The position numbers and the translations under genes are program-made. A DNA stretch of 64,000 nt from Mesonia hippocampi (GTDB lineage: Bacteria > Bacteroidota > Bacteroidia > Flavobacteriales > Flavobacteriaceae), in assembly GCF_014197445.1 (NCBI RefSeq), contig NZ_JACIFO010000006.1:62001-126000 (forward strand), read 5' to 3'. The notes below the pieces were generated by a model. The model saw only the letters and a program-made list of their open reading frames with translations. It ran no database searches and had not been told where the DNA came from. How positions within the stretch are numbered: the first letter of the stretch is position 1; every line of letters starts with the position of its first letter. Positions 1-64,000 of this stretch are shown in pieces.

Positions 1-622
1 CAATAATAGCCGCAGTATAATCGCTACCTTCTCTGCCTAATGTAGTGGAAAAGTTATGCTCGTCGGCAGCAATAAAGCCTTGTGTTATGGTTATTTTGTT
101 TGGGTTTATAGTATTTTGGATTTGAGCTGTTGTTTGCTCCCAATTTACGTGAGCATCCCGATAGGTGGCGTCTGTTTTTATTAAATTTCTGGCATCAATC
201 CAAGTATTTTCAAAATGGTTTTCGTTGAGGTAAGCACTTACTATTTTTGTGCTTAAAAGTTCACCATAAATAATTACTTGGTCGTAAACATAATCATAAT
301 TAGGAGATTTGTTTTTTTCTAGAAAGTACTCAAGTTCTGTAAATAAATTCTCTATACAGGTAAAAATGGAATGATTAGGGGTCTTAAATAAGTTGTTAGC
401 AATAGCTAAATGTTTGGACTTTATAAGGTCGATGTTTTCTTTAACTTTTTCTGGAGTATGAAAGTAGCTATTGATGATTTCCTCTATGGCATTGGTGGTT
501 TTTCCCATGGCAGAAATCACTATGATTTTAGGTGTTGCCGTTAAACTTTTTAATACTCGCGTTATGTTTTTTACACCATTGTCATCTTTTACCGATGCGC
601 CTCCAAATTTATGTACTTCCAT
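1..622 (-). CDS. lysC: Aspartate kinase, N-terminal part (cut by window edge)
   Basis: The enzyme phosphorylates L-aspartate, the first step to lysine, threonine, methionine and diaminopimelate. Only about 207 N-terminal codons lie in the window; the 3' part runs off the left edge. Reading the minus strand from an ATG at 622 gives an N-terminus containing KFGGASVKD, the nucleotide-binding signature of aspartokinases. ISAMGKTTNA follows near residue 40, and near the edge TLGREGSDYTAAII, close to the family TLGRGGSDYTA motif. It starts 10 bases after the stop of the acetyltransferase gene on the same strand, so the two are probably co-transcribed. Whether it carries ACT regulatory domains or a fused homoserine dehydrogenase cannot be seen. 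Confidence 0.93.
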   Translation of the reverse strand, partial: MEVHKFGGASVKDDNGVKNITRVLKSLTATPKIIVISAMGKTTNAIEEIINSYFHTPEKVKENIDLIKSKHLAIANNLFKTPNHSIFTCIENLFTELEYFLEKNKSPNYDYVYDQVIIYGELLSTKIVSAYLNENHFENTWIDARNLIKTDATYRDAHVNWEQTTAQIQNTINPNKITITQGFIAADEHNFSTTLGREGSDYTAAII

Positions 623-632
623 AATTTAATTA

Positions 633-1112
633 TTATTGTTTTTCGACAAAAAGTTTTAGGTTTTCTTCGTTGAACTGTACAATTTGCCAGTCGTCAAAAA
701 TAGTTGCTCCTGTATTTTTATAAAAATCTTTTGCGTTTTTATTCCAATCAAGTACGGCCCATTCTACACGTTTTACATTTTGGTGGTAAGCATCTTTCAT
801 TACTTCGGTGTAGAGTTTTTTTCCTATGCCATTTCCGCGATAAGCTTCTTCTACAATCAGGTCTTCTAGATGAATGCTTTTTCCTTTCCAGGTAGAAAAT
901 CGGTGATAATAAAGGGCTAGCCCGCAAATATGAGTGTCTATTTCGGCAACAAGGCAAGAAAAAAGAGGTTGTTCTCCAAAGCCATTTTCAAGTAAATCTT
1001 TTTCGGTTATTTCTACGGCATCGGGTTCATTTTCAAAAATTGCCAACTCGTTAATAAGGCGTAAAATATCTTTTGTATCTGTAGGGCTTGCTTTTCTAAT
1101 TGAAATATTCAT
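633..1112 (-). CDS. GNAT acetyltransferase, SSAT/thialysine N-acetyltransferase-like
   Basis: A 159-residue single-domain GNAT protein. The acetyl-CoA loop is visible as RGNGIGKKLY near residue 90. The segments ITEKDLLENGFGEQPLF, HLEDLIVEEAYRG and WNKNAKDFYKNTGA follow the pattern of eukaryotic-like spermidine/spermine N1-acetyltransferase and thialysine N-epsilon-acetyltransferase, so a polyamine or lysine-analogue amine is the likeliest acceptor; this is inference from motif layout. It is cytoplasmic, with no signal peptide. It lies directly upstream of aspartate kinase on the same strand, which may link it loosely to amino-acid metabolism. Confidence 0.85.
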   Translation of the reverse strand: MNISIRKASPTDTKDILRLINELAIFENEPDAVEITEKDLLENGFGEQPLFSCLVAEIDTHICGLALYYHRFSTWKGKSIHLEDLIVEEAYRGNGIGKKLYTEVMKDAYHQNVKRVEWAVLDWNKNAKDFYKNTGATIFDDWQIVQFNEENLKLFVEKQ

Positions 1113-1164
1113 AATACTTAGGTTGCTTTTTTGGTAAAAATAAGGATTGCTGTATCTTTTTTTC

Positions 1165-1172
1165 TATTTTTG
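1165..1172 (+). promoter_or_regulatory. Putative -7 element of the fbp promoter
   Basis: TATTTTTG matches the Bacteroidota -7 consensus TAnnTTTG and sits 21 bases before the ATG at 1194. A TTG at 1147-1149 is only 15 bases upstream, short for a -33 element. The position argues that fbp starts at 1194 and not at the more upstream in-frame ATG at 1131. Confidence 0.45.
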
Positions 1173-1193
1173 CTCGATAAAATTAAAAAAATC

Positions 1194-2207
1194 ATGCCTG
1201 CAAAAAATCAAACTATAGGAGAGTTTATTATAGAGAATCAATCGTCTTTTGCTTATACTTCAGGAGAGCTTTCGCGGTTAATAAATTCTATTCGTTTAGC
1301 TGCAAAAGTTGTAAACCATGAGGTGAACAAAGCAGGTTTGGTAGATATTACAGGAGCTATTGGTGGGGTAAATGTACAAGGAGAAGAACAGCAAAAACTA
1401 GATGTTTATGCTAACGAGCGTTTTATAGAAACCCTTACTAATAGAGAGATTGTTTGCGGGATAGCCTCTGAAGAAAACGATGATTTTATTACCATAGAAG
1501 GGCAAAATTGTGACCATAAAAATAAATATGTGGTTTTAATAGATCCTTTAGACGGTAGTTCTAATATCGATGTAAACGTATCTGTAGGAACTATTTTTTC
1601 TATTTACCGTAGGGTTACTCCAGTAGGAACTCCTGTAACGAAAGAAGATTTTTTACAACCCGGAAATAAACAAGTTGCTGCAGGTTATATTGTATACGGA
1701 ACCTCTACCATGCTGGTATATACTACGGGCGACGGAGTAAATGGGTTTACCTTAAACCCAGCTATAGGAACGTATTACCTTTCTCATCCAAATATGAAAT
1801 TCCCCGAAACAGGAAAAATATATTCGATTAATGAAGGGAATTATAACCATTTCCCTCAAGGGGTTAAAGATTACATAAAATACTGTCAAGCAGAAGAAGG
1901 AGATCGTCCTTATACAGCAAGGTATATTGGCTCTTTGGTTTCTGATGTACACAGGAATATGATAAAAGGAGGTATTTATATATATCCAAAAAGTTCAAAA
2001 TCTTCTAACGGGAAATTACGTTTACTATACGAATGTAACCCGATGGCTTTTATTGTAGAGCAGGCAGGAGGGAAAGCAAGTGATGGTTTTACAAGAATAC
2101 TTGATATAAAGCCAACAGAACTTCATCAGCGAGTACCATTTTTCTGCGGAAGCAAAAAAATGGTAGAAAAAGCTGAAGAGTTTATGGAAAACGCAAGTAA
2201 GAAATAA
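1194..2207 (+). CDS. fbp: Fructose-1,6-bisphosphatase, class I
   Basis: The enzyme hydrolyses fructose 1,6-bisphosphate to fructose 6-phosphate in gluconeogenesis and is cytoplasmic. The 337-residue product has the metal/substrate motif [19 protein letters not shown], followed later by [14 protein letters not shown]-like and GGKASDG segments typical of class I enzymes. An upstream ATG at 1131 would add 21 hydrophobic residues with no family counterpart and would include the candidate promoter, so I chose the ATG at 1194. The length is normal for the family. The gene is monocistronic and converges with the TerB-like gene; the two stop codons abut, inside one perfect hairpin. Confidence 0.95.
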
Positions 2208-2218
2208 TTACTTGCGTT
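2190..2218. terminator. Hairpin spanning both stop codons of convergent fbp and TerB-like gene
   Basis: AACGCAAGTAA (2190-2200) and TTACTTGCGTT (2208-2218) form a perfect 11-bp stem with a 7-base loop. The fbp TAA lies in the loop, and the stop of the minus-strand gene is the start of the right arm. There is no good T-run on either side, so it may be a weak bidirectional terminator or an mRNA 3'-end stabiliser for both transcripts. Confidence 0.5.
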
Positions 2219-2633
2219 CTAATAGGTATAAATAATCGTCAAAGCTTAAGCGTCCGCCTAAAATCTTAATAGAACGTTTTATAATGTTGTTAGAATCATC
2301 GTTAGAGAAACCTAAACCTATAGCATAACGCTTTAATAATAAAGCTTCCTGTTCGTCCATATCATGATCGGCAAAAATAATGGTAAGGGCATCATAAAGA
2401 CGTTCTAAACGTTTTTGTTTAGAGTTTGGCGGGTTAATAGGAAACTTTGTTGGGTTTTTGATGATTTCTATATATTCCGTTTCATCAATATCTAATTTTA
2501 TAGCTAAACGTTTTAGCACTTTTTCTTCATCGGTATTAATCTCACCGTCTATAGCAGCTAAATTTACAATAGAAGCAAAATGCCCTAAATTTCTACGGTG
2601 TTCTCCTGAGTCGAATAAATCTGTAAATGACAT
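2208..2633 (-). CDS. TerB-like protein
   Basis: A 141-residue, mostly alpha-helical cytoplasmic protein with two internally similar acidic segments. These are AAIDGEINTDEEKVLKRLA (about residues 27-45) and FADHDMDEQEALLLKRYA (about 91-108), the pattern of the TerB tellurite-resistance fold. The function of single TerB-domain proteins outside ter operons is unclear; metal or phospholipid sensing roles have been suggested for the family. No other ter genes are near, so tellurite resistance should not be inferred. It converges on fbp and diverges from ileS. Confidence 0.7.
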   Translation of the reverse strand: MSFTDLFDSGEHRRNLGHFASIVNLAAIDGEINTDEEKVLKRLAIKLDIDETEYIEIIKNPTKFPINPPNSKQKRLERLYDALTIIFADHDMDEQEALLLKRYAIGLGFSNDDSNNIIKRSIKILGGRLSFDDYLYLLERK

Positions 2634-2832
2634 GATAGGTTATTTTTTTAGCAAATATAAGTAAGCAAAACTATAAAATGATTTTCGATAGATAATTTTT
2701 CTTATTTTAGAAGCCTTTTTAAGAAGTAATAAGGGTTTTATTGAAAATTATAGCGAAGTTTATTTTAATAACTTTTTGTTTGCATGAAAAGGTTCAACAA
2801 AAATCATTAATTTCGCAAAATCATATCAGAAA

Positions 2833-5800
2833 ATGAGCAATATGAGTACAAAATTTACGGAATATAAAGGCTTCGACCTTCCGCAGATAGCGCAAGAAGA
2901 ATTAGAAAATTGGAAGAAAAACGAAATTTTTGATAAGAGTATTTCCTCTCGTGAAGGAAATAAACCTTTTGTTTTTTTTGAAGGACCACCGTCTGCCAAT
3001 GGGTTGCCTGGTATTCATCATGTTATGGCTCGATCTATAAAAGATATTTTTTGTAGGTATAAAACACAAAAAGGCTTCCAAGTAAAACGTAAAGCAGGTT
3101 GGGATACACATGGCTTACCAGTAGAGTTAGGTGTAGAGAAAGAACTAGGAATTACCAAAGAAGATATTGGGAGTAAAATCTCTATAGAAGCGTATAACAA
3201 AGCCTGTAAAACTGCAGTGATGCGTTATACAGATATTTGGAAAGACCTTACAGAGAAAATGGGATATTGGGTAGATTTAGATCACCCATACATTACCTAT
3301 AAACCTAAATATATGGAAAGCGTTTGGTATTTGCTTTCCGAAATTTATAAAAAAGGCTTAATCTATAAAGGCTATACCATTCAACCTTATTCTCCTAAAG
3401 CAGGAACAGGCTTAAGCTCACACGAATTAAATCAACCAGGAACTTATCAAGATGTAAGCGATACCACGGTTACAGCACAGTTTAAAGCCATAAAAAACAC
3501 GCTTCCAGAAGCTTTACAACAACTAGAGGGAGATATTCATTTTATCGCCTGGACAACCACACCATGGACGCTTCCTTCGAATACTGCATTAACAGTAGGT
3601 CCAAAAATAGATTATGTATGGGTAAAAACGTATAATCAATATACGTTTGAGCCAATAACAATAGTTTTGGCAAAGAACTTAGTAAAAAAGCAATTCGGGA
3701 AAAAATTTATACCGGTTGAAGATGTAGCAGAATTGCAAGCTTATAAGAAAGGCGATAAGAAAATTCCTTTTTACGTAGGCGATAGCTTTTTAGGAAGCAC
3801 TTTGGTAGGCGCTAAATACGAACAACTATTACCATTTGCATTACCTGCAGAAAATCCAGAAAATGCTTTTAGAGTGATTTCGGGAGATTTTGTAACTACC
3901 GAGGATGGTACAGGTATTGTACATACTGCGCCAACCTTTGGAGCAGATGATGCCATGGTAGCAAAAAATGCTACCCCACCCGTACCTCCAATGTTGGTAA
4001 AAGATAAAAACGATAACCTTGTACCTTTGGTAGATTTACAAGGGCGTTTTAGACCAGAAATGGGTGAGTTTGCAGGAAAGTATGTAAAAAACGAATATTA
4101 CGATGAGGGGCAAGCTCCAGAAAAATCGGTAGATGTAGAATTAGCTATTTTGCTAAAAGAGCAAAATAAAGCTTTTAATGTAGAAAAATATGTGCACAGT
4201 TACCCTAACTGCTGGCGAACCGATAAACCTATCTTATACTACCCATTAGATTCTTGGTTTATAAAAGTAACCGATGTTAAAGGGCGTATGCATGAACTAA
4301 ATACAGGAATTAATTGGAAACCTGCCTCAACTGGAGAAGGGCGCTTTGGCAATTGGCTAGCAAACGCTAACGATTGGAATTTATCGCGTTCTCGTTTCTG
4401 GGGAATTCCGCTACCTATTTGGCGTACAGAAGATGGTACAGAAGAAAAAATAATGGGTTCTGTAGCTGAGTTAAAAGCAGAAATGCAAAAAGCGGTAACA
4501 GCAGGGGTGATGAAAGAAAACCTGTTTGCAGGTTTTGTAGAAGGCGATATGAGTGAGGAAAACTATAATCAAATAGATTTACATAAAAATATTGTAGATA
4601 AAATTGTTTTGGTTTCTTCTAAAGGAAAACCCATGAAGCGAGAGGCCGATTTAATTGATGTTTGGTTCGACTCTGGTTCTATGCCTTACGCGCAATGGCA
4701 TTACCCATTCGAAAACAAAACTTTGGTAGAAGAAACTTGGCGTAAAGCCGATTTTATAGCTGAAGGGGTTGACCAAACAAGAGGTTGGTTTTATACCTTG
4801 CACGCTATCGCAACCATGGTATTTGATGATGTTGCCTATAAAAATGTAGTTTCTAACGGATTGGTGCTTGATAAACATGGGCAAAAAATGTCTAAACGTT
4901 TAGGCAATGCTGTAGATCCTTTTCAAACACTTGCCGATTTTGGGCCAGATGCCACGCGTTGGTATATGATTTCCAATGCAAACCCATGGGATAATTTAAA
5001 GTTTGACATAGAGGGAATTGCTGAGGTTAGACGTAAATTTTTTGGAACATTATACAATACCTACTCGTTTTTTGCTCTTTATGCAAATATTGATGGCTTT
5101 GCTTATTCAGAGCCAAATATCCCGCTAGATAAACGACCAGAGATAGACCAATGGATATTATCTGAACTGCACACACTAATAGAAAAGGTAGATGAATTTT
5201 ACAATACATACGAGCCTACAAAAGCAGCCAGAGCAATATCAGATTTTGTTCAAGAAAATTTAAGCAACTGGTATGTTCGTTTATGCAGACGCAGGTTTTG
5301 GAAAGGCGAATATGCCGAAGATAAAATATCTGCATACCAAACATTATACACTTGCTTGTTAACGACAGCTAAATTAATGTCCCCAATAGCTCCTTTTTAT
5401 GCCGATAGACTTTATAAAGACTTAACAAAAACAACACAAACAGAAAAAGAAGAAAGTGTACATTTGGCAAGTTTCCCTGTGCAAGATAAAGCAATGATAA
5501 AGGGGCAATTAGAAAGAAAAATGGAGAAAGCTCAAATAATTTCCTCCTTAGTTCTTTCTTTACGAAAAAAAGAAAAAATAAAAGTAAGGCAGCCATTACA
5601 GCGTATTATGATACCAGTACTGGACGAAAATATAAAACAAGAAATACTAGCCGTAGCAGACCTCATCAAGTCGGAGGTGAATGTAAAAGAAATAGAGCTT
5701 ATCGATGACGCTTCTGGAATATTGGTAAAAACCATCAAACCAAACTTTAAGCGTTTAGGGCCAAGGTTTGGGAAACAAATGAAGCAAGTGGCAGCACTTA

Positions 5801-6246
5801 TAAATACATTAGAGGCAGAGGCGATTGCTACAATAGAAAGTAAAGGCGAATTGCAACTATCGGTAGGAGAGGAAACAATTACACTATTACTAGACGATGT
5901 AGAAATTATTTCGGAAGATATCGAAGGCTGGTTAGTTGCTACCAATGCGGGACTTACTGTGGCTTTAGATGTAAACATTACAGATGAGCTTAAAAAAGAA
6001 GGCTTGGCACGAGAATTGATTAACAGAATCCAAAACCAACGTAAAAACACAGGTTTTGACGTTACCGATAAAATTATTATAGAGTTGCAAAAAGATGACA
6101 TATTACAAGAGGCTGTTTTAGAGAATATGTTGTATATTAGAAATGAAACTTTAACAGAATCGCTTAATTTTGTCGATAACCTAGACGAAGGAGAAGAACT
6201 AGAATTTGATGGCGTGAAAACGAAAATGGCGATTAAAAAAAATTAG
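2833..6246 (+). CDS. ileS: Isoleucyl-tRNA synthetase
   Basis: Charges tRNA-Ile. The 1137-residue class I synthetase has the HIGH-type motif as GIHH (residues 60-63, in PPSANGLPGIHH) and KMSKR at 685-689. Also visible are the CP1 editing domain with WTTTPWTLPSN near 240, the DVWFDSG region before the second catalytic half, and a long C-terminal anticodon-binding domain. This is the long eukaryote-like form usual in Bacteroidota. A second in-frame ATG at 2842 (MSTKFTEYKGF) is an equally likely start. A -7-like TAATTTCG lies at 2808-2815. No T-box leader is seen. The dksA-like gene follows after 4 bases, so the two are probably co-transcribed. Confidence 0.97.
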   Translation: MSNMSTKFTEYKGFDLPQIAQEELENWKKNEIFDKSISSREGNKPFVFFEGPPSANGLPGIHHVMARSIKDIFCRYKTQKGFQVKRKAGWDTHGLPVELGVEKELGITKEDIGSKISIEAYNKACKTAVMRYTDIWKDLTEKMGYWVDLDHPYITYKPKYMESVWYLLSEIYKKGLIYKGYTIQPYSPKAGTGLSSHELNQPGTYQDVSDTTVTAQFKAIKNTLPEALQQLEGDIHFIAWTTTPWTLPSNTALTVGPKIDYVWVKTYNQYTFEPITIVLAKNLVKKQFGKKFIPVEDVAELQAYKKGDKKIPFYVGDSFLGSTLVGAKYEQLLPFALPAENPENAFRVISGDFVTTEDGTGIVHTAPTFGADDAMVAKNATPPVPPMLVKDKNDNLVPLVDLQGRFRPEMGEFAGKYVKNEYYDEGQAPEKSVDVELAILLKEQNKAFNVEKYVHSYPNCWRTDKPILYYPLDSWFIKVTDVKGRMHELNTGINWKPASTGEGRFGNWLANANDWNLSRSRFWGIPLPIWRTEDGTEEKIMGSVAELKAEMQKAVTAGVMKENLFAGFVEGDMSEENYNQIDLHKNIVDKIVLVSSKGKPMKREADLIDVWFDSGSMPYAQWHYPFENKTLVEETWRKADFIAEGVDQTRGWFYTLHAIATMVFDDVAYKNVVSNGLVLDKHGQKMSKRLGNAVDPFQTLADFGPDATRWYMISNANPWDNLKFDIEGIAEVRRKFFGTLYNTYSFFALYANIDGFAYSEPNIPLDKRPEIDQWILSELHTLIEKVDEFYNTYEPTKAARAISDFVQENLSNWYVRLCRRRFWKGEYAEDKISAYQTLYTCLLTTAKLMSPIAPFYADRLYKDLTKTTQTEKEESVHLASFPVQDKAMIKGQLERKMEKAQIISSLVLSLRKKEKIKVRQPLQRIMIPVLDENIKQEILAVADLIKSEVNVKEIELIDDASGILVKTIKPNFKRLGPRFGKQMKQVAALINTLEAEAIATIESKGELQLSVGEETITLLLDDVEIISEDIEGWLVATNAGLTVALDVNITDELKKEGLARELINRIQNQRKNTGFDVTDKIIIELQKDDILQEAVLENMLYIRNETLTESLNFVDNLDEGEELEFDGVKTKMAIKKN

Positions 6247-6250
6247 AAAA

Positions 6251-6637
6251 ATGAACAACCAAGAAATTAAAGACCGTTATAGCGATGCTGATTTAGCAGA
6301 GTTTAAAACAATTATCTTAGAAAAAATAGAGAAAGCACAAGCACAACTCGAAGTTTATCAAAGTGCTTATACTAACGATAGTAACAATGGTACCGATGAT
6401 ACATCGCCTACCTTTAAAGCCTTTGATGAAGGGAGCGAAACCATGAGTAAAGAAGCAAACTCTCAGTTAGCCATTCGTCAAGAAAAGTTTATTAGAGATT
6501 TAAAAAATGCACTTATCCGTATAGAAAATAAAACCTACGGGATTTGCCGTGTAACGGGAAAACTTATAAAAAAAGAACGTTTACGCTTAGTACCACACGC
6601 TACGTTGAGTATCGAAGCTAAAAATATGCAGAAATAA
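6251..6637 (+). CDS. dksA: TraR/DksA-family RNA polymerase-binding protein
   Basis: A 128-residue protein with an N-terminal coiled-coil (about residues 15-95) and a C-terminal globular part, the layout of DksA. DksA binds the RNA polymerase secondary channel and, with ppGpp, adjusts transcription of stable RNA and amino-acid genes. The conserved C-terminal stretch YGICRVTGKLIKKERLRLVP is present, but only one cysteine (C99) remains of the four zinc ligands. The fold must therefore hold without zinc, as in some cysteine-poor DksA paralogues and commonly in Bacteroidota homologues. It is 4 bases downstream of ileS. Assignment to the family is firm; equivalence to E. coli DksA is inferred. Confidence 0.85.
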   Translation: MNNQEIKDRYSDADLAEFKTIILEKIEKAQAQLEVYQSAYTNDSNNGTDDTSPTFKAFDEGSETMSKEANSQLAIRQEKFIRDLKNALIRIENKTYGICRVTGKLIKKERLRLVPHATLSIEAKNMQK

Positions 6638-6671
6638 CACTAAAACAGTGTTTTAATTTCTAACTTAAAAT

Positions 6672-6697
6672 GCCACAAAAAACACTATTTTTGTGGC
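6672..6697. terminator. 10-bp palindrome between dksA and lspA, terminator-like
   Basis: GCCACAAAAA (6672-6681) and TTTTTGTGGC (6688-6697) pair perfectly around a 6-base loop, followed by TTAATTTTAT. It is placed to terminate ileS-dksA. The right arm also contains TATTTTTG (6686-6693), a perfect -7 promoter match 25 bases before the lspA ATG, so the same bases may end one transcript and start the next. Confidence 0.5.
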
Positions 6698-6718
6698 TTA
6701 ATTTTATACATTAAATAC

Positions 6719-7333
6719 ATGAGTCTTAAAAAAGCTGGAATATTAATTTTTGTTCTTCTGTTAATCGATCAGGTTTCTAAATTTTACATAAAAACCAATT
6801 TTATGATAGGAGAAGAAATAAAAGTGTTTGATTGGTTTAGGATTCTTTTTGTAGAAAACGAAGGCATGGCTTGGGGTGCTCAAATTCCTGGAGAATACGG
6901 CAAACTTGCCCTTACCTTATTTAGGCTTGTAGCTATTGTAGGGATTGGCTATTGGTTGTGGGATTCGGTTAAGAAAAAAGCAACCGCTGTTTTAATAGCC
7001 GGGATATCGCTTATTTTTTCTGGAGCTATGGGTAATATAATAGACTCTGTTTTCTATGGTATTATATTTAACGATAGTCATGGACAATTAGCCACATTTA
7101 TGCCCGAGGGTGGAGGTTACGGCACTTTATTTCATGGAAAAGTGGTAGATATGCTTTACTTTCCACTATGGAGCGGTTATCTGCCAGAATGGATTCCGTT
7201 TTGGGGCGGGCAATACTTTACCTTTTTTGACCCTGTTTTTAATATAGCAGATTCTTGTATTTTTGTAGGTTTTGTTTTGTTGCTTATTTTTAACAAGAAA
7301 GCTTTTCCGAAGGAAGAAAATAAAGAAGCCTAG
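6719..7333 (+). CDS. lspA: Lipoprotein signal peptidase (signal peptidase II)
   Basis: An inner-membrane aspartic protease that removes the signal peptide of diacylglyceryl-modified prolipoproteins. The 204-residue product has four hydrophobic segments (about 6-24, 68-85, 95-115 and 178-197). Both catalytic aspartates are visible: GNIIDSVFYG in the third region and FNIADSCIFVG before the last helix. VENEGMAWG near residue 45 fits the conserved N-x-G-x-A/S-F/W motif. It is longer than the E. coli enzyme (about 165) because of a soluble insert near residues 120-160, usual in Bacteroidota. It converges with the cyclo-ligase gene with a 12-base gap. Confidence 0.93.
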   Translation: MSLKKAGILIFVLLLIDQVSKFYIKTNFMIGEEIKVFDWFRILFVENEGMAWGAQIPGEYGKLALTLFRLVAIVGIGYWLWDSVKKKATAVLIAGISLIFSGAMGNIIDSVFYGIIFNDSHGQLATFMPEGGGYGTLFHGKVVDMLYFPLWSGYLPEWIPFWGGQYFTFFDPVFNIADSCIFVGFVLLLIFNKKAFPKEENKEA

Positions 7334-7345
7334 AAAACAGGTAGC

Positions 7346-7924
7346 TTATTTTTTATTAAAACTATAATTTTTTTCTGGAGTTACGCAAAAATCTAATGGA
7401 ATATCATTTTCATTGGTAGTAATTGTTGTTTTTTCTGGAGGGAAGAATGATAATCCGATTTTTATACAATCTTTAGGACATTTTTCTAAAAAACGGTCGT
7501 AAAATCCTTTTCCGTAACCAACTCTATTTCCAAAACTATCATAAGCTAAAAGAGGAATAAAAACAACATCTATACTACTAGGCGGAATGCTAATGCCTGA
7601 TTGTGGTTCAGGAATACCGTAGGTGTTTATTTTTATAGGAGTATTATCGGTAAGTAAAAAATGCTCCATCTCTAGGGTTTTAAAATTGCTTTTAGCGACA
7701 ATTACATTTTTATCTTTTCCTTGTAAAATATTTAATAAGAAACTCGTATCTATTTCATACTGGTTCTGAATGCTTAAAAAAAGGTGATAATTGCTCTTTT
7801 TCCAAATGGGTAAGGTTAAGCAATTGTTTGCTATAGTAAGGCTTAGCTCCTCTATTTGCAGAGGGTTTAGTGCTTTTCTTTTTGCTTTATACTGTTGGCG
7901 GAGTTTATTTTTAACTGTAAACAT
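7346..7924 (-). CDS. 5-formyltetrahydrofolate cyclo-ligase
   Basis: Converts 5-formyl-THF to 5,10-methenyl-THF using ATP, salvaging a storage/inhibitory folate. The 192-residue product shows the N-terminal basic LRQQYKAKRKAL helix, the central VFIPLLAYDSFGNRVGYGKGFYDRFL motif (phosphate-binding GYGKGFYD) and IGLSFFPPE, all family hallmarks. The length is typical. Its ATG at 7924 overlaps the stop of the upstream deacylase gene by one base (TAATG), which implies translational coupling as the last gene of the rim-like operon. Confidence 0.93.
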   Translation of the reverse strand: MFTVKNKLRQQYKAKRKALNPLQIEELSLTIANNCLTLPIWKKSNYHLFLSIQNQYEIDTSFLLNILQGKDKNVIVAKSNFKTLEMEHFLLTDNTPIKINTYGIPEPQSGISIPPSSIDVVFIPLLAYDSFGNRVGYGKGFYDRFLEKCPKDCIKIGLSFFPPEKTTITTNENDIPLDFCVTPEKNYSFNKK

Positions 7925-8892
7925 TAATCTTTAGTGATATGAAAAATAGCATCTCCTTGATACACTAAGGGAGCCTGATTAATATTGATGATATAGCCGT
8001 TATTAGGGGCTTTTACTTTGTGTTTAAAACTCCCGTAAGGATCGGTAATTGTAGCGATATGCTCTCCTTTTTCTACTTGTTTTCCTATGGGTATTTTTAT
8101 ATGAAGCAAACCGCTATATTTTGCACGTATCCATGCTGTTGTAGAAATTAAGATGCTTTTGCTTGTTTCTTGAGGGAGTGTAATATTAGGGTTTAGCATA
8201 CCTAAATAATGTAATACCCTAATGGTACCATTAATACCCGCTTGAGCAATATCGGGGTTGTTATCTAACGATTTTCCTCCTTCAAAGAGTAACGTTGGGA
8301 TACCTTTTTTTGCACAAGCTTCGCGATAAGATTTTGAAATGGTTTTAGCATAGATTGTAAAAGGAGCATTAAATATCTTTGCAAGGTTTATGTTTTCCTT
8401 GTTATTGTTATCTATGCGTATTTGTGCAGCATTAAATCGGCTGGCGCCTCCTGTGTGAAAATCTAAACAATAATTGGCAACAGGTAAAATCTCTTGAGTA
8501 AATTGGTAGGCAAATCTACTCGCTAAAGCGCCATTTTTAGAACCAGGAAACATTCTGTTCAAATCTCTTCCGTCAGGAAACTCTCGTTGTAGCTGTAAAA
8601 AACCAAAAATATTTATTACGGGGATACAAATAATGGTGCCTTGTTGAGGTTTGTTTATTTTTTTAGAAATAAGTTGACGTACAATTTCTACACCATTAAT
8701 TTCATCACCATGTAAGCCACCTGTAATTAGCATTACTGGTCCAGGTTTTTTAGCACGCTCTACAATTACAGGTACCTCTACAGAACCAGAAGTAAAATGC
8801 TTGGCAGTGTTAAAGTTTATGCGTGTTTTAGTGCCAGGTAATAGCTTGTGTCCTAGAATATGTAGGTTGTTTTTTTGGTCTATATATCCCAT
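7924..8892 (-). CDS. rimB: Succinylglutamate desuccinylase/aspartoacylase-family deacylase (RimB-like)
   Basis: A 322-residue M14-type zinc deacylase. The zinc ligands are readable: GGLHGDEINGVE (H and E) near residue 60, and a later CLDFHTGG with the third ligand His near 145. FEGGKSLDNNP is at about 208-218, and a C-terminal beta-rich biotinyl-like segment ends the protein. The substrate cannot be read from sequence. It follows rimK after 2 bases, and the retropepsin-like gene precedes that. This matches the RimA-RimB-RimK arrangement known from Pseudomonas, where the proteins modulate poly-glutamylation of ribosomal protein S6. The symbol rests on that context. Confidence 0.75.
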   Translation of the reverse strand: MGYIDQKNNLHILGHKLLPGTKTRINFNTAKHFTSGSVEVPVIVERAKKPGPVMLITGGLHGDEINGVEIVRQLISKKINKPQQGTIICIPVINIFGFLQLQREFPDGRDLNRMFPGSKNGALASRFAYQFTQEILPVANYCLDFHTGGASRFNAAQIRIDNNNKENINLAKIFNAPFTIYAKTISKSYREACAKKGIPTLLFEGGKSLDNNPDIAQAGINGTIRVLHYLGMLNPNITLPQETSKSILISTTAWIRAKYSGLLHIKIPIGKQVEKGEHIATITDPYGSFKHKVKAPNNGYIININQAPLVYQGDAIFHITKD

Positions 8893-8894
8893 TT

Positions 8895-9767
8895 TTATAC
8901 ATTTTTCTCTATGTATCTTATAATTGTACGGGCAATATCTTTTCCTGTTGCTTTTTCGATGCCTTCAAGCCCTGGAGAAGAGTTTACCTCAAGAATTAAA
9001 GGGCCTCTATCACTTTGTAATAAGTCTACTCCGGCAACCCCTAGCCCTAAAGCTTTAGCGGCACGTACAGCAGCTACTTCTTCTTCGTCAGAAAGCTCAA
9101 TAATTTCGGCACTTCCTCCACGATGAAGGTTAGAGCGAAATTCACCTTCTTTCCCTTGGCGTTTCATGGCTCCTACTACGTGGCCGTCTACAACAAAAGC
9201 TCTGATGTCGGCTCCTTTAGCTTCTTTTATAAATTCTTGAACTATTACACGTGCTTGTAACCCATTAAAGGCTTCAATAACAGATTTTGCTGCATTTTTA
9301 GTTTCGGCAAGTACAACACCAAGACCTTGGGTTCCTTCAAGTAATTTTATAACCAAGGGAGTACCGCCAACCTGTTCGATTACACCTTCAACATCACGAG
9401 AGTAATTGGTGAATACTGTTTTTGGGAGTCCAATTTTAGATTTAGATAGCATTTGTAAACTACGTAATTTATCGCGACTACGAACAAGTGCTTCTGAGCC
9501 TGTGGTGCTAAAAGTACCCATCATTTCAAATTGGCGTACAACGGCTGTGCCGTAAAAAGTTACTGATGAGCCTATACGAGGGATAATAGCATCAACATCT
9601 CTAATATAATCGCCTTTGTAATAGATGTGTGGTTTTCTGCGCTCAATAACAATATCGCATTTTAAGGGGTCTACCACTTCGACAGTGTGTTTGCGTTTTT
9701 GTGCAGCTTCTACAAGACGTTTTGTGGAATATAGATTTTTGTTTCTAGATAGAATTTTAATATTCAT
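8895..9767 (-). CDS. rimK: RimK-family alpha-L-glutamate ligase
   Basis: An ATP-grasp ligase that adds glutamate residues to the C-terminus of ribosomal protein S6 in E. coli; other acceptors exist in the family. The 290-residue product has the N-terminal [18 protein letters not shown], the ATP-grasp lid [22 protein letters not shown], the central [17 protein letters not shown] and the Mg-binding [15 protein letters not shown] more upstream in-frame start at 9803 would add 12 residues unlike the family and overlap deep into the upstream gene; the ATG at 9767 overlaps its stop by 11 bases and fits the family start. It is the middle gene of a four-gene minus-strand operon. Confidence 0.93.
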
Positions 9768-10194
9768 GATTATTTGCTTGTTGATTAAAAGAAATGTTAG
9801 CAAGTTCTGTATCGACGATAAATTTTTTGGTTAAAAACCTCCTCCCGATAAGTACAGGGTACTTCATTTCTTTTCGGTTGCTTAAGGATAAGGCTATTTT
9901 ATATGTTTTATTAAACAATTCGATTTGGGTTTTTATTTCATAACGATTTTCTGCAATGCCATTACTGCTTTTTACGCGGATGCTTTTAAAGTCTCTAAAA
10001 ATAAATTTTCTATCATTATAATTAGGATGATCTGGATCTAAAATTTTACAATGCAAAAGCTTGTTTTCTACATAAATTTCAGAACAATGTATAGAGGATG
10101 TGTATGCTCCTGTATCTATTTTGATGGCAATTTCAGTTAAGGCTAATTCGGGGAAATTAGCTTTATCTATTCGTCCTATTATTTTTTTACCCAT
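9757..10194 (-). CDS. rimA: Retropepsin-like ATP-dependent zinc protease family protein (RimA-like)
   Basis: A 145-residue protein of the family often labelled ATP-dependent zinc protease, now seen as a pepsin/retropepsin-like fold. The family signature [14 protein letters not shown] (aspartate in D-T-G-A) lies about residue 25, and VLIGRRFL near residue 120 matches the second conserved motif. In Pseudomonas the RimA protein acts with RimB and RimK; here the order rimA-rimK-rimB supports the same module. I chose the ATG at 10194 ([10 protein letters not shown]) since the 18 extra residues from 10248 do not resemble the family. It is divergent from uvrC. Confidence 0.78.
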
Positions 10195-10301
10195 ACTGCA
10201 ATTTACTAAAAGTAGCGACCTATTTCCAAGAAAACATTTAAACTTCACTTAATTTTAATAATAAAAATAGATAGGCGTGCTAAAAGGTGCGAAATATAGT
10301 T

Positions 10302-10309
10302 TATTTTTG
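10302..10309 (+). promoter_or_regulatory. Putative -7 element of uvrC
   Basis: TATTTTTG is a perfect TAnnTTTG match only 6 bases before the uvrC ATG at 10316. If used, transcription would begin at or within a few bases of the start codon, giving a leaderless or nearly leaderless mRNA. No convincing TTG -33 element is seen. Confidence 0.35.
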
Positions 10310-10315
10310 GTTTTT

Positions 10316-12115
10316 ATGGAATCTACCTCGTTGGATATTCAATTAAAAACCTTGCCAGTTAGCCCGGGAGTATATCAGTACTTTGATAAAGACGGGAAAA
10401 TACTTTATGTAGGAAAAGCAAAAAACTTAAAAAAAAGGGTTAACTCGTACTTTACCAAAAGGCACGATAGTAAACGTATAGCCATTTTAGTAAAAAAAAT
10501 AGCAAGAATAGAACATATTGTTGTTAATACAGAAACCGATGCGTTGTTGTTAGAAAACAACTTGATTAAAAAGTATCAGCCTCGGTTTAATGTACTTTTA
10601 AAAGACGATAAAACCTACCCGTGGCTATGTATAAAAAATGAACGTTTTCCGCGTATTTTTTCTACCCGAAGGTTGTTAAAAGATGGGAGTCAATATTTTG
10701 GTCCTTATACAAGTTTTAAAACCATCTCTACATTGTTAGATTTGATAAAAGATTTGTATGCCATACGTACGTGTAATTATGATTTGGCTTCGGAAAAAAT
10801 TAATTCAGGAAAGTACAAAGTATGTTTAGAATATCACTTAGGAAATTGCAAAGGTCCTTGTGAAGATTTCCAAACAGAACAAGAATACAACCAGCAGATA
10901 ACACATATTAAACAAATATTAAAAGGAGATTTTAAAGACTCTTTAGCGAAGTTTAGAGAGCAAATGCTAGCCTATGCTGCACGTATGGAATTTGAAGACG
11001 CACAACGAATTAAAGAAAAAATTGAAGTGCTAGAAAAATACCAAGCCAAATCTACGGTAGTAAATCCTAAAATTAATAATGTTGATGTTTTTAGTATTGT
11101 AAGCGATGAGGCTTTTGCTTATGTGAATTTTTTGCAAATTTCTCACGGATCTATTGTGCGCTCGCATACCATGGAGTTTAAAAAGAAACTGGATGAAACC
11201 GATAAAGAGTTACTCAATTTAGCGGTAACCGAAATACGTCAACGTTTTCATTCACTATCTAGAGAGATTTACGTTCCGTTTAAAATCACGGTAGAAGAAG
11301 GTGTAACACTAACAATCCCTAAACTGGGCGATAAAAAAGCTATACTAGACCTTTCTACCCGTAATGCAAGATATTATAGGCAGGAACGCTTTAAACAAAT
11401 TAAAATTGTAGACCCAGATAGGCATGTAAACAGGTTAATGGCACAGATGAAAAAAGATTTGCGCTTACACGAAGAACCTAGACATATAGAATGTTTTGAC
11501 AATTCTAACATTCAAGGAACAAACCCTGTTGCAGCTTGTGTGGTTTTTAAAAACGGAAAACCAAGTAAAAAAGATTATCGAAAATTTAATATAAAAACCG
11601 TAGAAGGTCCTGATGATTTTGCCTCTATGGAAGAAGTGGTTTATCGGCGTTACCGGCGCTTGTTAAACGAAAATGAACCCTTGCCTCAACTTATTATTAT
11701 CGATGGCGGAAAGGGGCAATTATCATCTGCGCTTAAAGCATTAGAGCAGTTAGATTTACGCGGAAAAATAGCCATTGTTGGCATTGCTAAGCGTCTAGAA
11801 GAACTGTTTTATCCAGGAGATAAATACCCTTTATATTTAGACAAAAAATCTGAAACTTTAAAAGTTATTCAACACCTTCGTAACGAAGCACACCGATTCG
11901 GGATTACCTTTCATCGCGATCAGCGTAGTAAAAATGCTTTAGGAACCTCGCTTCAGGAAATCCCTGGAGTGGGAGAAAAAACCGCTGTGGCTTTATTACG
12001 GCAATTAAGATCGGTAAAAAATATAGAAAAAGCTTCTAAAGAAAAACTTACAAATATTGTTGGCGTAGCTAAAGCAACATTGGTTTATAATTATTTTCAT
12101 GAAGACGGAAAATAA
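10316..12115 (+). CDS. uvrC: Excinuclease ABC subunit C
   Basis: Makes both incisions in nucleotide excision repair within the UvrABC system. In the 599-residue product the GIY-YIG nuclease (5-95) shows PGVYQYFDKDGKILYVGKAK. A cysteine cluster with CNYDL, CLEYHLGNCKGPC lies near 160-185, and the UVR motif MEFEDAQRIKEKIEVLEKY near 220-240. The RNase H-like nuclease region has HIECFDNSNIQGTNPVA and the C-terminal helix-hairpin-helix is IPGVGEKTAVALLRQL. An upstream GTG at 10277 would extend it by 13 residues; I prefer the ATG at 10316, since a -7 promoter element lies between the two. The patatin gene follows after 56 bases. Confidence 0.96.
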   Translation: MESTSLDIQLKTLPVSPGVYQYFDKDGKILYVGKAKNLKKRVNSYFTKRHDSKRIAILVKKIARIEHIVVNTETDALLLENNLIKKYQPRFNVLLKDDKTYPWLCIKNERFPRIFSTRRLLKDGSQYFGPYTSFKTISTLLDLIKDLYAIRTCNYDLASEKINSGKYKVCLEYHLGNCKGPCEDFQTEQEYNQQITHIKQILKGDFKDSLAKFREQMLAYAARMEFEDAQRIKEKIEVLEKYQAKSTVVNPKINNVDVFSIVSDEAFAYVNFLQISHGSIVRSHTMEFKKKLDETDKELLNLAVTEIRQRFHSLSREIYVPFKITVEEGVTLTIPKLGDKKAILDLSTRNARYYRQERFKQIKIVDPDRHVNRLMAQMKKDLRLHEEPRHIECFDNSNIQGTNPVAACVVFKNGKPSKKDYRKFNIKTVEGPDDFASMEEVVYRRYRRLLNENEPLPQLIIIDGGKGQLSSALKALEQLDLRGKIAIVGIAKRLEELFYPGDKYPLYLDKKSETLKVIQHLRNEAHRFGITFHRDQRSKNALGTSLQEIPGVGEKTAVALLRQLRSVKNIEKASKEKLTNIVGVAKATLVYNYFHEDGK

Positions 12116-12171
12116 ACTAGGATTTAAACATATATAATAAACCTTATAAGAAAAGCAAAAAATAGAGACAC

Positions 12172-14418
12172 ATGAAAAAAGTAATTTGTTGTTTAGTTTT
12201 TATTATGTGGATTGGTTTGTGGTTTACTAATGCCCAAACCAAGCAGAATGATATAAAAGTAGGTTTAGTGCTTTCTGGAGGAGGAGCAAAAGGTTTAGCA
12301 CATATAGGCGTGCTTAAAGTATTAGAAGAAACAGGTGTACGTGTAGATTATGTTGGCGGAACAAGCATGGGGGCAATGATAGGCTCTTTGTATGCGGCTG
12401 GATATTCTCCACAACAATTAGATTCAATTTTTAGAAGTACTAATTTTGAAGAACTTATACGAGATGATTTACCCAGAAACATAAAAAGCTTTTATCAGAA
12501 AGAGGAAGACGAGAGGTACGCAGTAAGCTTACCGCTAGAAAAGTGGAAAATAAAAGTGCCTTCAGGGCTTTCTAAAGGGCAAAATGTATATAATTTGTTA
12601 GCTCAGTTAATGGCTCCAGTAGCAGAGATAAATGATTTTAAAGAATTACCAATTCCGTTTTTCTGTATAGGAACTAATATTGAAACAGGAGAAGAAGTGC
12701 TTTTTGATAAAGGAGATCTTCCTCAGGTTGTTGCCGCAAGCGGTTCTATCCCGTCCTTGTTTAGTCCTATTAAAATAGACGGAAAACTAATTGTAGATGG
12801 AGGAGTTGTAAACAATTATCCGCTGGAAGAAATGCGTAAACGTGGAGTAAATTATATTATAGGGGTAGATGTTCAAGACTCTTTGGTGGATAGAAAAAAG
12901 CTTAAAACCGCTATTGAAGTTATGAACCAAGTAAATAACTTCCGTACCATAAAAGCCATGAAAGGAAAAGAAACAAAAACCGATTTATACATAAAACCTA
13001 ATATCACAGCATTTAGTATTCTTTCCTTCGATAAAGGAGACGCCATTATTGCAGAAGGAGAAAAAGTTGCTTATAAACACTATTTTGCATTAAAAGAATT
13101 AGCATCAAAACAATCTAAAAAACAAACAAGAAAACCGCTAGAACTTCAAAATACAATAGCTTTAGAGAATATAAACATTACAGGAAGCACTACTTTTCCA
13201 AGAAGTTATATTAAAGGAAAACTGAAAATTAAAGAAGGAGAAGCTATTTCATATACAGCCTTAAATGAAGGTATAAACAGGCTTTCTGCAACAGGTAATT
13301 TTCAAAAAATAGAATATAAATTAAAATCAAAACCAAGTAATAAACAGGATTTAATACTCAAGATAGAGGAATCTAAAAAAGATGCCAGCCTAAGACTTGC
13401 GCTTCATTATGACGAGCTGTATAAAAGTGCCGCGTTATTTAACCTTACAAGGCAAGGGACTTTCTTTAAAAATGATATTTTAAACCTAGATTTTGTTTTT
13501 GGAGATAACATTCGGTATAAATTTGATTATTATATAGACAAAGGTGCCTATTGGAGTGTAGGCCTAAACTCAACGCTCAATAAGTTTGACCACGATGTGA
13601 GACTAGATTTTTTACGAAAAAATATTCCAGACGACTTATTCAATATCAATAAAATAAAACTAGAATACCTCGATTTAACCAATACGTTTTATGCCGAAAC
13701 TTTTCTTACCAAAAATGTGAAATTTGGTTTAGGAGCAGAGCATAAATACACAAAATTAGACACAGAAACCATTTTGTTAGGCAATACAATAAATACAAAC
13801 CAAATTCCTGTTACGGTTTTAGAGGAGAGCAATTTATTTGGCGTTCTAGGTTATTTAGCTGTAGATACCTACAACAATGCATACTTTCCTACACGTGGAT
13901 TTAAATTTTATGGACGTACAGATATTTATTTATTCGAAACAAAATCATCTTTCGAGTTTTCGGAGTTTTCTATCTCCAAGGCGTATATAGGCTTTGCTCT
14001 GCCTATTTCCAAGAAATTTTCCGCTCGTTTATCTTCACAAGGAGGCTTTAGGATAGGCGAAACAGAAATGACCACCTTAAACTTTTTCTTAGGAGGCTAC
14101 GGAAATAACTATGTAAACCATATAGAGCACTTTTTGGGCTACGATTATTTAGCCATATCTGGCGATAGCTTTATAAAAACGTTATTCGAAATAGATTATC
14201 AACCCTTTAATAAACACCACCTTACAGCAAGCTATAATATAGCTAATGTAGATGATGACCTTTTTCAAGATGGCGATTGGTTTAAATCTCCAAAATACAC
14301 AGGCTTTGGTTTAGGCTATGGGGTAGAAACTATTTTAGGCCCTTTAGAAGCAAAATATACCTACTCGCCAGAATTAAAAGAAGGACAATGGTTTTTTAGT
14401 TTAGGTTTTTGGTTTTAA
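12172..14418 (+). CDS. Patatin-like phospholipase with C-terminal outer-membrane barrel
   Basis: A 748-residue exported protein. The signal peptide is about residues 1-21 (ends TNAQ). The patatin domain (about 28-240) has the oxyanion glycines SGGGAKG (35-41), nucleophile GTSMG (63-67, S65) and the dyad aspartate in VDGGVVNNYPLEEM (about 207-220). A POTRA-like region follows (about 325-400), and then a beta-barrel resembling Omp85/surface-antigen proteins, ending GQWFFSLGFWF with a terminal aromatic residue. This is the architecture of PlpD-type (type Vd) autotransported lipases, so the lipase domain probably sits at or beyond the outer membrane. The substrate is unknown. It may be co-transcribed with uvrC. 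Confidence 0.9.
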   Translation: MKKVICCLVFIMWIGLWFTNAQTKQNDIKVGLVLSGGGAKGLAHIGVLKVLEETGVRVDYVGGTSMGAMIGSLYAAGYSPQQLDSIFRSTNFEELIRDDLPRNIKSFYQKEEDERYAVSLPLEKWKIKVPSGLSKGQNVYNLLAQLMAPVAEINDFKELPIPFFCIGTNIETGEEVLFDKGDLPQVVAASGSIPSLFSPIKIDGKLIVDGGVVNNYPLEEMRKRGVNYIIGVDVQDSLVDRKKLKTAIEVMNQVNNFRTIKAMKGKETKTDLYIKPNITAFSILSFDKGDAIIAEGEKVAYKHYFALKELASKQSKKQTRKPLELQNTIALENINITGSTTFPRSYIKGKLKIKEGEAISYTALNEGINRLSATGNFQKIEYKLKSKPSNKQDLILKIEESKKDASLRLALHYDELYKSAALFNLTRQGTFFKNDILNLDFVFGDNIRYKFDYYIDKGAYWSVGLNSTLNKFDHDVRLDFLRKNIPDDLFNINKIKLEYLDLTNTFYAETFLTKNVKFGLGAEHKYTKLDTETILLGNTINTNQIPVTVLEESNLFGVLGYLAVDTYNNAYFPTRGFKFYGRTDIYLFETKSSFEFSEFSISKAYIGFALPISKKFSARLSSQGGFRIGETEMTTLNFFLGGYGNNYVNHIEHFLGYDYLAISGDSFIKTLFEIDYQPFNKHHLTASYNIANVDDDLFQDGDWFKSPKYTGFGLGYGVETILGPLEAKYTYSPELKEGQWFFSLGFWF

Positions 14419-14511
14419 TAGTTATCTGTTAATAAGCAATAAGGATTGGTGAATTTTCACTATGTTTAAACCGAAAAAAATTACGATATTTGCTAAAAAC
14501 CCAAAATAAAA

Positions 14512-15669
14512 ATGCCTTTTTATCATCAATTAGGAAAAATACCGCACAAGCGGCATACACAATTTAGAAAACCCGACGGAAGCTTGTATTACGAACAACT
14601 CTTCGGAACCATAGGCTTCGATGGGATGTATGCTAATTTGTATCATGAACAACGGCCAACACAAGTAAAGGAAATTCTAGGGCGTAAAAATGTATCGCCA
14701 AAAATTGCCGATGCTAATAATATAAAATCTTATCGTTTTAAAGGGTTTCAAATAAAACCCGAAGCAGATTACTTAGAAAGTCGTAAAACAGTGCTTACCA
14801 ATACGGATTGCAGTATTATTTTGGCAGCTCCGCAAGAAAGTACAAATAACTATTTCTATAAAAACGCCGATGCCGATGAGCTTATTTTTATCCATAAAGG
14901 AAGCGGGAAGTTAAGAACTCTATTAGGAAATTTAGACTTTAAATATGGCGATTACCTATTAATTCCTAGAGGAATTATTTATAAAATAGATTTTGACACC
15001 ACAGATAATCGCTTGTTTATTGTAGAATCTAGACGGCCTATTTATACCCCAAAACGTTATCGAAATTATTTTGGGCAACTCTTAGAACACTCTCCATTTT
15101 GTGAACGCGACCTCCGCCGACCACAGGAGTTGGAAACCTATAACGAATCGGGCGATTTTTTAATAAAACTAAAAAAACAAGACGAAGTGATCGATATGGT
15201 TTATGCCTCACATCCTTTCGATGTGGTAGGTTATGATGGCTATAACTATCCTTACGCATTTTCAATACACGATTTTGAACCAATAACAGGGCGCGTGCAT
15301 CAGCCGCCACCAGTGCATCAGACCTTCGAGACCGATGCTTTTGTTGTTTGTTCTTTCTGTCCGCGTTTATACGATTATCACCCAGAAAGTATTCCTGCAC
15401 CATACAACCATAGTAACATCGATAGCGATGAGGTATTGTATTATGTAGACGGCGATTTTATGAGCCGTAACGATATTGAAGCAGGACATATCTCATTGCA
15501 CCCAGCAGGAATTCCGCACGGGCCTCATCCTGGTGCTACTGAACGTAGCATAGGAAAAACCCAAACCGAAGAACTTGCCGTAATGGTAGATACCTTTAAG
15601 CCTTTACAAATTACAGAAGAAGGTTTGGCAATTGCCGATGATTCCTATTATAAATCTTGGCTTGAGTAG
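14512..15669 (+). CDS. hmgA: Homogentisate 1,2-dioxygenase
   Basis: Opens the ring of homogentisate to maleylacetoacetate in tyrosine/phenylalanine breakdown; cytoplasmic, Fe(II)-dependent. The 385-residue product shows the bicupin family layout: MPFYHQLGKIPHKRH at the N-terminus, FIHKGSGKLRT in the first cupin, HQPPPVHQTFET, VDGDFMSRNDIEAGHISLHPAGIPHGPHPG with the histidine ligands, and a final VMVDTFKPL. It is shorter than the human enzyme (445), as usual for bacterial forms of this group. The next gene on the same strand, 135 bases on, makes its substrate. No fumarylacetoacetase is in the window. Confidence 0.93.
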   Translation: MPFYHQLGKIPHKRHTQFRKPDGSLYYEQLFGTIGFDGMYANLYHEQRPTQVKEILGRKNVSPKIADANNIKSYRFKGFQIKPEADYLESRKTVLTNTDCSIILAAPQESTNNYFYKNADADELIFIHKGSGKLRTLLGNLDFKYGDYLLIPRGIIYKIDFDTTDNRLFIVESRRPIYTPKRYRNYFGQLLEHSPFCERDLRRPQELETYNESGDFLIKLKKQDEVIDMVYASHPFDVVGYDGYNYPYAFSIHDFEPITGRVHQPPPVHQTFETDAFVVCSFCPRLYDYHPESIPAPYNHSNIDSDEVLYYVDGDFMSRNDIEAGHISLHPAGIPHGPHPGATERSIGKTQTEELAVMVDTFKPLQITEEGLAIADDSYYKSWLE

Positions 15670-15804
15670 TTGTTTAATAGCTCTAAAATAAAAATAATTT
15701 GTCTAATGGAAAGCTTAGCAATAGCCTCGCAAATGCGAGCCATGTGGTAATGTTTCACTTTTAGAGATGTACATTATTCCACTAACTTAAAAAAACAAAA
15801 CATT

Positions 15805-16965
15805 ATGAGTAAAGAAATAAAATCTGTAAACTACGGATTAGAAAAAATTTTTGATGGCGCACAAGATTTTCTTCCATTATTGGGAACAGATTACGTAGAA
15901 TTTTATGTAGGGAACGCTAAACAGGCGGCGCATTTTTATAAGTCCGCTTTTGGGTTTCAATCATACGCCTATAAAGGATTAGAAACAGGCAGTAGAGATA
16001 AGGTTTCTTACGTATTAAAACAAGATAAAATTCGTTTGGTTTTAACCACACCATTAAATTCAAAAAGCCCTATTAACGAACATATTGTAAAACATGGCGA
16101 TGGTGTAAAAATAATAGCACTTTGGGTAGAAGATGCACGTAAATCTTGGGAAGAAACTACAAAACGAGGCGCAAAATCATATATGGAGCCAACAGTAGAG
16201 ACCGATGAACATGGAGAAGTAGTAAGAGCTGGTATTTATACTTACGGAGAAACGGTACACATGTTTGTAGAGAGGAAAAACTATAAGGGTGTTTTTATGC
16301 CAGGCTTCACCGAATGGAAAACAGACTATAACCCAGAGCCTGTAGGACTTAAGTTTATAGATCACATGGTAGGCAATGTAGGCTGGAATGAGATGAATAA
16401 ATGGGTAAAGTGGTATGAAGATGTAATGGGCTTTGTTAACTTCTTGTCTTTTGATGATAAGCAAATTCATACAGAATATTCTGCCCTGATGAGTAAGGTA
16501 ATGAGTAACGGTAACGGAAGAATAAAGTTTCCAATTAATGAACCCGCCGAAGGCAAGAAAAAATCGCAAATAGAAGAATATTTAGATTTTTACGAAGGCT
16601 CAGGGGTACAACACATTGCTGTTGCAACCGACGATATTATAAAAACAGTAGGGCAATTGAGAGAAAGAGGAATAGAATTCCTATCAACCCCTCCAGAGGC
16701 ATATTACGCTGCTGTTCCAGGGCGTTTAGAAGAGTTTAGCCATGAATTGAGAGAAGATATCGAAAAGCTAAAATCTCTAGGGATTATGATAGATGCCGAT
16801 GAAGAAGGTTATTTACTTCAAATTTTTACAAAACCTGTAGAAGATAGACCAACTTTATTCTTTGAAATTATTCAACGTATGGGAGCTCGTGGCTTTGGTG
16901 CAGGTAATTTTAAAGCTTTATTTGAATCTATTGAACGTGAACAGGCAAAAAGAGGAACATTATAA
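15805..16965 (+). CDS. hppD: 4-hydroxyphenylpyruvate dioxygenase
   Basis: Converts 4-hydroxyphenylpyruvate to homogentisate. It has 386 residues made of two vicinal-oxygen-chelate halves. The iron ligands fit LKFIDHMVGNV (His, about 187), SGVQHIAVATDDI (His, about 270) and LFFEIIQRMGARGFGAGNFKALFE (Glu, about 350). The C-terminal FGxGNFKALF element is diagnostic of HPPD. The gene order hmgA-hppD places the two consecutive steps together, although the 135-base gap includes a small GC-containing hairpin and hppD may have its own promoter. A terminator-like inverted repeat lies at 16999-17022. Confidence 0.95.
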   Translation: MSKEIKSVNYGLEKIFDGAQDFLPLLGTDYVEFYVGNAKQAAHFYKSAFGFQSYAYKGLETGSRDKVSYVLKQDKIRLVLTTPLNSKSPINEHIVKHGDGVKIIALWVEDARKSWEETTKRGAKSYMEPTVETDEHGEVVRAGIYTYGETVHMFVERKNYKGVFMPGFTEWKTDYNPEPVGLKFIDHMVGNVGWNEMNKWVKWYEDVMGFVNFLSFDDKQIHTEYSALMSKVMSNGNGRIKFPINEPAEGKKKSQIEEYLDFYEGSGVQHIAVATDDIIKTVGQLRERGIEFLSTPPEAYYAAVPGRLEEFSHELREDIEKLKSLGIMIDADEEGYLLQIFTKPVEDRPTLFFEIIQRMGARGFGAGNFKALFESIEREQAKRGTL

Positions 16966-16998
16966 AAGGTGTTTTCTTAGTTATTCTATAACGATTAT

Positions 16999-17022
16999 TA
17001 ACACTATTTGCTAAATGTGTTA
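16999..17022 (+). terminator. Terminator-like inverted repeat after hppD
   Basis: TAACAC (16999-17004) and GTGTTA (17017-17022), with a further partial ATTT/AAAT pairing inside, followed by TTTTAAAG. It is a modest hairpin 33 bases after the hppD stop codon. Confidence 0.35.
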
Positions 17023-17048
17023 TTTTAAAGTTAAATAGCAAAATTAGG

Positions 17049-17080
17049 TTGCAAACAATTGGAATACTGACTTATATTTG
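17049..17080 (+). promoter_or_regulatory. Strong Bacteroidota-type promoter for a candidate small RNA
   Basis: TTG at 17049-17051, a 21-base spacer, then TATATTTG at 17073-17080, a full match to the TTG/TAnnTTTG pair. The bases after it (CAGCCGC) nearly repeat those after the tRNA-Phe promoter (CAACCGC). No protein start follows on this strand. Confidence 0.65.
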
Positions 17081-17086
17081 CAGCCG

Positions 17087-17205
17087 CATTTGAAGGTAAT
17101 AAGCCTAAAGATGTGATTTTTGAAAAGTATTTTTTTTCATAAATTTAAGTTTTAGTTGGTTAATAAGTGCAAAAGCCTTACAGAAATGTAAGGCTTTTGT
17201 GTTTT
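17087..17205 (+). ncRNA. Candidate stand-alone small RNA (about 115-120 nt)
   Basis: This part of the 346-base gene-free stretch between hppD and nrdA is bounded by a strong promoter (17049-17080) and a very strong intrinsic terminator (17171-17205). It contains no open reading frame of note: the only ATG (17111) is followed at once by TGA. The start is inferred as about 7 bases after the -7 element. AAGCCT at 17101-17106 could compete with the terminator's left arm for the right arm. The size and terminator would fit a housekeeping RNA such as the flavobacterial 6S-like RNA, but I did not recognise conserved sequence, so the identity is open. Confidence 0.5.
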
Positions 17206-17206
17206 T
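17171..17206 (+). terminator. Intrinsic terminator of the candidate small RNA
   Basis: AAAAGCCTTACA (17171-17182) pairs fully with TGTAAGGCTTTT (17187-17198) around a GAAA tetraloop. The run GTGTTTTT follows. It is one of the strongest terminators in the window. Confidence 0.8.
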
Positions 17207-17279
17207 GGTATTTATTAAGTAAGCAGAAAAAGAGATAGTGGATTAGAAATAATCTTGTTTTAAAGTTTTATATAAATAA

Positions 17280-17305
17280 AAAGAGCGGTTTATAAACCGC
17301 TCTTT
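17280..17305 (-). terminator. Terminator of nrdBA
   Basis: AAAGAGCGGTTT (17280-17291) pairs with AAACCGCTCTTT (17294-17305). In the minus direction it is followed by TTTATTTATA, starting 7 bases after the nrdA stop. T-rich sequence on the other side means it may also stop plus-strand read-through. Confidence 0.75.
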
Positions 17306-17311
17306 AATTTT

Positions 17312-19003
17312 TTAAGATTCGCAACTGCTGCAATTTACCAAATTGGTAACCATTTCTTTAGAAACACTTTGGCTGCGTTGGTAATACAGTGTTTTTACAC
17401 CAAGTTTCCAAGCTTCTATAATTAACCTGTTCACTTCTTTTATAGGAAGAGACGAAGGTATATTGATATTTAAACTCTGTGATTGGTCTATGTGTTTTTG
17501 CCTGATAGAAGCTTGTTGGATTATTTCTAGCTGGCTTATTTCTTTAAAAGTTTTAAACACCGCTTTTTCATGTTCGCTTAACTCTTCAAGCTTTTGCACA
17601 CTCCCGTTATCTAGCATTATGTTTCTCCAAGTATCTTCATTATCAATACCTTTTTCAATAAGCAATTGCTTTAGGTACTTGTTTTTTCTAATAAAGTTTC
17701 CTTTAGATAAACCTGCTTTGTAATAATTGCTGCTAAAAGGTTCTATTCCAGGAGATGTTTGTCCTAAAATAGCTGAAGATGAAGTGGTTGGGGCAATTGC
17801 TAAAGTGGTGGTGTTTCTTCTTCCATAGCCTTTAAGTACTTCAGGTTCTCCGTAAATTCGAGCAAGCTCTTCGGTTGCTTTGTCTGATTTATTTCTGATG
17901 TGTTTGAAAATTTCGGTAGTTTTCATTTTCGCTTCCATACTTTCAAACGGGATGTTGTTTTTCTGTAAGAAAGAGTGCCATCCTAATACGCCTAATCCTA
18001 ATGCGCGGTGACGTTTTGCAAAACGATTTGCCGAAGCTAGATAGTAGTTTCCTTCTGTTTTTTGTATAAATTCTTCTAAAACTGCATCAAGGAAGAAGAT
18101 AGCGAGTTTTACCGCTTCTGTGTCTTTCCATTCATCATATAATTCTAGGTTCATAGAAGATAAACAGCAAATAAAAGACTCTTCCTCAGAGGAAGGAAGC
18201 ATGATTTCAGAGCATAAGTTGCTGGCGTTAATTTGCATGCCAAGATCTTTATACACTTGAGGTTTGTTTCTGTTTACATTGTCAGAGAAGAAAATGTAAG
18301 GTAAACCTTTTTGTTGTCTGCTTTCAAGAACTTTAGCCCATATTTTACGTTTGTCGGTATCGCCATCTATCATTTCTTGCATCCAGTAATCTGGCACACA
18401 AACGCCAAAGAATAAATTTTGTATAGGGTTACCTATGTTTTTTATTTTAAGGAATTCTTCGATATCAGGATGGTCTATATCTAGGTAAGTTGCAAAAGCA
18501 CCTCGGCGCACGCCTCCTTGAGATATGGTATCCATGGCGGTATCAAAAAGTTTCATAAAGCTTACCGCTCCACTACTTTTCCCGTTATCGGTTACGGCAC
18601 TTCCACGTGCTCTTAGCTCTCCAAAGTATCCAGAGGTTCCTCCGCCTATTTTGGTTTGCATAATTACCTCTCCTAATTTATGGGTAATGCCTTCTATATT
18701 GTCTGGAATATGTACATTGAAACAAGAAATTGGTAAACCTCTTTCTGTTCCCATGTTAGCCCAAATAGGAGAACTTAAACTCATCCAGCCGCGTTCAATC
18801 ATTTCTTGGAAAGATTCTTTAAGTTCTGGTTTGTATAGTCTTTTAGCGGCTGCAGTAGTAATACGGTCTATAGCTCCTTCTACGGTTTCTCCTTTTAAAA
18901 GGTAGCCACGGTTAAGGATTTGTTCACTCTCGTCATTTTTCCACCAGAGTTTTTCTCTTAGTGAATCGTTTTCATTAGTAAGTGGAAGTTCGTTTAAAAA
19001 CAT
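17312..19003 (-). CDS. nrdA: Ribonucleoside-diphosphate reductase, alpha subunit (short form)
   Basis: The large, catalytic subunit of aerobic class I ribonucleotide reductase. The 563-residue product starts directly in the catalytic barrel region: LSSPIWANMGTERGLPISCFN carries the first redox cysteine. NASNLCSEIMLP contains the radical-site N-x-C-x-E. CCLSSMNL carries the partner cysteine, TTTLAIAPTTSSS is the phosphate-binding region, and LYYQRSQ the radical-transfer tyrosines near the C-terminus. It ends CSSCES, the C-terminal thiol pair reduced by thioredoxin. The usual N-terminal ATP-cone (about 90 residues) is absent, and the total is about 200 short of E. coli NrdA. It follows nrdB with a 25-base gap, in one operon. 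Confidence 0.93.
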   Translation of the reverse strand: MFLNELPLTNENDSLREKLWWKNDESEQILNRGYLLKGETVEGAIDRITTAAAKRLYKPELKESFQEMIERGWMSLSSPIWANMGTERGLPISCFNVHIPDNIEGITHKLGEVIMQTKIGGGTSGYFGELRARGSAVTDNGKSSGAVSFMKLFDTAMDTISQGGVRRGAFATYLDIDHPDIEEFLKIKNIGNPIQNLFFGVCVPDYWMQEMIDGDTDKRKIWAKVLESRQQKGLPYIFFSDNVNRNKPQVYKDLGMQINASNLCSEIMLPSSEEESFICCLSSMNLELYDEWKDTEAVKLAIFFLDAVLEEFIQKTEGNYYLASANRFAKRHRALGLGVLGWHSFLQKNNIPFESMEAKMKTTEIFKHIRNKSDKATEELARIYGEPEVLKGYGRRNTTTLAIAPTTSSSAILGQTSPGIEPFSSNYYKAGLSKGNFIRKNKYLKQLLIEKGIDNEDTWRNIMLDNGSVQKLEELSEHEKAVFKTFKEISQLEIIQQASIRQKHIDQSQSLNINIPSSLPIKEVNRLIIEAWKLGVKTLYYQRSQSVSKEMVTNLVNCSSCES

Positions 19004-19028
19004 GGTAAAGTTTTTCTTTTATTGGTTG

Positions 19029-20003
19029 TTAGAAAAGGTCGTTTTCGGTAATACTTTTATCGTGTTTAGTATAGTCTACAGGTCTTTTAGCAAAGAAGTC
19101 GTCTAGGCTATTTGCAAATACTTCTTCTTCAAACCATCGGAGTGGCGCATATTCTTCGGCAGTAACGTTGTAAATTTTATCCATGCCTATTTTATCCATG
19201 CTGTCGTCTATTCTAAACTTCATAAAGTTTAAAAGGTCTTTTTTCTTTATATTTTCGAGTTCTCCTGTTTCAAAAATCCAATCTAGAATTCTAGCTTCAA
19301 CTTCTAGTGAGTGTTTTACAGTTTCTTGGATGTGATTTAGGGTTTCTTGGTCGAAAAATTCAGGGTATTCTTCTTTTATTTTGTTAACTAGGTAAATTCC
19401 GGCATTGGCATGGATTTGTTCATCGATAGAGGTCCAGGCAATAATATTGCTTACGTTTTTCATAAGTCCTTTAAAGCGAGTAAAGGATAGAATAATGGCA
19501 AACTGACTAAAAAGCGATACGTTTTCTATAAGAATAGAGAACATGATAAGCGAGACAACATATTTTTTGCGGTCGTCAGAGTTTGCGTTTTCTAAAGCGT
19601 TAGATAAATATTCTACACGTTCTTTAATAATGGGAACCTGAAGTAGGTTTTTAAACTCGTCATTATAGCCTAAAACTTCTAAAAGGCGTGAGTAAGCTTC
19701 TGAATGCCTGAATTCGCATTCGGCAAAAGTACTCCCTAGTCCATTAAATTCTGGTTTAGGGAAGTGTAGATAGATGTTCCCCCAGAAGGTTTTAACGGCA
19801 ACTTCTATCTGAGCAATGGCTAGTAAGCTGTTTTTAATAGCTGTTCTTTCTGCTTGATTAAGGTGCGAATGAAAATCTTGAGTATCTGCAGTAAAGTCTA
19901 CTTCACTATGTACCCAAAACGATTTATTTATTGCTTCTGTAAATTGTAAAACATCGGGATATTCGAATGGTTTATAATTTATTCTTTTATCAAAAATGCC
20001 CAT
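19029..20003 (-). CDS. nrdB: Ribonucleoside-diphosphate reductase, beta subunit
   Basis: The small ferritin-like subunit that holds the diiron/tyrosyl radical cofactor. It has 324 residues. The metal and radical residues read in order: a Glu in AIAQIEVAVK (the position of E. coli D84), ECEFRHSEAY (Glu, His and the radical Tyr spaced as in canonical NrdB), ENVSLFSQF, and DEQIHAN (Glu/His). The N-terminus starts in the ferritin fold, so there is no ATP-cone on this subunit either, unlike NrdB of some flavobacteria. It is the first gene of the nrdBA operon. An 8-bp inverted repeat lies 57-86 bases upstream of the start. Confidence 0.94.
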   Translation of the reverse strand: MGIFDKRINYKPFEYPDVLQFTEAINKSFWVHSEVDFTADTQDFHSHLNQAERTAIKNSLLAIAQIEVAVKTFWGNIYLHFPKPEFNGLGSTFAECEFRHSEAYSRLLEVLGYNDEFKNLLQVPIIKERVEYLSNALENANSDDRKKYVVSLIMFSILIENVSLFSQFAIILSFTRFKGLMKNVSNIIAWTSIDEQIHANAGIYLVNKIKEEYPEFFDQETLNHIQETVKHSLEVEARILDWIFETGELENIKKKDLLNFMKFRIDDSMDKIGMDKIYNVTAEEYAPLRWFEEEVFANSLDDFFAKRPVDYTKHDKSITENDLF

Positions 20004-20059
20004 AGCTGCTCTCGGTTTTTTAGGTTATTAATGACTGTTTTTTTATAAAGAATTTGAAA

Positions 20060-20089
20060 TCAGGAAACTGAATTTTTTTCTTTTCCTGA
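20060..20089. promoter_or_regulatory. Inverted repeat upstream of nrdB
   Basis: TCAGGAAA (20060-20067) and TTTCCTGA (20082-20089) are exact reverse complements with a 14-base spacer, 57 bases before the nrdB ATG. It could be an operator for a dimeric regulator or a leader hairpin. It does not match the NrdR-box pattern. Confidence 0.35.
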
Positions 20090-20208
20090 GATTCGGGACA
20101 ACTAAGTTAAGCGAAGATTTCTTTTGATTTATAAAAAAATAAAAAGATTTTCAAGAGGTTATTAACAATCTTTCAAACTGCTGATATATAAAGGGGTAAG
20201 AATTAAAA

Positions 20209-20238
20209 AAGCCTTTTGCAATAAGGAGCAAAAGGCTT
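20209..20238 (-). terminator. Terminator of ahcY
   Basis: AAGCCTTTTGC (20209-20219) pairs with GCAAAAGGCTT (20228-20238). In the minus direction it is followed by TTTTTT (complement of 20205-20210), 22 bases after the ahcY stop. Confidence 0.8.
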
Positions 20239-20260
20239 GGTTTTGGGTGGTGTTATCTTG

Positions 20261-21577
20261 TTAGTAGCGGTAATATTCTGGTTTAAAAGGTCCTTCTACT
20301 TCTACACCAATATAGTCTGCTTGATCTTTAGAAAGTTTCGTAAGCTCAACTCCGATTTTAGCTAAATGTAACTCTGCTACTTTTTCGTCTAAATGTTTAG
20401 GAAGCATATAAACTTCATTTTTATATTTATCGCTAGAGTTCCATAATTCTATTTGAGCTAGGGTTTGGTTTGTAAACGAGTTACTCATTACAAAACTTGG
20501 GTGACCAGTTGCACAGCCTAAGTTTACTAAACGCCCTTCGGCAAGTAAGATAATGTCTTTTTCGTTTATGGTATATTTATCTACTTGTGGTTTGATTTCT
20601 ATTTTGCTGTCTCCATGATTTTGATTTAGCCAAGCTACATCTATTTCGTTGTCAAAATGCCCAATGTTACATACAATGGTTTTGTCTTTCATGGCTTCAA
20701 AATGCTCGCCTCTAACAATATCTTTGTTTCCAGTGGTTGTTATTACAATGTCTGCATTTCCTACTATGGTTTCTAGGCGTTTAACCTCAAAGCCATCCAT
20801 GGCAGCTTGTAATGCACAAATAGGGTCTATTTCTGTAACGGTTACAATGGCTCCTGTTCCTCTAAACGATTGCGCTGTTCCTTTACCAACATCTCCGTAT
20901 CCGCAAACTACTACGCGTTTCCCTGCAAGCATAATATCGGTAGCACGGCGTATAGCATCTACGGCGCTTTCTCGGCAACCGTATTTGTTATCAAATTTAG
21001 ATTTTGTTACCGAATCGTTTACATTTATAGCAGGCATTGGTAGGGTTCCGTTTTTCATACGCTCGTATAAGCGGTGAACTCCAGTAGTGGTTTCTTCCGA
21101 TAGTCCTTTTACTCCTTTTGCGAGCTCTGGGTAATTATCTAAAACCATATTGGTGAGGTCGCCTCCATCATCTAAAATCATATTTAGGGGTTGGCGATCT
21201 TCTCCAAAAAATAAGGTTTGTTCTATGCACCAATCAAATTCTTCTTCGTTCATGCCTTTCCATGCATAAACAGGAATTCCTGCAGCTGCAATAGCTGCGG
21301 CAGCGTGATCTTGGGTAGAGAAAATATTACAAGAACTCCATGTAACCTCAGCTCCAAGGGCAACAAGGGTTTCTATAAGAACGGCTGTTTGTACCGTCAT
21401 GTGTAAACAACCAGCAATACGGGCTCCTTTTAAAGGTTGCTCCTCTTTATATTCTTTACGTAAAGCCATTAAACCTGGCATTTCAGCTTCGGCTAAGGCT
21501 ATCTCTTTTCTTCCCCATTCTGCTAAAGAAAGGTCTTTAACTTTGTAAGGCGTATATGGTACTGTTTTCGTATTCAT
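20261..21577 (-). CDS. ahcY: Adenosylhomocysteinase
   Basis: Hydrolyses S-adenosylhomocysteine to adenosine and homocysteine, relieving product inhibition of methyltransferases; cytoplasmic, NAD-dependent. The 438-residue product shows [34 protein letters not shown], the NAD-binding [30 protein letters not shown], and the C-terminal [10 protein letters not shown] (lysine and tyrosine at the end are conserved). I chose the ATG at 21577, since 16 further residues to 21625 resemble nothing in the family and would run close to the divergent gene. A minus-strand -7 match (TACTTTTG, 21613-21620) lies 35 bases upstream. Confidence 0.96.
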
Positions 21578-21612
21578 ATGCGTATATTTGTTGAAAAATA
21601 ACTTAATTTGTG

Positions 21613-21620
21613 CAAAAGTA
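21613..21620 (-). promoter_or_regulatory. Putative -7 element of ahcY
   Basis: On the minus strand the sequence reads TACTTTTG, a full TAnnTTTG match, 35 bases before the chosen ahcY ATG. No TTG at good spacing was found. Confidence 0.4.
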
Positions 21621-21640
21621 CGCAATAACTATCAATTCTA

Positions 21641-22279
21641 ATGGCACTTTACAAAACAATAACAGTTGATGCAACTACAAAGGTATATATTTGGAAACTT
21701 GAGGAGTCTTTTGATTGGTTAGCAGATGGGATTGCACTTACACCGCATTGTAAAGCACGTTTAAATGGAATGAAATCTGAAATTCATAAACGAGGTTTTA
21801 TGAGTATTCGGCATTTATTGGCCGTGGCAGGTTATACCGATTTTGATTTGTATTATGATGAATTAGGAAAACCACATTTAAAAGATGGTAAATGTATTTC
21901 TATAACCCATTCGTTTAATTTTACAGGAATCATTATAAGTGATAAACCTGTGGGGATAGATATAGAAAAACAACGCGATAAAATTTTAAAAATAGCCCAT
22001 AAATTTACTCCTGTCCAAGAGTACCAAACCTTAGCTAATGATGAGGCGCGAATACGAAAATTAACCATTGTTTGGGGAGCTAAAGAAAGTATTTATAAGC
22101 TATTAAACATTCCGGGATTATCGTTTTTACAACATATAGATGTTAGCGATTTTAATTTTTCTGCTTTAGAAACCACCGTGTGTACAACCTATCAAGGAGA
22201 GGTTGTCTATTGTGATGTGAAGTTTCTAGAATTTGAGGACTTCACATGTGTTTATACCTTACCAAAATCTGATGTGTAA
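21641..22279 (+). CDS. 4'-phosphopantetheinyl transferase superfamily protein
   Basis: Transfers the phosphopantetheine arm of CoA to a carrier-protein serine. The 212-residue, Sfp-like two-lobed length fits. Both Mg/CoA motifs are present: VGIDIEKQRDKI (about residue 103-114) and WGAKESIYKLL (about 145-155), preceded by SITHSFNFTGIIIS. The target carrier protein is not in the window; fatty-acid, polyketide or flexirubin-type synthesis are possible in this group. It is divergent from ahcY with about 63 bases between starts, so the two share an intergenic promoter region. Confidence 0.85.
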   Translation: MALYKTITVDATTKVYIWKLEESFDWLADGIALTPHCKARLNGMKSEIHKRGFMSIRHLLAVAGYTDFDLYYDELGKPHLKDGKCISITHSFNFTGIIISDKPVGIDIEKQRDKILKIAHKFTPVQEYQTLANDEARIRKLTIVWGAKESIYKLLNIPGLSFLQHIDVSDFNFSALETTVCTTYQGEVVYCDVKFLEFEDFTCVYTLPKSDV

Positions 22280-22359
22280 CGAAGTTTTTAAAAACACATT
22301 TTCTAAAATTAGTCTAGCTCATCTACCCTCAAAAAATAGTATCATAACCTTTATTTAGC

Positions 22360-22923
22360 ATGAAAGAAAGCCTTAAACAAACGCATACAAGCTGCCATCG
22401 GATTGTGTTTTTTGGTCCAGAATCTACAGGGAAAACCAGTATAGCAAAACAACTAGCAGCACATTATAATACAAGCTGGGTGCCAGAATTTGCTAGAGAA
22501 TACCTGCAAAAAAAGTATGATGATGTAGGTATAATATGCGAAGAAACAGACTTAATTCCTATTGCTAAAGGGCAAATGGAATTAGAAAACACAATGGCAG
22601 AAAAAGCCAATAAGCTTTTGTTTTGTGATACTAATATGCTTCAAACCTACTATTATGGGAAAGTCTATTATGAAAATTATAAAGGAGAAACGTTAAAAAA
22701 CGCAGCCTTAAAGGCTTCGTATGCGCTATACTTTTTAACTTATATCGATGTGCCTTGGGAAGCTGATGATTTACGAGACAAACCACACCAGCGAGAGGAA
22801 ATGTTTAACCTGTTTAAACAAGCTTTGGAAGAAAATAACTTACCTTATGTGTTGTTAAAAGGAACCGCGGAAGAGCGTTTGCAAATTGCCATAAATGCTA
22901 TAGAGAAGAACTTAAAACACTAA
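22360..22923 (+). CDS. NadR-like P-loop kinase
   Basis: A 187-residue ATPase with a Walker A motif FFGPESTGKTSIAKQLA near residue 20, then WVPEFAREYLQ and FCDTNMLQTYYYGKVYY. This is the pattern of the C-terminal nicotinamide-riboside kinase domain of NadR. The N-terminal nucleotidyltransferase domain of NadR is absent, so only the kinase step (nicotinamide riboside to NMN) can be proposed; this is inference. It is cytoplasmic. One base separates it from arfB, so the two are co-transcribed. Confidence 0.75.
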   Translation: MKESLKQTHTSCHRIVFFGPESTGKTSIAKQLAAHYNTSWVPEFAREYLQKKYDDVGIICEETDLIPIAKGQMELENTMAEKANKLLFCDTNMLQTYYYGKVYYENYKGETLKNAALKASYALYFLTYIDVPWEADDLRDKPHQREEMFNLFKQALEENNLPYVLLKGTAEERLQIAINAIEKNLKH

Positions 22924-22924
22924 A

Positions 22925-23329
22925 ATGAACACTGAAAAGCTATTTAAAGAAGTAACTTACAAGGCGGTACTTAGCGGAGGTCCAGGAGGGCAGCATGCCA
23001 ATAAAACAAGCACAAAAGTTATTTTACAGTGGAAAGTACACGATTCAGCGGTTTTTAACGATGAACAAAAGGAGCGTCTGCAAACTAAACTTAAAACTAG
23101 AATTAATAAAGAAGGAGTGTTGCAATTATCATCTAGCGCTACTAGAAGTCAACATGCAAATAAAATGCTTGTTAACCAAGAATTTGTAACAGTTTTGGAA
23201 GAAGCCTTAAAGAAAGTAAAAAGAAGAAAAAAAACAAAACTACCTAAAGCTGTAAAACTTAAAAGACTGGAGCAAAAAAAACGTCATGCAGAGAAAAAAG
23301 CAAGTCGTAAAAACTCTCGCTTATTTTAA
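22925..23329 (+). CDS. arfB: Alternative ribosome-rescue factor / aminoacyl-tRNA hydrolase (ArfB/YaeJ)
   Basis: Releases peptides from ribosomes stalled without a stop codon. The 134-residue protein has the release-factor catalytic loop GGPGGQHANKTSTKV (GGQ near residue 22) and no stop-codon recognition domain. Its basic lysine/arginine-rich C-terminal tail (KRRKKTKLPKAVKLKRLEQK) plugs the empty mRNA channel in the E. coli homologue. The length is family-typical. It directly follows the NadR-like kinase. An 8-bp hairpin (ATTCTACA/TGTAGAAT) lies just after the stop codon, without a T-run. Confidence 0.93.
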   Translation: MNTEKLFKEVTYKAVLSGGPGGQHANKTSTKVILQWKVHDSAVFNDEQKERLQTKLKTRINKEGVLQLSSSATRSQHANKMLVNQEFVTVLEEALKKVKRRKKTKLPKAVKLKRLEQKKRHAEKKASRKNSRLF

Positions 23330-23343
23330 AAAAATGGGTAAAA

Positions 23344-23363
23344 ATTCTACACTTTTGTAGAAT
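23344..23363 (+). repeat. Short hairpin downstream of arfB
   Basis: ATTCTACA and TGTAGAAT pair around CTTT, about 14 bases after the arfB stop. It lacks a T-run, so termination is uncertain. Confidence 0.4.
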
Positions 23364-23617
23364 CTTATACCTGCGTCTACAAAAAAATATCAATCCTGCA
23401 TTTATATAATTAACTAATTATTAGCAAGTTGGTTTTTTAAACCATTCTGGTCTAATAATTTCTATAACCATATATGAGGGTTCTTTAGTTTTTATAACTA
23501 AGATTTAGATTTTTGGCGTAAGCCTTTAAAAAGAGGAGACTTGATATTAAATATTTATTAGAAACTAGCCATCAACAAAAGTTATAACCAAGTTTAATTT
23601 ACAGTTAACTCCTTTTT

Positions 23618-23648
23618 AGAGACCTAATGTTTTTAGGTCTCTTTTTTT
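23618..23648 (+). terminator. Intrinsic terminator in the arfB to sigma-54 regulator gap
   Basis: AGAGACCT (23618-23625) and AGGTCTCT (23635-23642) form an 8-bp stem followed by TTTTTT. It lies nearly 290 bases after arfB, in a 386-base stretch with no gene. It could end a long arfB 3' untranslated region or a small RNA encoded between 23400 and 23620. That stretch also holds TGGTTT/AAACCA (around 23428-23442); I saw no full -7/-33 promoter pair there. Confidence 0.7.
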
Positions 23649-23680
23649 GTGAGTATATTTTATATTCGGAAGCTTATTAT

Positions 23681-23688
23681 TAGTTTTG
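23681..23688 (+). promoter_or_regulatory. Putative -7 element for the sigma-54 activator gene
   Basis: TAGTTTTG matches TAnnTTTG, lies 27 bases before the ATG at 23716 and just after the 23618-23648 terminator, so the regulator is probably transcribed separately from arfB. No TTG at good spacing. Confidence 0.4.
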
Positions 23689-23715
23689 TGTATAATCCTT
23701 TTTATGATATAAATA

Positions 23716-25068
23716 ATGGGTAAAATTTTAATAGTAGAAGATGATGTGGCTTTTTGCCAAATGCTAGAAACTTTTTTAAGAAAAAAAAAGCATGAAGTAA
23801 CAGTAGCTTATTCGGGAGAAGAAGCTTTACGAAAAATAAAATCCAATACGTATCAAATTATTTTGACCGACGTTCGCCTTCCTGAAAAGGACGGCAATTT
23901 TATTCTTAATGAAGTAACCGAGAATTACCCAGAAACTAAAGTAATTTTAATGACGGGCTATGCAGAGGTAAACATGGCCGTAAATGCGATGAAGGAAGGA
24001 GCGGTAGATTATATCTCGAAACCCGTACAACCAGAGCAACTATTAGCAAGCGTAGAAAAGGCATTGGCTATAAAAACAACTCCTAAAGCGATGGCAAAAC
24101 CTGCTAAAAGCAAGACAAGCTCAAAGCCGTTAACCGAAGCTAAATATGTAAAAGGAGTAAGTGATGCTTCAAAAAAACTTAATAATTATATTCAGCTTGT
24201 AGGACCTACAAGCATGTCGGTTTTAATTATAGGAGAAAGCGGAACAGGAAAAGAATATGTAGCAAAAAACATACACAATCAGAGTAAACGAAGTAAAGAA
24301 GCTTTTATAGCGGTAGATTGCGGCGCAATTCCTAAAGAAATTGCCTCAAGCGAGTTTTTTGGACATGTAAAAGGCTCTTTTACAGGTGCAGTAAACGATA
24401 AAATAGGGCATTTTGAAGCCGCAAATAACGGGACTTTATTTTTAGACGAAATAGGCAATTTAAGTTACGAACTGCAAGTGCAACTCTTACGAGCATTGCA
24501 AGAACGAAAAATAAAACCTGTAGGAAGTAATAAAGAGGTAGCGGTAAATATTAGAATAATTACTGCGACTAACGAGAACTTAAAAGAAGCCGTAGAAGCA
24601 GGTACTTTTCGTGAAGATTTATACCACAGGTTAAACGAATTTTCTATCCAAGTACCTTCTTTAAAAGAACGAAATGAAGATATTATGCTTTTTGCTAATT
24701 TTTTCTTAGCCAAGGCAAATAGAGAATTAGAAAAGGAGGTAGTTGGTTTTTCTGATGATACGATTACTTTGCTCACGCAATACCAATGGCCTGGTAATTT
24801 GAGAGAAATGCAAAATGCGATTAAACGTGCTGTATTGCTAACTACAGAGACCTTGATTTTACCCGAGGTTTTTCCAGAAAATATGCTTTCCTATAATTCT
24901 GATAAAGATGAAAAAGATTACTCTTTGTTTAAAAACAAAAACGAAGAAGAAATGATAATTAATGCTTTAAAAGAAACAGGAGGAAACAAAAGCAAAGCTG
25001 CCAGGCTGTTAAACATAGACAGGAAAACCTTGTACAATAAGCTGAAACAGTACGAGATAGAATTGTAA
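23716..25068 (+). CDS. NtrC-family sigma-54-dependent response regulator
   Basis: A 450-residue activator of sigma-54 promoters. The receiver domain (1-120) has the acidic pair at 9-10 and phosphoacceptor D52 in TDVRLPEKDG. The AAA+ domain (about 140-370) has Walker A GESGTGKE (about 173), the sigma-54 contact loop GSFTGA (about 220, canonical GAFTGA with Ala to Ser), Walker B GTLFLDEIGNL, and RxxDLYHRL-type arginine-finger region REDLYHRLNEF. The C-terminal Fis-type helix-turn-helix is GGNKSKAARLLNIDRKTLYNKLK. No histidine kinase is adjacent, so its partner is elsewhere, or could be the hybrid kinase at 28.9-31.3 kb; that is speculation. Confidence 0.94.
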   Translation: MGKILIVEDDVAFCQMLETFLRKKKHEVTVAYSGEEALRKIKSNTYQIILTDVRLPEKDGNFILNEVTENYPETKVILMTGYAEVNMAVNAMKEGAVDYISKPVQPEQLLASVEKALAIKTTPKAMAKPAKSKTSSKPLTEAKYVKGVSDASKKLNNYIQLVGPTSMSVLIIGESGTGKEYVAKNIHNQSKRSKEAFIAVDCGAIPKEIASSEFFGHVKGSFTGAVNDKIGHFEAANNGTLFLDEIGNLSYELQVQLLRALQERKIKPVGSNKEVAVNIRIITATNENLKEAVEAGTFREDLYHRLNEFSIQVPSLKERNEDIMLFANFFLAKANRELEKEVVGFSDDTITLLTQYQWPGNLREMQNAIKRAVLLTTETLILPEVFPENMLSYNSDKDEKDYSLFKNKNEEEMIINALKETGGNKSKAARLLNIDRKTLYNKLKQYEIEL

Positions 25069-25074
25069 ATATTT

Positions 25075-26115
25075 TTACTTCCAGTAGTGAATTTTTCTTT
25101 TTACAATAGTGTTAAGTAGTGTTTTTTCTCCAGACTTTCTTTCCATTTTTTGAGTTGTCCAATTGTTATACTCATCGTACTTATAGCTGTAAGAGGTTTC
25201 TAACTCGATTTTATTTTGAGGGCTGTAGGATGTTATTTTTATTGGGTTTTTATTAGAATCATAGTTGCATATTGTGGTCATTATTTTTTTGCCTCGCCTG
25301 TAGGTTTCCTCTTTTATCAGTAAATTATCATCATTATAGGTATAGATAGATTCTCGGTAAGGTTTTCCTCTTGTATTTTTATAAAAATGTTCTAAACTTC
25401 TTTTTTTATTGTAAATATTTAATGTGCTATCAATTTGAGAGGTGGCAATAATTCTTTTATATAAAGTTCCATCTTCCCTATAATAAAAATGCTCTATTTG
25501 AGGGGTATTTATAAGGTTGTTGGTTAATACTCTTTCCTTTGTTTTATGTAGTGGGTTTATAAAGTGATATTTGTATGTTATTGGGTTTTTAAGGTTAATG
25601 CTGTTTATTTCTTCTTGTAGTAATCTTCCTTTCGTATCATATAAGTAGCTTCTAGAACTTTGTTGGTTTTGTGTTTTAATAAGTTTGCCTTTTTTGTTAT
25701 ACACGTTTAATAGAATTACTTCTGAAGAGTCTTTGGAAAAGTCTTTTTCTATAAATTTTTTCTTATTGGCGGAGTAACTTACAGTTTGCTCTGTTTTTAC
25801 TTTACCATGAAAAAAATAAGAGCCTGTATGGTAAATGTTTCTTTTTATAAAGCGTTGCTTTTTGTCGAAAAAAACTTCAAAATCTTTATTTAATTTGGCA
25901 GAATCTGTAACGGGTGTTGCGGTTGCTTTATATTGTATAATCTGTTTTACGTTGCCTTTAGTATCAAAATCGGTTACATCTATTATGCTGTTATCTTTAA
26001 AAAAATCCTGTAAGGGGAAGTTTTCGTTAGTTTCAATATTTGTATCTATATAACGAGAAGAAGTTTGGCAGCCTGTAATAATTAATAAAATACTATAAAG
26101 AAAATATTTTTTCAT
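25075..26115 (-). CDS. Lipoprotein with YD-type repeats, unknown function
   Basis: A 346-residue lipoprotein: MKKYFLYSILLIITGCQ is a short signal peptide with a lipobox cysteine at 16. The body has repeated beta-hairpin-like units such as VYNKKGKLIKTQ, YDTKGRLLQEE, TYNDDNLLIKEE and NYDSNKNPIKI, which resemble YD/RHS-like or MORN-like repeats. Repeats of this type often form extended beta-sheets that bind ligands or partner proteins. I do not recognise a specific family. It is the last gene of the ABC operon (10-base gap after the CxxC protein) and converges with the sigma-54 regulator, 6 bases away. Confidence 0.6.
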   Translation of the reverse strand: MKKYFLYSILLIITGCQTSSRYIDTNIETNENFPLQDFFKDNSIIDVTDFDTKGNVKQIIQYKATATPVTDSAKLNKDFEVFFDKKQRFIKRNIYHTGSYFFHGKVKTEQTVSYSANKKKFIEKDFSKDSSEVILLNVYNKKGKLIKTQNQQSSRSYLYDTKGRLLQEEINSINLKNPITYKYHFINPLHKTKERVLTNNLINTPQIEHFYYREDGTLYKRIIATSQIDSTLNIYNKKRSLEHFYKNTRGKPYRESIYTYNDDNLLIKEETYRRGKKIMTTICNYDSNKNPIKITSYSPQNKIELETSYSYKYDEYNNWTTQKMERKSGEKTLLNTIVKRKIHYWK

Positions 26116-26125
26116 TTGTTTTAAT

Positions 26126-26563
26126 TTATTTTATAATCACAACATCTGTTAAGATGTAATTGCAATGGTTAATATCACTTTTATTGAGAGCTAATACGCC
26201 TTGAACGGTAATTATTTGATCTGTTTTTAATGTTTGTTTGGTTTCAAACTGAAGCTCAATAATGGTTTCTGGGCCTGCCATCCCGCAGAAAAAACAAGTT
26301 GCCATAGGGTGTTGAGAAAGGAGAAAGGTTGTTCCGCCTTCAACAAGGTCTAAAACATAACCTTTTATTTCTAGTTGTTCTCCTTCTATACTTTTTATTG
26401 TTTCTCCAAATTCGGGAATTAAAAAGTAATCGGCATAATCTTCAAGGTATGTTCTTTCAAACTTTACATCAGCCATATCTGTCCAATTTACTTTTTTTAC
26501 TTGGGTATAGGAGGTGAAGGAAAAACTTAGGCTGATAAAAAAGAGGAGGAGATTACTTTTCAT
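26126..26563 (-). CDS. Secreted CxxC protein, DUF3299-like
   Basis: A 145-residue exported protein (signal peptide about 1-20, ending SYTQ). The core KSIEGEQLEIKGYVLDL followed by FLLSQHPMATCFFCGMAGPETIIEL, with C90 and C93 in CFFCG, resembles the DUF3299 proteins that accompany FtsX-type ABC transporters in Gram-negative bacteria. The two cysteines with nearby histidine (H86) could bind metal or form a redox pair. It starts inside the end of the permease gene (11-base overlap) and so is translationally coupled to it. Confidence 0.65.
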   Translation of the reverse strand: MKSNLLLFFISLSFSFTSYTQVKKVNWTDMADVKFERTYLEDYADYFLIPEFGETIKSIEGEQLEIKGYVLDLVEGGTTFLLSQHPMATCFFCGMAGPETIIELQFETKQTLKTDQIITVQGVLALNKSDINHCNYILTDVVIIK

Positions 26564-27737
26564 AAGATAATATTTTTGGAATGTTTATAGATATAATTGA
26601 CTTTAAATTAAATAAAGTTATTACAGATAATAGTAATAAGACAGAGAAAAACAGATAGATATCAATGTCTGTAATAAAAGCTTGTTGAATGGTATAGTTG
26701 TATTCTCTACCTATATAGTTGTAAAGGTATGTGCCCCCTGCAAAGCTTAAAATTAGTCCTAGAATGTACCCGGAAATACTAATTATTAAACCTTCGTAGA
26801 AAACTAACAATATGAGCTGTAGTTGGTTGGCTCCATAAACCCTCATTAACGCGAGTTCATAACTTCTATCTTTTACAATTTTGTATAAGCTTATGTAGAT
26901 GCTAAAAACAGAGATAATTAAAATAACAATAGCCATTATCTGAATTATTTTTACTCCAATTCCTGTATAATTATATAGTTTATCTAGTTCAAACTTTGTT
27001 AAGGCGGCTTGCATAGAAGACTTTTCGTTTATGCTTCGTGGAATTCTAACAAAACCCATTGGACTTTTAAATTGTACTAAAACCGAGGTGATTTCTTTAT
27101 TTTTAGAGGCGTGGTCATGGTGATGATGCATATCCCAAACGGTTTCTAACGGAGTAACAATAAGGTTGTCTAAAACAGAATGAGATGTTTTGTAAATACC
27201 AACTACAGTAAGATGATGATGGTCATGGTGATGGTTACCTTCTTCTATCAGGCCATGAGAGCTTACAAAACTATCTCCAATTTTTAGATTGCTTTTTTTG
27301 GCTACAGTGGCACCAATTACTACTTCGAGAGGCTTGATGGCGCTTTTTCCTTCTAACAATTCACCTCCATATAAGGTTTTATAAGCAGGAGTTGTTCCTA
27401 TTATTCGATATCCTTTATAATTATCACCATAAGAAATAGGAATGGCATTTTTAATTAAAGGGTTTTTTGTAATCTTTTTAGCTTCATCAAAATTTATATT
27501 TCCTGTAGGGTTATCTATATGTAAAACAGAGGATAAGATAAGTTGTAAAGGGCTTCCTTTTGCCCCAATAACCATATCGATTCCTGCGGTGTTTTTTGCA
27601 ATCTTATTGGTTACTTGCTTCTGAAATTTAAAAGATAATGAGATGATAACAACACTAAATGCTAATAATAATATACTCAAAATAGCATTTAAAGGCTTGG
27701 TAATAATGTTTTTATAGCTTATTTTAAATAAATTCAT
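26553..27737 (-). CDS. FtsX/MacB-type ABC permease with histidine-rich extracytoplasmic clusters
   Basis: A 394-residue permease with one N-terminal membrane helix (about 15-35), a large extracytoplasmic domain (about 40-265) and three C-terminal helices (about 268-290, 310-335, 355-378), the MacB/LolC topology. Characteristic sequence: IDMVIGAKGSPLQLILSSVLHIDNPTGNI. Two clusters stand out: HHHDHHH at 169-175 and MHHHHDH at 203-209, both in the exposed domain, suggesting Zn, Ni, Co or Cu binding. Its start overlaps the ATPase stop by 4 bases. Relatives sit with DUF3299 proteins and have been tied to zinc (the Vibrio Zrg system is one recollection, not checked). The transport direction is unknown. 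Confidence 0.8.
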   Translation of the reverse strand: MNLFKISYKNIITKPLNAILSILLLAFSVVIISLSFKFQKQVTNKIAKNTAGIDMVIGAKGSPLQLILSSVLHIDNPTGNINFDEAKKITKNPLIKNAIPISYGDNYKGYRIIGTTPAYKTLYGGELLEGKSAIKPLEVVIGATVAKKSNLKIGDSFVSSHGLIEEGNHHHDHHHLTVVGIYKTSHSVLDNLIVTPLETVWDMHHHHDHASKNKEITSVLVQFKSPMGFVRIPRSINEKSSMQAALTKFELDKLYNYTGIGVKIIQIMAIVILIISVFSIYISLYKIVKDRSYELALMRVYGANQLQLILLVFYEGLIISISGYILGLILSFAGGTYLYNYIGREYNYTIQQAFITDIDIYLFFSVLLLLSVITLFNLKSIISINIPKILSYEK

Positions 27738-28363
27738 AAGGCAACAATATTTTCAAATTCAGGAATAATACGTTTATCATGCGTAACTAAAATAAGGTGA
27801 GAATTATTGATAGCCGCAGCTCCTTTTAATAAAGAAATAACACGCTTAGCATTTACATCATCAAGGTTAGATGTTGGCTCATCGGCAAGGATAATAGAAG
27901 GCTTGTTTATGATAGCCAAAGCGATTCCGGCACGTTGTTTCTGGCCCTCACTAAGCGCTGTAACTTTTTTATGTTTGTATGGAAGAATATTTAAATCGGT
28001 TAATATTTTATCTATCTCCAATGCATTGTAAGGTGTTTTAGAGAATAAAAGCTTTGCTTGAATATTTTCTAATAAGGTTAAAGATTTGAAGAATAATGGC
28101 TTCTGGAAAACAATACCAATGTTATCTTTTCTGTACTTATCTTTTTGTTTTTCTGAAAACGAAAGAAGCTCGATATCATCAATAATAATACTTCCTTTTT
28201 TAGGAGTTAATAAAAGAGCTAAAATTTGCAATAAAGTAGTTTTTCCTATACCAGATTCACCTAGAATAATTACCGATTCATTGTTGTTAATATGCATATC
28301 GGGAAAATTAAAAATTTCTCCCGCTTTATCGTATTGAAACGTTAAATTAGTTGTGTGTATCAT
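27734..28363 (-). CDS. ABC transporter ATP-binding protein (LolD/MacB type)
   Basis: A 209-residue ATPase: Walker A GESGIGKTTLL (35-45), Q-loop in VFQKPLFFKSLTLLEN (about 90), signature LSEGQKQRAGIALA (about 137-150), Walker B IILADEPTSNLDD (about 157-169) and switch histidine in LILVTHDKRI (about 190). The signature has E in place of the second S (LSEGQ for LSGGQ), a tolerated variant. It overlaps the permease start by 4 bases and thus forms an ABC pair with it. It is cytoplasmic and powers the system; this type usually works as a mechanotransducer and not as a classical channel. Confidence 0.93.
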   Translation of the reverse strand: MIHTTNLTFQYDKAGEIFNFPDMHINNNESVIILGESGIGKTTLLQILALLLTPKKGSIIIDDIELLSFSEKQKDKYRKDNIGIVFQKPLFFKSLTLLENIQAKLLFSKTPYNALEIDKILTDLNILPYKHKKVTALSEGQKQRAGIALAIINKPSIILADEPTSNLDDVNAKRVISLLKGAAAINNSHLILVTHDKRIIPEFENIVAL

Positions 28364-28390
28364 TTTCTCACTTGTTTAAAAGATGATAAT

Positions 28391-28413
28391 TTCTTTTTAG
28401 GTTATAAAAAGAA
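28391..28413 (-). repeat. Inverted repeat between the small Cys/His protein gene and the ABC ATPase
   Basis: TTCTTTTTA (28391-28399) and TAAAAAGAA (28405-28413) are exact reverse complements with a 5-base loop. It sits in the 79-base gap between two genes of the operon and could act as an attenuator or RNA processing site. Confidence 0.4.
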
Positions 28414-28442
28414 TGATGTAAAATAGATTTTACTGTTAATGC

Positions 28443-28799
28443 TTAACAGGTTTTAGAAACATATTTTTGTAGAGAAAATGGAGGGGCCCGAAGGCTAAAG
28501 TAAGTCCTATTATTATCCAAAAATCTATTAGGAGTTACAGGTGTAATATTTGTATAAATCTCCAAAACAGGAGGCTGATAATAAATTGTAGGGTTAATAG
28601 AAAAAGCATGAAGGTTAAAGCTACATATTGTACAATCTGTATGTGTAGCTGAAACAGATTTTATGGAAAAGGTATCGGATTCTTTTTCTATATGAAATCC
28701 CTTATCTTGATGAAAAAAAGAGTGTAATGACGATGATGATACCACAAAACATAATATCCCTATAAAAAAATAAGCAATAAAATGTTTTTTATGAATCAT
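28443..28799 (-). CDS. Small membrane-anchored Cys/His protein, unknown function
   Basis: A 118-residue protein with an N-terminal hydrophobic segment (about 8-24), then a small extracytoplasmic domain. Potential metal ligands cluster at H53, D55, C56, C59 and H64 (in HTDCTICSFNLH), with more histidines at 26 and 30. It ends in a cysteine. The pattern recalls DUF2946-type proteins often found before metal-uptake genes, but I cannot assign a family firmly. It lies 79 bases upstream of the ABC ATPase on the same strand and probably opens the operon, perhaps as a periplasmic metal carrier or sensor. Confidence 0.55.
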   Translation of the reverse strand: MIHKKHFIAYFFIGILCFVVSSSSLHSFFHQDKGFHIEKESDTFSIKSVSATHTDCTICSFNLHAFSINPTIYYQPPVLEIYTNITPVTPNRFLDNNRTYFSLRAPPFSLQKYVSKTC

Positions 28800-28880
28800 A
28801 TTTATTCTTGTTTCATCAGGTTGAAAAATAAGATTTTAAATATAGCGAATAGTTTTTAAGGAGCAAATAAAAATTTTAAA

Positions 28881-31301
28881 TCAGGTTCTTTCCTCTAAGC
28901 TTTGTAAAAGTTTTTTCAGTTCTTTTATGGCCTTTTGGGTTGTTGCTATAATTTTATTTTCGCTAAGGTTTAGTTCTTTTTGTCGCTCAAGTGTATTGAT
29001 GAGCTCTATGGCAGAGGATGCTTTTATCTGCTTTAGCATAGGTAATATTTTATGTGCAGTAAAAGCAATGGTATTAAAATCTTTTTTGGTAATGCTTTTT
29101 TCGAGAATTGATATGTTTATTTTGGTGTTGTCAACAAAAGTGTTTAGTAATAAAGCTAAAGATTCCTCGTCGTTATCTGTAAAAATGTGTAGTTGAGTTA
29201 GGTCGTAAAGGGTTTCTTTATTTTTGTGTTTCAGCACATCTTTGTTGGTGATGTTGTAAGTTAAATTTAAAGTTACTGCTATGGTTTCCAATAGGTCGCT
29301 TTTCTGGAAGGGTTTATCTAGTTTTGCAGTAAATCCATAATCGGTATATATTTTATCGTCTACTTCGGTACGTCCAGAAATGGCGATAATAGGGATTTCT
29401 TTAAGGCTTTTTTGAAGTTTTATTTCTCTAATCAATTCAAAACCATTTAGCCCAGGCATTTGTATATCGGTAATAATTAAATGGTACTCGTGCTGGTTAA
29501 TTTGTTTTAGTGCTTCTTCAGGAGCTTTGCTTGTTGTGCAAGTAAATCCAGCTTGTTCAATAATGGTTTTAGTAAGGTTTAGTTGGGTAGGGTCATCATC
29601 AATTAAGAAAATATGATAGTTTTTGTTCCCTGTAATGGTAATTTGCTTGTTGTTTGGTGTAATGGGGAGGTGTTTAGTATGAGACACTGGGATACGAACA
29701 CTAAAAACACTACCTTTTTCTGGGGTAGATTCTACCTCGATTTTACCACCTAGCAGGTTAACTAGTTTTTTTGTGATGGTAAGCCCTAAGCCAGAACCTT
29801 CATATTGTTTCTGTAGCTGAGAAAACTCTTTGAAAATTTGTTCTTTTTCTGCTGCATTAATACCAATACCTGTATCGGCTATTTCAACAACAAGCCAGTT
29901 GCTGTTTAAGGAAAAGGTATCTAAGTTTGCGGTAATAGTAATGCTTCCTTGTTGCGTAAATTTATAGGCATTCCCAATCAAGTTGGTAAGTATTTGTTTA
30001 ATCCTAAAGGGGTCGCTAAGTAAAGGGTTTTCTAATTGGGCGTCTATATGCGTATTTATTTTTAACTTTTTAGGGTTATTTGAAGGGATCGCATTAATAA
30101 TACAATCTTCTATCAAGGTTTTTGGTGCAAAAGGTAATTCTTCAATAATTAATTTTCCAGCTTCTAATTTAGACAGGTCAAGCAAATCATTCACTAACCT
30201 CAAGATATAAGCGGAAGCTTTTTGTAGTTTATTAAGGTAGTGGGTTTGTTGTTGGGTTAATTCTGAGTTGTTTAATAAATCGGCATACCCCAGCACCGTG
30301 TTTAGCGGCGACCTAAGGTCGTGAGTAACCATTGCCATAAACTGTTCTCTGCGCTTTAGTAAGAATTCTGCATAGTTTTTGGCTTTTTCAACCTGTATGC
30401 GGTAGCGTTGACTCCTGTTGGTATCTTTTATAATAAGGTAGACAAACAAAATAATGGTAAGAAACGAAACTACGCCTAAGGAAATAATAATATAAAACGT
30501 GTTTTTGAGCAACTCTTGTGATTTTGCTACTTGTGCTACAGATTTTTGGACTTCTTCGTGTTCTATCTCGGCATGTAATTTTCGTAATTGATGCGATACA
30601 ATGCGGTCGTTCTCTAATAGCGTCAGCTCTTTTTTATAAACCGTATTTTGGTAGTGTTTTTCTTCAGATTCTAAATCTATAAGTACTTTTTTCATCGCAT
30701 TGATAAGCGAATCTGCCGATTGCTGAGTAAGCCTTTGCGCATTATCTTCTTTGGCATACTCTAAGTACTTGATCATTACCTTTTTTATATGTGGAGGTAG
30801 TTTTCTTAAGCGTTGCTCATAGTTATCATCTTCAAAAATAGAGTTAAGTTGCTCTAGCCTATTTAATACCCTATCATAATAATTATTACTAAGGTTCTTT
30901 TTTCTAAGCTCGAGGAGTTCTACCAAGTTTTGTTCTTTTACAAGCAGAAGACTTTTTATACTATCTAGCTCGGTGGTGGTTTTATTGTTTACAGCATAGG
31001 TTTGCTTTAATTGCTCTAGTAAAAGTTCTGTTGAGTCGAGATGAGTTTTAAATTCGGGTAATCTTTTTGTGTCCTGTTTTTGTATAATATCCCTACTAAT
31101 TCCCTCTACGGTATACATATTAGCTACCGTTTGGCTAATTAGCATTAAGCGTTTATTATTTATAGCACCTTCTTGGTTTGCCTGTGTAAGCGAAGCAAAT
31201 TTGCTGTAAACAAACCAAATTGTAATAATAGCAAAAGCGGTAAGAAGTAAGAAACCTGCTAATGCTTTAAACTCTATAGATCGTTTTGTGTTTTGTACCA
31301 T
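28881..31301 (-). CDS. Hybrid sensor histidine kinase with receiver and Hpt domains
   Basis: An 806-residue inner-membrane kinase. Helix 1 (about 13-33), an extracytoplasmic helical sensor (about 34-268) without recognisable ligand domain, and helix 2 (about 270-292). HisKA has the phospho-histidine in MVTHDLRSPLNTVLGYADLL (about 327), and HATPase has NLIGNAYKFTQ, IADTGIGI and GSGLGLTITKKLV (up to about 545). The receiver has acidic DDD and phospho-aspartate in IITDIQMPGLNG (about 611), and a C-terminal Hpt domain has AHKILPML (His about 750). This is a full internal phosphorelay that needs an outside response regulator; none is adjacent. It is upstream of, and on the same strand as, the histidine-rich ABC operon, 81 bases away. 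Confidence 0.93.
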   Translation of the reverse strand: MVQNTKRSIEFKALAGFLLLTAFAIITIWFVYSKFASLTQANQEGAINNKRLMLISQTVANMYTVEGISRDIIQKQDTKRLPEFKTHLDSTELLLEQLKQTYAVNNKTTTELDSIKSLLLVKEQNLVELLELRKKNLSNNYYDRVLNRLEQLNSIFEDDNYEQRLRKLPPHIKKVMIKYLEYAKEDNAQRLTQQSADSLINAMKKVLIDLESEEKHYQNTVYKKELTLLENDRIVSHQLRKLHAEIEHEEVQKSVAQVAKSQELLKNTFYIIISLGVVSFLTIILFVYLIIKDTNRSQRYRIQVEKAKNYAEFLLKRREQFMAMVTHDLRSPLNTVLGYADLLNNSELTQQQTHYLNKLQKASAYILRLVNDLLDLSKLEAGKLIIEELPFAPKTLIEDCIINAIPSNNPKKLKINTHIDAQLENPLLSDPFRIKQILTNLIGNAYKFTQQGSITITANLDTFSLNSNWLVVEIADTGIGINAAEKEQIFKEFSQLQKQYEGSGLGLTITKKLVNLLGGKIEVESTPEKGSVFSVRIPVSHTKHLPITPNNKQITITGNKNYHIFLIDDDPTQLNLTKTIIEQAGFTCTTSKAPEEALKQINQHEYHLIITDIQMPGLNGFELIREIKLQKSLKEIPIIAISGRTEVDDKIYTDYGFTAKLDKPFQKSDLLETIAVTLNLTYNITNKDVLKHKNKETLYDLTQLHIFTDNDEESLALLLNTFVDNTKINISILEKSITKKDFNTIAFTAHKILPMLKQIKASSAIELINTLERQKELNLSENKIIATTQKAIKELKKLLQSLEERT

Positions 31302-31368
31302 TATAGGTAAAAATAATATAAGTAAGTTTAATAGGGTATAAAATTATGGTAAATTAAAAAATAACCTA

Positions 31369-31376
31369 TATGTTTG
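31369..31376 (+). promoter_or_regulatory. -7 element before the TPP riboswitch
   Basis: TATGTTTG is a full TAnnTTTG match just upstream of the riboswitch, and is followed by CAGCC, as at the two other RNA-type promoters in the window. No clear TTG at the -33 position. Confidence 0.5.
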
Positions 31377-31383
31377 CAGCCAA

Positions 31384-31473
31384 TCTCAAAGGGGTGCTTT
31401 TTAGTGAAAACTAAATAGCTGAGATCATACCCAATGAACCTGGGCAGGTAATGCTGCCAAGGGATTCTCAGAA
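31384..31473 (+). ncRNA. TPP (THI-element) riboswitch
   Basis: The thiamine pyrophosphate aptamer is recognisable by its conserved blocks: AAAGGGGTGC near 31388-31397, the pyrimidine-binding AGCTGAGATCATACCC (31417-31432), and GAACCTGGGCAGGTAATGC followed by TGCCAAGGGA (31436-31464). TPP binding normally switches off downstream expression. An intrinsic terminator follows 30 bases later, so regulation is probably by premature termination. The controlled gene is the TonB-dependent receptor at 31601. Confidence 0.93.
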
Positions 31474-31491
31474 AGTTGTTTGCAAACTTTC
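31471..31491 (+). promoter_or_regulatory. Hairpin in the riboswitch expression platform
   Basis: GAAAGTT (31471-31477) pairs with AACTTTC (31485-31491). It lies between the TPP aptamer and the terminator and may form or compete with an antiterminator. Confidence 0.4.
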
Positions 31492-31505
31492 TGGATGTAT
31501 GTACT

Positions 31506-31539
31506 CCTGAATTAGCCCTAGGCTTATTCGGGATTTTTT
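31506..31539 (+). terminator. Intrinsic terminator of the TPP riboswitch
   Basis: CCTGAATTAGCC (31506-31517) pairs with GGCTTATTCGGG (31521-31532), with one T-T mismatch and a G-T pair, around a 3-base loop. ATTTTTT follows. It is placed 62 bases before the receptor start codon and is the likely off-switch of the riboswitch. Confidence 0.75.
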
Positions 31540-31600
31540 ATTTTAATTTTTGTATAACTAAAGAATAATCGCCCCTTTTATTCGTGAAATTTTCTTACGG

Positions 31601-33802
31601 ATGAAACGTTTATTCCAAAAAATGCAGTTAAACAATGCTAAACCTTTATTGTTTTCTGCCTGCTTATTCCCTGCTGCACTTTTCGCACAGCAGAAAAATG
31701 ACACCATTAGCAAACCCGAAGTTCTCGAAGAGGTTTTATTAACAGGAGTGCGCGCTACCAAACAAACCCCTGTTGCATTTACCAATGTAGAGAGCGAGGA
31801 GCTTAAATCTCGTAACTTAGGGCAGGATATTCCTACGCTGTTAAACTTTTTACCTTCGGTGGTGATGACCTCCGATGCAGGAAACGGAATTGGTTATTCT
31901 GGAATCAGGGTTCGTGGCTCTGATGCTACCAGGATTAATGTAACCATTAACGGAATCCCTTATAACGATGCCGAAAGCCACGGAACGTTCTGGGTAAATA
32001 TGCCAGATTTAGTCTCTTCTGTAGAGAATATTCAAGTACAAAGAGGTGTAGGAACTTCTACCAACGGAGCAGGAGCCTTTGGGGCAAGCATTAATTTATT
32101 AACCGATGGGGCAAAAGAAAAGGCAAGTGCAGAGATTGCCAATTCTTACGGAAGTTACAATACTTGGCGCCATAATGTTAAATTTTCTACAGGTAAAATT
32201 TCCGATCATTTTGAGTTTTCTGGGCGATTGTCTAAAATAAAATCCGATGGATATATAGATAGAAGCTGGGTAGATATGAAATCTTATTTTCTGCAAGGAG
32301 CATATCAGGATGATAACCGCTTAATTAAAGCAGTAGTATTTGGCGGAGACCAGCAAACTTACCAAGCTTGGAATGGTTTAGAGGATAAAGAAAAGCTGAA
32401 AAACGACAGGACGTACAATACTGCGGGAGAAATGTATGATAAGGCAGGAAACTTTGTAGGTTTTTATAAAAATGAAACTGATAATTACAAGCAAGACCAT
32501 TACCAATTGCATTGGAATGAGAAAATCTCTCCGTTCTGGACAACCAACCTTGCTTTTCATTACACCATAGGAAAAGGTTTCTATGAAAATTATAAAAACG
32601 ATGAAGACTTATCGGAATATGGAATTCCAGCTGCCGAGGTAAACGGTGAGTTACGAGAAACCTCAAATGTTGTTCGTCAGAAATGGTTAGATAACGATTT
32701 TTACGGATTGGTTTTTTCTGCCAACTATAAACGCAAAGGTTTAAATGTAGTTGTAGGAGGAGGTTTAAACAAATATGAAGGCGACCACTTTGGGTATATC
32801 ACCCACGCAAGCGATGTTCCAGTAGCAGATTTTCCGCACCCTTACTATTTTGATTCATCTACAAAAACCGATGCAAATGTATATGGAAAGGTGAACTATC
32901 AATTAGGAAGTGCATGGAACTTTTTTGGAGACCTCCAATACCGAAGAGTTACTTACGAAGCCAACGGAAATGATACAGGATTGGTAGATGATGCTTTCGA
33001 TTTCTTTAATCCGAAATTAGGTGTTACCTATAACGTGAACGCAGACAATAGTTTATACCTTTCTTATGCGCGTGCAAACCGAGAACCAAACAGAAACGAT
33101 TATGAAAACGGTAACCCAGAACCAGAGGCCTTAAACGATTTTGAGTTAGGGTGGCGTTTATCAAAAGATAAATTAAAGCTAAACCTTAACGCCTATTATA
33201 TGCGTTATAAAAATCAATTAGTGTTAACAGGAGCTTTAAACGATGTTGGGTCGCCTATACGAGAAAACTCGGGAGATTCATACCGATTAGGAATAGAGGC
33301 CGATGCAACCATCATTGCTTTAGATAACCTAATTATACGCCCAAGTGTTTCGGTAAGTAGAAATAGAAATGTAGATTTTTATGCTCAAAGAGATGGAGAG
33401 TTAAAAGACTTAGGCGACACCAAAATTGCTTATTCGCCAGAAGTTGTTTTCTCTAACGCACTTACATTTATTCCTATAGAGAATGCACAAATTTCATTAC
33501 TATCAAAATATGTAGGCGAGCAATACATGAGTAATTTAGATTTGAAAGACTCTAAACTAAAAAGTTATTTTATTAACGATTTAAATGCTTCATATACCAT
33601 AAAACCAGAAAAAGTATTTAATGCCATTACAATTTCGGCATTGGTAAATAATATTTTTGACGAAAAATATATTTCTAACGGTTATTTTTATTCGTTTGAT
33701 GATACTTGGACAGACCCAAATAAGGTGATTACAAGAGATGGAGCAGGCTATTACCCACAAGCCACAAGAAATTTTTTAATAGGAGTTACACTAGCCTTTT
33801 AA
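31601..33802 (+). CDS. TonB-dependent outer-membrane receptor under TPP control
   Basis: A 733-residue outer-membrane receptor. Signal peptide about 1-30 (ends ALFAQ), a short TonB-box-like region with VLEEVLLTGVRA (about 40-51), a plug domain (about 55-165) with RVRGSDATRINVTINGIPYNDAES and VQRGVGTSTNGAGAFGASINL, and a 22-strand-type barrel ending GVTLAF with terminal phenylalanine. No carboxypeptidase-like N-terminal extension and no SusD partner, so it belongs to the small-substrate class. The TPP riboswitch upstream suggests thiamine or a precursor as the ligand; this is inference from regulation. A strong terminator follows at 33830. Confidence 0.93.
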   Translation: MKRLFQKMQLNNAKPLLFSACLFPAALFAQQKNDTISKPEVLEEVLLTGVRATKQTPVAFTNVESEELKSRNLGQDIPTLLNFLPSVVMTSDAGNGIGYSGIRVRGSDATRINVTINGIPYNDAESHGTFWVNMPDLVSSVENIQVQRGVGTSTNGAGAFGASINLLTDGAKEKASAEIANSYGSYNTWRHNVKFSTGKISDHFEFSGRLSKIKSDGYIDRSWVDMKSYFLQGAYQDDNRLIKAVVFGGDQQTYQAWNGLEDKEKLKNDRTYNTAGEMYDKAGNFVGFYKNETDNYKQDHYQLHWNEKISPFWTTNLAFHYTIGKGFYENYKNDEDLSEYGIPAAEVNGELRETSNVVRQKWLDNDFYGLVFSANYKRKGLNVVVGGGLNKYEGDHFGYITHASDVPVADFPHPYYFDSSTKTDANVYGKVNYQLGSAWNFFGDLQYRRVTYEANGNDTGLVDDAFDFFNPKLGVTYNVNADNSLYLSYARANREPNRNDYENGNPEPEALNDFELGWRLSKDKLKLNLNAYYMRYKNQLVLTGALNDVGSPIRENSGDSYRLGIEADATIIALDNLIIRPSVSVSRNRNVDFYAQRDGELKDLGDTKIAYSPEVVFSNALTFIPIENAQISLLSKYVGEQYMSNLDLKDSKLKSYFINDLNASYTIKPEKVFNAITISALVNNIFDEKYISNGYFYSFDDTWTDPNKVITRDGAGYYPQATRNFLIGVTLAF

Positions 33803-33829
33803 AAAGTTTGTTGTAAAATACTTATATTT

Positions 33830-33861
33830 AGCCCAGAAGAATATTTTTTCTGGGCTTTTTA
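33830..33861 (+). terminator. Terminator after the TonB-dependent receptor
   Basis: AGCCCAGAA (33830-33838) and TTCTGGGCT (33848-33856) form a 9-bp stem followed by TTTT. Confidence 0.85.
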
Positions 33862-33910
33862 TTTGTAGAACAACTCTTATTTAAAATTAGTTTAAATAAG
33901 CTTAAAGCCG

Positions 33911-33918
33911 TACATTTG
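33911..33918 (+). promoter_or_regulatory. -7 element of the M43 protease gene
   Basis: TACATTTG is a full TAnnTTTG match, 19 bases before the ATG at 33938. TTAG at 33887-33890 stands 20 bases upstream, a weak -33 candidate. Confidence 0.45.
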
Positions 33919-33937
33919 CCGTCATAATTATAAACAG

Positions 33938-35947
33938 ATGAAATTTATCACAACTACTTTTTTTACGCTTTTACTATCATCTTATGCTTTAATAGCACAA
34001 GATTCGAAGGTCATAGAGCCATGCGCAACACATATTAGTAACGAGTATCAAGCACAAACAAATCGTTTTGAGAATTGGCTTTCTCCCAAAGTTACTCAAT
34101 TAAAAAAAATGAGACTTTTAGGGAAAGTACAACAAACTGGGGTTTTACATACTATTCCTGTTGTAGTGCATGTTATTCATAATGGCGACCCAATTAATAC
34201 AAATGGAGATGCAGATAACGAAAATATCTCTTACAATCAGGTGCTTTCGCAAATCAATGTGCTTAATCAAGATTTTAGACGCATAGCAGGAACTCCTGGT
34301 GCAGAGGTTTCTAATTACCAATTAGGAGTAGATACACAAATAGAGTTTGCTTTGGCAAAAAGAGATCCTAATGGTTTGCCAACCAATGGTGTAAACAGAA
34401 TTAATATGTGCGAAGAGTCGTGGGGGAAATACCAAACACTAAATAGTGTAATTCCTTATATAGATAGCAATATTAAAGAACAAACAATTTGGGACCCTAC
34501 TAAATATTTAAATATTTGGGTAATTAAGTTTGGAGGATCATTTCATAACGGACTTTTTGGATATGCACAGTTTCCCGAAGCATCAACATTGTCGGGTATT
34601 CCTGCAGAAACAGGGGCAAACCCAGAGCTTACCGACGGAGTAGTGGTTGGGTACCAGAATTTTGGTGATATAACACAAGATGACGGATCATTCTCATTGT
34701 ATTACCTTACAGAAATGGGAAGAACCACAACACACGAAGTAGGACATTACCTTGGTTTACGCCATATTTGGGGAGATGGTGATTGTAGTTACGACGATTA
34801 TGTGGCAGATACCCCAGATCAAGAGGATAGTTCATCACAGGCAGATAATAATTGTACCATTTCCTTTACTTGCCAAACAGATGATATGATAGAAAACTAT
34901 ATGGACTATTCTGCAGAGCTTTGCCAAAATACATTTACACAAGGACAAAAAGATAGAATGTTAACTGTGCTGCAAAACTCTCCTCGTAGGATAGAATTAG
35001 CAACCTCCGATGCCTTAACTCCTGTAGCTATGCCTTTGGAAGCACGTTTGGTAGTAGATTTTTGTAACGCTAAAACACTAACATGTAGTAATAGCGGAGT
35101 AATCAACACAGAGATAATAAACTTAGGCGAAAATAATATTACAAGTGCTGTTATTAGCTATCAATTAAATAATGGTACAGCAGATACAACTACTTGGACT
35201 GGTAATTTATCACAATTCTCTTCAGAAAACGTTGTGATAAATACAGGGACTTTACAAGACGGTATCAATACGATTGATGTAGAAATTATTACCGTAAATA
35301 ATCAAACCGATAACGAGCAACTTAACAATACCGTTTCTGGAGAATTATCACATTCATTTACAGACCCTGCTAGTATTTTAAGCTATGACGAAACCGTGTT
35401 TAATTTAAGCCTAACAACAGATCAATATGCTTACGAAACAAGTTGGGATCTTAGGGATGCTAACGGAGAAGTAATAGAAAGCGGCGATAATTTAACCCAG
35501 TTTCAAACCTATACTGAAACATTTACGTTAGCGCCAAATAGCTGTTATACATTTACAGTTTACGATTCTTATGGCGATGGATTTAATGGCGACATGGAGT
35601 TTTCTACCGCTGGGGGAGCTATTTTAATGCAAGGAAGCTTCTCAGGCGCCTATGCCAATAGCGTAACTTTTAAAACAGGAAGCCTATCTGTAACTGATAA
35701 TAAGATGACAGAGGCTTTAAGCATTTACCCTAACCCAACAAAAGGAAGCTTAAACGTATTAGGAGAAAATATGCCTTTTAATAAGTATATTATTTATAAT
35801 ACATTAGGGCAAAGAGTAGCTTCAAAAGAATTTTCTTTAACCACCGAACAATCGATAGATGTTTATAACCTCCAAAAAGGTATTTATTTTATAGAACTAT
35901 ATATGGAGAATATGAATAAAAAAGTAATACGCTTTATAAAAGACTAA
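33938..35947 (+). CDS. Secreted M43 metalloprotease with type IX secretion sorting tail
   Basis: A 669-residue exported zinc protease of the cytophagalysin/pappalysin type. Signal peptide about 1-20 (ends LIAQ), then a propeptide-like region. The M43 catalytic domain (about 70-350) has the extended zinc motif HEVGHYLGLRH (about 266-276) with WGDGDC after it, and a met-turn in ENYMDYSAELC. Beta-sandwich domains follow (about 370-580), and the type A sorting domain starts IYPNPTKGSLNV (about 595) and ends MNKKVIRFIKD. It should leave the cell through the type IX secretion system and be anchored or released at the surface. It probably degrades proteins for nutrition. Confidence 0.94.
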   Translation: MKFITTTFFTLLLSSYALIAQDSKVIEPCATHISNEYQAQTNRFENWLSPKVTQLKKMRLLGKVQQTGVLHTIPVVVHVIHNGDPINTNGDADNENISYNQVLSQINVLNQDFRRIAGTPGAEVSNYQLGVDTQIEFALAKRDPNGLPTNGVNRINMCEESWGKYQTLNSVIPYIDSNIKEQTIWDPTKYLNIWVIKFGGSFHNGLFGYAQFPEASTLSGIPAETGANPELTDGVVVGYQNFGDITQDDGSFSLYYLTEMGRTTTHEVGHYLGLRHIWGDGDCSYDDYVADTPDQEDSSSQADNNCTISFTCQTDDMIENYMDYSAELCQNTFTQGQKDRMLTVLQNSPRRIELATSDALTPVAMPLEARLVVDFCNAKTLTCSNSGVINTEIINLGENNITSAVISYQLNNGTADTTTWTGNLSQFSSENVVINTGTLQDGINTIDVEIITVNNQTDNEQLNNTVSGELSHSFTDPASILSYDETVFNLSLTTDQYAYETSWDLRDANGEVIESGDNLTQFQTYTETFTLAPNSCYTFTVYDSYGDGFNGDMEFSTAGGAILMQGSFSGAYANSVTFKTGSLSVTDNKMTEALSIYPNPTKGSLNVLGENMPFNKYIIYNTLGQRVASKEFSLTTEQSIDVYNLQKGIYFIELYMENMNKKVIRFIKD

Positions 35948-35965
35948 GCGTTTAAATACAAAAGT

Positions 35966-36004
35966 AAAATGCGGTTTTTTGAATAAAAAAACCGCATTTT
36001 TTAT
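35966..36004. terminator. Bidirectional terminator after the M43 protease gene
   Basis: AAAATGCGGTTTTTT (35966-35980) and AAAAAACCGCATTTT (35986-36000) form a 15-bp stem around a short loop, followed by TTATAAA. A-rich and T-rich flanks allow use from both sides, including by the PadR operon. Confidence 0.85.
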
Positions 36005-36036
36005 AAAATTAATAACCTGTATATACTTGCAACTGC

Positions 36037-36456
36037 TTATTCGAAAAGATCTTCTTTGTCGAGATTGTTAATGGAGTTTTTCTTTGCCCAAAGGAAGAAA
36101 ATAAAATGTATAAGAAGAAAGAATCCCCAATAAAGCGCAATCATGATGGATGTATCTATATTTTCATGTATAGCACCAAACCCAAGCCCAATCCACAAGA
36201 GGGATATTCCATTATGAATTAAATAAGTTGTTAAATGAAACCTAAACCCAACATCATATATTGGTAAATATTCTCCGTCTTTTCGACCAAAATAGAACCC
36301 TGATATAAACATAAGTAGACCATAAGTTATTGAGCAGGCGACGATTATTGTTTTTAGTTGATTTTCAATACCATAGCTTAGAAAGTATCTAAATATTATA
36401 GTTAATACTGTTATAGTAACAGCGAATCTTAATAAATAGGGAGTGATTGTTTTCAT
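36037..36456 (-). CDS. Small multi-pass membrane protein, partner of the PadR regulator
   Basis: A 139-residue protein with four hydrophobic segments (about 8-25, 35-53, 70-90 and 105-125), ending in an acidic tail NLDKEDLFE. I do not recognise the family. Its ATG overlaps the stop of the PadR-type gene (ATGA), so it is translationally coupled to it. Such pairs (PadR regulator with a small membrane protein) are common; in other bacteria the membrane protein is often a signalling or anti-sigma-like partner, but nothing in this sequence proves that. Confidence 0.6.
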   Translation of the reverse strand: MKTITPYLLRFAVTITVLTIIFRYFLSYGIENQLKTIIVACSITYGLLMFISGFYFGRKDGEYLPIYDVGFRFHLTTYLIHNGISLLWIGLGFGAIHENIDTSIMIALYWGFFLLIHFIFFLWAKKNSINNLDKEDLFE

Positions 36457-36827
36457 TGTTCTTTTAATTTTAAAATATTTTTGATTTCAGTTGAGAAGAA
36501 TAGTTTAATATTTCTATCAACAAATTCATTAAAGAGCTCCTGACCAAGATTTGTTAAATAATAATATTTTCTGTTAGGGCCTTTATTGCCTTCTTTTAAT
36601 ACGTGAGTAAGCACATTTATGTGTTCGTATTTTCTTAACGCTCGATATAAGCTTTGCTCTTCACAGTTAATTGTACCCTTTGATTTTTTTGTGATAAAAT
36701 CTTTAATTTCATCAACATACTTTTCGCCTTCTTGGAGCGCCATAAATATCCAAAGCGTTAATTGCCCTTTCTTGTAAGTGTTTTCCCAAGAGAGTAGTAA
36801 TTCATTTAATTTTTTTTCATTTTTCAT
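36453..36827 (-). CDS. PadR-family transcriptional regulator
   Basis: A 124-residue winged-helix protein. The N-terminal helix and LLLSWENTYKKGQLTLWIFMALQEGEKYVDEIKDFI, then EQSLYRALRKYEHINVLTHVLKEGNKGPNRKYYYLTNLG, correspond to the PadR HTH and its RRYYxLTxxG wing. The C-terminal helix is the dimerisation helix. I chose the ATG at 36827; the upstream TTG at 36851 would leave almost no leader after the candidate promoter. A minus-strand -7 match (TACATTTG, 36863-36870) lies upstream. It is probably a ligand-responsive repressor of its own operon with the membrane protein. Confidence 0.78.
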   Translation of the reverse strand: MKNEKKLNELLLSWENTYKKGQLTLWIFMALQEGEKYVDEIKDFITKKSKGTINCEEQSLYRALRKYEHINVLTHVLKEGNKGPNRKYYYLTNLGQELFNEFVDRNIKLFFSTEIKNILKLKEQ

Positions 36828-36862
36828 TGTTGTTTCATTTGTATTATTCAAGATGTATAATG

Positions 36863-36870
36863 CAAATGTA
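36863..36870 (-). promoter_or_regulatory. Putative -7 element of the PadR operon
   Basis: On the minus strand this reads TACATTTG, a full TAnnTTTG match, 35 bases before the ATG at 36827. The rest of the gap to 37095 contains only an AT-rich short inverted repeat (CTAATTA/TAATTAG near 36950) and nothing else I can support. Confidence 0.4.
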
Positions 36871-37095
36871 GTAAATGAAACTATTTTTAAAAATAAATTT
36901 AAAAAAATATTGAATTAAGATAGTGTTTTAAATAAGTATTCCGCTAATTATTAGGTGAGTAATTAGCTGTGAGATTAGTCTGTATGTAGCTTTATCGGAG
37001 TAAGTGAGAATTGTTATTTTATAAAAACTAGTAAATCCTCGTTGTGAATAATTTATTGATATTAGTTTTATTCCTATCTCCTCTAAGCAATTATT

Positions 37096-37539
37096 TTAAT
37101 TACTAATATAGATAAACCTGCCGTTTACTTGTGTTAAATATTGCTCTAAGGTATATTTTAAGTTGTCTTTGTTTGGGCTATTATTAGTAAAACTGCCAGT
37201 TAGTAAGTCATATGTGTTTTGTTCGCATGCACAAATAACATTTAAGCCTTCCAGGTACATCCCAATACATTGGTTGTTTCTAGGGTGGTTAGGGTCGGCA
37301 GCATCCCAAGCTACATAAGCATTTTCGCCTATTTTCATTACAAAAATACCTCCGTTACCATATTCTGGAATATAAATAGGATTCATTACGCTGCGTAGGT
37401 TAACATATTGAGGCAAACTGGTGTCTATACGTAAGTCTATATTTACATCCAGTAAATTGGGGTTTCTTCTGCGATCATCATCACTGCTACAAGCGGTTAT
37501 ACTTAGCCATAAAATGCTGAAAAATAAAAGGTATCTCAT
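37096..37539 (-). CDS. Lipoprotein, possibly a degenerate Rieske-fold protein
   Basis: A 147-residue lipoprotein: signal peptide with lipobox SITAC (Cys 17), then an acidic linker SSDDDRRR. The central part VMKIGENAYVAWDAADPNHPRNNQCIGMYLEGLNVICACEQNTYDLLTG resembles the layout of small Rieske [2Fe-2S] lipoproteins found in flavobacteria (a CPH motif, then C-x-C/H motif followed by FDLLTG). The complete C-x-H pair is not present here, so a cluster may not form. Divergent from greA, with promoters in the 120-base gap. Confidence 0.5.
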   Translation of the reverse strand: MRYLLFFSILWLSITACSSDDDRRRNPNLLDVNIDLRIDTSLPQYVNLRSVMNPIYIPEYGNGGIFVMKIGENAYVAWDAADPNHPRNNQCIGMYLEGLNVICACEQNTYDLLTGSFTNNSPNKDNLKYTLEQYLTQVNGRFIYISN

Positions 37540-37569
37540 CTTTAAAATTTTTTTGCAAGGTAAGAAATA

Positions 37570-37600
37570 TTGCTAAGCATAAAATAATTTATTATCTTTG
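37570..37600 (+). promoter_or_regulatory. greA promoter
   Basis: TTG at 37570-37572, a 20-base spacer and TATCTTTG at 37593-37600 match the Bacteroidota consensus in full. The predicted start is near 37607. Confidence 0.7.
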
Positions 37601-37608
37601 TTAGAAGC

Positions 37609-37638
37609 GAATCTCCTTTAGTTGGGAGATTCTTTTTT
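37609..37638 (+). terminator. Intrinsic terminator (attenuator) in the greA leader
   Basis: GAATCTCC (37609-37616) pairs with GGAGATTC (37625-37632), followed at once by TTTTTT (37633-37638). It lies between the greA promoter and the ATG at 37660, starting within a few bases of the predicted transcription start. Read-through is needed for greA expression. Confidence 0.75.
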
Positions 37639-37659
37639 GTATATATAAACGAAAAAGTT

Positions 37660-38136
37660 ATGAGTAAAGTATCTTATTACACCCCAGAAGGATTAAAAAA
37701 GTTGAGAGATGAGCTTGATCAGCTTAGAGATGTAGAAAGACCCAAAGCTTCGCAAGCAATTGCAGAAGCCAGAGATAAGGGTGATTTGAGTGAGAATGCA
37801 GAATATGATGCTGCCAAAGAAGCACAAGGATTATTAGAATTAAAGATAGCTAAGCTAGAGGAAGTTGTAGCCAATGCACGCATTATAGATGAATCTCAAT
37901 TAGACACCTCAAAAGTATTGGTGCATAGTACGGTAAAAATTAAAAACACAACAAATGGGGCAGAAGTAACCTATAAACTGGTAGCCCAGAGTGAGGCCGA
38001 TTTAAAATCGGGTAAAATATCAGTCGATTCTCCTATTGGTAAAGGCCTGTTGGGGAAAAAAGTTGGCGAAGTAGCCGAGATTCAAGTTCCAAGGGGTGTA
38101 ATGACCTTCGAGATTTTGGAAATTAGTAGAGATTAA
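37660..38136 (+). CDS. greA: Transcription elongation factor GreA
   Basis: Binds RNA polymerase at the secondary channel and stimulates cleavage of backtracked RNA. It has 158 residues: an N-terminal coiled-coil (about 8-75) with the tip motif ARDKGDLSENAEYDAAKEAQG carrying the acidic catalytic D and E, and a C-terminal FKBP-like domain with DSPIGKGLLGKKVGEVAEIQVPRG. The length is exact for the family. It is single-gene: a strong promoter and leader attenuator upstream, and a strong bidirectional terminator downstream at 38157-38190. Confidence 0.97.
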   Translation: MSKVSYYTPEGLKKLRDELDQLRDVERPKASQAIAEARDKGDLSENAEYDAAKEAQGLLELKIAKLEEVVANARIIDESQLDTSKVLVHSTVKIKNTTNGAEVTYKLVAQSEADLKSGKISVDSPIGKGLLGKKVGEVAEIQVPRGVMTFEILEISRD

Positions 38137-38156
38137 ATTTTTTTCGAGTATATAGC

Positions 38157-38190
38157 AAAAAACCTCAGCCGTTTTAGGCTGAGGTTTTTT
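38157..38190. terminator. Bidirectional terminator between greA and the RND adaptor gene
   Basis: AAAAAACCTCAGCC (38157-38170) and GGCTGAGGTTTTTT (38177-38190) form a perfect 14-bp stem with a 6-base loop and T/A flanks on both strands. It serves both convergent genes. Confidence 0.9.
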
Positions 38191-38210
38191 GTTATTAATA
38201 AAGGTTTTAT

Positions 38211-39365
38211 TTAATGAGAATGTCCTCCTGAACTCTCCGAAAGCAAATCAAAAGTACCTTTAACTAAAAACACGTCTTCAGGACTTGTTTTGTCTATAGG
38301 AATAAAAGGTTTTATGCCATTGTGTTGTAAACTGTTTTCTACAGTTACTTTTTCAAAATAATAGGCGTCTTGTTGGGTTTCCTTCAATCTTAATACATAG
38401 GTTTTTCCTTCTAAATCTGTAAAAGCAGCTTCTGGTAGGCTAAGCATTTTTTGGGTGTTAACGCTAAACATGGCTTTTACAAACATTCCAACTTTAAAAT
38501 AATTGGCCTCATTTTCTGGATGAGCATGTACTTTAATGCTTCTATCGGATTCTATTTCTGCACCTATTAACCTGATATATGCTTTATGGATACTATCGGA
38601 AACTTCGGGTATTTGAAATTCGATGGTTTGCCCTTCGCTTAGGTATTTAATGTCTTTTTCAAATACTTTTAGTTCTAGATGCACGTGTTCTGTATTGATG
38701 ATTTCCATAATTGGAGCCGATTTTGCTACAAAAGATCCTTGTGAAACAAACATTTTAGAGATGCTACCAGAAATAGGGGCATAGATTTTTATGCTTTCTG
38801 AAAAATTTCCGTTTAATACTTGTTTATGGCTTAACCTCATTAAGGTTATTTTCTTTTGTAAGGCGTTATCTTTTGCTTGTGCCGCTTTGTATAAGCTACG
38901 TGTTTCCTCAAAAACCTTTTGCGAGATAACCTTGTCTGCTAGAAGGTTTTTTTTACGTTGGTATTCGGATGCTAGGTATTTGAGTTGCGCATTATTTTCT
39001 GCATAATCCTGTTGGATGCTTAAATATTCTGGGTTAGAAAGTTCTATCAAAACATCTCCTTTTTTTACCTTATCACCAATTAGTAAGCTAGTGTTAGAAA
39101 CATAGCCTTCAAAAAAGGTAGATACCGATGCTTTGTTTTTAGGCGGAACATCGATGGTTCCATGAGCGGTTAATTTTTCTGAAAAATTAGTACTATCTGC
39201 TTTTCCGAGTTTCAGCTTTGCATGTTCAAACTGAGTTTTAGTAACTTTTATAAGTTCGTCTTCTTCTGTATTGTTAGGGGTTGTTGTTTGCGTTTTTTGT
39301 TCAGAAGAGTTGCATCCTGCTATTAGCAGCATGATAAATAGGTATATGCTATAAGTAATTTTCAT
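38211..39365 (-). CDS. Efflux RND periplasmic adaptor subunit (CusB/CzcB-like lipoprotein)
   Basis: A 384-residue membrane-fusion protein. Lipobox IAGC (Cys about 18), a hinge region, a barrel-sandwich part with VSTFFEGYVSNTSLLIGDKVKKGDVLIELSNPEYL, an alpha-hairpin (about 110-185), the returning lipoyl half YAPISGSISKMFVSQGSFVAKSAPIMEI, and a beta-barrel/proximal domain. The C-terminus ends GGHSH, a possible metal site. It links the RND pump to its outer-membrane part across the periplasm. It follows the pump gene after 4 bases. The substrate class is heavy metals, judged from the pump. Confidence 0.92.
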   Translation of the reverse strand: MKITYSIYLFIMLLIAGCNSSEQKTQTTTPNNTEEDELIKVTKTQFEHAKLKLGKADSTNFSEKLTAHGTIDVPPKNKASVSTFFEGYVSNTSLLIGDKVKKGDVLIELSNPEYLSIQQDYAENNAQLKYLASEYQRKKNLLADKVISQKVFEETRSLYKAAQAKDNALQKKITLMRLSHKQVLNGNFSESIKIYAPISGSISKMFVSQGSFVAKSAPIMEIINTEHVHLELKVFEKDIKYLSEGQTIEFQIPEVSDSIHKAYIRLIGAEIESDRSIKVHAHPENEANYFKVGMFVKAMFSVNTQKMLSLPEAAFTDLEGKTYVLRLKETQQDAYYFEKVTVENSLQHNGIKPFIPIDKTSPEDVFLVKGTFDLLSESSGGHSH

Positions 39366-39369
39366 TGTT

Positions 39370-42300
39370 TTAGTAATTTAAGGTAAAGTAATTAAGCTGA
39401 ATGGTACTGTAATTATAAGCGCTTAGAAGCTTGAGATAAGCCAGTTTTATCTCTTGTGCGTTTTCGATACTTTGAACGTACCTAAAAAAATCTATCTCGC
39501 CATTTTTATAGCTAGAAGTAGCGTTTTTGATAATCTCATCGGCAATAATAAGCTGATGGCTTTTAAAGTTGTCTAAACTGTTTTTTTGCGTTTGGTAGTT
39601 GTTTAGAAGCTGTTGTTTTTTGGTATCAAAATCTAATTGTTTTTGCTCTTTTATTAAAGCAGCAGCAGAAGCCCTGTATTTTAGCGCTTTGATTTTTGCC
39701 CTGTTTCCAAAAAATAAAAGCGGGATTTTAACACCAATTTGATAAGCATCGTAGTTGTTTGAAATATAGCTGTTGGTTTTTAAAGAGTAACTAAGGCTAA
39801 TGTCTGGCAACAACTCATTTTTTGCTAATGATACTTCTTGTTCTGATAGCTTAACGTTGAGCTCTTCTAAGGTTAAGCTAGGGTTGCTGGCAATTAAATC
39901 TAAGTTTAAGCTTAAAGGTGCCAACGAATCGTTTTTTAATAAAAGTTCGCCGTCAGGCTGAATAATTTGTTGTAAGGCTAGAAGGGCATTATTACGATTT
40001 TCCTTTAACTCGTTAAGCTTTACTTCTAATTGCTGTTGTTTGGCTTCAGCAGTTATTTTTTCTAAATAATTAGATTCTCCTTCTTCAAATTTTCGTTTTG
40101 CCATGTATGTAAAATCGCTATAAATACTATCTAATTGTCTATAAATTTTTAATTCCGTTGTATTGGTTAAATAGTTTTGATAAGCTAAACGAAGGGCTTT
40201 TTTCTGTAAGATTATGTTGAGTTCCGTTTGGGTTTCAGCATAGGCTGTCTTGGTTTTTAACAAGCGTTTTTGTGAGCCATAAACAGTTGGAAACTTAAAA
40301 TCTTGAGCAAGGCTATACGTGTAAATAGATTCCCCATACATAGGATCTGTCTCTAAGTTATCATGACTATAAGAGAAACTTGTTTTATCAAATTGGTAAG
40401 CATTTCCTTCTTCTGTTTTTAGTGCTTGAGTGTTTAGCTGTTGTGCTTTTAAGTTGTTATTGTTTTTAAGCATTTGGGCTTCTAGCTTCTCAATTTCTTT
40501 TTCTTGCGAAAACCCAGAAAAGCTAAGTAAGCTTAACACAACAATACTAATGGCTGTTTTGGGTAAATTAGGTTTTTTTATTCTGTTTTCTACAATCATA
40601 TAAAGAACGGGTAAAACAATAAGTGTTAATAAGGTAGAAGTAGCGAGCCCGCCAATAACTACCGTGGCCAATGGTTTTTGAACCTCGGCACCAGCTCCTG
40701 TTGATATTGCCATAGGAAGAAACCCTAAGGCGGTTGAACTGGCAGTTAATAATACGGCTCGTAAACGCTCTTGTGTAGCGGTGATAATGTCTGCTTTTGT
40801 AAGCTTGGGTTTGTTTTGTTTAAGACTTTTAAAATATTCGGCAAGGATGATACCATTTAATACCGCAATCCCAAATAAAGCAATAAACCCAACACCTGCA
40901 GAAATACTAAAAGGCATATCTCGTAACCATAAAAATAAAATTCCGCCAACAGATGCAAATGGTATGGCTGTAAATATTAATAAGGCATCGCGGTGTTTTT
41001 TTAATGCAAAAAGTAGTAGTAGGTAGATTAAAACAAGTATAATGGGTACTACTATTTTTAATCGTTTACTGGCGCTTTCTAAGTTTTCAAATTCTCCCCC
41101 GTAAGTAACGCTATAACCTGTAGGAAGTGTTAAACTTGTAGTTAAGGTATTTTGAATATCGGTTACTACCGATTTTAAATCGCGGTTTCTTACGTTTACT
41201 CCAATTACAATACGTCTTTTTGTTTCGTCTCTAGAGATTTTTGCAGGACCTTTTTGGAGTTTAATTTCTGCTACTTCGCTAAGCGGAATTTTACCAGACT
41301 CGGGTGTATCAATCATTAGGTTTTCTACATCGCTGATGTCTTGTCTATTTTTATCATCTAAACGTACTACAATATCAAACCTGCGTTCTCCTTCAAAAAC
41401 AACCCCAACTTGCTTACCTGCAAAACCAGCGGCAACAATATTGTTTATATCTTCTATATTTAAACCGTAGCGTGCAATTTTATCGCGCTTATAGTTTACG
41501 GTCATTTCGGGTAAACCAACGGTTTTCTCTACGCTAATGTCGGCTGCTCCTTCAATATTGCTTATTAAATGTTGTACTTCGTTTGCTTTGGCGGCTAGGA
41601 TGTTTAAATCTTCTCCAAAAATTTTAATAGCAATATCGGTTTGTACACCGCTAACAAGCTCATTAAAACGCATTTCTATGGGTTGGGTAAACTGTATTTC
41701 CATACCCGGAATTACACTTAAAGCTTCTTTCATTTTATCGGCAAGCTCATCTTTTGTATCGGCAGATACCCATTCGCTTTTTGGTTTTAATCGGATAATA
41801 ACATCAGAATCTTGCATAGACATAGGGTCGGTAGGAACTTCGGCGGCTCCAATTCGGCTGACTACTTGTATGACCTCTGGAAAACGTTCTAACAGAATTT
41901 TTTCTATCATGGTTGTGCGCTCGATAGTACTGTTTAGTGATTTTCCTGTTTTTAGTACAGGTTGAATTACAAAGTCGCCTTCGTCTAAGGTGGGTACAAA
42001 TTCACTTCCCATTCTAGAAAATGTAAATCCGCCAAGTATAATAAGAAAAATAGCAGCGCCTATAATTATTTTAGGTTTTGCTAGTGACCATTTTAAGATA
42101 GGAAGATAGGTTTTTTTAGCAAAATGCATAAACCTATAAGATATGGTTGTTGTTTTCTGGATTTTAGGCTTTAAAAACAAGCTGCAAGCAACAGGAATCC
42201 AAGTGAAACATAAAAACATAGCTCCTAGTAGGGCAAAACTAAAGGTGATAGCCATAGGCCTAAACATTTTTCCTTCGGTACCAGAGAGTGTCATAATAGG

Positions 42301-43695
42301 AATAAAAACAATAAGGATGATAAGTTGCCCAAAGATGGCAGAGTTCATCATTTTTGAAGCTCCAGAAAGTGTTATTTTATCTTTTAAGTTTTTGTATTCT
42401 TGAGATTTTAAAGCTTTAAAATCCTTGTGTTTAAGCATCATTTTAAATGCTACAAATTCTACAATAATAACAGCGCCATCTATAATAATACCAAAATCTA
42501 AAGCACCCATACTCATTAGGTTGGCATCGATATCGAAGATGTACATTAAGCTAATGGCAATTAAAAAACTTAGGGGAATTACAGAGGAGATAATAAGTCC
42601 GGAGCGTAAATCGCCAATTAAGAGTATGACAATAAAAGCTACTACTAGGAGTCCTAAAATTAAGTTTTCAGCAATGGTAAAGGTGGTTTTTCCAATCAGT
42701 TCGCTTCTGTCTAAAAAACCATTGATGTGTACTCCTTCGGGTAAGCTTTGTTCTATGGTGTTTAATCGTTCCTTAACAGCTTGGATAGTGCTGTTAGCAT
42801 CGGCACCTTTAAGCATCATTACTTGCCCTAGAATTTTTTCTCCTTCGCCGTTTCCTGTTATGGCGCCAAATCTTCTTGCGTGCCCATATTTTACGGTGGC
42901 TACATCGTTAATAAAAATGGGATTTCCATCTCTGTTTTCTACACTTATTTTTTTTATATCCTCTAGGCTTTTTACAAGTCCTTCTCCTCTAATAAAATAA
43001 GCTTGGTCGTTGCGTTCTATATAGCTACCTCCGGTGATAGAGTTGTTTTTTTCCAGTGCAGAAAAAACTTTATCGATACTTAAGTTTAATGCTTGGAGTT
43101 TTTCTGTATTAATAGCTACTTCGTATTCTTTTAAGAAGCCTCCCCAGGTGTTTATTTCTACAACATTAGGAATTCCTGATAACTGACGTTTTACAACCCA
43201 GTCTTGGATGCTTCGTAAATCCATCACAGAGTAATTGTCTTTATAAGCCTCGTCTACCTCTAGTGTATATTGGTATATTTCACCAAGACCAGTGGTAATA
43301 GGTCCCATTTCTGGAGTTCCGAAGGCGGCAGGTATTTTTTCTTTCGCGGCATCAATTTTTTCAGAAATTAATTGCCTAGGAATGTAAGTGCCTAAATCAT
43401 CTTCAAAAACAATGGTAACTACCGAGAGTCCAAATTTACTAACCGAGCGGATTTCTTTTACACCAGGCAGGTTAGACATTTCGAGCTCTACAGGATATGT
43501 AATAAATTGCTCTACCTCTGCGGTAGATAAATTTCGTGAAGTGGTAATTACTTGCACTTGATTATTGGTAATGTCTGGAACAGCACCAACGGAAATTTTT
43601 GTAAGGGAGAAAATTCCGAAACCTACAATAAAGGTGGTTAATAATAGAATGAAGTATTTAGACTTTAAACTAAAATCAATAATTTTAGATAACAT
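39370..43695 (-). CDS. CzcA-family heavy-metal RND pump fused to a TolC-like outer-membrane domain
   Basis: A 1441-residue fusion. Residues 1 to about 1035 form a complete HME-RND pump: twelve membrane helices, two large periplasmic loops, and the TM4 motif DFGIIIDGAVIIVEF (about 397-411), of the divalent (Zn/Co/Cd/Ni) CzcA type and not the Cu/Ag CusA type; the usual final N of VEN is F here. Then comes a hydrophobic stretch ending LLSFSGFSQ (to about 1064) that looks like a signal peptide with a signal peptidase I site. A TolC-type outer-membrane efflux domain of about 380 residues rich in long helices follows. Such fusions occur in Bacteroidota. Expected to be cut into pump and channel. First pump gene after a His-rich small protein gene. 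Confidence 0.93.
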   Translation of the reverse strand: MLSKIIDFSLKSKYFILLLTTFIVGFGIFSLTKISVGAVPDITNNQVQVITTSRNLSTAEVEQFITYPVELEMSNLPGVKEIRSVSKFGLSVVTIVFEDDLGTYIPRQLISEKIDAAKEKIPAAFGTPEMGPITTGLGEIYQYTLEVDEAYKDNYSVMDLRSIQDWVVKRQLSGIPNVVEINTWGGFLKEYEVAINTEKLQALNLSIDKVFSALEKNNSITGGSYIERNDQAYFIRGEGLVKSLEDIKKISVENRDGNPIFINDVATVKYGHARRFGAITGNGEGEKILGQVMMLKGADANSTIQAVKERLNTIEQSLPEGVHINGFLDRSELIGKTTFTIAENLILGLLVVAFIVILLIGDLRSGLIISSVIPLSFLIAISLMYIFDIDANLMSMGALDFGIIIDGAVIIVEFVAFKMMLKHKDFKALKSQEYKNLKDKITLSGASKMMNSAIFGQLIILIVFIPIMTLSGTEGKMFRPMAITFSFALLGAMFLCFTWIPVACSLFLKPKIQKTTTISYRFMHFAKKTYLPILKWSLAKPKIIIGAAIFLIILGGFTFSRMGSEFVPTLDEGDFVIQPVLKTGKSLNSTIERTTMIEKILLERFPEVIQVVSRIGAAEVPTDPMSMQDSDVIIRLKPKSEWVSADTKDELADKMKEALSVIPGMEIQFTQPIEMRFNELVSGVQTDIAIKIFGEDLNILAAKANEVQHLISNIEGAADISVEKTVGLPEMTVNYKRDKIARYGLNIEDINNIVAAGFAGKQVGVVFEGERRFDIVVRLDDKNRQDISDVENLMIDTPESGKIPLSEVAEIKLQKGPAKISRDETKRRIVIGVNVRNRDLKSVVTDIQNTLTTSLTLPTGYSVTYGGEFENLESASKRLKIVVPIILVLIYLLLLFALKKHRDALLIFTAIPFASVGGILFLWLRDMPFSISAGVGFIALFGIAVLNGIILAEYFKSLKQNKPKLTKADIITATQERLRAVLLTASSTALGFLPMAISTGAGAEVQKPLATVVIGGLATSTLLTLIVLPVLYMIVENRIKKPNLPKTAISIVVLSLLSFSGFSQEKEIEKLEAQMLKNNNNLKAQQLNTQALKTEEGNAYQFDKTSFSYSHDNLETDPMYGESIYTYSLAQDFKFPTVYGSQKRLLKTKTAYAETQTELNIILQKKALRLAYQNYLTNTTELKIYRQLDSIYSDFTYMAKRKFEEGESNYLEKITAEAKQQQLEVKLNELKENRNNALLALQQIIQPDGELLLKNDSLAPLSLNLDLIASNPSLTLEELNVKLSEQEVSLAKNELLPDISLSYSLKTNSYISNNYDAYQIGVKIPLLFFGNRAKIKALKYRASAAALIKEQKQLDFDTKKQQLLNNYQTQKNSLDNFKSHQLIIADEIIKNATSSYKNGEIDFFRYVQSIENAQEIKLAYLKLLSAYNYSTIQLNYFTLNY

Positions 43696-43739
43696 GATTG
43701 TGCTTATTTAATTAAAAATCAGTGAGTTTTGATTGTTAA

Positions 43740-44132
43740 TTAGATAAACTGAGGGGGGTCGAGTAAGTTGAGTAAGTTTAAAGAGTCAAAGTTTTTAACA
43801 TAAGCAGCATTGAGTTCTGGCTTATAGTTTTTGATAACCATTTCTAATGCTAGCGTATAGTCAGGAATAAACAAATTGTAATTATGTGTATGAAATTTAC
43901 ACTCTTTAAAAGGAAGTTTTTCATGATCTGAATGCTCATGGTGCTTTTTATGGACTTCTTTTTGTTTGCCAAAATGTTTGTCGATAAATGTATAAACATC
44001 GTCGTTAAACTCAGCTTTATGGAGGTTGTAATGTTTTACAGCGGCACTTATGTTATAAATACTTGTGCTCGAATGCATTAAAGATTGCATTAAAGAAGAG
44101 AAGCATAATATATAAAGTATAAGTACTTTCAT
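43740..44132 (-). CDS. Small secreted histidine-rich protein preceding the RND operon
   Basis: A 130-residue protein with an N-terminal hydrophobic segment (1-18, probable signal peptide). Its histidine-rich stretch KKHHEHSDHEK (about 62-72) is followed by CKFHTH (Cys about 77). I do not recognise the family. Positioned 44 bases upstream of the RND pump gene on the same strand, so probably the first gene of the operon; a periplasmic metal chaperone or sensor is a reasonable inference. A minus-strand TAACTTTG (44164-44171) could be its -7 element. Confidence 0.6.
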   Translation of the reverse strand: MKVLILYILCFSSLMQSLMHSSTSIYNISAAVKHYNLHKAEFNDDVYTFIDKHFGKQKEVHKKHHEHSDHEKLPFKECKFHTHNYNLFIPDYTLALEMVIKNYKPELNAAYVKNFDSLNLLNLLDPPQFI

Positions 44133-44290
44133 TTCAGCTAAAGTGCCTGGTAAATAGGCTATACAAAGTTATTATATTTTTTCGGGAATTGATTATTAAT
44201 TAACTGTTAATGTTCTTGATTTGGGTTACCTCCCAAAAGTTGTAATATAGAATAATTTGAATCGTCTTTTTGTATAAGAAGTTTATAAAA

Positions 44291-44322
44291 ACAAAAAACC
44301 CCGACTAAAAGTCGAGGTTTTG
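44291..44322 (-). terminator. Terminator after tRNA-Phe
   Basis: On the plus strand AACCCCGACT (44297-44306) and AGTCGAGGTT (44310-44319) pair with one G-T in RNA; read on the minus strand the stem is followed by a T-run (complement of 44291-44297). It starts within 4 bases of the tRNA 3' end. Confidence 0.8.
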
Positions 44323-44398
44323 TGGTGGTGCCTCCAGGAATCGAACCAGGGACACAAGGATTTTCAGTCCTTTGCTCTACCAACTGAGCTAAGGCACC
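44323..44398 (-). tRNA. tRNA-Phe (anticodon GAA)
   Basis: A 76-nt cloverleaf on the minus strand with encoded CCA. The acceptor stem GGTGCCT pairs with AGGCACC and the discriminator is A. The D-arm starts GCTCAGTTGGTAGAGC. The anticodon loop CTGAAAA in stem AAGGA/TCCTT gives anticodon GAA (plus positions 44363-44365), and the T-arm is CCTGG-TTCGATT-CCAGG. It is a single tRNA with its own promoter and terminator. Confidence 0.98.
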
Positions 44399-44418
44399 AG
44401 TCGCTTAGTAAGCGGTTG

Positions 44419-44449
44419 CAAATATAAAAGCTTTTTGTATAACACACAA
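44419..44449 (-). promoter_or_regulatory. tRNA-Phe promoter
   Basis: On the minus strand TTG (44449-44447), a 20-base spacer and TATATTTG (44426-44419), then CAACCGC. A full match to the Bacteroidota consensus, with the -7 element ending about 20 bases before the tRNA 5' end. Confidence 0.75.
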
Positions 44450-44475
44450 ATAAAATTAAATAAAAATACAATTTG

Positions 44476-44483
44476 TACCTTTG
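44476..44483 (+). promoter_or_regulatory. -7 element of the coaX operon
   Basis: TACCTTTG is a full TAnnTTTG match 15 bases before the coaX ATG at 44499. No TTG at the right distance. The 44133-44498 gap otherwise holds the tRNA with its signals. Confidence 0.45.
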
Positions 44484-44498
44484 TGTTTTATATAAATA

Positions 44499-45239
44499 AT
44501 GATGAATTTAATTTTAGATATAGGAAACACATACTGTAAACTTGCTGTTTTTAAGCAAGGTAAGCTTGTTGATCAAGAGCGTTTTCTAGCAGAAGAATTA
44601 CTTACGCAGTTGATAAATTTTTTAAAGAAAAATACTGGAATTACGCACGGAATTGTTTCTAGCGTGGCAAAAATACCGCTAGAAAGTATAGAGTTTTTAG
44701 AAAAGAGTTTAAGATTAATTCAGTTAACAAACAAAATACCTGTTCCTTTCAATAATAAATACAAAACGCCATTAAGTTTGGGGATAGATCGCATCGCTCT
44801 TATGGCAAAGGCTGCAAGCTACCCTGCACAGGGCGCTAAGCTAGTAATAGATGCAGGAACTTGTATTACGTTCGATTTTTTAACAGAAAAAAACACTTAT
44901 TTAGGAGGAGCAATCTCTCCAGGACTCCAAATGCGTTATAAGGCAATGCATACGTTTACAGAAAAACTTCCGTTGTTAAAAACAGAAGATGTTAAGTTGC
45001 CCGTTTTGCTTATAGGAAATACAACAGTAGCTTGTATGGATAGCGGAGTGATTTGCGGAGCCTCGTTAGAAATAGATGCTTATATAAATAGAATAAAGGA
45101 AAAATATAAAGATTTAACAGTTATTTTAACCGGAGGAGATAGTCTATTGTTGTCTAAGAACTTAAAAAATAGCATATTTGTCCACCCTAATTTTCTGTTA
45201 GAAGGATTAGATACCATTTTAGAATTTAATAAAGATTGA
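44499..45239 (+). CDS. coaX: Type III pantothenate kinase
   Basis: Phosphorylates pantothenate, the first step of CoA synthesis. The 246-residue ASKHA-fold protein shows LILDIGNTYCKLAVF at the N-terminus (catalytic Asp in DIGNT), LGIDRIALMAKA, VIDAGTCITFDF, GGAISPGLQMRYKAM and a C-terminal LTGGDS. It is insensitive to CoA feedback in characterised homologues. A second ATG at 44502 is equally usable. It is the first gene of a seven-gene plus-strand run; its TGA overlaps the next ATG (TGATG). Confidence 0.95.
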   Translation: MMNLILDIGNTYCKLAVFKQGKLVDQERFLAEELLTQLINFLKKNTGITHGIVSSVAKIPLESIEFLEKSLRLIQLTNKIPVPFNNKYKTPLSLGIDRIALMAKAASYPAQGAKLVIDAGTCITFDFLTEKNTYLGGAISPGLQMRYKAMHTFTEKLPLLKTEDVKLPVLLIGNTTVACMDSGVICGASLEIDAYINRIKEKYKDLTVILTGGDSLLLSKNLKNSIFVHPNFLLEGLDTILEFNKD

Positions 45240-46477
45240 TGATTAGAAAACTTTTATTACTTATCGTGCTGCTGTGTGTTGGGGGGATGAATGCACAGGA
45301 AACAACCTTATCGCCATACTCTTTTTACGGAATAGGAACCCCTAAATTTAAAGGAACGGCAGAGAACAGAATGATGGGAGGCCTAGGAATATTGGCCGAT
45401 AGTATACACCTAAACTTGCAAAACCCAGCGGCGTTTGCAGGGCTGAAACTTACTACTTTTACTGTTGGAGGAGCACATCATACAGGAACATTTAAAGATA
45501 ATAATGCAAGTGAGAGTCTCGGTACAACCACAATAGATTATATTGCTTTAGGGATACCAGCAGGGAAATTAAACTTTGGGTTTGGTCTAATACCATACAC
45601 TTCTGTAGGTTACGAAATTAAAAAACATACAGATACCGAAAATAGTGAATTTGAAGGAAGAGGGGGAGTAAATAAAATATTTTTATCGGCAGGATATCAA
45701 CTTACAAAACATTTAAGTTTAGGAGTAGAAGGAGGCTATTACTTTGGTAACATTCGCAATAATATGTACCTGTTTCCTTCTCAAGTCGAATACGGTACTA
45801 GGGAGAGAAACCGATCTGATTTAAGTGGTTTTAAATTTAATTTTGGTTTACGCTATCAACGGCAACTTGATGATAAGCTGCAACTAACAACAGCACTTAC
45901 ATATGCACCCGAAACAAAAATAAATTCCGAAAATGCTCGTGTGCTTGCTACGGTTAGCCGAAACTCTGGTCGAGAAGTTGTTTTTCAACAGATGGATATA
46001 GATGTACAGGACACTAAATTAACCATGCCTTCAGAGATGAGCGTAGGAGCAGGAATAGGGCAGGCTCGAAAATGGTTTGCGGGCTTTGAGTATAAATACA
46101 GAGGAGAGGCAAGTTTTAGTAACCGCTCTTTCGAGATGGATAATATCACCTATACTCAGGCTAATAAATATACACTTGGAGGATATTTTATTCCAAACTA
46201 TAAAGACATTACAAGCTATTTTAATAGAGTAGTGTACCGTGCAGGATTTAGGTATGAGGAGAACGGAATGCGTATCAATAATCAAGACATTAACGAGTTT
46301 GGCATGTCTTTTGGATTAGGTCTACCTGCAGGTAAGCTGTTTACCAATGTTAATATAGGTGCAGAATACGGTGTAAGAGGGACAACTAAAGCTAACTTAG
46401 TAAAGGAAAACTTCTTTAGTGTATTTATAAGTTTATCATTAAGCGATAAGTGGTTCCAAAAAAGAAAATTTAATTAA
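45239..46477 (+). CDS. Outer-membrane beta-barrel protein, FadL-like in appearance
   Basis: A 412-residue protein with a signal peptide (about 1-19, ending MNAQ). It has an N-terminal segment TLSPYSFYGIGTPKFKGTAENRMMGGLGILADSIHLNLQNPAAFAGL resembling the FadL/TodX-family hatch (small residues, NPA motif), followed by alternating beta-strands. It may transport a hydrophobic molecule, or belong to a Bacteroidota-specific OM protein family with structural use; I cannot name it. It starts at an ATG overlapping the coaX stop, so coupling is likely. Confidence 0.7.
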   Translation: MIRKLLLLIVLLCVGGMNAQETTLSPYSFYGIGTPKFKGTAENRMMGGLGILADSIHLNLQNPAAFAGLKLTTFTVGGAHHTGTFKDNNASESLGTTTIDYIALGIPAGKLNFGFGLIPYTSVGYEIKKHTDTENSEFEGRGGVNKIFLSAGYQLTKHLSLGVEGGYYFGNIRNNMYLFPSQVEYGTRERNRSDLSGFKFNFGLRYQRQLDDKLQLTTALTYAPETKINSENARVLATVSRNSGREVVFQQMDIDVQDTKLTMPSEMSVGAGIGQARKWFAGFEYKYRGEASFSNRSFEMDNITYTQANKYTLGGYFIPNYKDITSYFNRVVYRAGFRYEENGMRINNQDINEFGMSFGLGLPAGKLFTNVNIGAEYGVRGTTKANLVKENFFSVFISLSLSDKWFQKRKFN

Positions 46478-46494
46478 TTTATATAAGATCAACT

Positions 46495-47871
46495 ATGAAA
46501 GCGAAAGCAATAATAGCCTTAGCGGGAATTTTATTTAGTTCAGCAACAATTAGTTTAAGTGCGCAAGAAGTAGATTGTCGTACCACCTTATCGCTATTTG
46601 TACAAAGTGCTAAAATTAAAGATTACAAAGCAGCAGAGCCGTATTACAAAACCCTTATACAAGGATGTAAAGATTATAGCTTAGCTACATATCAGTACGG
46701 AGAGCGTATGTATAAAAGTTTATTGAAGGATGCAGATGCCTCAACTAAAAAAAACTATGCAGCAGCTTTAATAGCCAATTATGAAGATAGGCTTGCTAAC
46801 TTTCCTGAAAAAACCAAAAAAGGCGAGGTTTATGCAGATATCGCTCAAGCAATGTACGATAATCAAATAGGAACAAAAGAGGAGCAATATGCTGCTTTTG
46901 ATAAAGCTTGGAATTTAGATCAAGCCTCTTTTAACAGTCCTAAAGCATTATATACATACTTTAACCTTGTGGTAGATTTACAAGATGCAGGAAAAAAAGA
47001 GCTTAAAGATGTTTTTGAGAAATACGATGAGTTGATCAAAAAAATTGAAACTCAGGAAGTAATGAGAGCAGAACAAGCCGCTCCGCTTATCAAAAAACAA
47101 GAAGAAGGAGTTGCCTTAGACACGAAAGAAACACGTACCCTTAAAAACTCTGAAATTTACTTAACTAACTTTAGTAAAATTAAAGCAGGAATTAACGGTT
47201 TATTAGGACAACGTGCCGATTGTGAAAACTTAGTCCCGCTTTATAATAAAGAGTTTGAAGCTAAACAGAACGATGTTGATTGGTTAAAGAGAGCAGCAAG
47301 AAGACTCTCTGCAAAAGAATGTGAAGATCCAATATTCTTTAAACTGGTAGAAGCGCTTCACCGCGCAGAGCCATCTGCAAAAACAGCATATTATCTAGGG
47401 CAGTTGGCAGATAGAGATGGGAACTCATCTAAAGCATTGGCATATTATAACGAGTCTGCAGAGTTACAAACAGATCCGTTAGAGAAAGCAGCAGTATACA
47501 TGAAAATTGCAAATAATTACCGAAAAAAGAACAGCTATTCAAACGCAAGATCTTATTACCGTAAAGCATTAAGTTTTCACCCTTCATTAGGAGTAGCGTA
47601 CTTGCATATCGGAAATATGTATGCAAACAGTGCTAATAATTGCGGAGAAACAGTGTTTAATAAAAGAGCAGTATATTGGTTAGCGGCAGAGTATGCAGAT
47701 AGAGCAGGACGTGTAGACCCATCTATAAAATCTACAGCAGTTAAAACAGCGGCAAGTTACCGTCAGCGAGCTCCTCAAAAATCAGATATATTTACAGGAG
47801 GTGTAAAACCAGGATCTTCTATAAAAATTGGTTGTTGGATAGGAGAGAGCGTACGCGTTCCTAACTTGTAA
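46495..47871 (+). CDS. Exported TPR-repeat protein
   Basis: A 458-residue protein with a signal peptide (about 1-24, ending SLSAQ). It is mostly helical, with tetratricopeptide-like units visible in the C-terminal half (SAKTAYYLGQLADRDGNSSKALAYYNESAEL, AAVYMKIANNYRKKNSYSNARSYYRKAL, GVAYLHIGNMYANSANNCG). Three to four repeats make a scaffold for protein binding in the periplasm. It lies 17 bases after the OM protein and 1 base before lptC, which suggests a role in envelope assembly. No catalytic motif is seen. Confidence 0.8.
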   Translation: MKAKAIIALAGILFSSATISLSAQEVDCRTTLSLFVQSAKIKDYKAAEPYYKTLIQGCKDYSLATYQYGERMYKSLLKDADASTKKNYAAALIANYEDRLANFPEKTKKGEVYADIAQAMYDNQIGTKEEQYAAFDKAWNLDQASFNSPKALYTYFNLVVDLQDAGKKELKDVFEKYDELIKKIETQEVMRAEQAAPLIKKQEEGVALDTKETRTLKNSEIYLTNFSKIKAGINGLLGQRADCENLVPLYNKEFEAKQNDVDWLKRAARRLSAKECEDPIFFKLVEALHRAEPSAKTAYYLGQLADRDGNSSKALAYYNESAELQTDPLEKAAVYMKIANNYRKKNSYSNARSYYRKALSFHPSLGVAYLHIGNMYANSANNCGETVFNKRAVYWLAAEYADRAGRVDPSIKSTAVKTAASYRQRAPQKSDIFTGGVKPGSSIKIGCWIGESVRVPNL

Positions 47872-47872
47872 A

Positions 47873-48457
47873 ATGAAAAATGTAAATAGATATATACAAA
47901 GCATAACCGTAGCTTGTCTTGCGGTTATGCTTTTTTCATGCGAAGACCGTTTGCATAAAGTACGTGATTTAGAAGCTAAGATTCGAGCCCCGCAAACAGA
48001 AGGTGAAGGGGTAAATCTGTTTTATACAGATAGCGGAAAAGTACAAGCTAATTTACGTGCCAAAAAGCTTTTAGATTATACAAACTTAACTTACGCATAT
48101 AGAGAATTTCCAGAAGGCCTTACCCTGTATTTTTTCGATGAAAAACAGCAAAAAAATACAGTTGTAGCCGATTATGGAATAGAATACTCAAAAGCACAAT
48201 TGGTAGATTTGCGCGGAAACGTAAAAGTAGTAACTAGCGATAGTACCATCCTTACAGGTAAACAACTGTATTGGGATCAACAAAATCAATGGGTTTTTAC
48301 AGATCAAGCGTATACGGTGAAACTTAAAAACGGAACAGTAAATAACGGGCAAGGATTCGATGCAAATAAAAATTTTGACAAGTTTATCTCTCGCTATAAC
48401 GTAGGGGTGCAAGTGGTTAAAGAATCTGATACTGTTGTAAAAAAGCCTAATAAATAA
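47873..48457 (+). CDS. lptC: LPS export periplasmic protein LptC
   Basis: A 194-residue protein that links the inner-membrane LptBFG transporter to LptA in lipopolysaccharide export. A hydrophobic N-terminus with a lipobox-like LFSCED (Cys about 23) anchors it, which is usual in Bacteroidota but not in E. coli, where a helix is used. The beta-jellyroll shows VNLFYTDSGKVQANLRAKKLLDY, EFPEGLTLYFFD, VVADYGIEYSKAQLVDLRGNVKVVTSDSTILTGKQLYWDQ, the repeated strand pattern of OstA-like folds. It is one base after the TPR gene and probably in the same operon as the next genes. Confidence 0.88.
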   Translation: MKNVNRYIQSITVACLAVMLFSCEDRLHKVRDLEAKIRAPQTEGEGVNLFYTDSGKVQANLRAKKLLDYTNLTYAYREFPEGLTLYFFDEKQQKNTVVADYGIEYSKAQLVDLRGNVKVVTSDSTILTGKQLYWDQQNQWVFTDQAYTVKLKNGTVNNGQGFDANKNFDKFISRYNVGVQVVKESDTVVKKPNK

Positions 48458-48483
48458 TTTGTATATTGCTTAAAAATAAGAAA

Positions 48484-48678
48484 ATGGTGAAATTTTATAA
48501 ATTTTTTGAATACGCGTATTTAGTAATAGCATTGCTCTTTGCTTTTGAGGCTTATAGGATTTGGAATGAAGAGCCTAATCAAGCATACTTGTTTTTAGGA
48601 TTTGTAGCAGTGGCTATATTTATGTTTTTCTTTAAAAGAAGATTTAGAAAAAAAGTAGAGGATAGTCAAAAACAATAA
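48484..48678 (+). CDS. Small two-helix membrane protein
   Basis: A 64-residue protein with two hydrophobic helices (about 7-24 and 33-52) and a basic C-terminal tail (KRRFRKKVEDSQKQ). I do not recognise a family. A TTG at 48466 gives a longer frame; the ATG at 48484 is preferred. It sits 26 bases after lptC and its stop overlaps the next ATG by one base (TAATG), so it is coupled to the CBS/DUF21 protein. The positive-inside rule puts both ends in the cytoplasm. Confidence 0.6.
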   Translation: MVKFYKFFEYAYLVIALLFAFEAYRIWNEEPNQAYLFLGFVAVAIFMFFFKRRFRKKVEDSQKQ

Positions 48679-49964
48679 TGAATCCCGATATAATTATAAT
48701 TATAATCTCCCTTCTGCTTTCTGCTTTTTTTTCAGGAATGGAGATAGCCTACGTTTCTTCCAATAAAGTTCAGGTAGAAATAGAAAAAAAGCAAGCAGGC
48801 TTTTTAAGTAGTGTATTAGAAAAACTTACCCGGAAACCCTCTAAGTTTATAGCCACCATGTTGGTAGGAAACAATGTGGCGTTGGTAATTTACGGTTTTT
48901 ATATGGGTGGGTTGCTAACCAATTGGTTGGCAAGCTTTCAGTCAGAAGTGGGTTTTTTAACCTATTTGTTTACAGAAGGGATTTTATTAACAAAAACCAT
49001 TATTTCTACTTTGGTAATTTTGATAACTGCAGAGTTTCTACCCAAAGTATTTTTTCAGATATATGCCAATACAATGCTCAAAATTTTGGCGTTACCTGCT
49101 TATATTTTTTACATTGTTTTTAGTCCTATTTCTTCTTTTGTGATAGGGATATCAGACTTTGTACTTAAACACTTCTTTAAAACAAAAGGAGATGAGGTTC
49201 AGCTTGCATTTTCTAAAGTAGAACTAGGTAACTATATATCTGAGCAAATGGGAGCCGTAGAAAAAGATGAAGAGATAGACTCGGAGGTGCAGTTGTTTAA
49301 AAACGCATTAGATTTTTCCGATGTAAAAGCAAGAGAGGTAATGATTCCTCGAACAGAAATTGTAGCGGTAGATAGTGGTGAGGCTATCGATAAATTAGCA
49401 GAATTATTTACAGAAACAGGCCTGTCTAAAATATTAGTATATAATGATTCTGTAGACGATATTATCGGCTATGTGCATTCCTTTCAGTTGTTTAAACGTC
49501 CCAAAAACATCACCTCTGTTATGCGTAGCGTGGTCTATGTTCCAGAAACAATGCTGATAAAAGATGTACTAAACGTTTTAACCAAACGCAGAAAAAGTAT
49601 AGCAGTTGTAGTAGATGAATACGGAGGAACAAGCGGTATTATGACTACAGAAGATATTGTAGAAGAGCTTTTTGGTGAAATAGAAGATGAACACGATTCG
49701 CCCGTACTTATAGAAGAACAATTAAATGAAAACCTCTATCGTTTTTCAGCACGAATGGAGGTAGATTATATTAACGAAACCTATAAACTGAATCTCCCGG
49801 AGGAAGAAAATTACGAAACTTTAGGAGGGCTTATAGTAAATCAAACAGAAGAAATCCCAGAGCAAGGAGGTACACTTTATATCCAAGATTATAAGTTAAC
49901 CGTTTTAGAAGTTTCTAACACAAAAATAGAATTAGTAGAAGTAGAGTGCATAGAGAATCAGTAA
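48678..49964 (+). CDS. CNNM/CorC-type membrane protein with CBS domains (hemolysin family)
   Basis: A 428-residue protein. It has an N-terminal DUF21 membrane domain with four hydrophobic segments (about 3-22, 58-80, 95-122, 133-155) and FFSGMEIAYVSSNKVQ at the start. A CBS pair follows (about 200-335), with VMIPRTEIVAVDSGE and VVDEYGGTSGIMTTEDIVEELFGEI. The C-terminal CorC_HlyC domain is ETLGGLIVNQTEEIPEQG. The family moves or regulates Mg2+ or Co2+ in other bacteria; a GldE-like gliding role exists in some flavobacteria but cannot be claimed here. It belongs to the coaX-to-ppiD run. Confidence 0.9.
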   Translation: MNPDIIIIIISLLLSAFFSGMEIAYVSSNKVQVEIEKKQAGFLSSVLEKLTRKPSKFIATMLVGNNVALVIYGFYMGGLLTNWLASFQSEVGFLTYLFTEGILLTKTIISTLVILITAEFLPKVFFQIYANTMLKILALPAYIFYIVFSPISSFVIGISDFVLKHFFKTKGDEVQLAFSKVELGNYISEQMGAVEKDEEIDSEVQLFKNALDFSDVKAREVMIPRTEIVAVDSGEAIDKLAELFTETGLSKILVYNDSVDDIIGYVHSFQLFKRPKNITSVMRSVVYVPETMLIKDVLNVLTKRRKSIAVVVDEYGGTSGIMTTEDIVEELFGEIEDEHDSPVLIEEQLNENLYRFSARMEVDYINETYKLNLPEEENYETLGGLIVNQTEEIPEQGGTLYIQDYKLTVLEVSNTKIELVEVECIENQ

Positions 49965-50063
49965 AAGCATATAAACTTCAATTTTTTAGGACTTTACTTT
50001 TTTATTATTTAACGAAATATCTTATTTTCGCCCACTATATTTAGATAAACACCAAAAATTACT

Positions 50064-52181
50064 ATGGCAGTATTAAGCAAAATTAGAGAAAAAACAGTTT
50101 TCTTGATTGTGATTATCGCATTAGCCCTATTCTCATTTGTGCTAATGGATTTATTTAGCAATGGCGGCTTTTCCTCAGATAAATCGCAAAATGTAATCGC
50201 AACAATTAACGGAGAGGATGTTAGTAGAGAGCAATTTGCTATGGAGGTAGAAAACTATCAACGTAACTCTAGAGGTAACATTACCACAACACAAGCAGTA
50301 AACCAAGTGTGGGATGCAACACTTCGTAGTACATTAATGAAAGAGCAAATAGATGCTTTAGGTATAGAAGTAGGAAGCGACCAATTAAACAACGCAATTA
50401 AAGAGCAATTTGCAGGAAACCCTAATTTTACTAACGAAGCAGGTATTTTTGATATTAATAAAATGCGAGAATACGTGGCTAACTTAAAAGCAAGTTCTCC
50501 TCAAGCATACCAGCAGTGGGTAATGCTAGAAGATAATGTTGCAGAACAAGTAAAAGTTGGTACATACCTAACCTTGGTAAAAGCAGGTATAGATGCTACC
50601 TTGGCAGAAGGAAAATCTGCTTACCAATTGGCAAACAATACCGTAAACTTTAAGTATGTAACACTGCCTTATAGCCAAATAGAAGATGTAGAAGTAACAA
50701 AAGAAGATATAAAAGCTTACATTAATAAGCATAAAGAAGAATTTAAGTCGGAAGCGGCAACAGATATTCAGTATATTTATTTTGAAGAAAAAGCCTCTTT
50801 GGAAGATGAAAATGCATTAAAAGCAGAAATCCAAAAATTACTTAAAAAACGCGTAGTGTATAACCAAGTAAGCAAGATTAACGATACCTTGCAAGGTTTT
50901 GCTAACGTAACAGACAATGAAGCTTTCTTAGCAGAATTTTCAGATACCCAACCTGCTGTTCGTTATTTCTTTAAAAAAGACTTACCAACAGAACAAGCAG
51001 AACAAATATTTACTTTAGAAGCAGGGCAAACTTACGGGCCATACAAGGCAAACGGTTTTTATAATGTAGCTAAAGTAGTGCGTACAAAACAAGTAGCCGA
51101 TTCTGTAAAAGCAAACGGAATGCTAATTTCTTACAAAGAAACAGGAGCAGCAGAGGTGAGCCGTACTAAGGAAGAAGCCAAAAAACTAGCAGACAGCTTA
51201 TTGATAGAGATAAAAGGCAACTCAGCTAAATTAGCAACATTAGCAACAACGTTTTCAGACGATCCAACAACTAAAAATGCAAACGGAGAATTAGGATGGT
51301 TGCAATATGCGCAAGTAAACCAAAGTTCTCCAGTTATCGAATACTTATTTGATAATGCACAAGGAGAAGTTGGCGTGGTAGAAACACCAGCAGGTTTTTA
51401 TGTGTTGGAAATTGCAGAAACTAAAAACATACAACGTGCAGTAGAGGTTACCATGCTTCAAAAGAAAATTGAGCCTTCTGAAGAAACCTCAAATGCTTTA
51501 TTTACCGAAACTACAAAATTTGAAATTGCAGCTAAACAAGGCAATTATAACGAAGAGGTAAAAAAAGCTAATTACGAAGCTAAGCCTGTGAAAGGAATTA
51601 AAAATATGCAGGAGAACATTCCTGGACTAGGAAGCCAAAGAGCTTTAGTACAATGGACGTTTGAAGAGAAAACAAAAGCAGGAGACGTAAAACGTTTCGA
51701 TTTACCAAACGGATATGTAGTAGCCCAAGTTACTGCAAAATATCCAAAAGGATTAATGCAGGTAGAAGAAGCTTCTGCAAAGGTTACGCCTATTATTCAA
51801 CGTGAAAAGAAAGCAGAAATTCTTAAAAAGAAAATTACTGCAGGAACACTTACAGAAATTGCTAAAAACCAAAATGTAAGCGTGCAAACAGCCAATGCGG
51901 TAAACATGAAAAACCCAATGATTGCTGGTGCAGGAAGTGAGCCAGAAGTAGTTGGTGCTGCTTTTGCGTTGGCAGAAGGAAGCCTAAGCAAGCCTATTGC
52001 AGGTAAAGCAGGTGTATTTGTGGTAGAAACTATAGCAAAGAAAGAAGCGCCGGCATTACCATCGTATAAGCAAATGGCTACGCAAGAGTCGCAAGCTAGA
52101 ATGATGCAAGTTAATAGAGAACTATATGAAGCACTAAAAGCTAAAGCAGAAATTAGCGATAACCGTGCAAGTTTCTATTAA
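50064..52181 (+). CDS. ppiD: PpiD/SurA-type peptidyl-prolyl cis-trans isomerase
   Basis: A 705-residue periplasmic chaperone anchored by one N-terminal helix (about 12-33, in REKTVFLIVIIALALFSFVLMDLF). A SurA_N-like chaperone region (about 50-170) has VIATINGEDVSREQFAMEVENYQRN, and a parvulin rotamase domain (about 345-455) has LATTFSDDPTTKNANGELGWLQYAQ and GEVGVVETPAGFYVLEI. A second rotamase-like C-terminal domain (about 560-690) lacks the full motif. It folds exported and outer-membrane proteins, consistent with the envelope genes before it. A 99-base gap with a TATTTTCG -7-like site (50023-50030) suggests its own promoter. Confidence 0.92.
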   Translation: MAVLSKIREKTVFLIVIIALALFSFVLMDLFSNGGFSSDKSQNVIATINGEDVSREQFAMEVENYQRNSRGNITTTQAVNQVWDATLRSTLMKEQIDALGIEVGSDQLNNAIKEQFAGNPNFTNEAGIFDINKMREYVANLKASSPQAYQQWVMLEDNVAEQVKVGTYLTLVKAGIDATLAEGKSAYQLANNTVNFKYVTLPYSQIEDVEVTKEDIKAYINKHKEEFKSEAATDIQYIYFEEKASLEDENALKAEIQKLLKKRVVYNQVSKINDTLQGFANVTDNEAFLAEFSDTQPAVRYFFKKDLPTEQAEQIFTLEAGQTYGPYKANGFYNVAKVVRTKQVADSVKANGMLISYKETGAAEVSRTKEEAKKLADSLLIEIKGNSAKLATLATTFSDDPTTKNANGELGWLQYAQVNQSSPVIEYLFDNAQGEVGVVETPAGFYVLEIAETKNIQRAVEVTMLQKKIEPSEETSNALFTETTKFEIAAKQGNYNEEVKKANYEAKPVKGIKNMQENIPGLGSQRALVQWTFEEKTKAGDVKRFDLPNGYVVAQVTAKYPKGLMQVEEASAKVTPIIQREKKAEILKKKITAGTLTEIAKNQNVSVQTANAVNMKNPMIAGAGSEPEVVGAAFALAEGSLSKPIAGKAGVFVVETIAKKEAPALPSYKQMATQESQARMMQVNRELYEALKAKAEISDNRASFY

Positions 52182-52202
52182 GAATAGAAAACTATAAAAC
52201 TT

Positions 52203-52235
52203 AAAAAGCTCATCTCGAAAGAAATGAGCTTTTTT
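52203..52235. terminator. Bidirectional terminator between ppiD and the GHMP kinase gene
   Basis: AAAAAGCTCAT (52203-52213) and ATGAGCTTTTT (52224-52234) form an 11-bp stem with A-rich and T-rich flanks, so both convergent transcripts can stop here. Confidence 0.85.
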
Positions 52236-52263
52236 ATTTATCGTTTTGTTTTTTAGCTATAAT

Positions 52264-53169
52264 TTACAAAATCAATTCGGTGTAAGGAATTATGGTTGGA
52301 TAACCTTTTTTCTTAAAGTAGGTTAAATCGTTAGAAATTGCTGTTGCTAATACAAAATCTCCGCCCCAACCGCCTAAACTTTTTATGCTTCCAGGGTAAT
52401 CTGGAAAAAGGCATTCTTTTATTGTAGGAATTTCCAATAAATTGCTTAATTTTTCTTCGTGTAAATCTATTAATTCCTGAAATTCTAATAATGTTTTTGC
52501 TGCTAAGATTTGTTGGGTTAATTCAGAAAATACGTTAACCGCTTCATTTCTTTTTGAGGAAGCTAAATTGCGGTAATGTAGGATGGCTTCTCTGCTGTTT
52601 TTTTTCTTGTTTAAGTGAATAAAGAACAGCTTGTCTTTAAATGAAGGCGAAAAAGGAACTTCGGTAATTAATGGCGGATTAGCTTTTTGGTATAAAATAG
52701 GCTTTCTTTTTCCTGCACAGGCAATATCATAACCACTACCGCCAAAAGTGTTTTGTAGCAGTTCGTAAGGGTTTATTTTAGCCCATTGTGAAAGGTTATA
52801 AATTAAGGTAGACGAAGAGCCAAGCCCCCAATCTCTAGGAAATTCTAAATAATTGTTTATTTCCCAACCTTGTTGGTTAAAAATTTTACTGTTAAGCTTT
52901 TTTACTTCAATAAGAATTTGATATAAGAATTTTTCTTCAGGCGATTGATGGTTTATTTTAGGTAAATCTCCGTTGGAAATATCAAAATTTAAATCCATCC
53001 AAACCGAGTTGTCGTGTAAATAGCTTTTCCAGCTAATTTTTTTTTCAGCAATAGGTTTTGCGGTGAGTCGTTGTCCGTATTTACAAGGTAATGCTAGCGC
53101 CAAAGCTTGGTCTAGGACAACATACTCTGAGGTTAATAATAGTTTTCCGTTGGCGTTATATGTTTTCAT
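52264..53169 (-). CDS. GHMP kinase of the mevalonate pathway
   Basis: A 301-residue kinase. N-terminus NANGKLLLTSEYVVLDQALALALP (GHMP motif 1), then the phosphate-binding motif WGLGSSSTLIYNLS (about 113-126), then GGSGYDIACAGKRKPILY, the GYDIA element typical of the Bacteroidota mevalonate-pathway kinase family, and GGWGGDFVLATAI near the C-terminus. The phosphorylated substrate is probably mevalonate or phosphomevalonate; sequence alone does not decide. Its ATG overlaps the stop of HMG-CoA reductase by 14 bases, so the two are co-translated. Confidence 0.82.
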   Translation of the reverse strand: MKTYNANGKLLLTSEYVVLDQALALALPCKYGQRLTAKPIAEKKISWKSYLHDNSVWMDLNFDISNGDLPKINHQSPEEKFLYQILIEVKKLNSKIFNQQGWEINNYLEFPRDWGLGSSSTLIYNLSQWAKINPYELLQNTFGGSGYDIACAGKRKPILYQKANPPLITEVPFSPSFKDKLFFIHLNKKKNSREAILHYRNLASSKRNEAVNVFSELTQQILAAKTLLEFQELIDLHEEKLSNLLEIPTIKECLFPDYPGSIKSLGGWGGDFVLATAISNDLTYFKKKGYPTIIPYTELIL

Positions 53170-54472
53170 TACGTAGTTTTTCTAAGGCTTCTACAACTCC
53201 GCTATGGCTTACTGTTTTGTCTTTAAAAAGTGTGGTAATGGCTAGTTTCTCTTGTTTGGTAGCTTCAAACTGATTTAAAATATTTAGCAGGTGCATTTTC
53301 ATGTGTCCTTCTTGGATGCCTGTGGTTGTTAAAGATTTTACGGCAGCAAAATTTTGGGCCAATCCGGCAACAGCTATAACTTGCATGAGCTCTTTTGCAT
53401 TGGGGTTTCCAAGCATTTCTAATGAGAATTTAACAAGTGGGTGAAGCGAGGTTAAGCCGCCAACGGTTCCTAGTGCTAGTGGTATTTCTATAGAAAAATA
53501 GAATACATTGTTTTCTATTTTAGCTGTAGTAAGGCTGCTGTATTTTCCGTTTCTAGCAGCGTAGGCATGTACTCCTGCTTCTACGGCTCTAAAGTCGTTT
53601 CCTGTGGCTAAAACAACGGCATCTATTCCGTTCATAATGCCTTTGTTGTGTGTTACGGCTCGGTAAGGTTCGATTTCTGCTATTTTTACAGCTTCTATAA
53701 ATTTATGAGCAAATTTTATAGAATCTTCCGGGTTGGGTAAAAGCTTATCTGCAGGATGTGCTACTTCTGCTCTAACTAAACAGTTAGGAACATAGTTAGA
53801 AAGGATGCTCATGATGATTTCTAACGAATTGTTTTTTGAGCAAAGCTGCTTATTTATAGCAGTTTCTTTAAAGGTTTTAGCAAGCTTTTCTAAGCATGTA
53901 TTTATAAAGTTTGCCCCCATGGCATCGAGGGTTTCAAAGGTAACATGCAATTGGTAGTAATGTTCTAATTCACTTGTTTTATCTACTAGGCTTATTTGGT
54001 TAATTCCTCCGCCTCGTTTTTGCATATTTTTAGTTATTTCTGTAAGAGAATCTTTAAAATATGCTTGTTGTTGCTGGAAGAAATCTTCTAAATCTTGTTT
54101 CTTCCCTGTATAGGTAAAGTGGATTTGCCCCACTTTTTCTGTACCCAAAACTTTGGTGTGAAAACCGCCTTTGTCTAGCCAAAATTTAGCAGCATTACTC
54201 GCTGCTGCCACTACAGAGCTCTCTTCTATTGCCATAGGGATGGTGAAGAGCTTGTTGTTGATAAGGAAGTTTGGAGCTATTCCGTAAGGTAAATAATAGT
54301 TAGTGATGGTATTTTCGGTAAACTCATCGTGTAGTTTTTGTAGTTTTTCATCTGTATTCCAATATTGTTTTAAAAGCTTGTTTGCAGTATCGATGTCTGA
54401 AAAATAATGCTGGCTTAACCAGTTTATTTTTTCTTGTTTACTAAGTTTCGAAAATCCTTTTTTTGCTTTCAA
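53156..54472 (-). CDS. HMG-CoA reductase, class II type
   Basis: Reduces HMG-CoA to mevalonate. It has 438 residues, soluble with no membrane domain. Conserved elements: PMAIEESSVVAAASNAA (catalytic Glu region, about 77-93), RGGGINQISLVD, NGIDAVVLATGNDFRAVEAG with the Lys/Asp catalytic region, LGTVGGLTSLHPLVKFSLEMLG, and the C-terminal GIQEGHMKMHL with the catalytic histidine. The class II (bacterial/Pseudomonas mevalonii-like) family is recognised by the overall pattern; in Bacteroidota it is used for synthesis. A 253-base gap separates it from the divergent DPP IV gene, where I saw no clear element. Confidence 0.92.
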   Translation of the reverse strand: MKAKKGFSKLSKQEKINWLSQHYFSDIDTANKLLKQYWNTDEKLQKLHDEFTENTITNYYLPYGIAPNFLINNKLFTIPMAIEESSVVAAASNAAKFWLDKGGFHTKVLGTEKVGQIHFTYTGKKQDLEDFFQQQQAYFKDSLTEITKNMQKRGGGINQISLVDKTSELEHYYQLHVTFETLDAMGANFINTCLEKLAKTFKETAINKQLCSKNNSLEIIMSILSNYVPNCLVRAEVAHPADKLLPNPEDSIKFAHKFIEAVKIAEIEPYRAVTHNKGIMNGIDAVVLATGNDFRAVEAGVHAYAARNGKYSSLTTAKIENNVFYFSIEIPLALGTVGGLTSLHPLVKFSLEMLGNPNAKELMQVIAVAGLAQNFAAVKSLTTTGIQEGHMKMHLLNILNQFEATKQEKLAITTLFKDKTVSHSGVVEALEKLRNENI

Positions 54473-54725
54473 GGCGCACTAGGTTTAGTTTAATAATCTA
54501 CAAAGATACAATTACTCTAAATCAATTAACGTATTTTAGGTTTTCTTAATCCATTCTGTTTTTTAAACAGCTGATAATTAGCTGATTTTTTGCATCTTGA
54601 ATTAAACGATGAGCTTTGTCATGGAATTTATTTTTTAACAAAATAATAGTATTTAACACCTTGGATGCCCGAAATTTGCTCTTTTTTTAGTAAACTTGAC
54701 GTTTAATTTAGTTTAAAGCACTTTT

Positions 54726-56909
54726 ATGTACAGAATTACGTGTTCTTTTTTGTTTTTAATTGGTTTTGTTTTTACGGTAAATGCGCAGGATAAAAAGCTT
54801 AGTTTAGAAGAGATTTGGGACGGAAGTTTTTCGCAAGAGCGTTTAGAATCTTTACAGCCTATGGCTAATGGTACAGAGTATGCTGTGCAAAATTATAATA
54901 GAACAACACGAGATGTTAGTGTAGATATTTATAGCTATAAAACGGGTGAGAAAACAAAAACCTTAATTAGTGCTAAAGAGATTCCTGGTTTAAACTATTT
55001 TCAAACTTACGAGTTTAGCCAAGACCAACAAAAGGCTTTGTTGTCTGCCGAGTTAGAGCAAATATATAGACGCTCTTCAAAAGGGGTTTTTTACGTATAT
55101 GATATAGTAAAAAAACAGCTTCAGCAAGTAAACGATAAAGCAATTCAAGAACCAGATTTCTCTCCAGATGCTACAAAAATTGCTTATGTGTATGAAAACA
55201 ACTTGTATGTAAAAAACCTTATTAATAATCAAGTGATTCAGGTAACACAAGATGGTAAAAAGAATGAAATTATAAATGGTATTTCTGATTGGGTATATGA
55301 AGAAGAATTTTCTGTTGTTCAGGCTTATCAATGGAATGCTGACGGGACTAAAATCGCCTTTTTAAAGTTCGACGAAACGCAAGTTCCTGTGTTTTCTATG
55401 GATATGTACGGAACATACCCTAATCAGCTTTACCCTACACAAGATGTTTTTAAATACCCAAAAGCAGGAGAGCAAAACGCAAAGGTGAGCCTGCATGTTT
55501 ACGACTTAGAAAAGCAAAGCCTAACCCAAGTAAACCTGCAAAAAAAATATGAATATATCCCTGTAATAACATGGACACAAGATGCTAACTTACTTAGTGT
55601 GCAAGCAATGAACAGGCATCAGAACAAGTTAGATTTTATATTGGTAGACACCAAGAAAAATACAACAAAAACAATTTTGAGCGAAACCGATAAAGCCTAT
55701 GTCGATCTCAACGATCAGCTTAACTTCTTAGCCGATAATAGCTTTATTTGGGCAAGCGAAAGAGATGGGTGGAATCATCTTTATCACTACAACATTAAAG
55801 GGAAACTACTAAAACAAATAACAACTGGTAATTGGGAAGTAACCGATTATTATGGGTACAACGCTAACAATAAAACCATCTACTACCAAAGTACCGAGAA
55901 CGGAAGCATTAACCGTGGGGTGTATGCAATAAAAATAAATGGTAAAAACAAACGAGCATTAGCTGCCAAAGCAGGTACAAATTATGCGGATTTTAGCGCA
56001 GATTATACCTATTACATCAATTCGTTTTCTAATGCAGAAACCCTTTGGCAATATAAACTGTACAAAACTAAAACCTTAGAGGAAGTACGGGTGATAGAAG
56101 ATAATGCAGCTATGAAAGAAAAAATTGCAGCCTATAATTTTTCGTCTAAAGAGTTTTCTACAATGACCATAAATGGGAACGATTTGAATATGTGGATGAT
56201 AAAACCTAAAGATTTTGATGCCTCAAAAAAGTATCCTTTATTAATGTATCAATACTCTGGCCCAGGTTCTCAATCGGTTTCAAATACAAGTTCTAATTCA
56301 AATGATTATTGGTATCAATACCTTGCAGACAAAGGCTATATAATCGTTTGTGTAGACGGAAGAGGTACAGGACAAAAAGGAGCCGATTTTAAAAAGATTA
56401 CTCAGTTAGAGCTAGGGAAATACGAAGTGGAAGATCAAATAGCCGCAGCAAAAAAATTAGGCGAGCAATCATATATAGATGAAAATCGGATAGGAATTTG
56501 GGGATGGAGTTATGGAGGTTTTATGTCTTCTAATTGTATATTTCAGGGAGGAGATACTTTCAAACTAGCTATTGCTGTTGCCCCTGTAACAAGTTGGCGT
56601 TTTTACGATACCATTTATACAGAGCGGTACATGACAACACCACAAGAAAACCCATCGGGCTATGATGATAATTCTCCCATTACGCATGTAAATAAGTTTA
56701 ACGATAATAATCATTATTTACTTATACATGGTAGTGCAGACGATAATGTACACGTACAAAATACAATGCAACTTATAGAGGCTTTAGTACAAGCCAATAA
56801 AAATTTTGACTGGGCTATTTATCCAGATAAAAATCATGGCATTTATGGCGGCAATACGCGCTTGCACTTGTATAATAAAATGACAAACTATATTTTAAAA
56901 AATTTATAA
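54726..56909 (+). CDS. Dipeptidyl-peptidase IV family serine protease (S9B)
   Basis: A 727-residue exported prolyl peptidase that removes X-Pro dipeptides. Signal peptide about 1-19 (ends VNAQ), an eight-bladed beta-propeller (about 40-480) with the S9B glutamate motif SDWVYEEEF that binds the substrate N-terminus, and a C-terminal alpha/beta hydrolase. The catalytic serine is in GIWGWSYGGFMSS (about 594), the aspartate in LLIHGSADDNVH (about 671), the histidine in PDKNHGIYGG (about 703). Two peptide transporter genes follow directly (9-base gap), consistent with use of di- and tripeptides as nutrients. Confidence 0.95.
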   Translation: MYRITCSFLFLIGFVFTVNAQDKKLSLEEIWDGSFSQERLESLQPMANGTEYAVQNYNRTTRDVSVDIYSYKTGEKTKTLISAKEIPGLNYFQTYEFSQDQQKALLSAELEQIYRRSSKGVFYVYDIVKKQLQQVNDKAIQEPDFSPDATKIAYVYENNLYVKNLINNQVIQVTQDGKKNEIINGISDWVYEEEFSVVQAYQWNADGTKIAFLKFDETQVPVFSMDMYGTYPNQLYPTQDVFKYPKAGEQNAKVSLHVYDLEKQSLTQVNLQKKYEYIPVITWTQDANLLSVQAMNRHQNKLDFILVDTKKNTTKTILSETDKAYVDLNDQLNFLADNSFIWASERDGWNHLYHYNIKGKLLKQITTGNWEVTDYYGYNANNKTIYYQSTENGSINRGVYAIKINGKNKRALAAKAGTNYADFSADYTYYINSFSNAETLWQYKLYKTKTLEEVRVIEDNAAMKEKIAAYNFSSKEFSTMTINGNDLNMWMIKPKDFDASKKYPLLMYQYSGPGSQSVSNTSSNSNDYWYQYLADKGYIIVCVDGRGTGQKGADFKKITQLELGKYEVEDQIAAAKKLGEQSYIDENRIGIWGWSYGGFMSSNCIFQGGDTFKLAIAVAPVTSWRFYDTIYTERYMTTPQENPSGYDDNSPITHVNKFNDNNHYLLIHGSADDNVHVQNTMQLIEALVQANKNFDWAIYPDKNHGIYGGNTRLHLYNKMTNYILKNL

Positions 56910-56918
56910 TAGAAATAG

Positions 56919-58751
56919 ATGGCAACAACAAAAGTAAGTTCAGAAAAAGAGTTATTTGGACACCCCGTAGGGCTTTTTATATTGTTTTTTACAGAAATGT
57001 GGGAACGCTTTTCGTATTATGGAATGCGAGGAATATTAGTACTATATATGGCAACATCAGCTACTGCAATAGACCCAGGTTTAGGCTGGAGCAGTAAAGA
57101 TGCCGTTTGGTTGTACGGGTGGTATACCATGCTGGTATATATTGCCGCGATACCAGGAGGCTGGGTAGCCGATAAATTTTTGGGACAGAAAAAAACGGTG
57201 ATGCTAGGAGGATTATTACTGTGTTTTGGTCATGGTATATTAGCAATACCACAAGATTGGGCCTTTTTTACAGGACTCTTTTTTATCATTGTTGGTGTAG
57301 GAGGCTTAAAACCTAACATATCAACTATGGTAGGAGGCTTATATAAAGAAGGAGACATTCGTAGAGATAGCGGATTTACCATTTTTTATATAGGAATTAA
57401 TATTGGTGCCTTTTTAGCCAGTATTTCTGTTGGTTTAGTAGCTTATTATTATGGCTGGCATTACGGATTTGGTCTTGCAGGAATAGGAATGTTAATAGGA
57501 CAATTGGTATATATGTGGGGGCAAAGGTTCTTGGTAGGTGTAGGAGAATTTACAGGCGGATCCAAAGTATCTGCAGCAGAACGAGAAGCTGCAAAAAGAC
57601 CTTTAAACAAAATAGAGAAAGATAGGATAATTGTACTTTTAATATCTTTTTTAATCATTATTGTTTTTTTCGGAGCATTCGAGCAAGCCGGAGGTTTAAT
57701 GAATCTTTATACCGATGCTAAGGTAGATAGAACAATTAATTTATTATCTATAAAAGAAATTCCTGCCGCAGTATTTCAATCATTAAATGCAGGGTACATA
57801 ATTATTTTTGGAACACTTATCGGAGGTTTTTGGTTATGGTGGAGAAAAAAAGGAAAAGAGTCTTCATCATTATTTAAAATGGCAATAGGAACCATTATTA
57901 TGGGATTAGGCTATGTTTTCATGATGTTTGCTTCTAAAGAGGCAAGTGCAGAAGCTTTTGGTAAAGCCGCTATGATTTGGGTGTTTTTAGCCTACTTATT
58001 TCACACTATTGGTGAACTATGTACTTCCCCCGTGTCTTTATCATTCATCACCAAATTAGCCCCGATAAAATACGCCTCTATCATGATGGGTATTTACTTC
58101 GCAGCCACAGGTTTTGGAAATAAATTGGCAGGAAGTATAGGAGAAACTTCACAGCTAGAACCTTATAAAGGGCAAATGACAGTGAATAAGCAAGAGGTAC
58201 TACCTTTTATGACTAAAGATTCCATCAAGGTTAAAAATAAAGATAAAAAAATAGTTACTATTTACGATTACCCAATTAATGAAGATAAAAACTTTAGCAT
58301 AAAAGCTAATGTTTATCAGGAAAACGGAAAAGTAATCTATAAAGAAATTAAAAGCGATAAAATCTTGAATAACCTTTTTGCTTTAAATGAAGATAAAAAG
58401 GCAAACTCATCTAAATTGTTAGACGATTTAGTAGGAAACAACATAACCGAGAGTAACCCATACCATGCCAATATCATTTTCGAAAAGGATAAAGATAAAG
58501 CTCAAATTATCGAAAATAAAGGAGATGGAGAAAACTACCAAGTATCTTTCGTGCTAGAAGAAGACCAAAGCTCTCAAGAGTATAAAACATTCTTATGGCT
58601 AACTATTTTTACAGTAAGTTTTGGAGCCTTATTACTAATATTTCTTAAACGACTTAAAAAATTAACCCACGGCGCAGAAGAAAAGGAGTTAGAAGGCTTA
58701 GAAGCAGAAGGTTTTGAACTTGCAGACACAGAAATAAAAAACAAAAAATAA
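56919..58751 (+). CDS. POT/PTR-family peptide:proton symporter 1 with late soluble insert
   Basis: A 610-residue inner-membrane transporter for di- and tripeptides. The family ExxERFxYYG motif is present as TEMWERFSYYGMR (about 24-36), with KPNISTMVGGLY (about 130), DSGFTIFYIGINIGAFLAS and FLAYLFHTIGELCTSPVSLSFITKLAP (about 345-371) typical of POT. It is about 100 residues longer than usual: a hydrophilic block of lysine-rich sequence (about 415-555) sits between the last two membrane helices, on the extracytoplasmic side by topology, and a cytoplasmic acidic C-terminal tail ends in KNKK. It follows the peptidase gene after 9 bases. Confidence 0.93.
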   Translation: MATTKVSSEKELFGHPVGLFILFFTEMWERFSYYGMRGILVLYMATSATAIDPGLGWSSKDAVWLYGWYTMLVYIAAIPGGWVADKFLGQKKTVMLGGLLLCFGHGILAIPQDWAFFTGLFFIIVGVGGLKPNISTMVGGLYKEGDIRRDSGFTIFYIGINIGAFLASISVGLVAYYYGWHYGFGLAGIGMLIGQLVYMWGQRFLVGVGEFTGGSKVSAAEREAAKRPLNKIEKDRIIVLLISFLIIIVFFGAFEQAGGLMNLYTDAKVDRTINLLSIKEIPAAVFQSLNAGYIIIFGTLIGGFWLWWRKKGKESSSLFKMAIGTIIMGLGYVFMMFASKEASAEAFGKAAMIWVFLAYLFHTIGELCTSPVSLSFITKLAPIKYASIMMGIYFAATGFGNKLAGSIGETSQLEPYKGQMTVNKQEVLPFMTKDSIKVKNKDKKIVTIYDYPINEDKNFSIKANVYQENGKVIYKEIKSDKILNNLFALNEDKKANSSKLLDDLVGNNITESNPYHANIIFEKDKDKAQIIENKGDGENYQVSFVLEEDQSSQEYKTFLWLTIFTVSFGALLLIFLKRLKKLTHGAEEKELEGLEAEGFELADTEIKNKK

Positions 58752-58773
58752 ATTAACAGGTTATATTAAAATT

Positions 58774-60876
58774 ATGGCAACAACGGATACAACTCAACAC
58801 AGTGAGTTTTTTAAGAGTAAGGTGCTAGGTCACCCATCAGGTTTATTTGTACTCTTTTTTACCGAAATGTGGGAGCGTTTTTCCTTCTACGGGATGCGTG
58901 TACTACTTATCAACTTTTTAACTATGGCCGCTGTTGGCTATAACCCAGGTTGGGAGTGGAGTACAGAAAATGCAGGAGCACTTTTTGGAACTTATGCCAT
59001 GTTGCTTTATATCACACCAATTATAGGGGGTGTTATTGCCGATAAATTTACTGGTTACCGTTGGGCGGTGGTTATTGGAGCAGTAATTATGACATTAGGC
59101 CATGCGGCTATGGCTATAGAAACAGAACTATGGCTGTATATAGGACTTGGCTTATTGGTAATAGGTACAGGTTTCTTTAAACCAACAATGACCTCTATTA
59201 TTTCAGAAATGTATAAAGACCTTCCTAAAAAGAAGGATGGAGCTTATACCATTTTCTATATGGGAGTAAATGCAGGAGCATTTTTCGGGATGATGCTATG
59301 TGGATACTTAGCAGAACGCGTAGGTTGGTCTTGGGGATTCGGTCTTGCAGGAATATTCATGTTATTAGGAACACTGCAATTTTGGTTAGCAAAACCTCTA
59401 TTCGGGAAAATAGGCGATGTACCTTCTAAAGAAGCAATAGCAGAACAAACTACTACCGAAAAAGAAGAAATAAAACGTAACCCGTTTACTTTAGTAGATA
59501 AAATACTAATTGTAATTACAGCTATAGTTGGTTTAGCCTATGCTATAAACGACCCATTATCAAAAATAGCAAACATAAACTTATTCCCTTTTGAACTTAG
59601 CGGAATAGAAGGGCAGTATATTGTCGTGTTAATAGGTTTAGCACTGTTTTTATACTTAGTAATAGGACGAATAAACCGTTACGCAACAATTGTAAGAAAC
59701 AGAATGTATGCCGTAATTGTATTTGCCTTTTTTACCGTATTGTTCTTTTTAGGGTTTGAACAAGGAGCTACATCGCTCGTACTTTTTGCACGAGATTATA
59801 TTAACCGAGAGCTTATAGGTAACGAAGCCATTATATTTAACATTGTTAATGCATTACTTACCATTGTACCGCTAATTATTATTACTTATGTATTGTTCCT
59901 TTTAGGAAAAAGAACATTTGCAAAAATTCCAGGATCAAATATTGTTTTAGCAGTATGTTTTGTAGGAATATGGGGTGTAGTGCTTTATATGCTTAACAGA
60001 GATTTTAACACAACAGCTTACGAAGTAGAGTTTACAGCACAAAAAGTAGCCGTAATCGATGAAGAAACAGGAAAACAAAAACTAACTAAAGCAGGAGATT
60101 TAGTTTGGGCAGAAATCCCTATTTCTATAGATCAAGATGCTTCTCAAGCAAAAGGAGAGGTTTTTTCTAAACGAATGATTATTGGAGAAGCGTTTAGCGA
60201 CTTTAAAGTAGGAGAAGAAATAAACATCATCACCAAAGATGAAAACTATACCAAATTTGGCTACTTAACACCAGAACGTCTAGAAGGAGCAAAAACAAAT
60301 GCAACAACTCTAGATAGAGATAGCGGAATTGTAAAAGCAACAGTTACCGAGGTGAAAAACCACTGGGTGGAAATAACAGCTTCATGGTTTAGTATCCTTA
60401 ACTCTTTCTTTATTATTGCATTTGCAAGTGTGTTCTCTAAATGGTGGGAAAGCAAATACAACCCGTCGGCACCACAAAAATACGGTATTGGACTTATCCT
60501 ACTAGCTTTAGGTTTTGGGATGCTAGCTTTTGGAACATTTGGTGTAGCAGAAGGCATAAAAGTAAGTATGATATGGCTTATCTTGGCTTACCTGTTCCAT
60601 ACTTTTGGCGAACTCTGTATATCGCCCGTGGGGCTTTCTTATGTAAGTAAATTAGTGCCCGCAAGGATGATAGCCTTTATGTTTGGAATGTGGTATTTAG
60701 CAATTGCTATTGGAAATAAATTTGCCGCTGTATTAGGAGGGCAATTAGAAAATATTAGAGAAGAATATTCCTTAACCACCTTCTTTTTAATATTTACCAT
60801 TGTTCCAATTCTAGCAGGCTTGTTAATTATTTTTATCAATAAACCTATTAAGAAATTAATGAAGGGAGTAGAATAA
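58774..60876 (+). CDS. POT/PTR-family peptide:proton symporter 2 with mid-protein soluble insert
   Basis: A 700-residue paralogue of the preceding transporter. TEMWERFSFYGMR (about 29-41) and KPTMTSIISEMY plus AYTIFYMGVNAGAFFGMM (about 130-178), ILAYLFHTFGELCISPVGLSYVSKLVP (about 605-631). It is about 200 residues over the family norm; a hydrophilic, charged block (about 410-530, starting NRDFNTTAYEVEF) lies between middle helices and not near the end, unlike the neighbouring paralogue. The inserts do not look alike. It follows paralogue 1 after 22 bases, so both are expressed with the DPP IV peptidase. Confidence 0.93.
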   Translation: MATTDTTQHSEFFKSKVLGHPSGLFVLFFTEMWERFSFYGMRVLLINFLTMAAVGYNPGWEWSTENAGALFGTYAMLLYITPIIGGVIADKFTGYRWAVVIGAVIMTLGHAAMAIETELWLYIGLGLLVIGTGFFKPTMTSIISEMYKDLPKKKDGAYTIFYMGVNAGAFFGMMLCGYLAERVGWSWGFGLAGIFMLLGTLQFWLAKPLFGKIGDVPSKEAIAEQTTTEKEEIKRNPFTLVDKILIVITAIVGLAYAINDPLSKIANINLFPFELSGIEGQYIVVLIGLALFLYLVIGRINRYATIVRNRMYAVIVFAFFTVLFFLGFEQGATSLVLFARDYINRELIGNEAIIFNIVNALLTIVPLIIITYVLFLLGKRTFAKIPGSNIVLAVCFVGIWGVVLYMLNRDFNTTAYEVEFTAQKVAVIDEETGKQKLTKAGDLVWAEIPISIDQDASQAKGEVFSKRMIIGEAFSDFKVGEEINIITKDENYTKFGYLTPERLEGAKTNATTLDRDSGIVKATVTEVKNHWVEITASWFSILNSFFIIAFASVFSKWWESKYNPSAPQKYGIGLILLALGFGMLAFGTFGVAEGIKVSMIWLILAYLFHTFGELCISPVGLSYVSKLVPARMIAFMFGMWYLAIAIGNKFAAVLGGQLENIREEYSLTTFFLIFTIVPILAGLLIIFINKPIKKLMKGVE

Positions 60877-60914
60877 TAATTGTTTTTAGGTACGATTATT
60901 GTAATAAGTTAGAC

Positions 60915-61457
60915 ATGAAAAAAATAAGTATACTTTTAATTGCAATCCTGGCAAGTATTGGAGTTCAGGCACAGGAAATTAAGTGGATGAGCATGAATGA
61001 AGCCTTAGCGGCGCAAAAAGAAGCTCCTAAGAAAATTTTTATGGATGTATATACCACTTGGTGTGGCCCCTGTAAAATGCTTGACAGGAATACCTTTACC
61101 AATAAAGATGTTATTAAATACATCAATACACATTTTTATGCGGTAAAATTTAATGCAGAAGGAACAGAAGAAGTTGCTTATCAGGACTTTACCTATACAA
61201 ATCCTAATTATAAAAAAGGACGTAAGGGTAGAAATAGTCAACACTTATTTGCTCACGCACTAAAAGTTTCGGGCTATCCAAGTATGGTTTTTTTCGACGA
61301 AGAGTCTAATGTAATCGCTCCAATAACAGGCTATCACACACCAGAAGAGTTAGAAATTTACCTGAAGATGATTGCTCAAGACGATTATAAAAAATTAACC
61401 ACAAATGATGCCTGGGAAGCTTACCAAAAAAACTTTAAAGGTACATTTAGTAACTAA
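60915..61457 (+). CDS. Secreted thioredoxin-fold protein
   Basis: A 180-residue periplasmic protein. Signal peptide about 1-19 (ends VQAQ). Redox site TWCGPCKML (CGPC, about 49-52) in the position expected for a thioredoxin-like fold, plus GYPSMVFFDEESNV with the cis-proline. A 38-base gap follows the second transporter, so it may belong to the same operon; alternatively it serves disulfide reduction or cytochrome maturation. The DUF255/thioredoxin_7 type cannot be told apart by eye. Confidence 0.88.
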   Translation: MKKISILLIAILASIGVQAQEIKWMSMNEALAAQKEAPKKIFMDVYTTWCGPCKMLDRNTFTNKDVIKYINTHFYAVKFNAEGTEEVAYQDFTYTNPNYKKGRKGRNSQHLFAHALKVSGYPSMVFFDEESNVIAPITGYHTPEELEIYLKMIAQDDYKKLTTNDAWEAYQKNFKGTFSN

Positions 61458-61474
61458 ATAAAATAAGGTGTAAA

Positions 61475-63493
61475 TCACCAAGAAAATTTCCAAGCTCCTT
61501 TTTCTCTTGTGTAGTAAAAAGGAGTTTTCTTTTTTCTGCAAGTTGTTTCCCAACGCTTAACGTAGGAGGTATAATTACTACCGTCGGCTATAATTTGTTT
61601 TGGTTTTAATTGCTTTAAAAGTTTATCTAAGTTTACTTTTGGAGATTCTCTAAGTAAAACATAATCTATTTTTATTCCATTAGGAATGGTATAATTAGCA
61701 GTGCTATCTACACAAAGTAAAAACTTGTTGTTAATTTTATAGATAGATTGTATCGGGGTTTTGGAAGTTCTTTTAATCCCCGATTGGTTTAAAAAACCTT
61801 CAAGTACATAGCTTAAACTATCGGTGCTACTGTATTGTAAATGCCTCTTTTTTTGTTCAAAAATAGCCGTGTTTTTACTTTTATGAAGGATGATAAATTG
61901 CTCAGATTTATACTGTTGAAGTTGGTGATTTCCTACACATATTAAAATAAAAAATAAGCTTATGCCAGAAGAATATAGAAATACTTTTTTTCTTAATTTA
62001 AAAAAGTAGTAAATACTTATTATTCCCACAAAACTTACAATGAGCATAGGCAAGTCAAAATAAATATTAGTAAAATGAAAAAAATCTTGCTTTCCAAAAA
62101 ACGCAACACTATCTAATAAAAGCTGAACACAAAAAGCGTAAAAATCTGCTATAAATTCAGGTAAACTATTTGCTAAAGCTAATAAAAACACAAGAAGACT
62201 TATACCTATAAAAAGTCCTAAAAAGGGAACAATAAGTAGATTGCTAAATAAGAATAAACCAGGAAATTGGTGAAAATAGTAAAGAATTAAAGGAAACACT
62301 CCAAGCTGTGCCGAAAAGCTAACACATATTGTATCCCAGCCTAATTGTAAAAGCTTAAATTTAGAGTAAAACAATGGCCTAATTAAAGGTAAAAAGGCAA
62401 CAATACTAATTACGGCACTATAGCTTAATTGGAAACCTACTTGAAGTAAAAGCTGCGGTTGATATAGCAAAAGGATAAAAAGTGACAAACAAAGCATATC
62501 TAGCGTTTTACCTTTGGTATTCATGCTAAGACCAATAGCTACACAAGAAAACATAATTACAGCCCTAGAAACAGATGGCGAAAAGCCTACTACAAAGGCG
62601 TAAGCCCATAAACAAAAAAGCTGCAAGCTTAAAGCTATATACCGCCCATATTTAAACCGATAGAAAGGAGAAAGCAAAAACCGTAAAAGCATTACAATAA
62701 TCCCAATATGTAATCCCGATATGGCAAGAATATGAGCCAAACCCGCTTTAGAAAATTGTTGAGATATGCTCTTGTCTAAGGCTCTTTTTTGTCCCAGTAA
62801 CATGGTTTTAATAATTGCTAATTGCGGCTGAGTAAAGTTGTATTGTTCTAATTTATTTTCAAGATGAGTTCTAAAATAATCGGCATAACTATAAATAGAT
62901 TTTTTAGAATTTGTTGTTTGTATATGAGCGGGATGGGTGTAGAATATTTTATAAACACCTTTATCATTCATGTGCTTTTGGTAATCAAACCCAAAAGGAT
63001 TAAGCAGCGGGTAGAAATTAGAAAAGTTGCCAACACCTGTTACTTGCGTGCCGCGAATAATTTTTTTAGGAAAACTGTCTTTTTTAATTTTTAAAAGAAT
63101 TGAACCAGTAGCATTTTCGTTATTTGCTTCAATAACTTTAGCGATATAAGTTTGGTAGGAGCTACTTTCTTTTAATTCTTCTTTTATTTTTAATTTAACA
63201 GCAGCCGTTTCGGTTAAATTTCTATGTATATAATGCGTAGGTTTATATTGAGGAGAATGTAGCTTAGAGGTAAGAAATCCAAGTGCAATAAAGCACAGAA
63301 GTGCAATACAGCTAAAAAGATAATCTGTACTAAAAATAACTAGACTACGCCGGTACGCGACAACAAATAGCAGAATAACAAATGCCGCCCAATATATAGG
63401 TGCGTGACTAGTATTACTTGTTTGTAAGCCTAAAAAAACACCAATTACAAAAGCAATACTAAGGTAAAGTACAATGTTGTTCAGCAACTTCAT
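61475..63493 (-). CDS. comEC: ComEC/Rec2-family DNA-uptake channel protein
   Basis: A 672-residue inner-membrane protein. Three N-terminal helices (about 7-75), a soluble OB-like domain (about 85-205), then the competence domain (about 225-510) with LGQKRALDKSISQQFSKAGLAHILAISGLHIGIIVMLL and VVGFSPSVSRAVIMFSCVAI. About 150 C-terminal residues occupy the place of the metallo-beta-lactamase domain but show no HxHxDH motif, so that part is either degenerate or non-catalytic. In naturally competent bacteria it passes single-stranded DNA across the inner membrane. It converges with the thioredoxin-like gene (17-base gap). Confidence 0.9.
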   Translation of the reverse strand: MKLLNNIVLYLSIAFVIGVFLGLQTSNTSHAPIYWAAFVILLFVVAYRRSLVIFSTDYLFSCIALLCFIALGFLTSKLHSPQYKPTHYIHRNLTETAAVKLKIKEELKESSSYQTYIAKVIEANNENATGSILLKIKKDSFPKKIIRGTQVTGVGNFSNFYPLLNPFGFDYQKHMNDKGVYKIFYTHPAHIQTTNSKKSIYSYADYFRTHLENKLEQYNFTQPQLAIIKTMLLGQKRALDKSISQQFSKAGLAHILAISGLHIGIIVMLLRFLLSPFYRFKYGRYIALSLQLFCLWAYAFVVGFSPSVSRAVIMFSCVAIGLSMNTKGKTLDMLCLSLFILLLYQPQLLLQVGFQLSYSAVISIVAFLPLIRPLFYSKFKLLQLGWDTICVSFSAQLGVFPLILYYFHQFPGLFLFSNLLIVPFLGLFIGISLLVFLLALANSLPEFIADFYAFCVQLLLDSVAFFGKQDFFHFTNIYFDLPMLIVSFVGIISIYYFFKLRKKVFLYSSGISLFFILICVGNHQLQQYKSEQFIILHKSKNTAIFEQKKRHLQYSSTDSLSYVLEGFLNQSGIKRTSKTPIQSIYKINNKFLLCVDSTANYTIPNGIKIDYVLLRESPKVNLDKLLKQLKPKQIIADGSNYTSYVKRWETTCRKKKTPFYYTREKGAWKFSW

Positions 63494-63519
63494 GCTTAAA
63501 GTTACTGAAAATAAATTAA

Positions 63520-64000
63520 TTACAATAAACTACGGGCTTGTACAAATGCTTTATTCCAATAGCGTTCGTTTATAGAAGAAATAATAACCCCTTGTGAAGT
63601 AGAAGAATGAATAAACTGAACGTTAGGCGATTTACTAACCACAATTCCAACATGGTTTATTCTTTTTCGGTTTTTCTGTGTGCTAAAAAATAACAAATCG
63701 CCTATTTGAGCTTGTTTTAGTTTAATACGCTTGCCACGTGTAGCCATTTCTCTAGAAACCCTGGGCATACCAATCCCTTCATTAAGGAAAGAAACATATA
63801 CCAATCCAGAGCAATCCATACCTCTTTTGGTAGTTCCTCCAAATTTATATTTTGTTCCTAAAAAGCTTTTAGCATGTGTAGTTATTCTGTCTGCTTGGCT
63901 CGTGTTGCTGTAATTTGTTTGCGAGGTAGGGTTGTTTGCTTGTATTTTTTTACTTGTTCCGCAAGAGGTTACAGCAATTAATATTCCTATGAAAATAAAA
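63520..64000 (-). CDS. NlpC/P60-family cell-wall peptidase lipoprotein (cut by window edge)
   Basis: A C40 cysteine peptidase that cuts peptidoglycan stem peptides. The reading frame stays open to the right edge (160 codons in view), so the start codon is outside. The upstream part reads FIFIGILIAVTSC, a signal peptide with a lipobox cysteine. The domain shows KFGGTTKRGMDCSGLVYVSF (catalytic Cys in DCSGL), QIGDLLFFSTQ, INHVGIVVS (catalytic His) and FIHSS. The organisation resembles E. coli Spr/MepS. It is 26 bases upstream of comEC, on the same strand. Confidence 0.9.
   Translation of the reverse strand, partial: FIFIGILIAVTSCGTSKKIQANNPTSQTNYSNTSQADRITTHAKSFLGTKYKFGGTTKRGMDCSGLVYVSFLNEGIGMPRVSREMATRGKRIKLKQAQIGDLLFFSTQKNRKRINHVGIVVSKSPNVQFIHSSTSQGVIISSINERYWNKAFVQARSLL

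What the first reader, a model, noticed from the sequence alone, without database searches (positions are those of the whole stretch)
25075..28799. Compact five-gene operon around an FtsX/MacB-type ABC permease with two histidine-rich extracytoplasmic clusters
Genes overlap or nearly touch (ATPase/permease by 4 bases, permease/CxxC protein by 11, then a 10-base gap). The permease carries HHHDHHH and MHHHHDH in its exposed domain. The partners are a Cys/His-rich small membrane protein, a secreted CFFCG protein and a YD-repeat lipoprotein. Together they look like a metal-handling envelope ABC machine. FtsX-type permeases with DUF3299-type partners have been linked to zinc in Vibrio (from memory). 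The YD-repeat lipoprotein and the small Cys/His protein are the least explained parts and may be lineage-specific.
Basis: partly seen in the sequence, partly recalled or inferred. Interest (0 to 1): 0.65.

Follow-up and report, generated by a model that had tools for sequence, protein, structure and literature searches.

The report
Zinc machine with built-in histidine loops
This looks like a laterally acquired set of five genes for an envelope ABC machine that most likely helps the bacterium obtain scarce zinc; it resembles the known Zrg zinc system but lacks the usual zinc-catching protein and carries histidine-rich loops on the permease instead.

Summary
In detail: five minus-strand genes (28799-25075), both histidine clusters and CFFCG. 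A profile of the permease family scores five DUF3299-associated (ZrgB-type) permeases at 198-237 bits and 35 ORFs from LolC/E-type control loci at 39 or less. CFFCG aligns with DUF3299/ZrgE by profile (E 1.9e-8); the fold match is tied. Fur-family, MerC, COG0523 or FolE genes flank 39 of 93 family loci (37 of 91 distinct) and 0 of 38 control loci. A palindrome that I read as a Zur box precedes 25 of 90 operons. ZrgA is over cut-off in 0 of 247 Bacteroidota genomes (unvalidated by controls); instead, histidine-rich loops spring from invariant His residues of the permease. Best reading: a Zrg-like zinc-acquisition machine without ZrgA. Against it: the window copy and its two sisters have no such box, and zinc, direction and mechanism are inferred. 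The operon separates a kinase and regulator that adjoin in 11 of 14 relatives, so it was probably inserted. The YD-repeat lipoprotein was found only in this genus. A new variant of a known kind.

The parts
28443..28799 (-). Small Cys/His protein (118 aa), probable first gene; family found before TonB-receptor-sized genes in other loci
   Evidence: no Pfam family over cut-off
27734..28363 (-). ABC ATPase (209 aa)
   Evidence: ABC_tran 105 bits; no NCBIfam equivalog over cut-off among the 25 shown of 205
26553..27737 (-). MacB-fold permease of ZrgB type (394 aa)
   Evidence: model pLDDT 89.6, fold matches LolE, HrtB, MacB and others
27213..27233 (-). Histidine cluster 1, residues 169-175 (contains H171)
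27111..27131 (-). Histidine cluster 2, residues 203-209 (starts at invariant H204)
27423..27425 (-). Codon of invariant D105, proposed metal-site residue
   Evidence: 20 of 20, 91 of 91; metal role inferred
27255..27257 (-). Codon of invariant H161, proposed metal-site residue
   Evidence: 20 of 20, 91 of 91; metal role inferred
27168..27170 (-). Codon of invariant D190, proposed metal-site residue
   Evidence: 20 of 20, 91 of 91; metal role inferred
26126..26563 (-). Secreted CFFCG protein (145 aa), OB fold, ZrgE/DUF3299-like
26285..26296 (-). CFFC motif (Cys90, Cys93)
   Evidence: both Cys invariant in 65 aligned sequences
25075..26115 (-). YD-repeat lipoprotein (346 aa), found only in this genus here
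28837..28867 (-). Candidate promoter TTTG-N19-TATATTTA (Bacteroidota consensus recalled from memory)
   Evidence: one of 3 in the window, 1.5 expected; none seen before L021 or L022; weak
25069..28880 (.). Probable inserted segment between response regulator 23716-25068 (+) and sensor kinase 28881-31301 (-), which adjoin in relatives
   Evidence: GC 30.3% against 34.6%

Best explanation
The operon encodes a Zrg-like zinc-acquisition machine without a ZrgA binding protein. The ATPase drives a MacB-fold (type VII) permease of ZrgB type. Two flexible histidine-rich loops on its periplasmic domain collect zinc and pass it to a site made by the invariant D105, H161, H171, D190 and H204, where the loops begin. 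The secreted OB-fold CFFCG protein, a ZrgE/DUF3299 relative with Cys-x-x-Cys in place of Cys-x-His, accepts or delivers the metal. The small CxxC protein and the lipoprotein are accessories. Shown here: gene content, homology, conservation, zinc-starvation neighbours and a Zur-type palindrome in relatives, no ZrgA found, probable lateral insertion. Inferred: that the metal is zinc in this copy, that the direction is uptake, that the five residues form one site, and every transfer step.
For: Profile scores 198-237 bits for five DUF3299-associated permeases and 167 for a Deinococcus one, 39 or less for 35 control ORFs. Window permease against the Phaeobacter permease, whose operon is Fur, DUF2796, ATPase, permease, DUF3299: 120 bits over 345 residues. 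CFFCG against DUF3299: hhalign probability 95.4, E 1.9e-8; the first Cys aligns with DUF3299's invariant Cys. 4hsp (PA4066, DUF3299) ranks first among solved folds, Z 9.7, tied with other OB folds. Fur-family in 18, MerC in 29, COG0523 in 23, FolE in 21 of 93 loci, any in 39; 0 of 38 control loci. Palindrome in 25 of 90 operon promoters, 5 of 54 held out against 3 of 10,800 shuffled. D105, H161, D190, H204 in 20 of 20 and H171 in 19 of 20 across three phyla. Vibrio zrg genes rise strongly in zinc limitation and zrgA loss impairs growth at low zinc (PMC9817125 passages; PMC9820375 Introduction and Discussion).
Against: No palindrome at the window, L021 or L022, none in its genome at one mismatch or fewer. 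No zinc-regulon neighbour at these three loci; 54 of 91 distinct family loci have none either. Two defining Zrg features, ZrgA and (here) Zur control, were tested and not met. The fold match to ZrgE is within 1 Z of unrelated OB folds and was not in the 50 Foldseek rows shown. No coordinates, so whether the residues meet is unknown. MacB-type permeases are otherwise known as exporters or mechanical machines (recalled).
Confidence: 0.65

Rival explanations
1. A periplasmic metallation machine: ATP-driven movement of the permease loads zinc onto secreted zinc enzymes or onto the CFFCG carrier, without moving zinc into the cytoplasm.
For: Four of four Deinococcus, Shinella and Paracoccus plasmid loci read have an alkaline phosphatase (a zinc enzyme, recalled), a small gene, ATPase and permease in a row; an alkaline phosphatase family gene lies in 11 of 93 family loci, one a duplicate. 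The fold is of the kind of LolE, MacB and HrtB.
Against: 82 of 93 loci have no such gene nearby. Zur-type boxes and COG0523/FolE neighbours point to cytoplasmic zinc economy.
Confidence: 0.15
2. Metal efflux or detoxification: in this copy the machine expels or buffers excess zinc, copper or nickel.
For: No Zur-type box in the window, L021 or L022; the genome's Zur-like regulator lies among genes that I read as CusA/ZntA-type resistance genes (L140); His-rich loops suit many metals.
Against: Relatives with a regulatory signal sit in zinc-starvation contexts; conserved residues are shared by the whole family.
Confidence: 0.1
3. Lipoprotein release or MacAB-like export with incidental histidines.
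For: FtsX/MacB_PCD domains, best NCBIfam matches lolCE and lolE, far below cut-off, shared fold.
Against: Profile separation from control ORFs; the own genome has other lolCE-model matches, the best at 1.7e-47; zinc-gene neighbours; no MacA-like adaptor among the five genes.
Confidence: 0.05

Closest known systems
ZrgABCDE zinc system (Vibrio; PA4063-PA4066 in Pseudomonas aeruginosa)
   Same: Permease type, adjacent ATPase, ZrgE-like secreted partner, small membrane protein before the ATPase, zinc-starvation context in relatives
   Different: No ZrgA (PF10986); histidine-rich loops on the permease; CFFCG partner below DUF3299 detection; small protein not shown to be ZrgD/DUF2607; extra YD lipoprotein; no Zur-type box at this copy
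Type VII ABC machines: LolCDE, MacAB-TolC, FtsEX, HrtBA
   Same: Four-helix permease with a MacB-like periplasmic domain
   Different: Low profile scores for LolC/E-type ORFs, metal-ligand conservation, no MacA-like adaptor, other neighbours
ZnuABC zinc importer
   Same: Presumed task
   Different: Unrelated permease and binding protein (recalled); no ZnuA-family match in this genome

Membership tests
ZrgABCDE | ZrgB-type permease | tested here: met
ZrgABCDE | Adjacent dedicated ABC ATPase (ZrgC) | tested here: met
   4-base overlap. ATPase phylogeny not tested
ZrgABCDE | ZrgA binding protein (DUF2796, PF10986) | tested here: not met
   No match in the own genome and 0 of 247 Bacteroidota genomes over cut-off, 4 below it (none of 14 control genomes rang, so sensitivity was not shown); none by phmmer in the window or L021-L033 beyond two matches at E 0.01-0.04
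ZrgABCDE | ZrgE (DUF3299, PF11736) | tested here: inconclusive
   No Pfam hit; profile-profile E 1.9e-8; 4hsp top but tied
ZrgABCDE | ZrgD (DUF2607) small membrane protein | tested here: inconclusive
   Similar size and place; no DUF2607 match to this or 7 family members
ZrgABCDE | Zur control | tested here: not met
   No Zur-type palindrome at this copy; 25 of 90 operon promoters of the family have it. Zur binding itself not testable
ZrgABCDE | Growth at low zinc depends on it | not testable with these tools
   Needs a deletion strain
Type VII ABC (FtsX/MacB) systems | FtsX domain, MacB-like periplasmic domain, four long helices | tested here: met
LolCDE | lolCE/LolE/LolD equivalog scores | tested here: not met
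   62.9 bits against a cut-off of 362 for lolCE; 140.1 against 308 for LolD
MacAB-TolC | MacA adaptor and ATPase fused to the permease | tested here: not met
   No adaptor family among the five genes, ATPase separate

The most novel reading that the evidence does not exclude
A zinc ABC system spread through Bacteroidota that needs no solute-binding protein: the histidine-rich zinc collector that Zrg systems keep on ZrgA sits here on the permease and feeds an invariant D105/H161/H171/D190/H204 site, and ATP-driven movement of a MacB-type machine hands the zinc to an OB-fold Cys-x-x-Cys carrier. In six ZrgA-bearing operons from six records the permease has at most 3 His per 40 residues; in two of three DUF3299 operons read without an adjacent ZrgA (L033, Ruegeria; not Catenovulum) and in the Bacteroidota family the loops are on the permease.
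Probability: 0.4. Interest if true: 0.75.

Novelty: new variant of a known kind. Interest (0 to 1): 0.52.

Why it matters
Among the zinc ABC systems in the papers that I read, Zrg is the one with a MacB-type permease, and how such a permease handles an ion is not explained there (PMC9820375 Discussion). A branch that lacks ZrgA and carries the histidine-rich stretch on the permease makes the metal site testable on one protein. The palindrome and its neighbours give Bacteroidota a candidate zinc-starvation regulon; my paper searches (openly licensed papers only) did not turn it up in print.

Tried and rejected
LolC/E or MacAB filing: rejected on scores and neighbours. Direct DUF3299 hit: none in the window protein or its genome (none of the 14 control genomes rang either, so that search proves little). 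ZrgA in the locus: not found. Zur-type box in the window: best 11.4 bits at 29938, inside the kinase gene; 20 shuffled windows had maxima of 10.2 on average and 16.3 at most. Own genome at two mismatches: 60 matches against 31 for the reversed pattern, every row shown with two mismatches, list cut. Solved relatives of CFFCG by sequence: none convincing. The Foldseek list shown for CFFCG did not hold 4hsp; the second look did. Small protein: no Pfam family over cut-off in 8 members. DUF4625 in papers: none held. No coordinates came with the models, so I could not measure distances between the conserved residues.

Limits. Genes were called mechanically and families assigned by phmmer seeds from the same loci. 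The 90 promoters are those of the first gene of the mechanical operon, which in some loci is itself a cobW or merC-type gene. The shuffles were of single letters. The 35 control ORFs are those that the family profile matched at E up to 1 in the control loci; I did not classify each.

Against the His/ZrgA trade: four of the six ZrgA-bearing records are Rhodobacterales; Catenovulum (4 His per 40 residues) and Deinococcus radiodurans (2) have neither an adjacent ZrgA nor a dense loop; 7 of 91 family permeases have fewer than 3 His in loop 2. In the 13 related genomes alone the neighbour test is 6 of 13 permease loci against 0 of 26 control loci; one search was fed 27 by my miscount; 26 gives p about 5e-4 by hand.
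Full report
The small gene is 79 bases before the ATPase. A Bacteroidota-type promoter candidate (consensus recalled) lies before the small gene at 28867-28837; it is one of three in the window with 1.5 expected, and none was found before the sister operons L021 and L022, so it is a hint only.

What the permease is. Pfam gives MacB_PCD and FtsX, NCBIfam no family over cut-off. A profile of 13 Bacteroidota relatives scores the Phaeobacter, P. aeruginosa-plasmid, Catenovulum, Ruegeria and L033 permeases at 198-237 bits; each lies beside a DUF3299 gene. A Deinococcus permease scores 167, and 35 ORFs from LolC/E-type control loci score 39 or less. BLASTP with the Phaeobacter permease, whose operon reads Fur, DUF2796, ATPase, permease, DUF3299, gives 120 bits over 345 residues. 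The model (pLDDT 89.6) has the fold of LolE, HrtB and MacB permeases.

What is conserved. In 20 aligned permeases (14 of the Bacteroidota family, L033, four from Proteobacteria, one from Deinococcus) D105, H161, D190 and H204 never vary; H171 is present in 19, and the twentieth has a His one column on. In 91 distinct permeases of the neighbourhood set D105, H161, D190 and H204 hold in 91 and H171 in 88. The two His-rich stretches lie at H171 and from H204 on; loop 2 varies from 13 to 86 residues, is 22% His and 37% Asp/Glu, and has at least 3 His in 84 of 91. The model is least certain in these two stretches (blocks at pLDDT 61 and 69) apart from its last block (66). That the residues form a metal site is inference.

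The partner. A CFFCG-family gene lies near the permease in 85 of 93 loci; of the 8 without, L033 has DUF3299 instead. Cys90 and Cys93 are invariant in 65 aligned sequences. It has no Pfam hit, but its profile aligns with DUF3299 (hhalign probability 95.4, E 1.9e-8): the first Cys falls on DUF3299's invariant Cys, the second one column past its invariant His. Its model is an OB fold (pLDDT 90). VIA-align ranks 4hsp, the DUF3299 protein PA4066, first at Z 9.7 (rmsd 3.9, 108 aligned), but unrelated OB folds lie within 1 Z, so the fold alone does not decide. PMC9820375 (Discussion read) names PA4066 as the ZrgE homologue and says its structure gives no clue to function.

Neighbours. With 13 loci from related genomes and the window, less one repeat, 93 loci were examined. 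Fur-family genes occur in 18, MerC in 29, COG0523 in 23, FolE in 21, any of these in 39, two or more in 27; without two duplicate records, 37 of 91. In 38 control loci around LolC/E-type permeases, 26 from the same 13 genomes, none was found (p 2e-7). So 54 of 91 family loci also show none. Locus L023 holds the small CxxC protein, a TonB-dependent receptor, two lipoproteins (one DUF4625), ATPase, permease, CFFCG and a Fur-family gene, and on the other strand COG0523, FolE and MerC genes. That Zur, some COG0523 and FolE paralogues belong to zinc starvation is established knowledge (COG0523: PMC2770081, title and passages seen).

The box. A search over 96 promoters of the zinc-gene-bearing loci found the palindrome TTAATGCAACTaAGTTGCATTAA in about 64. 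At 14 bits or more it precedes 25 of 90 operons: 20 of 36 in the discovery set, 5 of 54 held out; shuffled held-out promoters reach that in 3 of 10,800, and 700 kb of control loci hold one hit at 14.3. It also precedes fur, merC and cobW genes. I read it as a Zur box; there are no binding data. Four paper searches did not show it in print, and the Zur review PMC6103462 holds no word beginning Bacteroid, Flavobact or TGCAA (passages searched).

The window copy. The window operon and its sisters L021 and L022 lack the box, and the genome has none at one mismatch or fewer, against 2 for the reversed pattern. No ZnuA-family or DUF3299 match was found in the genome. It has three weak cobW-family matches, not classified, and two Fur-family genes: one among genes that I read as housekeeping, one beside genes that I read as CusA/ZntA-type resistance genes. 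Zinc is therefore assigned to this copy by homology, not by local regulation.

Lateral insertion. In 14 other same-genus genomes with a close relative of the response regulator (L176-L189), 11 have the kinase's C-terminus within about 40 bases of it, two have about 0.9 kb between, and one shows no kinase within 1.5 kb. The 11 include both genomes that carry the operon elsewhere. In the window the 3.8-kb operon lies between. It is 30.3% GC; 3.7-kb windows average 34.6% with SD 1.4%. Two of 15 same-genus genomes carry the permease, with other flanking genes. The three form one clade (support 1.0). L034, the named record with the contig length of G012's, is a Mesonia MAG, so the window's genus is probably Mesonia.

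Accessory genes. The YD lipoprotein was found only with these three operons (3 of 93 loci; 3 of 60 genomes counting the own). The small protein family occurs in 13 of 93 loci (14 genes); the next gene is 789-827 residues long, TonB-receptor-sized, for 8 of the 14, one a duplicate; the one tested by Pfam is a TonB-dependent receptor.

ZrgA. Pfam's ZrgA model finds nothing over cut-off in 247 Bacteroidota genomes and 4 weak matches below it; no control genome rang, so sensitivity was not shown. The CFFCG profile finds 33 of the 247, the own included. In six ZrgA-bearing operons from six records the permease has at most 3 His in any 40 residues while the ZrgA proteins are His-rich. Of three DUF3299 operons read without an adjacent ZrgA, L033 and Ruegeria have 14 and 10 His per 40 in the permease, Catenovulum 4. 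On this small sample the His-rich collector seems to have moved from ZrgA to the permease. A like trade is in Table 1 of PMC2770081: 7 of the 9 rows seen, all without ureE, show a His stretch in UreG (passage).

Mechanism and verdict. The most likely task is zinc acquisition at low zinc. Whether zinc crosses the membrane through this permease or is handed between periplasmic carriers is open. I do not file the operon as ZrgABCDE, because ZrgA and, in this copy, Zur control were tested and not met; it appears to work like a Zrg system and is a new variant of that kind.

Noticed in passing
window 38211-44132 (-): RND efflux set: adaptor 38211-39365, a 1441-aa protein 39370-43695 that reads as an RND pump fused to an outer-membrane factor, and a small His-rich protein 43740-44132 before it (my reading of the translations; the small protein had no Pfam family over cut-off).
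   Followed up: no
L140 (own genome, contig C7): A second such set by my reading, with a Zur-like Fur-family gene (6903-7316, FUR) and an apparent P-type ATPase: perhaps a mobile metal-resistance island.
   Followed up: partly
L170, L192, L193, L194: Cassette alkaline phosphatase, small hypothetical, ATPase, related permease in Deinococcus, Shinella and Paracoccus plasmid records: another branch with a different partner.
   Followed up: partly
L023, L028, L029, L040, L041, L045, L048, L056, L081: DUF4625-family and other His-bearing lipoproteins beside TonB-dependent receptors or the ATPase in this context: candidate surface zinc-binding proteins.
   Followed up: partly
L052, L055, L057, L094, L109, L110: Two CFFCG-family genes near one permease; Pseudooceanicola, Sulfitobacter and SC52 likewise have two DUF3299 genes in a row.
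   Followed up: no
window 23716-25068 (+) and 28881-31301 (-): A response regulator and sensor kinase, neighbours in 11 of 14 same-genus relatives, stand 3.8 kb apart here because of the operon; whether their function is disturbed is unknown.
   Followed up: partly
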